The position numbers and the translations under genes were made by a program. Below, one piece after another: positions 1 through 33,413 of a DNA stretch of 33,413 nucleotides. The stretch comes from Elusimicrobiota bacterium (GTDB lineage: Bacteria; CAYTYR01; UBA6262). The DNA lies in NCBI GenBank assembly GCA_003153935.1, contig PMCA01000011.1, forward strand, positions 34,499 to 67,911, written 5' to 3'. The notes beneath the pieces are model-generated. The model saw nothing but the letters and a program-made list of their open reading frames with translations, was not told the origin of the DNA and did not search any database. How positions within the stretch are numbered: position 1 is the first letter of the stretch; every line of letters begins with the position of its first letter.

Positions 1-1481
1 TGGATATAGGAGATTTCCTTGAGCTTAAGCGCCCCTTCCAGGGCGATGGGATAATTCAGGTTCCGGCCCAGGTAAAGGAAATCGGCTTTCTTGAAAAAGT
101 CGTGCGAGAAGTTATTGATCTCGTTATCCATTTTCAGTATTTGTTCCACTTGGGTGGGTATGTGCATTAATTTTCCCATGATCACGCGGGCTTCATCCTG
201 GCTCAGGGCCCCGCGTAAACGCGCCAGGAACAAAAGGAGCACGTAAATCGCCGTCAATTGCGCGGTAAAAGCTTTGGTGGAGGCGACCCCGATCTCCGGA
301 CCCGCGTGAGTGTAGATGGTCCCGTCCGCTTCGCGGGTGATGGTGCTGCCTACGACGTTGCATATAGCCAGGACCTTGCTTTTACAGGCCTTGGCCTCAC
401 GCAGAGCCGCTAAAGTATCGGCGGTCTCCCCGGACTGGGATATCACGATAACCAGGGTTTTATCATCGATCAGGGGATTGCGGTAGCGGAATTCGCTGGC
501 GATATCTATCTCGCTGGGAACGCGCAGGATATCCTCGAATAAATATTTACCGACCATGCCGGCGTGATAGCTGGTACCGCAGGCCACGATAAATATCTTA
601 TTGATATTATTTACATAGTCGGCCGGCAGGGACACTTCATTAATGGCGACTTCGCCCTCCTCCGGCAGGAGGCGGCCGCGGAAAGTATCCAGGATGACGC
701 GTGGTTGCTCATAAATTTCTTTCAGCATGAAATGCTTAAACCCGGCTTTTTCCGCCATGATCGGGTCCCAGGTGATATGATTGATCTTCTTCTCGACCTC
801 CTGGGCTGACTTATTGAAAACCTTAATCCCGTCCAGCGTCAGCTTGGCGGTGTCCCCGTCATCGAGATAAATGACTTTCCTGGTGCGCTGCAATATGGCA
901 GGTACGTCGCTGGCGAGGAAATATTCACCTTCGCCTACGCCAAGTATTAACGGACTGCCGTTGCGCGCCGCCACCACGGTGGTAGGATCCTTTTTGGCGA
1001 TCACTCCCAAAGCGTAGGAACCCTCTATCACTTTCAGGGCTTCCAACACCGCCCGGTGCAGGTCCCCCTCCAGGTATTTTTCTATCAGGTGGGCGATAAC
1101 CTCGGTATCCGTCTCGCTCTTAAACTTATGGCCCTCGCTGATCAGTTGTTTTTTAAGATTATGATAATTTTCGATGATGCCATTATGGACCACTACCAGC
1201 TCGCCGGAGCAATCAGTGTGCGGATGGGCGTTCTCTTCACTGGGTTTGCCGTGCGTAGCCCAGCGGGTATGGGCCACGCCGATCGTACCTGTTAGGGGAC
1301 TTTTGACGATCATCTCTTCCAGGTTGGCCAGTTTGCCTGCGCTGCGTCTTAACTCTATCTTGCCATCCTGTAAAACGGCTACTCCGGCTGAATCATAACC
1401 GCGGTATTCCATATGCTTCAAACCGTCGATTAAAATACTGACCGCGTCCTTTTTACCGACATATCCGACTATTCCGCACAT
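1..1481 (-). CDS. glmS: Glutamine--fructose-6-phosphate aminotransferase, 3'-truncated by window edge
   Basis: GlmS makes glucosamine-6-phosphate from fructose-6-phosphate and glutamine, the first committed step to UDP-GlcNAc for peptidoglycan and LPS. The protein begins MCGIVGYVG, so Cys2 is the N-terminal nucleophile of the class II glutamine amidotransferase domain (about residues 2-220). The motifs HTRWATHG and HNGIIENY follow. The first SIS domain has CGTSYHAG and the sugar-phosphate-binding SQSGETADT, and the second starts before the edge (ALEGALKLKEISYI). About 493 codons are visible; the family is usually about 600, so roughly 110 residues lie outside. The ATG is preceded by GGAGG at good spacing. 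There is a 56-base gap from pdxJ, holding a short heptamer repeat and no glmS ribozyme. Identity is secure. Confidence 0.97.
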   Translation of the reverse strand, partial: MCGIVGYVGKKDAVSILIDGLKHMEYRGYDSAGVAVLQDGKIELRRSAGKLANLEEMIVKSPLTGTIGVAHTRWATHGKPSEENAHPHTDCSGELVVVHNGIIENYHNLKKQLISEGHKFKSETDTEVIAHLIEKYLEGDLHRAVLEALKVIEGSYALGVIAKKDPTTVVAARNGSPLILGVGEGEYFLASDVPAILQRTRKVIYLDDGDTAKLTLDGIKVFNKSAQEVEKKINHITWDPIMAEKAGFKHFMLKEIYEQPRVILDTFRGRLLPEEGEVAINEVSLPADYVNNINKIFIVACGTSYHAGMVGKYLFEDILRVPSEIDIASEFRYRNPLIDDKTLVIVISQSGETADTLAALREAKACKSKVLAICNVVGSTITREADGTIYTHAGPEIGVASTKAFTAQLTAIYVLLLFLARLRGALSQDEARVIMGKLMHIPTQVEQILKMDNEINNFSHDFFKKADFLYLGRNLNYPIALEGALKLKEISYI

Positions 1482-1500
1482 AGTTATTTCCTCCGGAAAT

Positions 1501-1531
1501 TAGTTCATAGTTCATTGTTGATAGTTGATTG
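1501..1531. repeat. Degenerate tandem heptamer repeat in the pdxJ-glmS gap
   Basis: Four consecutive seven-base units read TAGTTCA, TAGTTCA, TTGTTGA and TAGTTGA, followed by a partial fifth. They fill most of the gap between the pdxJ stop and the glmS ribosome binding site. A second array of seven-base units lies at 3171-3248. Confidence 0.6.
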
Positions 1532-1537
1532 AAAATA

Positions 1538-2248
1538 CTATCCTATTAACTTGATCATTTCTTTTACCGCTTTTCCCAGGCCGACGAAAATGGCGCGCGC
1601 GATGATACTGTGTCCTATATTAAGTTCATTCATACCTTTGATTTTCGCCACCGGCCGGACATTCTCATAATTCAGTCCGTGGCCGGCGTTCAAGCCCAGT
1701 TCCAGTTTCAGCGCCAGCGCCGACGCCGCCTTAAGCCTGGCCAATTCCCGCTTTTGTTGGCTGCCAGCGGCATTAACGTACTCACCCGTATGCAGTTCAA
1801 TAATATCCGCCCCGACTGCCCGGCTGGCTTTGACCTGCGGTAGTTCAGGGTCGATGAACAAGCTTACCGAGATGCCTTTTTCATGGAACCGCTTAATGAC
1901 TCCCGTCAAATATTTCTTTTCGCGGATGACTTCCAGCCCGCCCTCAGTAGTCAGCTCTTTTCTTTTCTCGGGCACCAGGGTCACCTGGTCCGGCCCGATC
2001 TTTAAGGCGATACCGACGATCTCCGGGGTAGCGGCCATTTCCAGGTTCAGTTTGGTCCTTAATAAGCGCCGCAACTGATAGACATCTTCATCCTGGATAT
2101 GCCGGCGGTCTTCACGCAGGTGCACAGTTATACCCCGCACCCCCGCTTTCTCCGCCGCCAGGGCGGACTCTACGACGCTGGGCTCCGTGCCGCCGCGCGC
2201 CTGCCGCAAAGTAGCCACATGATCTATGTTAACGCATAAAATTGCCAA
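1538..2248 (-). CDS. pdxJ: Pyridoxine 5'-phosphate synthase
   Basis: PdxJ condenses 1-deoxy-xylulose-5-phosphate with 3-amino-2-oxopropyl phosphate to give pyridoxine 5'-phosphate in the DXP-dependent vitamin B6 pathway, as a cytoplasmic TIM barrel. The 236 residues match the usual length of about 240. Family signatures are present in order: [13 protein letters not shown] at the N terminus, [26 protein letters not shown] with [27 protein letters not shown] and [12 protein letters not shown]. The start is TTG at 2248 with AGGAG eight bases upstream; no better start exists before the first conserved motif. It follows cdaA by only 4 bases, the cdaA stop lying inside the ribosome-binding region, so translation is probably coupled. 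Confidence 0.96.
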
Positions 2249-2252
2249 TTAA

Positions 2253-3146
2253 TTAGCTCCTGAGAAAATATTTGACGTAATACCAGAGGATCAAGGCCAG
2301 TAACAGTGAAATTATCTTGACGTTCAAATTGCTGGACAGGTCCCGCAGGCTGAAGCTGGGCCACCAGCGCCAGTTGAAATGCCGGTTGGCAGCGGAAGTG
2401 CTGGCGTATAAATTGGTGATCTCTTTCATCAGCTCTTCTTCCGTCAAATTAGCAAGTATTTTTTTGTCCATGATCAGTGAGATATCCCCGGTTTCCTCGC
2501 TCACCACTATAACCGCCGCGTCCGTCTCTTCGGTTAATCCTAAAGCGGCGCGATGGCGGGTACCGACCGATTTGGGCAGGCTGTGATTCTTGGTCAAGGG
2601 CAGAATACAGGCAGCCGCGGCTACCCGGTCATGCCGGATAATTACCGCCCCGTCATGTAAAGGTGAATTAGGAGTAAAGATGGTGCCTAATAATTCCGCT
2701 GATACTTCGCTGTTCATTTTAACGCCTGATTCCACATAGCCGCGCAGGCCGATGGCCCGTTCCAGCGCTATGATCAATCCGTATTTCTTTTTAGAACAGG
2801 ATTCAACCGCTTTGCCGATCTCGGTCACGAACTCCGGCCGCAGGAAAATATTGGTAATGCGGTTGGCGCCTATCTGCGCCAGGGCGTTGCGCAATTCCGG
2901 CTGGAAAACAATGATGGCGGTGATAACGCCAATGGTCCAGAACCCGCCCATGATCCAGCGCAGCACCGGCAGCTGCAGCATCTGGGCGACCATGGTTACC
3001 AGGGACAATATGATCAATCCTTTCAGGACTTGCACGGCGCGGGTATCCTGTATCAGCATGAATAATTTATAAAAGAGATAGGTTACTACCAGGATATCCA
3101 GGCCTTCCACCAAGATATCTTTAAAGACCAAATGCAGATCCGGCAT
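2253..3146 (-). CDS. cdaA: Diadenylate cyclase CdaA with an extra C-terminal membrane segment
   Basis: CdaA makes cyclic di-AMP from two ATP at the inner membrane and helps control potassium and cell-wall homeostasis. The N-terminal third has three hydrophobic segments (about residues 14-32, 40-58 and 66-82). The DAC domain follows, with the catalytic DGA at 165-167 and GTRHRAA at 195-201, so it should be active. The 297 residues exceed the common 270-280. The tail (about 265-297, containing NLNVKIISLLLALILWYYV) is an added transmembrane helix that resembles the N-terminal anchor of CdaR/YbbR, the regulator normally encoded next door and missing here. The ATG has an AGAGAGGTGAT ribosome binding site. 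The folP-cdaA-pdxJ order resembles conserved clusters in other bacteria in which ybbR sits between cdaA and pdxJ. Confidence 0.93.
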   Translation of the reverse strand: MPDLHLVFKDILVEGLDILVVTYLFYKLFMLIQDTRAVQVLKGLIILSLVTMVAQMLQLPVLRWIMGGFWTIGVITAIIVFQPELRNALAQIGANRITNIFLRPEFVTEIGKAVESCSKKKYGLIIALERAIGLRGYVESGVKMNSEVSAELLGTIFTPNSPLHDGAVIIRHDRVAAAACILPLTKNHSLPKSVGTRHRAALGLTEETDAAVIVVSEETGDISLIMDKKILANLTEEELMKEITNLYASTSAANRHFNWRWWPSFSLRDLSSNLNVKIISLLLALILWYYVKYFLRS

Positions 3147-3170
3147 TAATCACCTCTCTAAAAACAGTTT

Positions 3171-3248
3171 TAAATTTTAAGTTATAAGTTTTAAGTTTAG
3201 GTTAAATACAAATACATTAACTTAACACTTCTCACTTAAAACTTAACA
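3171..3248. repeat. Inverted pair of heptamer arrays between cdaA and folP
   Basis: The left array (3171-3198) is four units: TAAATTT, TAAGTTA, TAAGTTT and TAAGTTT. The right array (3221-3248) is four units: CTTAACA, CTTCTCA, CTTAAAA and CTTAACA. The right unit is the reverse complement of the left unit after rotation (TTTTAAG), so the arrays face each other across about 22 bases and could form a long AT-rich hairpin. The right array runs into the end of folP and supplies its stop codon and last codons. Confidence 0.6.
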
Positions 3249-4390
3249 CTTCGTACAGCCTTTAAAACTTTAACCAGTTCTACGGTCGCGCGAACATCGT
3301 GGACCCGTAACAGGTCGGCGCCGTTCAGATAGCTCCAGGCCACCACGGCCAAACTGCCGTTAAGCCGCTCACCGGGTTCGTTGCCTAATATTTTCCCGAT
3401 CAGGGCTTTGCGTGAAGCTCCCACCAGCAGCGGACAGCCCAACGATTTGAATTCACTTAGTTTTTGCAGGATCAGCAGGTTATGCTCCAGCGTCTTGCCA
3501 AATCCGACACCCGGATCGATGATAAGTTTTTCTTTCTCTATCCCCTGGTCAACGGCAAAGCGGATGCGTTCGGCCAGGAATTCAAAAACCTCTTTAACCA
3601 CGTCCTGGTAATGCGGCTGGGCTTGCATGTGGCGTGGCCGGCCCTGCATGTGCATCAGTATAACCGGAGCGCGGTAGCGCCTCGCTACCCCGGCCATCTG
3701 CCGGTCAAACCGCAGGGCGGAAATGTCGTTGATGATACTGGCGCCGTTGTCCAGACAGGCTTTAGCCACCGCCGCCTTATAAGTATCGATAGAGATAGGG
3801 ACCTTGATCTTATTCTTTATTTTTTTTATTACCGGCAAGACTCGGCTCAATTCTTCCTTGGTCGAAACCGGCAAACTGCCAGGGCGGCTAGATTCCCCGC
3901 CGATATCGATAAGCTGGGCGCCCTCAGCTACCATCTCCGCGGCGCGCGAGCAGGCCGCTTCTGTGGTCAGGAACTTACCGCCGTCACTGAATGAATCAGG
4001 TGTTACATTCAGGATGCCCATAATCCGGACCGCTCTGGGGCTGGTATATTCTTTAATAGTTTCTTTTATTTGTTTGGCTATTTCTTTTAAGCCGAAAGGT
4101 TGGTAGGATAATTTAATGATAAGTTTTTGTAACTGGCTTTCCGTGCCCAGCAGGAGGACTGGGGACTGACCTTTTTTTAAGGCCATCACCTCTCGGGTGC
4201 AAGCCGCTTCGCCGCCCAGGGAAAGCATTTCCTGTTTTAGGATATTGGCGGCCCGGTGATCCACCGCTTCTATTTTTAGTACCTGGAAAGCGGCTTTGGC
4301 CGCCATGAGTTTTATGCCCTGCGGGTCTACGCCGATCTTTTCCATTTCCCGCCTGATATTTTCAACCTGCAAGATCCTGACTGGCTGCAT
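3236..4390 (-). CDS. folP: Dihydropteroate synthase with N-terminal extension
   Basis: FolP joins p-aminobenzoate to 7,8-dihydropterin pyrophosphate in folate synthesis. The catalytic TIM barrel starts near residue 120 and carries NVTPDSFSDGG (128-138), GGESSRPGS (164-172), SIDTYKA (about 200), IIDPGVGFGKT and VGASRKALIG, so pterin, diphosphate and pABA contacts look intact. The first 120 or so residues are an extra domain not found in the compact 270-residue enzymes. Similar long forms occur in some Firmicutes and other anaerobes; its role is unknown to me. The ATG lies 7 bases after the folE stop, so the two folate genes are co-transcribed. The last codons fall in a heptamer repeat, which may have changed the C terminus. 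Confidence 0.95.
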   Translation of the reverse strand: MQPVRILQVENIRREMEKIGVDPQGIKLMAAKAAFQVLKIEAVDHRAANILKQEMLSLGGEAACTREVMALKKGQSPVLLLGTESQLQKLIIKLSYQPFGLKEIAKQIKETIKEYTSPRAVRIMGILNVTPDSFSDGGKFLTTEAACSRAAEMVAEGAQLIDIGGESSRPGSLPVSTKEELSRVLPVIKKIKNKIKVPISIDTYKAAVAKACLDNGASIINDISALRFDRQMAGVARRYRAPVILMHMQGRPRHMQAQPHYQDVVKEVFEFLAERIRFAVDQGIEKEKLIIDPGVGFGKTLEHNLLILQKLSEFKSLGCPLLVGASRKALIGKILGNEPGERLNGSLAVVAWSYLNGADLLRVHDVRATVELVKVLKAVRSVKF

Positions 4391-4397
4391 AAAACCT

Positions 4398-4973
4398 CTA
4401 TTTCTTGATGAGCGACATAGCCTCCGCCCTGGTCCGCGCGTCTTTGAGGAAGATCCCGCGCATAGCGCTGGTGACCGTTTCGGACCCGGGCTTCTTAATA
4501 CCTCTCATGGTCATGCAAAAATGTTCCGCCTCGATAATAACCAGTACGCCCTGCGGTTTGACCGCCAGCATGATAGTATCGGCGATCATTTTGGTCAGTC
4601 TCTCCTGCAATTGCGGCCGGCGGGAGATCGTATCCACCGCGCGCACGATCTTGGATAAACCGGTCAGGCGCCCTTTTTGCGGCAGGTAGGCGATATGCGC
4701 CTTGCCGAAGAAGGGTATCAGGTGGTGTTCGCACATGGAATATAAGGGAATATTGCGGACCAGGACTATCTCCGAGTAGTCTTCTTTTTCATAATATACT
4801 TCCAGGTCATCGCACGGGTCCCGGTGCAGGCCGGCAAAGATCTCTTCATACATGGCGGCTACCCGACGTGGCGTGCCGATCAGACCCTCGCGTCCCGGGT
4901 CCTCACCGATGGCCAGTAATATTTCCCGGACCGCCTTTTCTATTTTAGGCTTGTTTATTTTTGGGTTTTTCAC
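4398..4973 (-). CDS. folE: GTP cyclohydrolase I
   Basis: FolE converts GTP to 7,8-dihydroneopterin triphosphate, the entry step of folate synthesis. The 191-residue protein has GTPRRVA near 34, the zinc motif CEHH (Cys81, His84) and the third zinc ligand Cys153 in AEHFC. It also has QERLT near 123 and the C-terminal TRAEAMSLI. The length is normal for the bacterial type I enzyme. The start is GTG at 4973, with AAGGA seven bases upstream, so the gene overlaps the 3' end of ftsH by 29 bases in another frame. It is followed after 7 bases by folP. Confidence 0.96.
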
Positions 4974-6852
4974 TTTTAGTTCCTTCTTTCACAGCCTCGA
5001 CTTTGACGGGCGCTTCTTCGGCCTTAGCCGGAACCGGCGTTTCTATCATCGGCGGCAGTGCCTGCCCGCTCAGGACCAGCTCCACTTCATCGCCTTCGAG
5101 GACTTCCCTCTCGATCAGCTTATTGGCCAACAGATTGAGCTTATCGACATTATCCTTGAGTAATTTCTGCGCCCGCGCCAGGCACTGGTCGATCAGAGCC
5201 TTTTCTTCACCGTCGATAAGTTCCGCGGTCTTTTCGCTATATACTTTTTCCCGGGCGATATCGCGTCCCAGGAATATCTCTTCTTCTCGCTTCTGGAAGG
5301 TCATCGGGCCGAGCTTATCGCTCATGCCGTACTCCCTGACCATTTTATGCGCCAGGTCGGTCGCTTTGCCCAGGTCATTATGGGCGCCGGTCGTGGCTTC
5401 GCCGATGATCAGCTGTTCGGCCACGCGTCCGCCCAGCAGTACGGTCATTTTGTCAATGATCTCGTTCTTGCCGGTCAGGTATTTATCCTCAAGAGGCAAC
5501 TGTAAAGTATACCCCAGGGCCGGGCCGCGGGGAATGATGGAAACTTTATGCACCGGGTCCGAGCCGGGAATAAGCTTGGCGATCAGGGCGTGACCGCTTT
5601 CATGGTAGGCGATGATCCGCTTCTCCCGGTCGCTGATCAAACGGCTCTTGCGTTGCGGGCCGGCGATCACGCGGTCGATTGCTTCTTCCAGATCATCCAT
5701 CTGCACTGATTCTTTTTCCTTGCGCGCCGCCAACAAAGCGGCTTCATTAACTAAATTGGCCAGGTCCGCGCCGACAAATCCCGGCGTCCGGCGGGCAATA
5801 ATATTCAGGTCAACTTCCTTGGCTAATTTTACGCTGCGCGTGTGCACGTTCAGGATCTCCTCGCGTCCCTTCAGGTCAGGGCTGGCGACAGAAATATGCC
5901 GGTCAAAACGTCCCGGTCTCAGCAGCGCCGGGTCCAAAACATCGGGCCGGTTGGTGGCTGCGATCAGGATAACGCCTTCCTTGGTATCAAATCCGTCCAT
6001 CTCCACCAAGAGCTGGTTCAAAGTTTGCTCGCGCTCATCATGCCCGCCGCCGATACCGGCGCCGCGATGACGCCCTACGGCATCCAGTTCATCGATGAAC
6101 AAAAGGCAGGGAGCGCTGCGCTTGCCCTGCTCGAATAAGTCGCGCACGCGGGAAGCCCCGACGCCGACGAACATCTCCACGAATTCACTGCCGCTGGACG
6201 AGAAGAACGGCACGCCGGCTTCGCCGGCAATGGCCTTAGCCAGCAGGGTCTTGCCAGTACCGGGAGCACCGTACAACAAAACGCCCTTAGGGATCTTACC
6301 GCCCAGTTTCTGGAATTTCTTAGGGTTCTTTAAGAAGGAAATTATTTCCTCCAATTCTTCTTTAACCTCATCCACGCCCGCCACGTCTTTAAAAGTGATC
6401 TTTTGCTTGCCCGATCCATCTTGCCTGCGCGCGCGACTGCGTCCGAAGGACATAGCCTGCTTGCCGCCGGCCTGCATCTGCCTCATCATGAAGAGCCAGA
6501 AGACCACCAGCAGGATCACCGGGCCGAAATACCAGAGGAAGTTGGACCACATGTTCTTTTCCGGTTCGCCGCTGAACTTGATATTATGGGTTTCCAGGTC
6601 TTTTACCAGCTCAGGATCGGATACCGGGACGGTGCGAAAATCCACCGGGGTCTTCTTATCGTCAAGATAAGTGCCGGTGATCATATTATTCCTGATAATG
6701 ATATCGGAAACGCGTTCGGCGCTGATCAACTGCTTAAGGGAACTGTAGGGCAGATCCACAATTTTTTTCTGCTGGCCGAGTTGTTGCCATAAAAACACGC
6801 CGGCCATAAATATTAATATCCAAAAAGCTAATCCCCTCATAAAATTTTTCAT
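4945..6852 (-). CDS. ftsH: ATP-dependent zinc metalloprotease FtsH
   Basis: FtsH is a membrane-anchored AAA+ protease that degrades misfolded membrane proteins and short-lived regulators. Transmembrane helices lie near residues 7-24 and 103-122, flanking a short periplasmic domain. The AAA module has Walker A GAPGTGKT (195-202), Walker [10 protein letters not shown] (252-260) and the second region of homology with RPGRFDR. The M41 peptidase has HESGH (417-421) and a third-ligand aspartate in HNDLGKATD. The 635 residues are typical. The C-terminal tail after about 600 is charged and alanine/lysine-rich. The start ATG overlaps the tilS stop as ATGA. A tilS-ftsH-fol neighbourhood is common in bacteria. 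Confidence 0.97.
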
Positions 6853-8171
6853 TTAGTCTCCTTTAAGATCCTGATCTCCAGAATGTTTTTCGTTTTGGCG
6901 GTTATTTTAACCCGGTCGGCGATGCGTCCCAGACCGGCCAGCCACAGTATGCCTTGCCCGTCCACTACCACCGGCACCAGGTCGCGCTGACGGGAAGGGA
7001 TTTTCTGTTCAATTAAATAATCCTTAAGTTTTTTGGTACCGGATAAGCCAAAAGGCTGGAAACGGTCGCCGTTCTGCCTGGTCCTGACTGTTAGCGGCTC
7101 CTTGACCCGGTCGGCATCCACAAAAGCGCGGTCTTTCCGCTTATTGATCGTAAATCCCGTCGGTTTCGGATAAAATTTCGTTAGCAACTTAACCTGCAGG
7201 CCCGGATGCGATGTTTCGCGCCGGCTAAAGATCAAATTACCATATTCGTTGCGGGCAAACATCCCGCCCGGTAAATATATCTCCCTGGCGCGGCCCTTCT
7301 TAACGGCCAACTCCAAGATGTTCTCCACCTGGATGAAGGGAAAATCCCCGATCGCCTGAACCAGGCGGTGCTGGAGCCAGTCTTCATAACCTAGAAGCTT
7401 ACGGATATTAAGAACCGTTTGGCCGGCTTTTAGTTCCACGCACTGCTTTGCGGCTTTGGCCACTTCTTTGCCCAGGAACCGGTCCTCCTGGTGTTCCAGG
7501 AGACTTAAATTATAAAGATGCCTGTAGATGCCCTGGTTATATTGCTTAGCCAGCAGCGGCAAAAGCTTCAACCTGATCTTATTGCGCAAAAATAATGTTT
7601 TTAAATTAGAGGAATCAGTACGGAAAGCCAACCCTTGCTGGCTCACATAGTCTTCAATCTGGTCACGCCAACTGCTTAACATGGGACGCACAACGCAGTC
7701 ACGGCGCGGTGGCATGCCGGACAATCCGGTTTTACCCGTGCCGCGTAGCAGGAAAAGTATTACTGTTTCCACCTGGTCATTGGCGTTATGGGCCAGCGCG
7801 ATCTTATCGGCTTTAAGAGAATCAGCCAGGGCCTCCAGGGTTTGGTAGCGCAGATCCCGGGCCGCTTCTTCCACAGAAAGTTTATTAACGCGGGCGAAGC
7901 TCGGAACATCCACCTGCCGGAGATAATAGGGAACAGAAAACCTGGCGGCTAATTTCCTGACATACTCCGCGTCCCGTTCCGCTTCCGGCCCCCGAAGCGA
8001 ATGATTGATGTGGACTATGGCCAGGGACCAACTGTATTTCTTCCGCAGGGACCAAAGCACATGGAACAGGGCTACGGAATCGGCCCCGCCGGAGACTCCC
8101 ACCAGGATCTTGTCGCCTTTTTTTAAAAGACCATGTCTTTCAATATATTTTTCAACCTGATTTACTAGCAT
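6849..8171 (-). CDS. tilS: tRNA(Ile)-lysidine synthase
   Basis: TilS attaches lysine to C34 of tRNA-Ile2 (anticodon CAU), converting it to lysidine so that it reads AUA and accepts isoleucine rather than methionine. The N-terminal PP-loop ATPase has SGGADS (27-32). HNANDQVET, the [13 protein letters not shown] region and the C-terminal TilS domain ([20 protein letters not shown]) follow. The 440 residues are within the usual range. The ATG is preceded by AGGA. The gene lies 84 bases downstream of a tRNA gene that itself has a CAU anticodon, so it may share a transcript with a possible substrate. Its stop overlaps ftsH as ATGA. Confidence 0.96.
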
Positions 8172-8191
8172 GTTATTCCTAGAAATATTTT

Positions 8192-8256
8192 AAATTGCCT
8201 CCATGGGGTAATAGTGCGGGGCGGGAACCCCTTTGAGCGAGGTTTGGAGGCAATTT
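8192..8256. repeat. 12-bp perfect inverted repeat abutting the CAU tRNA
   Basis: The arms AAATTGCCTCCA (8192-8203) and TGGAGGCAATTT (8245-8256) are exact reverse complements separated by 41 bases. The interior contains GGGG...CCCC complementarity on the minus strand (GGGGTTCCCGCCCC). The right arm ends on the discriminator base of the tRNA. There is no U-run after the stem on either strand, so it is not a typical intrinsic terminator. It could be a processing structure, a leader element for tilS or a small palindromic insertion. Confidence 0.65.
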
Positions 8257-8329
8257 GGCTGGGAGAGGATTTGAACCTCCGACCGACGGCTTATGAGTCC
8301 GCTGCTCTACCGGGCTGAGCTACCCAGCC
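8256..8329 (-). tRNA. tRNA with anticodon CAU (elongator Met or Ile2)
   Basis: The minus strand folds into a 74-base cloverleaf: acceptor GGCTGGG/CCCAGCC, D stem GCTC/GAGC, anticodon loop CTCATAA, T arm GGAGG-TTCAAAT-CCTCT and discriminator A73. No CCA is encoded. The anticodon is CAU. It is not the initiator, because base 1 pairs with 72 and the anticodon stem lacks three G-C pairs. Whether it is elongator Met or the lysidine-modified Ile2 cannot be settled by eye: the acceptor stem looks more like elongator Met, while the neighbouring tilS hints at Ile2. Positions 31 and 39 form an A-G mismatch. Confidence 0.93.
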
Positions 8330-8330
8330 A

Positions 8331-8366
8331 TAGACAAAACAAGGAAGGCAAAGGAGCAGCCTTCCT
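8331..8366 (-). terminator. Probable intrinsic terminator after pilZ
   Basis: On the minus strand the stem AGGAAGGC / GCCTTCCT (8 bp, 9-base loop) is followed by TGTTTTG. It sits 42 bases beyond the pilZ stop and 13 bases before the tRNA, so it would end the outer-membrane-protein/pilZ transcript. The U-tract is short, so termination may be partial. Confidence 0.55.
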
Positions 8367-8377
8367 ATGTTGATTTT

Positions 8378-8406
8378 ATCATAAAAAACACTTAAAAGGC
8401 AAGCAA
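8378..8406 (-). promoter_or_regulatory. Possible sigma-70 promoter for the CAU tRNA-tilS unit
   Basis: TTGCTT and TATGAT are spaced by 17 bases on the minus strand, just past the pilZ stop. The start point would be near 8371, upstream of both the hairpin at 8342-8366 and the tRNA. The position before a terminator-like hairpin makes it uncertain. Confidence 0.35.
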
Positions 8407-8407
8407 A

Positions 8408-8791
8408 TTATAGACCAGCGCCCTTTTTGCTTTCAGAGAGGATAAAACTGCGCAGAGCAGTCAGGTCAAAGGGTGCTAACGGAGCGGCAAATGCCAACCC
8501 CATCAAGTAGCATCTTTCCATGGGATAAAGAGTACACCAGGCCACCTTGATCTTGGTCCGCAGGAAGATATTAAGCAGTCCGGGAAGACGGAAGGTTAAA
8601 TTAAGCTCTGTGCCCTCACTAAAAGCCAAGCTTGTTTTCAGGCAGGCGCCGCCTTCGCTTAAATTGACAAAGCTGATATTTTCGGCATGCATTAAGCCGT
8701 CAGTACCTTTGCCGCTGATCTGGCCCTGTCCTTCATATCTTATCCGGAAGGTCTGTCGCCGATCCGGACCGGTGTATGTTTCGCTGGACAT
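8408..8791 (-). CDS. PilZ domain protein
   Basis: A 127-residue, single-domain PilZ protein, the c-di-GMP-binding fold. The N-terminal arginine motif is visible as RRQTFRIRY (about residues 11-19). The second motif is NLSEGGACL (about 43-51), matching the usual (D/N)xSxxG pattern. Both binding elements are therefore present. There is no other domain, signal peptide or membrane segment. The ATG has AGGGG upstream and starts 17 bases after the outer-membrane-protein gene, so they form a two-gene operon. The pairing suggests c-di-GMP control of a surface function, but the partner and output cannot be read from the sequence. Confidence 0.88.
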   Translation of the reverse strand: MSSETYTGPDRRQTFRIRYEGQGQISGKGTDGLMHAENISFVNLSEGGACLKTSLAFSEGTELNLTFRLPGLLNIFLRTKIKVAWCTLYPMERCYLMGLAFAAPLAPFDLTALRSFILSESKKGAGL

Positions 8792-8808
8792 TTATACCCC
8801 TTTATTAC

Positions 8809-9996
8809 TCAATAATTGAACACTAGCGCGAAAACTGTTACCAGGTTGCTGTAATCCTTGGCCTTGTCGTAACCGACGCCGACCATAACCCGCCACCAGT
8901 TGATCTGGAACCCGCCGGTATAATGCCAACGGCTATCCAGGTCTTTCACCCGTGACGGTTCATAATAAGTGCCCGCCCGCAAGTCTACTTTGGCATTTTG
9001 GCCCACGGGGAAAAGGTAATTACCGCCTACATGCAGGTCATAAACGCCCTTATCCTTAAATGTATAATTGGCTATGCCGCTGACCAGGTTAGAGCCAACC
9101 AACACTGTGTTATCCTGTTTGCCGATATAATTGGTATCGGCGGCTACCCCACAATTAGGCGAACACTGGTAATTAACTCCTATACCGGCGCGCAGAGGCA
9201 AGGTAACATTGCGGTACCATTGGATACCGGTATCCTGACCGGTTAATTGGCCCAAAAACTTTTTTTCTTCAAAAGTAAAAGTTATTTCTGGTTTATAAAC
9301 CGCGCCCAGGGACAGTTTTTCGGTCGCCCGGAACAAGATCCCCGCATCGATCGAGGTACCGCGGACCTCCTGCTCATCATCTATATCCACCCGCTCAATA
9401 ACCGTTGTGGTCCCGGGGAAATAGACCGGGAATCTCATCCTGATCATTTCGTCGATGGTAAAGATATTAACATTAACCCCTACAGCCAGGTCCTGGCTCA
9501 ATTGCACTGATACGGGAATGCTGAAGGAATTAACACCTAACTTCAGGTCATATATCTCCAGGGTGGTGGAAGGCAAAACCCTGCCGTCAAAATTCTGTTC
9601 GGCTTGGTAGGGAGTATTATAGACTACGCCCGTCGCGATATTTACGCTGGGGCTGGGCCGATGAGTCCGGCCGACTATCCCGCCAAACCAATAAGTCAAA
9701 GGAAACTTATCTTTAGTGCCGTTATTGTCAAAATCAGTCTGGTAATTGTCTATCCGGCTGGAGGCAAACCCCAGGTCCATGACTGCTGGCGAAAAAACCA
9801 GGCACGCCGGGTTATAATTGACCGCGTTCAAGTCGTTGGATTTAGCCAGGTAGGCGCCGGCCAGTCCGACGATTCTCTGATCGCCGATGACATAACCGCC
9901 GTAGCCGTTATAGCTTTCCAAGGCCCATAAATTATTACTGCCAACCAAGCCTATGAAAAAAAGCAAAAACAGCAAAATAATTGCTTTTTTCCCCAC
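8809..9996 (-). CDS. Outer-membrane beta-barrel protein, FadL/UPF0164-like
   Basis: A 395-residue exported protein. It begins with a signal peptide (lysines then a leucine/phenylalanine-rich core, cleavage probably near residue 25). The mature N terminus has GDQRIVGLAGAYLAKSNDLNAVNYNPA, typical of the FadL/TodX-like and UPF0164/PorV families. The rest alternates short amphipathic strands with Gly/Asn-rich turns and ends in FNY, an aromatic C-terminal residue as expected for a substrate of the BAM assembly machinery. The start is GTG with AGGAGG upstream. A perfect consensus promoter lies 39 bases before it. It may transport hydrophobic molecules or act in the surface secretion apparatus; which one is not clear. 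It implies a diderm envelope. Confidence 0.85.
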   Translation of the reverse strand: MGKKAIILLFLLFFIGLVGSNNLWALESYNGYGGYVIGDQRIVGLAGAYLAKSNDLNAVNYNPACLVFSPAVMDLGFASSRIDNYQTDFDNNGTKDKFPLTYWFGGIVGRTHRPSPSVNIATGVVYNTPYQAEQNFDGRVLPSTTLEIYDLKLGVNSFSIPVSVQLSQDLAVGVNVNIFTIDEMIRMRFPVYFPGTTTVIERVDIDDEQEVRGTSIDAGILFRATEKLSLGAVYKPEITFTFEEKKFLGQLTGQDTGIQWYRNVTLPLRAGIGVNYQCSPNCGVAADTNYIGKQDNTVLVGSNLVSGIANYTFKDKGVYDLHVGGNYLFPVGQNAKVDLRAGTYYEPSRVKDLDSRWHYTGGFQINWWRVMVGVGYDKAKDYSNLVTVFALVFNY

Positions 9997-10034
9997 AGAA
10001 CGATCCCTCCTAATACTGTATCACCGACTATGAG

Positions 10035-10063
10035 ATTATAACCTTAAAACCCCGCCTTGTCAA
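10035..10063 (-). promoter_or_regulatory. Perfect consensus sigma-70 promoter for the outer-membrane-protein operon
   Basis: TTGACA (10058-10063) and TATAAT (10035-10040) are separated by exactly 17 bases on the minus strand. The expected start near 10028 gives a leader of about 32 bases before the GTG start at 9996. The -35 box abuts the U-tract of the tRNA terminator. Confidence 0.85.
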
Positions 10064-10099
10064 TAAAAACAAAAACTCCTGCATTTTACTGCAGGAGTT
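10062..10099 (-). terminator. Intrinsic terminator of the tRNA-Leu/tRNA-fMet unit
   Basis: On the minus strand a 10-bp perfect stem AACTCCTGCA / TGCAGGAGTT with a 6-base loop is followed by TTTTTGTTTTTATT. It begins 4 bases after the encoded CCA of tRNA-fMet. Confidence 0.9.
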
Positions 10100-10103
10100 C
10101 TGT

Positions 10104-10180
<77 letters not shown>

Positions 10181-10209
10181 ATATTTTATTGTATCCTCGC
10201 CCTTAATTA

Positions 10210-10292
10210 TGGGCGAGGAGGGACTTGAACCCTCAAGACCATAAGGCCAACAGATTTTAAGTCTGTCGCGTATGCCATTCCGCCACTCGCCC
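10210..10292 (-). tRNA. tRNA-Leu (UAA)
   Basis: An 83-base class II tRNA with acceptor GGGCGAG/CTCGCCC, anticodon stem CAGAC...ATCTG with loop holding TAA, a long variable arm and T arm GAGGG-TTCAAGT-CCCTC. Discriminator A73 is present but CCA is not encoded, unlike the fMet gene 29 bases downstream. Confidence 0.95.
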
Positions 10293-10328
10293 CCACGGTC
10301 AGAGATACGCATCTGTCTGGGAGCTTAA

Positions 10329-10357
10329 ATATTACCCTAAAAGGGCCTTTCTGTCAA
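10329..10357 (-). promoter_or_regulatory. Sigma-70 promoter of the tRNA-Leu/tRNA-fMet unit
   Basis: TTGACA (10352-10357) and TAATAT (10329-10334) with a 17-base spacer on the minus strand. The predicted start near 10322 leaves about 30 bases before the mature 5' end of tRNA-Leu. The spacer also contains CCCTTTTAGGG, a weak hairpin just after the ftsB-like stop. Confidence 0.8.
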
Positions 10358-10360
10358 CTC

Positions 10361-10648
10361 TTATTTTGTAGTCGCCTTTTTGACCCGGTACTCTATTTCG
10401 CCTTCCTTGGTCAGTCCTAATTCTTCCCGGGCCAGCTTTTCGATAGCGTTGTCATCATGTTCGTAAACATAGATCTGCTGGCGCAGGGTCTGGTTTTCCG
10501 CGGTCAGCCGGCTCAGGGTCTTTTCCAAGCCCGCTTTTTCGCGGTAAGCCTTGACTAACCGCCAAAAGCTGTGGTTACCGGTTAAAATAACCAAGGCTAG
10601 CCCGATCATCACCCAAAGTACCAGTTTTCGTTTCTGTGCTTTGACCAT
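10361..10648 (-). CDS. Septum formation initiator family protein (FtsB/DivIC-like)
   Basis: A small bitopic membrane protein of 95 residues. A short basic N terminus is followed by one transmembrane helix (about residues 9-25) and a coiled coil (about 35-62, including KTLSRLTAENQTLRQQI). The short C-terminal motif IEKLAREELGLTKEGEIEYRV is typical of the FtsB/DivIC family. These proteins bridge the divisome with FtsL and FtsQ/DivIB in the periplasm. It starts 10 bases after the enolase stop. Enolase followed by an ftsB-like gene is a recurrent arrangement in bacteria. Only a weak ribosome binding site is visible. Confidence 0.88.
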   Translation of the reverse strand: MVKAQKRKLVLWVMIGLALVILTGNHSFWRLVKAYREKAGLEKTLSRLTAENQTLRQQIYVYEHDDNAIEKLAREELGLTKEGEIEYRVKKATTK

Positions 10649-10658
10649 GCTGATAAGT

Positions 10659-11960
<1,302 letters not shown>

Positions 11961-11971
11961 TCAGTTTTTTG

Positions 11972-13408
11972 TTATTTACCCAGGATTAATTTTTTCCCGG
12001 CCGCCAGTAATTTATTAACTTTGGTCGGGTGACTGCTTTCAGCGTAAAACCGTATCACCGGTTCCGTTCCTGACAGGCGCAAGCCGGCCCAACTTCCGTC
12101 CGCTAACCGGAATTTAAAACCGTCAATGGTTATTACTTCATTGACCGGTAAACCGGCGATCTTGGTCGGCGGGTCATTTTTCAGCATTTTTTTAAGCTCG
12201 CTCATGCGTTCCGGCGTTACCCGGAAATTCTCTCTCTCAAAAATAAAGGTTCCCACTTCTTTATAAGCGTCAGTCAGGATGCGACTCAGGGGTTTACGCC
12301 GGCAGGCGACCATCTCCGCCACTAACAGGCAAGCCAGTATCCCGTCTTTCTCCGGGACATGACCGCGTATGGTCAAGCCTCCGCTTTCTTCCCCGCCAAT
12401 AATAAAATTCTTTTCGTTTACCAGTATATCACCGATATATTTGAACCCCACCGGGGTTTCTCTTAATTCCACGCCATGTTTCGCGGCCATGGCGTCAATA
12501 AAACCGGTGGTCATTACTGAGCGGGCGGCTACACCCTGCCATTTCCGCGTTGTGATCAAATGATCCAACAATAAAGCGATAACATGACCTGGCTGGATAT
12601 ACCGGCCTTTTTCATCGATGATCCCGAAACGGTCGGCATCACCATCCGTGCCCAATCCCAGGTGGCAGCGTTCTTTCTTGACAATATCAACCATCTCCGG
12701 AATGTTCTCCAGGGAAGGCTCAGGATGGTGACCGCCAAATAAAACGTCACGCCAATTATGCAGAATATGGATCTTGGTGCCGGCTACCTGCAACAATTCA
12801 TCCAAATAACCCCGGCCGGTACCGTACATGACATCAACGGCGACTTTTAAATGCGCCTTTTTTATCGCTTTCAGGTCAATGATGTCGCTAAGTTTTTTCA
12901 GGTAATAAGGTTCAGCGTTGATGTTGATGATTTTTTTCTTCTTAAGCGCTTCCACAACCGGCATCTTCTTAACCAGCCGCGGGTTAGCCAGGTACTTCCG
13001 GCAATTACGCTCGATGGCGTCAGTCGTTTCCGGCAAAGCCGGTCCGCCCCAAGCCGGCGAGAATTTAATGCCGTTGTATTCCGGCGGGTTGTGGCTGGCG
13101 GTAAAATTTATGCCGCCGGCAGCTCGGCGTCTTAATATCTCAAAAGAAATGGTCGGGGTCGGGGTATCGCGCTGGCAAAGTAACGCTTGCAGGTTATTGG
13201 CAGCAATTACCGTGGCCGATACTTCGGCAAATTTCTCGCTTAAAAACCGGGTGTCATAGCCTACAACTACAGTCGCTGGTCGTTGGTTGCTGGTTTTTTG
13301 TTGCTTTATATAGTCGCAGATGGTCTGGGTAACGATCTCCACGTTCTCAAAGGTAAAATCGTCACTAATTACGCCCCGCCAGCCACTGGTACCAAATTTT
13401 ATCTCCAT
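11972..13408 (-). CDS. Phosphoglucomutase/phosphomannomutase family protein (active form)
   Basis: An alpha-D-phosphohexomutase that moves the phosphate between C1 and C6 of glucose or mannose. Over 478 residues it shows the phosphoserine loop TASHNP (103-108, Ser105), the metal loop DGDADR (255-260), the sugar-specificity loop GGEESGG and the C-terminal phosphate-binding LSGTEPVIRFY. All four active-site loops are intact. Glucose versus mannose preference cannot be fixed by eye. The ATG lies 1 base after the stop of the upstream GMP-pyrophosphorylase fusion, whose own mutase domain looks dead, so this enzyme probably supplies the sugar-1-phosphate. Confidence 0.93.
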   Translation of the reverse strand: MEIKFGTSGWRGVISDDFTFENVEIVTQTICDYIKQQKTSNQRPATVVVGYDTRFLSEKFAEVSATVIAANNLQALLCQRDTPTPTISFEILRRRAAGGINFTASHNPPEYNGIKFSPAWGGPALPETTDAIERNCRKYLANPRLVKKMPVVEALKKKKIININAEPYYLKKLSDIIDLKAIKKAHLKVAVDVMYGTGRGYLDELLQVAGTKIHILHNWRDVLFGGHHPEPSLENIPEMVDIVKKERCHLGLGTDGDADRFGIIDEKGRYIQPGHVIALLLDHLITTRKWQGVAARSVMTTGFIDAMAAKHGVELRETPVGFKYIGDILVNEKNFIIGGEESGGLTIRGHVPEKDGILACLLVAEMVACRRKPLSRILTDAYKEVGTFIFERENFRVTPERMSELKKMLKNDPPTKIAGLPVNEVITIDGFKFRLADGSWAGLRLSGTEPVIRFYAESSHPTKVNKLLAAGKKLILGK

Positions 13409-13409
13409 T

Positions 13410-15914
13410 TTATCCTTGCCATTGCGCTATCTTGGTTTTATATTTGCTGAAAATTTCCTTGGCTTTATTGCCGGAGGCGGATTCCACATAGATATTAAAG
13501 AAGGGCTTATCCGGATCGGGTATCAACAGGGCCCAGAATTCATTATCATATATCTTCACGCCGTCCAATAGTTCGAATTTTGCCCCTTCATCCTTGGCCA
13601 GCTGGATCAAATTACGCATCACCGTGCCTTTGGCCGACCAAGTGCAGGGCACTCGTTCCTTGTGAATATGGATGGGCGGCAACTCCTGGCTCAAAGCGTG
13701 CAGCCGGATGTTCTGCTTGGCGAGAAGCTCCATGATCTTGGCGATAACGAACATGCCGTCAAAGGCGCCCAGGAAATTCGGGAAGATAAAGCCGCCGAGA
13801 TTGTCGCCTAACAGGTCCTGCTCTTTACGCAGGGCCTGCTCCATTATGGAACGAGCCGTGGTTTTGGTCCGCAGGATCTGGCCATGATATTTTTTCGCCA
13901 CTTCTTCGATCACCGCGGTCGCGGTGACCGGAACCGCGATAGATGCGTCTTTTTTATTTCTCATGACCAGGGCGGCGATCAGGGCCAGTGCTATTTCATC
14001 GCTGACCATCTTGCCTTTTTCATCCACTAAAAATACTTTTTCCGCTCCGGTGTCCAGCATAAAGCCGATGTCCGCTTTTAAAGCTATGGTGGCGTCGGCC
14101 AGTTTTTTCCAGGAAGCGTCAAACTCTTCCGCGGATTTAGTGATCTTGGAGGCGTCAATATTGGCGTTCAAGGCGATCACTTCACAGCCCAGGTCTCCGA
14201 GAATGGAGGGGAAAAGCGTGGCCGCGTCGCTGAACGCGTAATCGATGACGATGCGCAGACGCGCCTGGCTGATAGCCTTATGATCTATGGCGTTCAGAAA
14301 ACCTTCTTTATAGTCTTCGATAACCCGGCCGGGGAAACTCAGGTCGCCCGTGTCTTCCACTTTGGCGCGGCGGAAATCCTCGCGGAAGAACAACTGCTCG
14401 ATGGACTTTTCCTTATTGAAGGACAGGTCCACTCCGCCAATATCGAAAAATTTTATGTCAATGACCTGGGAATCATAAGGCGATTTACGCACGTGAATTC
14501 CGCCCCGTTCCCCTTCCTTGCCAATATTATAGCGCAGCAGCGGGATGGGGATAGCGCGCAGGTCTTTTACGTTGACGCCGCTGGACAGCAGGCCGCAAAT
14601 AAAAGCGCGGTTGATCATGCGGCTGGCTTTATGCGAATCGCGGCTGGTCATGACCGTGGATCCCTTGCCCAGATAAGCGCCGTAAGCGGCCCCCACTTTA
14701 GCGACGAACTCCGGGGTCATTTCAATGTTGGCCAACCCGGAAATGCCATAAGCCCCGAAGAGGGTCTTGGACCACTTCTCACCCCAGACCAGGCTGGAGG
14801 ATAGTGTGGATCCGTCTTCGACCACTTTGTGCGGCCATAATTTTACATTATCCTTGATGCGGGCCTCTTCACCGATAACGCATTCATCGGCGATAACCAC
14901 CCCGTTCTGGATAAAGGCTTTGGCCCGGATATCCACCCCTTTGCAAATAATATTTTCCCTTAGCTCCGCCTTGCGGCCGATATGGGAATTTTCCCAAATT
15001 ACCGAATTATATATTTTGGCGCTTTCTTCCACCTGGGTGTTGTCGCCGATGACCGAATTGACGATCTCCGCCCCGGCTTTGACGATACAGTTCTTGCCTA
15101 TGACCACGCCGCCTTTGAGATTGGCTTGTTTGTCGATCTCACTGTCCTCACCAACCCATATATCGCGCCCGATAGTATTAAGTTTATTGCCGGGGATCTC
15201 TACCTTTACTTTGCCGGTAAGAATATCCTGATGGGCAATGCGGTATTCGTTCAAGTCGCCGATATCTTTCCAGTAACCGTCCGCTATATAGCCAAATAAG
15301 TTCTGCTTGCCTTCCAGCAACTGCGGAAAGAGATTGCGGCTGAAATCAAATTCTTTCTTTTCCGGAATAAATTCAAATATCTGCGGTTCCAATATATAAA
15401 TTCCGGTATTAACCGTATCGCTGAAGACTTCACCCCAAACCGGTTTCTCCAGGAATCTTTCGATCCGCCCGTCTTTATCGGTAATGACCACGCCGTACGC
15501 CAAGGGATTGTTGACCCGGGTCAGCACCATCGTCGCCAGGGCTTTTTTTGCCTTATGGTATTTAAGCGCCTCCGTCAGGTTGAAATCGGTCAGCACATCG
15601 CCGCTGATGACGATAAACGTTTCTTTAATGCTTTTTTCCGCGTTCTTGACGCTGCCGGCGGTGCCGAAGTCCTCTACCGCGTCCACATAATCCATCTTGA
15701 TGCCGAAAGAATTGCCGTCGCCGAAATAATTTTTGATCATCTCCGGCTGGAAATAAAGGATGGAAGACATTTCCTTAAAACCATGCTGTTTAAGCAACTC
15801 GACGATATGGACCATCATGGGCTTATTAACTACGGGGACCATGGGTTTTGGATAATTTATGGTAAGCGGGCGCAATCTTGTTCCCAAGCCACCGGCCATG
15901 ATGAGTGCTTTCAC
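13410..15914 (-). CDS. Nucleotidyltransferase (GMP-pyrophosphorylase type) fused to a degenerate phosphohexomutase domain
   Basis: A three-part protein of 834 residues. Residues 1-235 are a sugar-1-phosphate nucleotidyltransferase with MAGGLGTRLRPLT, the PKPMVPV motif and SGDVLTDF. Residues 245-365 are left-handed beta-helix hexapeptide repeats (for example GVVIGKNCIVKAGAEI). Residues 370-834 follow the alpha-phosphohexomutase fold, but the loops are altered: RKSPYD replaces TASHNP, LDTGAEK replaces DGDGDR, and IPDPDKP replaces RPSGTEP. The family is annotated as mannose-1-phosphate guanylyltransferase/phosphomannomutase in cyanobacteria and Firmicutes. An ATG at 15932 is in frame, but GTG at 15914 has GGAGG five bases upstream and gives the standard MKALIMAGG start. 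The product is probably GDP-mannose, or another NDP-sugar, for surface glycans. Confidence 0.9.
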   Translation of the reverse strand: MKALIMAGGLGTRLRPLTINYPKPMVPVVNKPMMVHIVELLKQHGFKEMSSILYFQPEMIKNYFGDGNSFGIKMDYVDAVEDFGTAGSVKNAEKSIKETFIVISGDVLTDFNLTEALKYHKAKKALATMVLTRVNNPLAYGVVITDKDGRIERFLEKPVWGEVFSDTVNTGIYILEPQIFEFIPEKKEFDFSRNLFPQLLEGKQNLFGYIADGYWKDIGDLNEYRIAHQDILTGKVKVEIPGNKLNTIGRDIWVGEDSEIDKQANLKGGVVIGKNCIVKAGAEIVNSVIGDNTQVEESAKIYNSVIWENSHIGRKAELRENIICKGVDIRAKAFIQNGVVIADECVIGEEARIKDNVKLWPHKVVEDGSTLSSSLVWGEKWSKTLFGAYGISGLANIEMTPEFVAKVGAAYGAYLGKGSTVMTSRDSHKASRMINRAFICGLLSSGVNVKDLRAIPIPLLRYNIGKEGERGGIHVRKSPYDSQVIDIKFFDIGGVDLSFNKEKSIEQLFFREDFRRAKVEDTGDLSFPGRVIEDYKEGFLNAIDHKAISQARLRIVIDYAFSDAATLFPSILGDLGCEVIALNANIDASKITKSAEEFDASWKKLADATIALKADIGFMLDTGAEKVFLVDEKGKMVSDEIALALIAALVMRNKKDASIAVPVTATAVIEEVAKKYHGQILRTKTTARSIMEQALRKEQDLLGDNLGGFIFPNFLGAFDGMFVIAKIMELLAKQNIRLHALSQELPPIHIHKERVPCTWSAKGTVMRNLIQLAKDEGAKFELLDGVKIYDNEFWALLIPDPDKPFFNIYVESASGNKAKEIFSKYKTKIAQWQG

Positions 15915-15957
15915 CGTATCCTCCATCTCCATAAAATCGGGTTATATAGACTATGAT

Positions 15958-15983
15958 AGCTGTAGAGTTATCACTCTACAGCT
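15958..15983. other. Perfect 11-bp hairpin between pilZ and the nucleotidyltransferase
   Basis: AGCTGTAGAGT and ACTCTACAGCT are exact reverse complements around a 4-base loop (TATC). It fills the 76-base gap between the PilZ gene and the next gene of the run. Neither strand has a clear U-run afterwards, so it may be a weak terminator, an RNA-stability element or a protein-binding palindrome. Confidence 0.6.
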
Positions 15984-16008
15984 CTACTTTGAGTTGCTGC
16001 GCAGATGC

Positions 16009-16317
16009 TTATTTATTACGGATGTAAGCTACGCCGATCTCATATCTTTTGGCACGTTCGTTGAAAATACAATGGGCCACCCGGCCCCGGACCTTACCTG
16101 GTTCGTCGTTGGTAGCCGCCGGAAGCTTGATCTCCAAGTTCAAAATGGTACCCGCCGGGATCTCGTCCTTGGTCTCAAACAATATTCCGCCGGGGCTTAT
16201 ATCCTTAACAGCAACGGAAAACGTTTCCTCCGGATTGCTTTCCAGGCTAACCACGCAGGGGATCTGTTTTAGGGAAGGAACGCGGCCATAATCTCTTTTA
16301 TTGGGTGTATTTAGCAT
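16009..16317 (-). CDS. PilZ domain protein
   Basis: A 102-residue single-domain PilZ protein. The N-terminal arginine motif is KRDYGRVPSL (about residues 7-16) and the second motif is DISPGGILF (about 39-47), matching the DxSxxG element, so c-di-GMP binding is plausible. The C terminus IGVAYIRNK is a typical PilZ ending. No Shine-Dalgarno sequence precedes the ATG. Instead an extended -10 promoter ends 6 bases upstream, so the mRNA may be leaderless. The gene lies upstream of the GDP-sugar/glycolysis run, suggesting a link between c-di-GMP and surface polysaccharide, which is inferred from position only. Confidence 0.87.
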   Translation of the reverse strand: MLNTPNKRDYGRVPSLKQIPCVVSLESNPEETFSVAVKDISPGGILFETKDEIPAGTILNLEIKLPAATNDEPGKVRGRVAHCIFNERAKRYEIGVAYIRNK

Positions 16318-16323
16318 GTTTTA

Positions 16324-16352
16324 AGTATAACAAAAAAAACAGCCTTTTTCAA
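16324..16352 (-). promoter_or_regulatory. Extended -10 sigma-70 promoter placed for a leaderless transcript
   Basis: TTGAAA (16347-16352), a 17-base spacer ending in TGT, and TATACT (16324-16329) on the minus strand. Six bases (TAAAAC) separate the -10 box from the ATG of the PilZ gene, so transcription would start at or next to the start codon. Confidence 0.7.
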
Positions 16353-16355
16353 GAG

Positions 16356-18119
16356 TTATTTAATAACAGCTATTTTACCTTTTCTGGTTACCTGGCTGTT
16401 CTCCATCAGGTAAAGATAGATGCCGGCGGCGACTCTTTCTCCGCTATCATTAGTGCCGTCCCAATAAGCTTCGCTCTGACCGCGCAAGGTCTTGACCAGT
16501 TCTCCGGCCAGGGTAAATATCCTGATCTCGGCTTCCTCTTCTCCTATTTTGGAAAATTTCAACTTAGCGCGGGAAGAAATGGTCCAGGGATTTGGGTAGC
16601 AGTACATTTTCTGGCCGTAGTCAGGCGGCACATAAGCCAGTCCCAGGTAGCTAGCCTCCTGCTCGGTAGGGTTTTTAGCGCTGTCAACGACGAAGTAGTG
16701 GAAAACCAGGCTGTTATCAGTTTCTCCCCTGGGAAGGGTAAATGATCCTGTCCAGTCGTTACCGGACGGGGTTAAAGCAATGGCCTGAGCCGCCCCACTT
16801 CCTATAGAGTAATCCAAAAGAGGCGTTGCCACAATAGTATTGCTCGAGGAGATTCGCAGAGTAACGTTCACCACCCCGGCGATGAAAGGAGGCGCTGGAT
16901 CAAAATCCAATTGGACCTGAGGCGGGTTAAAATCGGGATTATCCTTACCGGGACTGGGGCCATTAAATAAGTGCCAATCATTTTTGCCGTTAGTGTCAAC
17001 GCTCAGGGGGCTTACCCGCCCGATCGATCGCTCAGCGGTCACCTGGCTGGAATTGGTCCAGCAATCGCTTTTTGTTACGGTATCACCCGCCACTAGCCAT
17101 TGGCCATTGTCCGCCAGAAGCTTAACGTCATTATTTTCCCCGCCGGTAAAATCACCAACCCCGTCGCTCCAGCACACAGCATCGATAAATCGCCCGCCGG
17201 CCGGAGCGCTCATCAGCGCCAATTCGTCAGTGGTAGCCGATAAACCGGTATCGGGAACATATAGGTCAATTACTCCGTTATGATTCAAGTCTCCGGTAGC
17301 ATCTGTTTCATCGACGCCAGCCTCATCCCAGTAAACCACCGCGTATTTACCCGGAGCCAGCGTAACCGGGCTGGTGGCTAATTTTGAGTCAGTGCCATCC
17401 AGGTCAGTCAGCATAAAATTACTTATATCGACCGGGGTTTCTCCATAATTATATAGTTCCGCCCAATCCGTGGATGCGGCAAAAGCGACTTCGGTAATTC
17501 TGACCTTATATTCCGGCGCGGCAGGATCAGTACCATTATCCATAACTATTTCACCATCATAGTAAACGCTGTTCTGGGCTTTAGGCGTGGCAAAAAGCAG
17601 CGCGCTTTTAGCATCCAGGCCTATGAACTTCTCTCCGTTATTATTGCTCCAGTTGGTGGATAACCAGCCGCTTCCCAGCGGGTTAATTCTCTCCATGGAA
17701 TAATAAGGGGCTTTGGCGCCCGCGAACCAGCCGGCGGCGCAGGGAACGGAATCTACTGCCACAGTATAGCTGTCATATAAGACCAGGTCCTCGCCGATGT
17801 CGCTAAGCGCGCCTGTATAGAGCTTATCGGCGGCGATATCCGAGACCGTGTTATCGTCGGTGCGTTCTAACAGATAATAACTGTTGGCTTTTATGATGCC
17901 GGTTAATGGGATACTGGGAACACCGTCAGCGCTTTTTAACACCCAACTGCTAACATCGACATCATAGTTGGTATTATTATACAGTTCGATCCATTCGTCA
18001 CTGCTGGAGGCGGCCGTCCCCATCCACATCAACTCGTTAATGACCACATCTCCCGGTGCCGCGGCGAATAACTTCACGCTCAACAAACTCAAGGCTAAAA
18101 CTAATATTAACTTCTTCAT
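16356..18119 (-). CDS. Secreted lamin-tail domain protein with FlgD-like C-terminal domain
   Basis: A 587-residue exported protein. Residues 1-20 form a signal peptide (KKLILVLALSLLSVKLFAA). Two lamin-tail-domain-like modules follow: about 23-150 (VINELMWMGTAASSSDEWIELYN) and about 205-330 (VRITEVAFAASTDWAELYN, with an EF-hand-like DLNHNGVID near 283). A beta-rich linker covers about 400-500. The last 85 residues form a FlgD-like Ig module (CYPNPWTISSRAKLKF, IFTLAGELVKTL, WDGTNDSGERVAAGIYLY). That ending is common in secreted proteins of uncultured phyla and resembles C-terminal sorting modules. No catalytic motif is visible, so it is probably a surface or extracellular binding protein. The ATG has AAGGGGAGAG upstream. 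The gene appears to stand alone. Confidence 0.85.
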   Translation of the reverse strand: MKKLILVLALSLLSVKLFAAAPGDVVINELMWMGTAASSSDEWIELYNNTNYDVDVSSWVLKSADGVPSIPLTGIIKANSYYLLERTDDNTVSDIAADKLYTGALSDIGEDLVLYDSYTVAVDSVPCAAGWFAGAKAPYYSMERINPLGSGWLSTNWSNNNGEKFIGLDAKSALLFATPKAQNSVYYDGEIVMDNGTDPAAPEYKVRITEVAFAASTDWAELYNYGETPVDISNFMLTDLDGTDSKLATSPVTLAPGKYAVVYWDEAGVDETDATGDLNHNGVIDLYVPDTGLSATTDELALMSAPAGGRFIDAVCWSDGVGDFTGGENNDVKLLADNGQWLVAGDTVTKSDCWTNSSQVTAERSIGRVSPLSVDTNGKNDWHLFNGPSPGKDNPDFNPPQVQLDFDPAPPFIAGVVNVTLRISSSNTIVATPLLDYSIGSGAAQAIALTPSGNDWTGSFTLPRGETDNSLVFHYFVVDSAKNPTEQEASYLGLAYVPPDYGQKMYCYPNPWTISSRAKLKFSKIGEEEAEIRIFTLAGELVKTLRGQSEAYWDGTNDSGERVAAGIYLYLMENSQVTRKGKIAVIK

Positions 18120-18154
18120 CTCTCTCCCCTTTACATTTTTTAATATATATTTTG

Positions 18155-18281
18155 CGATGTTCGCGGTTAGTGTCTCGGATTGATTTCTTGGACATTATAC
18201 TTTTCGAAATAAGCGAAAGAAGCCTTGGTTCGAAAAGTAAATGTCTCGGCGAAATCAACCTCTCGACACTCCCGCTAATCG
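18155..18281. repeat. Large imperfect palindrome (arms about 48 bases, loop 20)
   Basis: The left arm (18155-18208) and right arm (18229-18281) are imperfect reverse complements. Matching blocks are CGAT, GCGG, AGTGTC, TTGATTTC, GACATT and TACTTTTCGAA, with only small gaps, around a 20-base loop (18209-18228). Bases are conserved as pairs along nearly the whole length. No U-run or coding sequence accompanies it. It could be a palindromic mobile repeat (MITE or REP type) or a structured RNA. Confidence 0.75.
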
Positions 18282-18338
18282 TTAATTCATGGAACTGGTT
18301 GGTTTTTCGCAGACGCAGCTCTATTTAATAATCTACCG

Positions 18339-18504
18339 GAGCCGACCGCGCCGGCTAGGGCACAGCCAAAAAGGCTTACGGAGCCTCGAGAGCCGGTCCT
18401 CCGATGTTTCATCGGAGGGATCGAGGCGAGTAACGCAGAGGGTATTTCCCGCTGGGGAAATAACCCTCATCTTTTTGCGTGACCTAGCCAAGGCAGGGAG
18501 GCTC
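18339..18504. repeat. Cloverleaf-like multi-hairpin element
   Basis: A long-range closing stem joins GAGCC (18339-18343), GCC (18350-18352) and GGCTAGG-CAC (18353-18363) to GTG-CCTAGCC, GGC and GGCTC at 18479-18504. Inside are three hairpins: AGCC/GGCT (18364-18376); GCCTCGA/TCGAGGC enclosing CCTCCGAT/ATCGGAGG (18383-18427); and GAGGGTATTTCCC pairing with 18455-18468. Together they make a four-way junction. The strand of any transcript is not evident. The gene-free gap 18120-18570 otherwise holds only the neighbouring palindrome and a terminator. Confidence 0.7.
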
Positions 18505-18511
18505 GAAAAAA

Positions 18512-18541
18512 CAAAAAAATAAGGCTGAGCTCGATAGCCCA
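18512..18541 (-). terminator. Intrinsic terminator of the pcrA-to-HAD operon
   Basis: On the minus strand a short stem GGCT/AGCC with an inner GAGCTC is followed by TTATTTTTTTG, about 30-60 bases after the HAD gene stop. A further T-rich run follows. Confidence 0.65.
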
Positions 18542-18570
18542 GTCTTGCTTGCAATTATAATCTATATTAA

Positions 18571-19125
18571 TTACTTCAGTATTATCTTACCGATATCTTT
18601 CCAGCTGTTCACCCGGGTGATGCCCGGATATTCCCCAAATTTTTTGTTCCACGGATAGTTCAGCAGCAGGACCTTTATCCCCAAGTCCGCCAGGTCCCGC
18701 GAATACTCGAATCGGTCCTCGATGAAATAGTCAAATTTTAATTTATGCGCCAGCACGTCGTGGTGCTTGGACTCTCCTGCCATGAACAGCAGCCGGGAAT
18801 ACGGTATTTTATTCATCTTCAGCCAGGACAGCGTTTCCTTTTTCAGGTAATCCGGCCGGGCGGTGATCAGGATGATGTCTTTTTTATTAAAGTGCTTCAG
18901 CACCGACAGAGCGCCGGGTATTACTTTTATTTTTTCCCACTTGCCCTGCGCGGAGAAGGTCTGCCAAAAGTCCTCTATCTGTACCAGACTAAGCCCGAAA
19001 CACTTCTGGTAATCAAAATAAACAACGTCCTTCCTGAGGAAAGGACGTTGATATATCTTTTGCAAATGCGCCCGGAATGACGGATCTGAATCCGCGAGCA
19101 CTCCGTCTATATCTATGCCGATCAT
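18571..19125 (-). CDS. HAD-superfamily phosphatase, 5'-nucleotidase-like
   Basis: A 184-residue cytoplasmic HAD hydrolase. Motif I is DIDGVLAD (residues 4-11, nucleophile Asp4 and acid Asp6), motif II is the threonine of LITARPDYLKK (about 92), and motif IV is the acidic pair in YFIEDRFEY (about 134-142). A small helical cap lies between motifs I and II. The pattern DIDGVLAD...TARP...IEDR is typical of the 5'(3')-deoxyribonucleotidase/NT5C-like and uncharacterised YqfW-type groups. The substrate is unknown. The ATG lies 1 base after the pgi stop, so it ends a long operon and may serve a housecleaning role. An operon terminator follows. Confidence 0.82.
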   Translation of the reverse strand: MIGIDIDGVLADSDPSFRAHLQKIYQRPFLRKDVVYFDYQKCFGLSLVQIEDFWQTFSAQGKWEKIKVIPGALSVLKHFNKKDIILITARPDYLKKETLSWLKMNKIPYSRLLFMAGESKHHDVLAHKLKFDYFIEDRFEYSRDLADLGIKVLLLNYPWNKKFGEYPGITRVNSWKDIGKIILK

Positions 19126-19126
19126 G

Positions 19127-20515
19127 TTAGACCTTATTGTTGCCTTTTACTTTATTGAGATTCTTTAAGATCTCTTTCCTCTGCGCTTCGTAACCCTTGC
19201 GGCCCATCAAAGCGTAAGTCAGGACTTTGCCCAGCTCCACGCCCGGCTGGTCAAAAGTGTTTATCTGCAGCAACTCACCCATATAGGCGGTGGCTAACTC
19301 AAATAAATATATTAATTGTCCCACGGTAAATTCATTGATCTCCGGCACAGTGATGGTCAAATTTGGCCGGTCGTTCTGCGCCAGGGCCAGGGCCGTGGCT
19401 TTTTCTTCTGTCAGTAATAGTTTATTGATCGTCTGGCCGCCCAGGAAATGACCGTCATATGTGGGAATGGTCATAGAATTTTTCAGCTTTTCTACGGACA
19501 GGATGGTGATGATCTTGTCAAAGGGCCCTTCCATATAAAGCTGTACCTGCGAATGCTGGTCGGTAACGCCCAGGGTCTTGACCGGGGTCGGGCCGACATT
19601 GATCTTCTTCCCTTTAGTATTAACCGCTTTTCCGAGTGATTCGGCCCAAAGCTGCGCGTACCAGTCGGCCAACTCCTTCAAATGCTGGGCGTAGGGCATC
19701 ATCACGGAGATAGTTTTGCCGCGGCGATACATCAGGTACTGGATGGCTGCGTACATCATCGCCGGGTTTTTCTGCAGGTTGCCCGCGGAACATATTTTAT
19801 CCATATAAGCGGCGCCAGCCAGCAGCTTTTCTATATCAATACCGCCAAAAGCCGCGCTGAGCAATCCGACCGGGGACAGGACCGAGAACCGGCCGCCTAC
19901 GTTCCTGGGTATGACCAACGAGAGGTAGGATTCTTTCTTCACTAATTCCCGCAGGTAGCCTTTATCTATATCAGTAGTAGCAATGATATTCTTTTTATAG
20001 TTGTTCCCCAGGCGTTTTTCCAGCTCTTTGCGGAAGATAAAGTATTGCGACATGGTTTCACTGGTGGTACCGCTCTTGGTGATCACGTTAAATAAGGTTT
20101 TTTTAACATCAATAACATCGAGCAGTCCCTTGACCATATCCGCGTCAACGTTATCCAGGACGAAAATACGCGGGAAGCCACGACGTTGGTTCTTGGGCAG
20201 GTAATTATAATATAAATGATTAAGGGAATTCTGCAGGAAGATATTTCCTAGGGCTGATCCGCCGATGCCCAATACCACAAAGTTCTCAAATTTGCCTTTT
20301 AATTTGGTTGCCAGACTTTTGATTTCCCTGGCTTCCTCGTTTTTATAAGGCAGCTCCATGAAACCGAGCGCGCCATCATCCCGCTTACGAGTGACCTCTT
20401 TTTGCGCTTTCAGCAGAGCCGATTGCATGGCTTTAAGTTGATTCTTTTTAAGGCCCTGGCTCTTAAGGACGCCTTCCAGGCAATTGGTGTAATCCAGCGT
20501 TATCCGTTCAGTCAT
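19127..20515 (-). CDS. pgi: Glucose-6-phosphate isomerase
   Basis: Pgi interconverts glucose-6-phosphate and fructose-6-phosphate. The 462-residue protein is the shorter bacterial form common in Firmicutes and related lineages. It has GIGGSALGN (about 83-91), the sugar-phosphate-binding VITKSGTTSET, the catalytic glutamate region in WYAQLWAESLGK, the histidine in DQHSQVQLYMEGP and the C-terminal signature INTFDQPGVELGK. All key loops appear present. The start ATG overlaps the stop of the upstream methyltransferase as ATGA. Confidence 0.96.
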   Translation of the reverse strand: MTERITLDYTNCLEGVLKSQGLKKNQLKAMQSALLKAQKEVTRKRDDGALGFMELPYKNEEAREIKSLATKLKGKFENFVVLGIGGSALGNIFLQNSLNHLYYNYLPKNQRRGFPRIFVLDNVDADMVKGLLDVIDVKKTLFNVITKSGTTSETMSQYFIFRKELEKRLGNNYKKNIIATTDIDKGYLRELVKKESYLSLVIPRNVGGRFSVLSPVGLLSAAFGGIDIEKLLAGAAYMDKICSAGNLQKNPAMMYAAIQYLMYRRGKTISVMMPYAQHLKELADWYAQLWAESLGKAVNTKGKKINVGPTPVKTLGVTDQHSQVQLYMEGPFDKIITILSVEKLKNSMTIPTYDGHFLGGQTINKLLLTEEKATALALAQNDRPNLTITVPEINEFTVGQLIYLFELATAYMGELLQINTFDQPGVELGKVLTYALMGRKGYEAQRKEILKNLNKVKGNNKV

Positions 20516-21945
20516 TTAGGGACTTCCTCCTTGGTTTCTTTTACTTTAGTTACTTGTTTTTCTATTTTAGCTACGCATTCAATGTGAGCAGTCTGTGGGA
20601 ACATATCCACCGGCTGCACTACTTCCAGCTTATAATGTCTCTTGCCCAGTATCTGCAGGTCGCGCGCCAGGGTCGATGGCTCACAGGAAACATAAATAAT
20701 GCGCTTGGGCCCCAGATTGACGATCGCTTCCAACACCTTGGGCGAGCAGCCCTTACGCGGCGGATCAATGACAATAACTTCAGGTTTTACCTGCTGTTTA
20801 TGCAGGCGGTTGAGCACCAGTTCCGCTTCGCCTAAGCGAAATTCCACGTTTTCGATCTTGTTCCATTCCGTATTGGTCATGGCGTCTTTAACCGCGCTTT
20901 GCGCTGATTCGATACCGATAACTTTTTGCGCCCGGGGCGCCAGATACAGGGCGATAGCGCCCCCGCCGCTGTAAACATCCAGAACGATCTCTGTACCGGT
21001 CAAGCCGGCAAAATCTACCACGGTGTCATATAACTTTTTGGCCTGCCCGGTATTGGTCTGGAAAAAAGAGGTCGGGGAAATATCGAAAACCAGATCCTTG
21101 ATCTTCTCCTGGATCTTTGGCTTGCCGGCGATAACCAGGGTGTCTTCACCCAGGATGACGTTGGTCTTGGCTTTATTAATATTCTGGATAACGCTGGTAA
21201 CTTGCGGGAAAGCTGCCATTATTTTAGCGGCGATCTCCGCTTTGTTGGGGAAATCCTTTTCTTTAGTGACGAAGATCAGCATGCATTGGTTGGTGTTCAT
21301 GCCAGCGCGGATAATAATATGCCGGACCAGGCCGCGGTGCGTTTCTTCGTCGTACCCCGGCAATTCATGCTCGGCAAGCAACTGCCTGGCCAAGGCCAGT
21401 ATCTCATTAGCCGCTTCGGGCTGGATCAGGCATTTATCAATATCGATTATATGATGCGTGTCCTTGGCGTAGAAGCCGCAGATGAGATGGAGGCCTACCT
21501 TAAGCTGCATTTTATTACGGTAGTTAAATGGAGAATCTGAGGGAATAATGTCCAGTACATTTAGATTTTTAAAGCGGGCAATATAAGTCAGGGCGTCTTT
21601 CACCATGGCCGTCTTAAATTTCAGCTGGGTTTCGTAATTGATATGCTGCCAGTCGCAGCCGCCGCAGAAAAGCTTGCGCTCTACCTGTTCTTCCAGCTGG
21701 TAAAAGAAAGGGCACGGTGGCTTGATGCGGTTATTCGATGGTTGCAATATTTTGGTGATACGGGCGCGGGCGAAGTCCTTTTTCATCTCGGTGACTTCCG
21801 CTTCCACTTCATCGCCTGGACAGCCGTAAGGCAGGAAAACAGTAAATCCCCGGTAGCGGGCCAGGGCCTCGCCGCCAAAGATGAGGGTCTCTATTTTCAG
21901 GTTCACTTTTTCTTTTATCTCTAATGGCTTTACCAAAGTTGCCAC
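20512..21945 (-). CDS. rlmD: 23S rRNA (uracil-5-)-methyltransferase, RumA/RlmD family
   Basis: A SAM-dependent enzyme that forms 5-methyluridine in 23S rRNA. The 477 residues start with a TRAM RNA-binding domain (about 12-70). A four-cysteine [4Fe-4S] site follows: one Cys in PPCPFF, two in CGGC and one in IDKC. The Rossmann methyltransferase has VLDVYSGGGAIALYLA, the DPPRKGC motif and the catalytic cysteine in YVSCEPSTLARDL. Whether it modifies U1939, U747 or both (RlmD versus RlmCD) cannot be decided from sequence. It overlaps pgi by 4 bases and follows the DUF1805 gene by 8. Confidence 0.93.
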   Translation of the reverse strand: MATLVKPLEIKEKVNLKIETLIFGGEALARYRGFTVFLPYGCPGDEVEAEVTEMKKDFARARITKILQPSNNRIKPPCPFFYQLEEQVERKLFCGGCDWQHINYETQLKFKTAMVKDALTYIARFKNLNVLDIIPSDSPFNYRNKMQLKVGLHLICGFYAKDTHHIIDIDKCLIQPEAANEILALARQLLAEHELPGYDEETHRGLVRHIIIRAGMNTNQCMLIFVTKEKDFPNKAEIAAKIMAAFPQVTSVIQNINKAKTNVILGEDTLVIAGKPKIQEKIKDLVFDISPTSFFQTNTGQAKKLYDTVVDFAGLTGTEIVLDVYSGGGAIALYLAPRAQKVIGIESAQSAVKDAMTNTEWNKIENVEFRLGEAELVLNRLHKQQVKPEVIVIDPPRKGCSPKVLEAIVNLGPKRIIYVSCEPSTLARDLQILGKRHYKLEVVQPVDMFPQTAHIECVAKIEKQVTKVKETKEEVPK

Positions 21946-21953
21946 ATCATCTC

Positions 21954-22244
21954 CTACATCATTTTTTCCAGGGCTTCTTTACCGGTCATGCCGACCTTGA
22001 CGCCAATTTTCGCGGCGGCGGTCGATATTTCTTCTACCTTAGCTGCAAATAGCTCATCTATATTGCTAACGCCGCGCACCACAGCCGCTATATCGCCCAG
22101 CTTCTCCGCCGCAGCCATATTCAGGTATCCGCACATGACAAAACCCCGCGGCGCCTGCGCGAATACCAGAATGGCATTATAGAACTCCACCTCATACCCC
22201 AGGGCCATACCCCTGTCCCACCTGATGACCGTTTCTTTCATCAT
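21954..22244 (-). CDS. DUF1805 (YunC-like) protein
   Basis: A 96-residue protein matching DUF1805 by its central pattern: [34 protein letters not shown], with a conserved cysteine (about Cys38) in the MCGYLN turn. Structures of the family show a small alpha/beta fold; no enzymatic function is established to my knowledge. Two ATGs are adjacent. The first, overlapping the gatB stop as ATGA, has AAGGA nine bases upstream and is preferred. It sits between gatB and an rRNA methyltransferase, in a translation-related operon. Confidence 0.85.
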
Positions 22245-23677
22245 GATAGTTTATCCTTTAAAATTTTATTTACCACTCCGGGGTTGGCTTTGCCCTGGGT
22301 CTTCTTCATTACCTGTCCCAGCAGGAAATTCAGGGCGGCCGTTTTCCCGGCTTTATATTCTTCCACTGACTTGGCGTTGGCCGCCAGAACTTCTTCGATT
22401 ATCTTGGCAATAGCGCCTTCATCGGATATCTGCACTAATCCTTTTTCTTTTACCACGACATCCGGCATCTTACCTGAAGCGAACATCTCTTCAAATACAG
22501 TCTTGGCTATCTTGCCGGAGATCGTGCCCTTATCTATCAATTCCAGCATCTCTCTCATGTGTTTCGGGGTTATCAAAGATTCTTTTATAGTTTTATTGGC
22601 GGCGTTGAGTTGCGCCAAAAGCTCGGTCATTATCCAGTTGGAAGCCGCCTTCGGATTAGCATAACCTTTAATGGTGGCTTCAAAATATTCCGATAAATTT
22701 TTATCGGCAGTCAATACGCCGGCATCGTACTCCGGTAAACTATATTCTTTAACGAATCTCTCCTTCTTCTGGGAGGATAATTCCGGCAGGGTCGCTTTTA
22801 TTGCCGCCAGCCACTTCTCATCCACTACCACCGGCACCAGGTCCGGCTCCGGGAAATAGCGGTAATCATGAGCTTCTTCCTTGGAGCGCATGGAAAAGGT
22901 CATTTCCTTGTCTGCGTCCCAGAGACGGGTCTCCTGTACGATTCTTTCGCCTTCTTCCGTGACCTTGATCTGCCGGGCGATCTCGTACTCAAGAGCCTTC
23001 TGCACGCCTTTGAAGGAGTTCATATTCTTGACTTCGGCTTTGGTGCCGAACTCTTTCTGGCCCACGGGGCGGATGCTGACGTTAGCGTCGCAGCGCAGGC
23101 TGCCCTCCTCCATGTTGCAGTCACTTACGTCTAAATATTCCAAGATGCTTTTTAGCGCGATTAAATAAGCGTGGGCTTCCTGCGGAGTGCGCATATCCGG
23201 CTCGGAGACTATCTCCATCAGCGGCACGCCGGTGCGGTTCAGGTCGACATAACTACCGTCTATCTGCCGCGAACCAACCTCGTGCAGAAGTTTGCCGGCG
23301 TCCTCTTCCAGATGGATACGGGTAATGCCTAGTCTTTTAGTTTTGCCGTCAACCTGCACATCCAGATATCCATGTTCGGATACGGGCTGGTCATATTGGG
23401 AAATCTGATAATTTTTGGGCAGATCAGGGTAAAAATACTGCTTCCTGGCAAACCGGCTTAGCGGATTAACTTTGCAATCAAGAGCCAGTGAAGTTTTAAT
23501 AATATATTCTATCGCGACTTTGTTCAATACCGGCAGGACACCGGGCATGCCGGTACAGACCGGGCAGATCTGGGTGTTGGGCTCGGCGCCGAACTGCGTG
23601 GAACAGCCGCAGAATATTTTCGATTTGGTTTTTAGCTGGGCATGCACTTCCAGCCCGATCACTGCTTCAAATTTCAT
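22241..23677 (-). CDS. gatB: Aspartyl/glutamyl-tRNA amidotransferase subunit B
   Basis: GatB is the tRNA-binding kinase subunit of GatCAB, which amidates Glu-tRNA-Gln and Asp-tRNA-Asn. The 478 residues include [18 protein letters not shown] near the N terminus, CPVC supplying further cysteines of the zinc site, the signature [30 protein letters not shown] and YRYFPEPDL. The C-terminal helical YqeY-like tail ends in [15 protein letters not shown]. Its ATG shares one base with the gatA stop (TAATG), and its own stop overlaps the DUF1805 gene. The operon gives the host the indirect route to Gln-tRNA and/or Asn-tRNA. Confidence 0.98.
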
Positions 23678-25137
23678 TACAACCTCGGTTTTTCTTTGTG
23701 CCAGTTAGTGTTCTGTTCGTATGTATAGGCCGCCCGGAAGATGGCTTCCTCGTTAAAATGTTTGGCCATTACCTGCAATCCGATCGGCATCTTCTGCGAA
23801 GTGAAGCCGCAAGGCAGCGACATCGCCGGTATACCCGCCAGGTTCACGGAGATGGTAAAGATATCCGACAGATACATTTGCATCGGGTCGTCCATCTTTT
23901 CACCGATCTTGAACGCCGCAGATGGCGCGGTTGGCGTTATGATCACATCTACCTTCTTAAAAGCTTCTTCAAAATCATTTTTAATCATAGTTCTGACTTT
24001 TTGCGCTTTTAAATAATAAGCGTCGTAGTATCCGCTGGAGAGAGCGTAAGTCCCCAGCATGATCCGGCGCTTCACTTCCGGACCAAATCCTTCTCCCCGG
24101 GTTTTTTCATATTGTTCCAGCAGGTCGTTGGCATCAGGGGTCCGGTAGCCGTACTTGACCCCATCATAACGCGCCAGGTTGGCACTGGCCTCCGAAGGGG
24201 CCAGTATATAGTAAACCGCCAGGCAGTATTCAGTATTGGGCAAGCTGATCTCTATTATCTGTGCTCCCAGTTTCTCCAATAGCTTAATGGCTTCCCGGAC
24301 GCTCTTTTCCACCTCTTTGTCCATGCCTTCCACAAAATACTCTTTAGGGATGCCTATTTTCATTCCCTTTACGTTGTTTTGTAATGATTTGAGATAATCA
24401 GGCGCGAGTATATTGGCGCTGGTAGAGTCTTTAGGGTCGTATTTAGCAATAACATTCATCAACAGGGCGGCATCGGTCACGTCTTTGGTCAGAGGGCCGA
24501 TCTGGTCCAGCGAAGAGGCAAAAGCCACTAAGCCAAAACGCGATACCCGTCCATAAGTGGGCTTCAGGCCCACAATACCGCAGCAGGAGGCCGGCTGGCG
24601 GATGGACCCGCCGGTATCTGAGCCTAACGCCATGATCGCTTCATCGGCGGCCATTGTCGCGGCGCTGCCGCCACTAGAACCGCCGGGGATAGCCTGCAGA
24701 TTCCACGGGTTGAAAGTCTTGCCGAAAAAGCTGGTTTCCGTGGAAGAGCCCATGGCAAATTCGTCCATATTCGTTTTACCGGTGAAAACAGCGCCCTCGG
24801 CGCTTAGCAAATCTATTATTGTTGCGTTATAGGGGGAAATGAAATTATTGAGTATCTTTGAGGAACAAGTACACTTGGTACCTTTAATGTTCATATTATC
24901 TTTAATAGCGATGGGAATACCAGCCAACAAGCCGGCTTCTTTACCAGCCGCTATCTTCGCGTCTACTTCCGCCGCCTGGGCCAAGGCCTTGTCCTTAAGT
25001 AAAGTGACATAAGCCTTAACTTTAGGCTCAACGGCTTCTATGCGCTTAAAGACATTTTCGGTAACTTCTTTGGAAGTCACTTCTTTATTTTTTATTTTGG
25101 CAGTTAATTCATGCGCTGTCAGATTAAATAAATCCAT
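23677..25137 (-). CDS. gatA: Aspartyl/glutamyl-tRNA amidotransferase subunit A
   Basis: GatA is the amidase that releases ammonia from glutamine for GatB. The 486-residue amidase-signature protein carries the Ser-cisSer-Lys triad: the lysine in [11 protein letters not shown] (about 78), the cis-serine in [12 protein letters not shown] and the nucleophile serine in [10 protein letters not shown]. The zone YDGVKYGYR and the [19 protein letters not shown] segment are typical. It starts 7 bases after the cyclophilin-like gene, which separates it from gatC, and is tightly coupled to gatB. Confidence 0.98.
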
Positions 25138-25144
25138 TTGATCC

Positions 25145-25519
25145 TTAGCCCTCTTTTTTTTCTACCGTAATCCATTCCCCGTCTTTAACTTTTTCCCATT
25201 CTTCGGCTTTACCCTTTAGCCTGCCTATTATATTCACCGCGCTGGCGGGCTTGATATGTCCTTCGCTGGACAAGGGCGTTAAGCCAAAGAAAATACAGAA
25301 GCAATTCCCCTGGGGCCAATAGGCTAAATCCCCGATTTTTACTTCATCCATGCCATTTTCCAGGGCGGTTTTTACCGGAATTTCAAAGTATATTTCTTCT
25401 CCCCAGGTATTGACTTCGGTGGCCAGCGGCAGGGCGTCCCAAATAGCTTGCGCAGTCCGACTGTTATTAAGCTCGGCTTCCATCTTAACTTTTTCAGTCT
25501 TAATTATGACCTTTTTCAC
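25145..25519 (-). CDS. Cyclophilin-like fold protein (TM1367-type)
   Basis: A 124-residue protein of the small cyclophilin-like family (the fold of Thermotoga TM1367). The pattern is [17 protein letters not shown], then GEEIYFEIP, then [16 protein letters not shown], then the P..S.GHI.PAS.VN.IGRL block. The fold resembles peptidyl-prolyl isomerases, but the catalytic residues of true cyclophilins are not evident, and I do not claim isomerase activity. It overlaps the gatC stop by 4 bases (ATGA) and precedes gatA by 7, so it is translated as part of the gatCAB run. A role linked to the amidotransferase is suggested only by position. Confidence 0.82.
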
Positions 25520-25803
25520 TCAATGACCTTTTTTACCTTATAGAATCCTTCCGCCTGTTCCGGGGCGTTGGCCAGCATTTCCTCCCGGGAGAGACTGGGC
25601 TGAACCTTATCTTCGCGCCAGACATTGTTCAACGGGAGCACATGGCTGGTTGGTTCCACGTTTTTGGTATCCAAACTGTTCAACTTGTCCATATATTGCA
25701 ATATGGAATCAAGCTGAGCGGTCATTTTCTCTTTTTCCGCTTCGCTTAGCGCCAACCTGGCCAGTCTCGCCACATATTCCACTTCTTTTTTGGTTATTTT
25801 CAT
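25516..25803 (-). CDS. gatC: Aspartyl/glutamyl-tRNA amidotransferase subunit C
   Basis: GatC is a small protein that wraps around GatA and GatB and stabilises the complex. From the ATG at 25803 it has 95 residues: ITKKEVEYVARLARLALSEAEKEKMTAQLDSILQYM, NVEPTSHVLPLNNVWREDKV and the C-terminal [11 protein letters not shown], all typical. A longer reading frame extends upstream, but this ATG matches the family start and has AGGGA upstream. The stop of pcrA lies 16 bases before it. An extended -10 element (TGATATAAT) ends 10 bases before the ATG. Confidence 0.96.
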   Translation of the reverse strand: MKITKKEVEYVARLARLALSEAEKEKMTAQLDSILQYMDKLNSLDTKNVEPTSHVLPLNNVWREDKVQPSLSREEMLANAPEQAEGFYKVKKVIE

Positions 25804-25813
25804 ATTAGTCCCT

Positions 25814-25822
25814 ATTATATCA
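25814..25822 (-). promoter_or_regulatory. Possible extended -10 promoter for gatC
   Basis: On the minus strand TGATATAAT combines the TGn extension with a perfect -10 box, starting within the pcrA stop codon. The -35 region is poor. A start about 7 bases downstream would leave a leader of only 3-4 bases before the gatC ATG. Confidence 0.35.
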
Positions 25823-27979
25823 CAATTTCTTGAGATTTGCAGCCTTAACCAGGAGTTTTTTGCGCCCGGAACGGTCAAAATCCACTATAACCTTCTGGTC
25901 GCTGCCGGAACCGGAAACCTCCACTATCGAGCCCTCTCCGAACACTTCATGCGCGATGCGCTGGCCGCGCCTGAACCCGTTGGTTTCCGGTACGGACTGC
26001 ATGGGGAATGGCTGGCTGTTATCTGTGAAAGATTCCTGGGCCGGGTTCTCCGCCAGCTCCGCTTCCAGGATAAACCGGGATGGTATATTCCATCTCCGGA
26101 CCCCGTTCATCCGTCGTTCTGCGGCGCTGGTCAAGACCAGTCTTTTTTTGGCCCTGGTCATGCCCACGTAACAAAGTCTTCTCTCCTCTTCCAGTTCTAT
26201 CTCCGATTCAATGGAGTTTATATGCGGCAGCAAGCCCTCTTCCAGCCCCACCATGAAAACATGATTGAATTCCAGTCCTTTGGCCAGATGCAGGGTCATC
26301 AGGGTTACATAATTTTTTTCCTGCTGCCAGGTATCAAGATCGGAGATGAGAGCGATCTGTTCCAGGTAAGCTTCCAGGGTTTTATTCTCGCTTTGTTCCT
26401 CAAATTCCTTAATAGCGGAGATGAGTTCCTTCACGTTCTCGACACGGCCCTCGCCTTCGTCGGTGCCGTCCTCCAGGCTCTTAATATACCCGGATTCTTC
26501 GATAACCTTAATAGCCAGCTCGCTGGCGGATAGGACGGACTTATCCCTGCGCCATTCATCTATCTTCTGCAGGAACTGTTTTATGACCGTCCGCACTCTA
26601 TCTTTCAAACCCTCTACCAGGTCCGCCTGGTGCAAAACATCGACTAAACCGCGCTCCTGTTTCTGTCCATACTTTTCTATCAGGTCCAGGCTGGTCTTGC
26701 CGATACCACGGTTAGGGATGTTGATTATCCTCTGTAAATTGAGCGAATCCTGCGAATTGATGATCACCCGCAAGTAAGCCAAGATGTCTTTGACTTCACG
26801 GCGTTCATAAAACCGCTGGCCGCCGACTATCATATGGGGCAGGTTCGCCCGCCGGAACGCGTCCTCCAGTACCCGGGACTGGGCGTTGGTGCGGTAAAAC
26901 ACGGCTATCTCCCGCGGCATGATGTCTTCGCGGACCAGCCGGCCGATCTCCCCGGCGATAAAATTGGCTTCCTCGATCTCGTTGGCTACCTGGTAAAAAT
27001 TGACCGGGTCACCCTTGCTGTTATCGGTCCAGAGTTCCTTATCTTTACGATAGCGGTTGTTCTGGATAACTTTGTGGGCGGATTCTAAAATATTTTCGGT
27101 GGAGCGGTAATTCTGCTCCAGCTTGATCACCAGGCACTGCTGGTAATCCTTCTCAAAGTCGAGGATGTTACGGATATCAGCGCCGCGGAACATATAGATG
27201 CTCTGGTCCTCGTCACCTACCACGCAGATGTTCTTGTGGGTATGCGCCAGCATCTTGGTCAGGATATATTGCGCGTGGTTCGTATCCTGGTATTCGTCCA
27301 CCATCAGGTACTGAAAACGGTCCTGGTATTGTTTCAGGACTTCCGGCTGCTTTTGCCAAAGCTGCACGGTCAGCATGATCAGGTCGCCAAAATCCAGCGC
27401 GTTATTGCTTTTTAATTTGGCCTGGTATCTTCTGTAAATCTCTCCGATAACCTGGCGGAAATTGCTCTGGCTGGCGCTGGCGTAGATCTGGTAGGACTCA
27501 TGGTCCAGCAAGTCGTCTTTGGCTTTGTCAATAATACTCGCAATCTCCCGGGGTCGGGACTTTTTCTCATCCAGGTTCATTTCCCGTAGGCACTGCTTTA
27601 TCAGGCGCAGGGAATCATCATCGTCATATATGACGAAACTTCGTTGATAGCCCAGTTTTTCTATATCCTGGCGCAGCACGCGGACGCAGAATGAATGATA
27701 GGTAGAGACCAAGGGCGCCGCCTGGTGAGCCTGGCCGGAAGATTCCTGGAGCAGTTTATGAACCCTAACCCGCATCTCTTCCGCGGCTTTGTTGGTAAAG
27801 GTTACGGCCAGGATATTCCAGCTGGGAATGCCCTGGGCCAATAAATAAGCCACACGGTAGGTGATCACCCGCGTCTTGCCGCTGCCGGCGCCGGCTATGA
27901 TCAATAGCGGTCCATCGACGTGCTGGACCGCTTTACGCTGCTGCTCATTGAGTTGCGCTAATAACTGCTCCGTGTTCAT
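25820..27979 (-). CDS. pcrA: UvrD/PcrA-family DNA helicase
   Basis: A superfamily 1A 3'-5' DNA helicase for repair and clearing of replication or transcription conflicts. The 719 residues include motif I GAGSGKT (about 30-36), motif Ia VTFTNKAAEEM, motif II DEYQDTN, motif III VGDEDQSIYMFRGAD, motif IV QNYRSTENIL, motif V LMTLHLAKGLEF and motif VI YVGMTRAKKRL. The last 50 residues form a Tudor-like module (GQRIAHEVFGEGSIVEV) as in PcrA, which contacts RNA polymerase. It begins 19 bases after the chemotaxis terminator and leads the gat operon. Confidence 0.96.
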   Translation of the reverse strand: MNTEQLLAQLNEQQRKAVQHVDGPLLIIAGAGSGKTRVITYRVAYLLAQGIPSWNILAVTFTNKAAEEMRVRVHKLLQESSGQAHQAAPLVSTYHSFCVRVLRQDIEKLGYQRSFVIYDDDDSLRLIKQCLREMNLDEKKSRPREIASIIDKAKDDLLDHESYQIYASASQSNFRQVIGEIYRRYQAKLKSNNALDFGDLIMLTVQLWQKQPEVLKQYQDRFQYLMVDEYQDTNHAQYILTKMLAHTHKNICVVGDEDQSIYMFRGADIRNILDFEKDYQQCLVIKLEQNYRSTENILESAHKVIQNNRYRKDKELWTDNSKGDPVNFYQVANEIEEANFIAGEIGRLVREDIMPREIAVFYRTNAQSRVLEDAFRRANLPHMIVGGQRFYERREVKDILAYLRVIINSQDSLNLQRIINIPNRGIGKTSLDLIEKYGQKQERGLVDVLHQADLVEGLKDRVRTVIKQFLQKIDEWRRDKSVLSASELAIKVIEESGYIKSLEDGTDEGEGRVENVKELISAIKEFEEQSENKTLEAYLEQIALISDLDTWQQEKNYVTLMTLHLAKGLEFNHVFMVGLEEGLLPHINSIESEIELEEERRLCYVGMTRAKKRLVLTSAAERRMNGVRRWNIPSRFILEAELAENPAQESFTDNSQPFPMQSVPETNGFRRGQRIAHEVFGEGSIVEVSGSGSDQKVIVDFDRSGRKKLLVKAANLKKL

Positions 27980-27997
27980 AACGAGACTTTATCCTTC

Positions 27998-28044
27998 AAT
28001 AAAAAAATAACAGGCCAATCCTTAAAGTTGCAGAGATCAGCCTG
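27998..28044 (-). terminator. Intrinsic terminator of the chemotaxis operon
   Basis: On the minus strand the stem CAGGCTGATC / GATTGGCCTG (10 bp including two G-U pairs, 14-base loop) is followed by TTATTTTTTTATTG. It lies 20 bases after the CheY-like stop and ends 19 bases before pcrA. Confidence 0.88.
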
Positions 28045-28064
28045 GTAAAGTATTCCAGTAATTG

Positions 28065-28454
28065 CTATTTCGCGTTCTTGGCTTGCAATAGCTCTCTTAC
28101 CTTCGCAACTAGATCATCTAACTCAAAGGGCTTCCCCATGTAGACATTCGCGCCTGCCTGCCGCCCCTTTTCCTCATCATCCTCGTTCACCCGGGCGGTC
28201 AGCATGATAATAGGAATATTGCTGTATTTTTCATCGCTTTTCAGGAGCTTGCATACTTCGTAACCGTTCATTTTGGGCAGCATTAGGTCCAGCACCATCA
28301 GGTCAGGGAGTTCGCTTTTGGCCTTGTTAAGCGCTTTTTCACCATCATCAGCCGTGATGACTTCAAAACCACTATCCTTTAAAATAGTCTCTATAATTTC
28401 CAGTATGAAGGGTGAATCATCCACTACCAGGATCTTTGCGTTTTTTTCCATCAT
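28065..28454 (-). CDS. cheY: CheY-like single-domain response regulator
   Basis: A 129-residue stand-alone receiver domain. The acidic pocket is Asp12-Asp13, the phosphoacceptor is Asp56 (LMVLDLMLP), the switch threonine is Thr86 (IMLTARV) and the conserved lysine is Lys108 (GKPFEL). All are present, so it should accept phosphate from CheA. There is no output domain. As the last gene of the cheA operon with CheC and CheD it is the likely motor- or pilus-directed CheY. The ATG is followed by MEKNAKILVVDDS. It resembles the receivers of twitching-motility systems as much as flagellar CheY, and the target is not given by the sequence. Confidence 0.9.
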   Translation of the reverse strand: MMEKNAKILVVDDSPFILEIIETILKDSGFEVITADDGEKALNKAKSELPDLMVLDLMLPKMNGYEVCKLLKSDEKYSNIPIIMLTARVNEDDEEKGRQAGANVYMGKPFELDDLVAKVRELLQAKNAK

Positions 28455-28483
28455 CTTCCCCCTGCTCCCCGATATTACGAATG

Positions 28484-28969
28484 TTATAACCGGTTAACCC
28501 CGTACTTTATCGACTTGACCGTTACTTCGCCATTATCCAGATTGAACTCTACGCTCTTGCCGCAGTCCCCGCCGGTATCTTCGGCGACGATACGGATATT
28601 CTCTTTGCTCAGGATGTCTTTAGTGGCCTGCACGTTCCGCTGGCCGATATTGCCGAGCGGTTCCGCCAGCACATTGGCGAACATTTGCGCGCCGCCTACT
28701 ATTTTCGCCCAGGTGGTGGTTTTTAATGCCCCGAGTTGTTTCATCATGCCCAGCATTTCCGGCACCGCGGTGTCGGCGAATTTGGCCGGATTGGAGCGGA
28801 TCTTGGAAAAAGCGGTGCTGGGCAGCATGATGTGGGCCAAGCCGCCCACCTTATGCACTGAATCATACAAAATAATTGCAACACAGGAACCCAACGCATT
28901 TGTAATTATTTTATTTGGCGCAGTACTGACTTTTAAGTCGGCTATTCCTACCTTAATCTGTTCGTCCAT
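28484..28969 (-). CDS. cheD: Chemoreceptor glutamine deamidase CheD
   Basis: CheD deamidates glutamines on chemoreceptors and is held and controlled by CheC. The 161-residue protein has the catalytic cysteine in ALGSCVAI (about Cys31), the catalytic histidine in GGLAHIMLP (about His48) and a threonine/serine position in KIVGGAQMF. The C-terminal GNIGQRN and VAEDTGGDCGKSVEF blocks are typical. The ATG has GGGAGA upstream. It follows a CheC gene by about 20 bases, which fits the known CheC-CheD partnership. Confidence 0.95.
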   Translation of the reverse strand: MDEQIKVGIADLKVSTAPNKIITNALGSCVAIILYDSVHKVGGLAHIMLPSTAFSKIRSNPAKFADTAVPEMLGMMKQLGALKTTTWAKIVGGAQMFANVLAEPLGNIGQRNVQATKDILSKENIRIVAEDTGGDCGKSVEFNLDNGEVTVKSIKYGVNRL

Positions 28970-28989
28970 TATATCTCCCTTAATATTTA

Positions 28990-29604
28990 TCAGCCCACGC
29001 CCAGGGAAGTGAGGATAACTTCCAGAGATTGCGGGTCCGGTAGTAATAAGAAACTGCCATCGATCTTGTATTCGGCTTCGCTGAACTCCAGCTGTATGAT
29101 CATGGCGTATTCGGCGTTCTGGCTCAGGTTAATGATGATAAAATCGACTAAAGCTCCCAGCATATCCATGGCGTAATAGGGAATGGACGGGATGATCTCC
29201 TTGTTGGTCAGAGCCGAAAGCGCCGTCAGGCAGGACCCGGCCAGGATCGTCCCGGTCTCCTTGATAGCAGACTGGTCCATTTCATTCAAAACCTTGGTGG
29301 TGCCGGCCGGCCGGTTCATCAGGATATCCGCCAGGGTCAGCGCTGTTTCCTGGCTGAAAAAGAACAGGATATTGCCGCTGATCTGGCCCTGCATCTGCAG
29401 GTAAACGCCGACAACCATTTTCTCGGCGCCGCCGAATTCCTGGGGCACTTCGTCCAATGGGACGACTTTCGCTTCCGGCACGCTGATCCAGACCTTCTTT
29501 CTCAACAACTCCGACAGCGCGGTATCGGCGTGCGAAGCACCGATGTTCCCGATCTCTTTTAACGCATCCAGTTGGAAAGGTGTTAAATTTTTAAGATCAA
29601 TCAT
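28990..29604 (-). CDS. cheC: CheC-family phosphatase (one intact active site)
   Basis: CheC removes phosphate from CheY-P and binds CheD. The 204-residue protein has two homologous active-site helices. The first, LDALKEIGNIGA, keeps the ExxN pair (Glu17, Asn20). The second, IKETGTILAG, keeps Glu116 but has Thr119 in the Asn position. Hydrophobic C-terminal strands complete the fold. A TTG at 29616 is in frame, but ATG at 29604 has GGAG six bases upstream and matches the family start. It overlaps the stop of the upstream CheC paralog by 8 bases, suggesting coupled translation and perhaps a heterodimer. Confidence 0.88.
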   Translation of the reverse strand: MIDLKNLTPFQLDALKEIGNIGASHADTALSELLRKKVWISVPEAKVVPLDEVPQEFGGAEKMVVGVYLQMQGQISGNILFFFSQETALTLADILMNRPAGTTKVLNEMDQSAIKETGTILAGSCLTALSALTNKEIIPSIPYYAMDMLGALVDFIIINLSQNAEYAMIIQLEFSEAEYKIDGSFLLLPDPQSLEVILTSLGVG

Positions 29605-30223
29605 TTTCCACTCCAATCGCTTTTAATATTAACTTTAACGAACCGGGATTAGGCATAAGGAAAAAATGTCCGCTGACTTTTGTCTGTTTCTCGACGAACT
29701 TCACTTCAATAACGATGGCGTATTCCACTTCCTGGCTCAGGTCGATCAGGATAAAATCGATGATCGCGCCGACCATGTCCAGGGTCAAGCTGGGAACGCG
29801 CGGTATTATGGTAACTTTGACCATCTTGGACAGCGCGGTCAAAAAAGCCCCGGTGACGATCATGCCGGTTTCCTTCAGCAGGGACCGGCTCATCCCAGTC
29901 AATATCCTGGTGGTGCCGATCTTTTTGCCCATCAGGATATCGGTGAGAGCGAAAGAACTGTCGCGCGGGAAAGTTAATAGTACGCTGCCGAACACGTCGC
30001 CCAGCAACCGGGTGTATATGCCCGCTACCAGGTTCTCCGGACCGCCCATGAAGGAAGTGACGTCTTTTATCGGCACTACCCGTATGTGCGGAACGGTCAT
30101 CATGACTTTCCGGTTCAACATTTGCGACAGGGCGGTGGCGGCATTGCCCGCACCGATAGAACTGACTTCCTTCAGCGCGTCCAGTTGCCGTTCCGATAAT
30201 TTCAACACATCGATTTCGGCCAT
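29597..30223 (-). CDS. CheC-family protein with altered active sites
   Basis: A 208-residue paralog of the next gene. The fold signature is clear (LDALKEVSSIGAGNAATALSQML and LLKETGMIVTGAFLTALSKM), but the asparagine of the ExxN phosphatase pair is replaced at both sites: Ser22 after Glu19 and Met121 after Glu118. It therefore probably has weak or no CheY-P phosphatase activity, and may act as a scaffold, CheD ligand or CheY-P sensor. The ATG has AGGGAGA upstream. It starts 9 bases after the FtsA-like gene and overlaps the second CheC gene. Confidence 0.86.
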   Translation of the reverse strand: MAEIDVLKLSERQLDALKEVSSIGAGNAATALSQMLNRKVMMTVPHIRVVPIKDVTSFMGGPENLVAGIYTRLLGDVFGSVLLTFPRDSSFALTDILMGKKIGTTRILTGMSRSLLKETGMIVTGAFLTALSKMVKVTIIPRVPSLTLDMVGAIIDFILIDLSQEVEYAIVIEVKFVEKQTKVSGHFFLMPNPGSLKLILKAIGVEND

Positions 30224-30232
30224 TTATTCTCC

Positions 30233-32371
30233 CTATTCAAAAAACAATTGTACTTCGGCGCCCTGGCTTAATCCGGTGGTAAAACTGGCAGCTCTGCCGT
30301 TGATCAACATTTTTAATTTCTTGCCGGGATTTTGTTCCACGTTCAACGGGACATAGCGCAACAGGTCCACCATGATAAGCTCGGCGTCTTTCCCCGGCGC
30401 GGTCCGTATATCGGCGCCGCTGATAAGAAATTCATCCGCTGACACTTCCTGCCCATTCATGAAATATTTGCCACGTTGGCCTTCGATATTATATTCTTGA
30501 CCGTTGATCCGGAGCTGAACCCCGTGTCCCGCCGGGGGCGCCGGCACCACTTCTTTTATCTTATAATGCCGTGAGGCGTTGGTATCATAGCTGATTATAT
30601 CCGTATCCTTGAGATGGGCATCCAGGCTCGCTTCCTGCCCGTTCACATATAGATGGAAACTTTGCTGGGTAATTATCCGGGGCTCCCCGTCTATGGTAAC
30701 CACGATATTGCGCTCTTCGGCCTGGTCCAGTCGGCACCGCTGCTTTAATAATTCGCGCAGGGTCATCTCCGGTTTAATGGTGATCTTGGCCAGGTCCACG
30801 ATCTCTGTTTCCAGGTCTGCCAACTGGTCATTCATGTATATCGCTGGGCCTAGCGGCACGGCTTGATCGTTCAAAATTACCTTCTTGCTGGTCCGTAAAC
30901 CGATAAAATCCATGATCCTGGCCCGGCCGTCTTCTCCGTCCCTGGCTTCGCTGCAGGAGATTACATCTTTATCCGTAATGTGGTCGTCCAGGCCCGCCAC
31001 ATTGCCATTCAAAAGAATGTTGGCTGGCTGCCCGAGCGTGCCCGGGATGATCCTGATCTCGCCGTCCAACTCAAAGGTCTTGGCCAATCCGGGCCGAGAG
31101 TGCATTTTCTTGGTGCCGATGCCGCTAGCCACCAGGGCGGAAAGAACATTTAATTTCTGGTTAATATTCAGCAGGTGTATCCTCTTGCCGTTCACCATCA
31201 CATTAACGAACTGCAGCCCCTGCTGCTCCGCGGCCACGGTAACGATACCTAAAGGAGTTATGGCTTCGGGCCCGGTCAACTGGCCGGTATCGTTACTGAT
31301 GCCCCTGATCAACTCCGGTCCCCTAATACCTACTCTTTCCCTGGCCAAGCCGATCTGCTGCGCTATTTTTTCCTGCAGCAACGGCGTTAAGCTGCCGCCG
31401 CCGACGCATACTACCGCGCTGGGCCGGGTTTTATTAAGGACCATTATCTCGTCCACTATTTTGGCCGCCAGGTCGGTGATCGCCGGACTGAGGTCCGTCA
31501 ACACCTGCAGCGTGGAGAGGTTCCAATTCTTGCCAAAGATATCGCTGAACTCCGCCTGGGCCTGGGTAGTCAGTAATTTTTTCACTCTTTCGCCCACATA
31601 AAAGTCCAGCAGGTACAATTCCGCTAATTTTTCCGTGATCTCGTCGCCGGCATGAGGCACCATGCCATACGCGACCACGCTGCCGCCGCTGGTAATGGCG
31701 ATATCACTGGTTCCCGCGCCGATATCCACCAGAGCCAAGTTAAGACGACGCATATCCTGCGGGATAATAGCGTTGATCGCCGCTATCGGCTCCAAAGTTA
31801 GCGCCGAAACTTCCAGGCCAACCTTTTTTAATACTGTAAACATGCTTTCCAGCACTACGCGCGGCAAAAAGGTGGCAATTATATCTACCTTAATCTCCCG
31901 GGCCTTCTGGCTGACCAGGTTATCCATTTTTTCATTATCCAGATAATAATTGACCACACTGTAGCCCACGCAATAATAGTCCGTGGACAGGTCCTGGCCC
32001 TGGGCATTGTTCAGGCCGCCTAACACTTGCTGTACCGCCGCCAGCTCCAAGTCCAGTACTTCCGCCGCGGTTATTTCATTTTCAAACGCCAGGGTCTTAA
32101 TAGCCGTGCCGCGCAGGGTTTTAAGCGCCCGGCCGGCTACGGCCACGGCGGCTTTCTCTAATTTTTCACCGAGACGACTCTCCAGGGCCTGCTTGATCTC
32201 CCCGATCACTTCCGCCACTTTTTCCACGTCATGGATCTGGCCGGCCAGCATGGCCCGGGTCTGGTGTTCACGGACTTCGCAATCCGTTATGCGCAGCACG
32301 CCGTTCTCCGGTTGCGCGATCAGTCCGGCTACTTTTCTGGTACCTATATCCAAAGCAAAAATTTTGCTCAT
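30233..32371 (-). CDS. FtsA/PilM-like actin-fold ATPase with C-terminal beta-rich repeats
   Basis: A 712-residue protein. The first 380 or so residues are an FtsA-type actin-fold ATPase: phosphate-1 DIGTRKV (about 8-14), an SHS2-like insertion including VAVAGRALKTLRG, phosphate-2 DIGAGTSD (about 216-223), the adenosine motif VGGGS (about 323-327) and ITPLGIVTVA. From about 390 to the end, at least five segments repeat a pattern of hydrophobic residues, then NG, then about seven residues, then L and D-x-I (for example LYVNGQEASLDAHLKDTDIIS and LRINGQEYNIEG). I read these as small beta-grasp-like modules. The usual C-terminal membrane helix of FtsA is not seen. A GTG at 32377 is in frame, but ATG at 32371 has better spacing to AGGG. 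It lies between cheA and cheC. Confidence 0.82.
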   Translation of the reverse strand: MSKIFALDIGTRKVAGLIAQPENGVLRITDCEVREHQTRAMLAGQIHDVEKVAEVIGEIKQALESRLGEKLEKAAVAVAGRALKTLRGTAIKTLAFENEITAAEVLDLELAAVQQVLGGLNNAQGQDLSTDYYCVGYSVVNYYLDNEKMDNLVSQKAREIKVDIIATFLPRVVLESMFTVLKKVGLEVSALTLEPIAAINAIIPQDMRRLNLALVDIGAGTSDIAITSGGSVVAYGMVPHAGDEITEKLAELYLLDFYVGERVKKLLTTQAQAEFSDIFGKNWNLSTLQVLTDLSPAITDLAAKIVDEIMVLNKTRPSAVVCVGGGSLTPLLQEKIAQQIGLARERVGIRGPELIRGISNDTGQLTGPEAITPLGIVTVAAEQQGLQFVNVMVNGKRIHLLNINQKLNVLSALVASGIGTKKMHSRPGLAKTFELDGEIRIIPGTLGQPANILLNGNVAGLDDHITDKDVISCSEARDGEDGRARIMDFIGLRTSKKVILNDQAVPLGPAIYMNDQLADLETEIVDLAKITIKPEMTLRELLKQRCRLDQAEERNIVVTIDGEPRIITQQSFHLYVNGQEASLDAHLKDTDIISYDTNASRHYKIKEVVPAPPAGHGVQLRINGQEYNIEGQRGKYFMNGQEVSADEFLISGADIRTAPGKDAELIMVDLLRYVPLNVEQNPGKKLKMLINGRAASFTTGLSQGAEVQLFFE

Positions 32372-32378
32372 ATTCACC

Positions 32379-33413
32379 CTACATTATTCCCGCAATATCG
32401 ACTATTAATACCACCCGGCCGTCGCCAAGGATGGTCGCGCCGCTGATGCCCTTGGTCCGTTTCAGGATACCGCCCAGGGTCTTGATCACTATTTCTTCGC
32501 GGCTGTACAAAGAATCAACTATTATCCCTATTCGTTTATCGCCGACTTCTACTTCCACTATATAAGTTTCCTCGGTTGTGTTCAGGTCCAATCTAGGCAG
32601 CCCAAATACTTCCCTTAAGCTCACCAGCGGCAAGATCTCCTCGCGCACCCTGATGACTTCCCTTTTTTCAATGGTCTTGATCTGCGAGGGACTGATGGAA
32701 ATTATCTCGGTAATATTGGAAAGAGGTATAGCGTAAACCTCTTCGATCACCTTCACCAGCAAAGCCTGGATGATCGCCAGGGTCAAGGGCAGCTTGATGA
32801 CGAAACTGGAGCCCTTTCCCTTTTTGGTCTCAATCGTCAAAGAACCGTTAAAGGCCTCTACCTTAGTCTTAACCACATCCATGCCTACGCCGCGCCCACT
32901 GATATCGGTAATTTCCGCCGCGGTGGAGAAGCTGGGCTCGCAGATCAGCATGAGCATTTCATTTTCGGTCATGGCCGCCATTTTTTCTTTGGTGAGCATG
33001 CCCTTTTCAATGGCTTTTTCCGCTATTTCATGAGGGTCCATACCCTTGCCGTCATCGGTCAGCTCAATGCGCACATACCCTTTTTCGCGACGGGCTGACA
33101 AGCGGACATTGCCTTTTTCGCTTTTCCCATTCTTAATGCGCTCGGCCGGGACTTCAATCCCGTGATCAACGGCATTACGGATCAGGTGGATCAGCGGTTC
33201 GTTGATCTCATCCACTATCATCCGGTCCAACTCGATGTCCGAACCCTCGATCTCAAAATTTATCTCTTTATTTTTAAGTTTCGCCAGGTCCCTGACCACG
33301 CGAGGATAGCGGTCAAAGATGTGGGAAACTGGGATCATCCTGGTTTTAAGTACTTCTTCCTGCAAACTGCCGGTGATGCGTTCCAACTGTGTAAGGCTTT
33401 CGTTCAATTCATT
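32379..33413 (-). CDS. cheA: Chemotaxis histidine kinase CheA, 5'-truncated by window edge
   Basis: CheA autophosphorylates and passes phosphate to CheY and CheB. The visible 345 residues start inside the helical dimerisation domain (ESLTQLERITGSLQEEVLKTRMIPV). The ATP-binding domain has N box HLIRNAVDHGIE, G1 DDGKGMD, G2 GRGVGMDVV and GKGSSFVIKLPLTLAI, followed by a CheW-like receptor-coupling domain to the end (AIPLSNITEIISI, GRVVLIVDIAGIM). The phosphotransfer His domain and the true start lie outside the window. Reading is open to the edge. The stop is 7 bases before the FtsA-like gene. Confidence 0.96.
   Translation of the reverse strand, partial: NELNESLTQLERITGSLQEEVLKTRMIPVSHIFDRYPRVVRDLAKLKNKEINFEIEGSDIELDRMIVDEINEPLIHLIRNAVDHGIEVPAERIKNGKSEKGNVRLSARREKGYVRIELTDDGKGMDPHEIAEKAIEKGMLTKEKMAAMTENEMLMLICEPSFSTAAEITDISGRGVGMDVVKTKVEAFNGSLTIETKKGKGSSFVIKLPLTLAIIQALLVKVIEEVYAIPLSNITEIISISPSQIKTIEKREVIRVREEILPLVSLREVFGLPRLDLNTTEETYIVEVEVGDKRIGIIVDSLYSREEIVIKTLGGILKRTKGISGATILGDGRVVLIVDIAGIM

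Follow-up and report, generated by a model that had tools for sequence, protein, structure and literature searches.

The question raised by this locus is what an FtsA-like ATPase with a repeat-bearing tail does inside a chemotaxis operon. The window, meaning the whole stretch of 33,413 nucleotides that was analysed, carries the gene on its minus strand, and the protein is called FtsA′ here. The reading frame is open across 30233-32377 (minus strand) and the gene is intact. As judged from the sequence, ATG 32371 would be a better start than GTG 32377 because AGGGTGA precedes it. Residues are counted from GTG 32377, so each number is that of the first-pass annotation plus 2. The genes of the locus are:

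32379..33413, minus strand: 3′ part of cheA, continuing past the window; Hpt, dimerisation, ATPase and CheW domains, no P2 found
32374..32380, minus strand: probable ribosome-binding site AGGGTGA of FtsA′, from the sequence; overlaps the cheA end
30233..32371, minus strand: FtsA′, FtsA-like ATPase with beta-grasp tail, 712 aa (714 aa from the alternative GTG start at 32377)
29597..30223, minus strand: first copy of cheC (PF04509, E 6e-17)
28990..29616, minus strand: second copy of cheC (PF04509, E 8e-18); the listed ORF overlaps the first cheC by 20 nt
28484..28969, minus strand: cheD (PF03975, E 2e-32)
28065..28454, minus strand: cheY-like response regulator (PF00072, E 5e-31)

The first-pass annotation had placed FtsA′ between cheA and cheC in a tightly packed operon. 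Indeed, the gene order is cheW-cheR-cheY-cheB-cheA, FtsA′, cheC-cheC-cheD-cheY, with gaps of 7 nt from the end of cheA to FtsA′ and 9 nt from FtsA′ to cheC, and spacings of -20 to 29 nt between neighbouring genes. Past the window edge lie the rest of cheA, cheB, cheY, cheR, cheW, a secretin gene, one gene without assignment, pilO and a pilM-pilN fusion. The core order was kept in relatives of this genome from the same family and class. A search of the same genome for type IV pilus genes, which had been recommended as a check, found PilT in addition to the pilM-N, pilO and secretin genes adjoining cheW; one MCP was present and no FlhA was detectable. The CheA of this genome (32379-33413 and L116:9878-11506) had no detectable P2 domain, and the CheA beside FtsA′ in Omnitrophota/Goldbacteria has one. 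Elsewhere, the window encodes an 840-aa protein in which a nucleotidyl transferase with hexapeptide repeats is fused to a phosphoglucomutase/phosphomannomutase (13410-15932), a protein of 587 aa carrying lamin tail domains (PF00932) for which no further family was found (16356-18119), and a 395-aa ORF with zero Pfam matches at E 1e-8 (8809-9996).

The protein itself was divided into an ATPase head and a tail as follows:

31220..32371, minus strand: FtsA-fold ATPase domain, residues 3-386 (Foldseek, Pfam, motif counts in 63 homologues)
31862..32122, minus strand: IC subdomain, about residues 86-172 (secondary structure of the AlphaFold2 model and full-length Foldseek match to FtsA)
31127..31216, minus strand: linker hairpin and helix, an incomplete unit, residues 388-417 (model, hhalign)
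30932..31108, minus strand: beta-grasp unit 1, residues 424-482 (hhalign 97-99% to other units; unit HMM E 5e-11)
30764..30931, minus strand: beta-grasp unit 2, residues 483-538 (hhalign; unit HMM E 1e-10)
30569..30763, minus strand: beta-grasp unit 3, residues 539-603 (hhalign; unit HMM E 5e-15; weak direct ThiS match at 530-595)
30386..30568, minus strand: beta-grasp unit 4, residues about 604-665 (hhalign; unit HMM E 1e-11)
30236..30385, minus strand: beta-grasp half unit 5, residues 665-714, without the hairpin, at the protein end (hhalign 96-98%; HMM E 0.03)

The AlphaFold2 model of FtsA′, built from 63 aligned sequences, had a mean pLDDT of 89.9 and a pTM of 0.66. Residues 1-386 matched FtsA crystal structures with Foldseek TM scores of 0.79-0.85 by target length (0.85 for 7q6d, E. 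coli FtsA) and PilM structures more weakly (0.67-0.78 by target length), consistent with the FtsA/PilM-type actin fold first proposed for the N-terminal half. The model and its match to 7q6d also place an IC subdomain where IB would otherwise be. In double filaments of FtsA the lateral contacts come from the IC domain, and in both FtsA and PilM the IA-IC cleft holds a bitopic partner by its cytoplasmic tail (PMC7613929). The nucleotide motifs DIGT, DIGAGTSDIAI and GGGS were fully or almost fully conserved among 63 homologues, D218, G220, A221, G222, T223, S224, D225 and G326-G328 being identical in 63/63. Pfam and NCBIfam matches to FtsA/PilM covered the N-terminal half only, in line with the earlier claim that the C-terminal half is not part of FtsA. 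None of the seven FtsA′ proteins scored reached the NCBIfam cut-offs for FtsA or PilM: on TIGR01174 the window's protein gave 94.2 bits (E 9e-27) and six homologues 85-120 bits, under the cut-off of 175.85 bits, and on TIGR01175 (PilM) it gave 48.3 bits, under the cut-off of 133 bits.

The tail consists of four full and one half beta-grasp (ubiquitin/ThiS-like) units in tandem, the unit being built of a helix, a hairpin, a strand bearing an Asn-Gly turn, and a final strand with a Gly-Asp-x-Ile pattern. Modelled by itself, the tail reached a pLDDT of 93.7. The full units matched one another with hhalign probabilities of about 97-99% and the half unit with 96-98%; control segments from the ATPase half gave only 0.1-18.4%. 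Searched with a unit HMM, the window's FtsA′ gave five units; of 70 family members, 54 had five and 13 had four, and the seven canonical FtsAs searched had none. A chance repeat pattern was dropped because of these controls (hhalign no higher than 18.4%) and the absence of HMM matches in the canonical FtsAs. Among 63 homologues, the ThiS model matched 33, the Mut7-C ubiquitin model (Ub-Mut7C) 23 and the TGS model 22. The top-ranked Foldseek match of the tail was a bacterial multi-ubiquitin protein, 9cd2 (E 1e-4, probability 0.99), with a low TM score because the whole array fails to superpose, and single-domain structures compared with the tail gave TM scores of 0.60 (ThiS) and 0.70 (TGS) by target length. 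Since Foldseek shows beta-grasp units, a single known non-repeat domain was dropped as a description of the tail. The profile and structure checks named in the first-pass annotation thus returned the tandem beta-grasp array that it had suspected, with likeness to ThiS, TGS and ubiquitin and with no sign of the non-repeat fold that would have contradicted it. The repeats it had listed are real (hhalign 96-99%), save that the first, at about 388-417, comprises just one hairpin with a helix and falls short of a full unit. The protein ends in ...EVQLFFE and lacks a terminal Gly-Gly, so there is no sign of sulphur transfer or conjugation, and a sulphur-carrier function of the tail was dropped.

The amphipathic membrane anchor of FtsA was indeed absent, as noted at first reading: FtsA′ ends in a beta strand, its last 18 residues have a helical hydrophobic moment of 0.13 and a charge of -2, and no stretch of the protein reached transmembrane hydrophobicity. 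Where E. coli FtsA has R300, a position presumably part of the FtsZ site, 7/7 canonical FtsAs have arginine and FtsA′ proteins mostly Ala/Thr. With the amphipathic helix and the R300 equivalent lost, a Z-ring role is not to be expected of FtsA′. A tree of the ATPase half split FtsA′ from canonical FtsA with 100% support and grouped the window's lineage with Omnitrophota (support 91). The window's genome yielded no canonical FtsA: its five PF14450 matches were MreB, PilM, two PilM-PilN fusions and FtsA′, and no missed ftsA was found on its contig C12. An assembly gap may account for this, the genome being 95% complete and the close relative G002 having ftsQ-ftsA-ftsZ. G002 has this canonical cluster in addition to FtsA′, and its FtsA has both the arginine and the C-terminal helix; G001 and G004 also have a second, FtsA-sized match. 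A general replacement of FtsA by FtsA′ was dropped because G002 has both.

Genome contigs scanned with two peptide patterns yielded at least 582 relatives. Among the 80 kept, most were from Bacillota, with others from Omnitrophota, Goldbacteria and Thermotogae, and the nearest named relatives of the window's protein among those 80 were from Omnitrophota. The family is widespread and apparently unstudied: literature searches combining FtsA with chemotaxis, CheC, PilM, beta-grasp, ccpA/aroA or flagella gave nothing about it, and searches for R300E and for FapA/HubP likewise gave no result. The exact gene set, not known from any characterised system according to the first-pass annotation, has similar counterparts in Omnitrophota and Goldbacteria.

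FtsA′ lies inside che operons in three lineages: the window's, Omnitrophota (L036, L039, L042, L131, L132) and Goldbacteria (L041 and L044, the latter a MAG labelled Methylomirabilis whose FtsA′ is very close to that of L041). In all three, cheC is adjacent to FtsA′ or one gene away, and in the window's lineage and in Omnitrophota the operon also includes cheD. In three che operons of Omnitrophota, the gene for an 87-aa ComFB-family protein (PF10719) separates FtsA′ from cheR (L036:7973-8236, L131:10053-10316, L132:6869-7132); the HMM match to PF10719 was obtained in L036 and L132. ComFB proteins are linked to cyclic dinucleotides.

Other settings were found outside these lineages. In G050, FtsA′ lies within a flagellar operon (flgG, flgI, HDOD, FtsA′, flgN, flgM, flgK, flagellin-like, fliW). 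In G040 a divergent FtsA′ adjoins cheR, cheB and several consecutive flagellar export genes. It is located directly 3′ of, and on the same strand as, the gene for FapA (flagellar assembly protein A, PF03961; L125:10792-12372). The members in G040 and G022 are very divergent, with long branches and one recognisable unit each, and their family membership is less certain. In three Clostridia cheR is adjacent to or near FtsA′. In Bacilli FtsA′ faces aroA and ccpA, with murC in the neighbourhood and, in many, motPS (named from sequence, with no HMM) just beyond; in Thermotogae it follows mutS2. In most Bacillota FtsA′ is not beside che genes. Embedding in a chemotaxis operon, true of this locus, is thus only one of several arrangements across the family. 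The recommended survey of homologue neighbourhoods found che or flagellar genes nearby in several phyla and usually no adjacent che gene in Bacillota. Given these mixed settings, neighbourhood by itself supports a chemotaxis link in only part of the family.

Co-occurrence is a stronger test of that link. FtsA′ was carried by 118/200 Bacillota genomes sampled, 113 of them with FlhA and 5 without; 57 genomes had FlhA only and 25 had neither (odds ratio 9.9, p 4e-7, where this and all later p values assume an independence that the genomes do not have, and some FlhA absences may reflect incomplete assemblies). The control trait SpoIVA showed no association with FtsA′ among FlhA-positive Bacillota (p 0.76), and a sporulation gene was dropped as an interpretation for that reason. 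Among FlhA-negative Bacillota, CheW domains were present in 5/5 FtsA′ carriers versus 0/18 non-carriers (p 3e-5), a comparison covering the 5 FlhA-negative carriers and 18 of the 25 double-negative genomes. In Omnitrophota, FtsA′ was carried by 3/116 genomes, all three among the 20/116 with CheW (p 0.0045), and in these three carriers it lies within one gene of cheA. The phylum surveys started from G067 and G069 comprise the same genomes and are no independent replicate. FlhA was present in nine Bacillota carriers, G050, G054, G022, G040, one Thermotogae MAG and G063, and was not found in the window's genome, its four relatives or four Omnitrophota/Goldbacteria carriers; PilT was present in 12/12 carriers tested from the che-operon lineages. 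Wherever tested, FtsA′ is restricted to genomes with chemotaxis genes, and its link to chemotaxis is well supported. Its absence from 57/170 flagellated Bacillota and 17/20 CheW-bearing Omnitrophota indicates that chemotaxis in general can do without it.

These data suggest that FtsA′ probably organises or tunes chemotaxis machinery. The reading we favour, with a probability of about 0.5, is that FtsA′ is soluble and unanchored and serves chemosensory systems as an adaptor or scaffold gated by ATP, its tail forming an arm of several ubiquitin-like modules for docking. Computation shows its fold and repeats, the conservation of its nucleotide site, the missing anchor and arginine, the operon linkage and the co-occurrence with chemotaxis genes; ATP hydrolysis, filament formation, binding partners and an effect on behaviour are what we infer. 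The actin-like head would bind ATP. By analogy with FtsA and PilM, the IC subdomain may hold a membrane protein by its short cytoplasmic tail, assemble filaments, or both. The beta-grasp arm would dock other proteins, most likely the chemosensory proteins CheC, CheD, CheA or CheR. FtsA′ would place or tune the chemosensory array, alongside type IV pili in lineages without flagella and alongside flagella elsewhere.

A more specific and unlikely version is that FtsA′ forms ATP-dependent actin-like filaments, a cytoskeletal scaffold of chemosensory arrays with the poly-ubiquitin-like arms as docking rods. If true, a chemotaxis cytoskeleton would exist in much of Bacillota and in several candidate phyla, overlooked so far because the gene resembles FtsA and PilM.

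We likewise consider it unlikely that FtsA′ is an assembly ATPase of a motility organelle, a PilM analogue serving mostly the flagellum and otherwise the type IV pilus, its chemotaxis link arising from the shared setting. The flagellar contexts in G050 and G040, the association with FlhA, the pilM-N, pilO and secretin genes next to the operon and the PilT found in every che-operon carrier tested would all suit such a role. However, five Bacillota carriers have CheW and no FlhA was found in them, one third of flagellated Bacillota lack FtsA′, the pili of the window's genome already have PilM proteins of their own, and the constant neighbours in three lineages are cheA and cheC rather than pilus or flagellar genes. 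Quite improbable is a purely regulatory role, in which the ATP-bound head and the arm would control the CheY-P phosphatase or receptor deamidase output of CheC/CheD with no structural part; the proximity of cheC in the three che-operon lineages and the in-operon cheD fit this, but neither gene was seen beside FtsA′ in G040 or the Bacillota carriers inspected. Least probable, and the worst fit of these alternatives to the co-occurrence data, is that FtsA′ is a second FtsA, acting in division or cell shape and merely lying in the che operons of some lineages: the FtsA fold (TM 0.85), the conserved ATP site, the housekeeping neighbourhood including murC in Bacilli and the failure to find a canonical FtsA in the window's genome speak for it, but G002 keeps ftsQ-ftsA-ftsZ and G001 and G004 a second FtsA-sized match, FtsA′ forms its own fully supported clade without the arginine and membrane helix, and absence from the CheW-free genomes tested is unexpected for a division protein.

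FtsA′ is a testable candidate for a component so far lacking in accounts of how chemosensory systems are organised, and also for the coupling of type IV pili to chemosensory operons in flagella-less lineages. Cultivated genera that have members of the family include Brevibacillus, Niallia and Pelosinus. Although it occurs in more than half of the sampled Bacillota, no curated NCBIfam model reaches its cut-off and no paper was found.

Compared with FtsA (7q6d, 7q6f, 1e4f), FtsA′ shares the actin fold with IC subdomain (TM 0.79-0.85) and the nucleotide motifs. It differs in lacking the C-terminal amphipathic helix and R300 equivalent, in its five-unit beta-grasp tail, in its separate clade and in lying outside the ftsQ-ftsA-ftsZ cluster. 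With PilM (2ych, 5eou) it has in common the actin fold, the IC subdomain and the partner-tail cleft, and in the window's genome pilM belongs to the neighbouring gene run; the fold match is weaker (TM 0.67-0.78) and PilM has no beta-grasp tail. Whereas PilM has a fixed setting with pilN/pilO, FtsA′ lies in the che operon, with a separate pilM-N fusion, pilO and secretin next door. Each tail unit has the fold of ubiquitin-like proteins (ThiS 3cwi, TGS 3hvz, SAMP1 3po0, multi-ubiquitin 9cd2), and the tandem layout is closest to multi-ubiquitin and di-ubiquitin proteins; unlike these, FtsA′ has no Gly-Gly, is fused to an actin-fold ATPase and has units that diverge in sequence. Finally, the operon has the gene content of CheC/CheD-type chemotaxis operons (cheA, B, C, D, R, W, Y) and departs from them in the inserted FtsA′ and the adjoining pil genes, in a genome with one MCP and no detectable FlhA.
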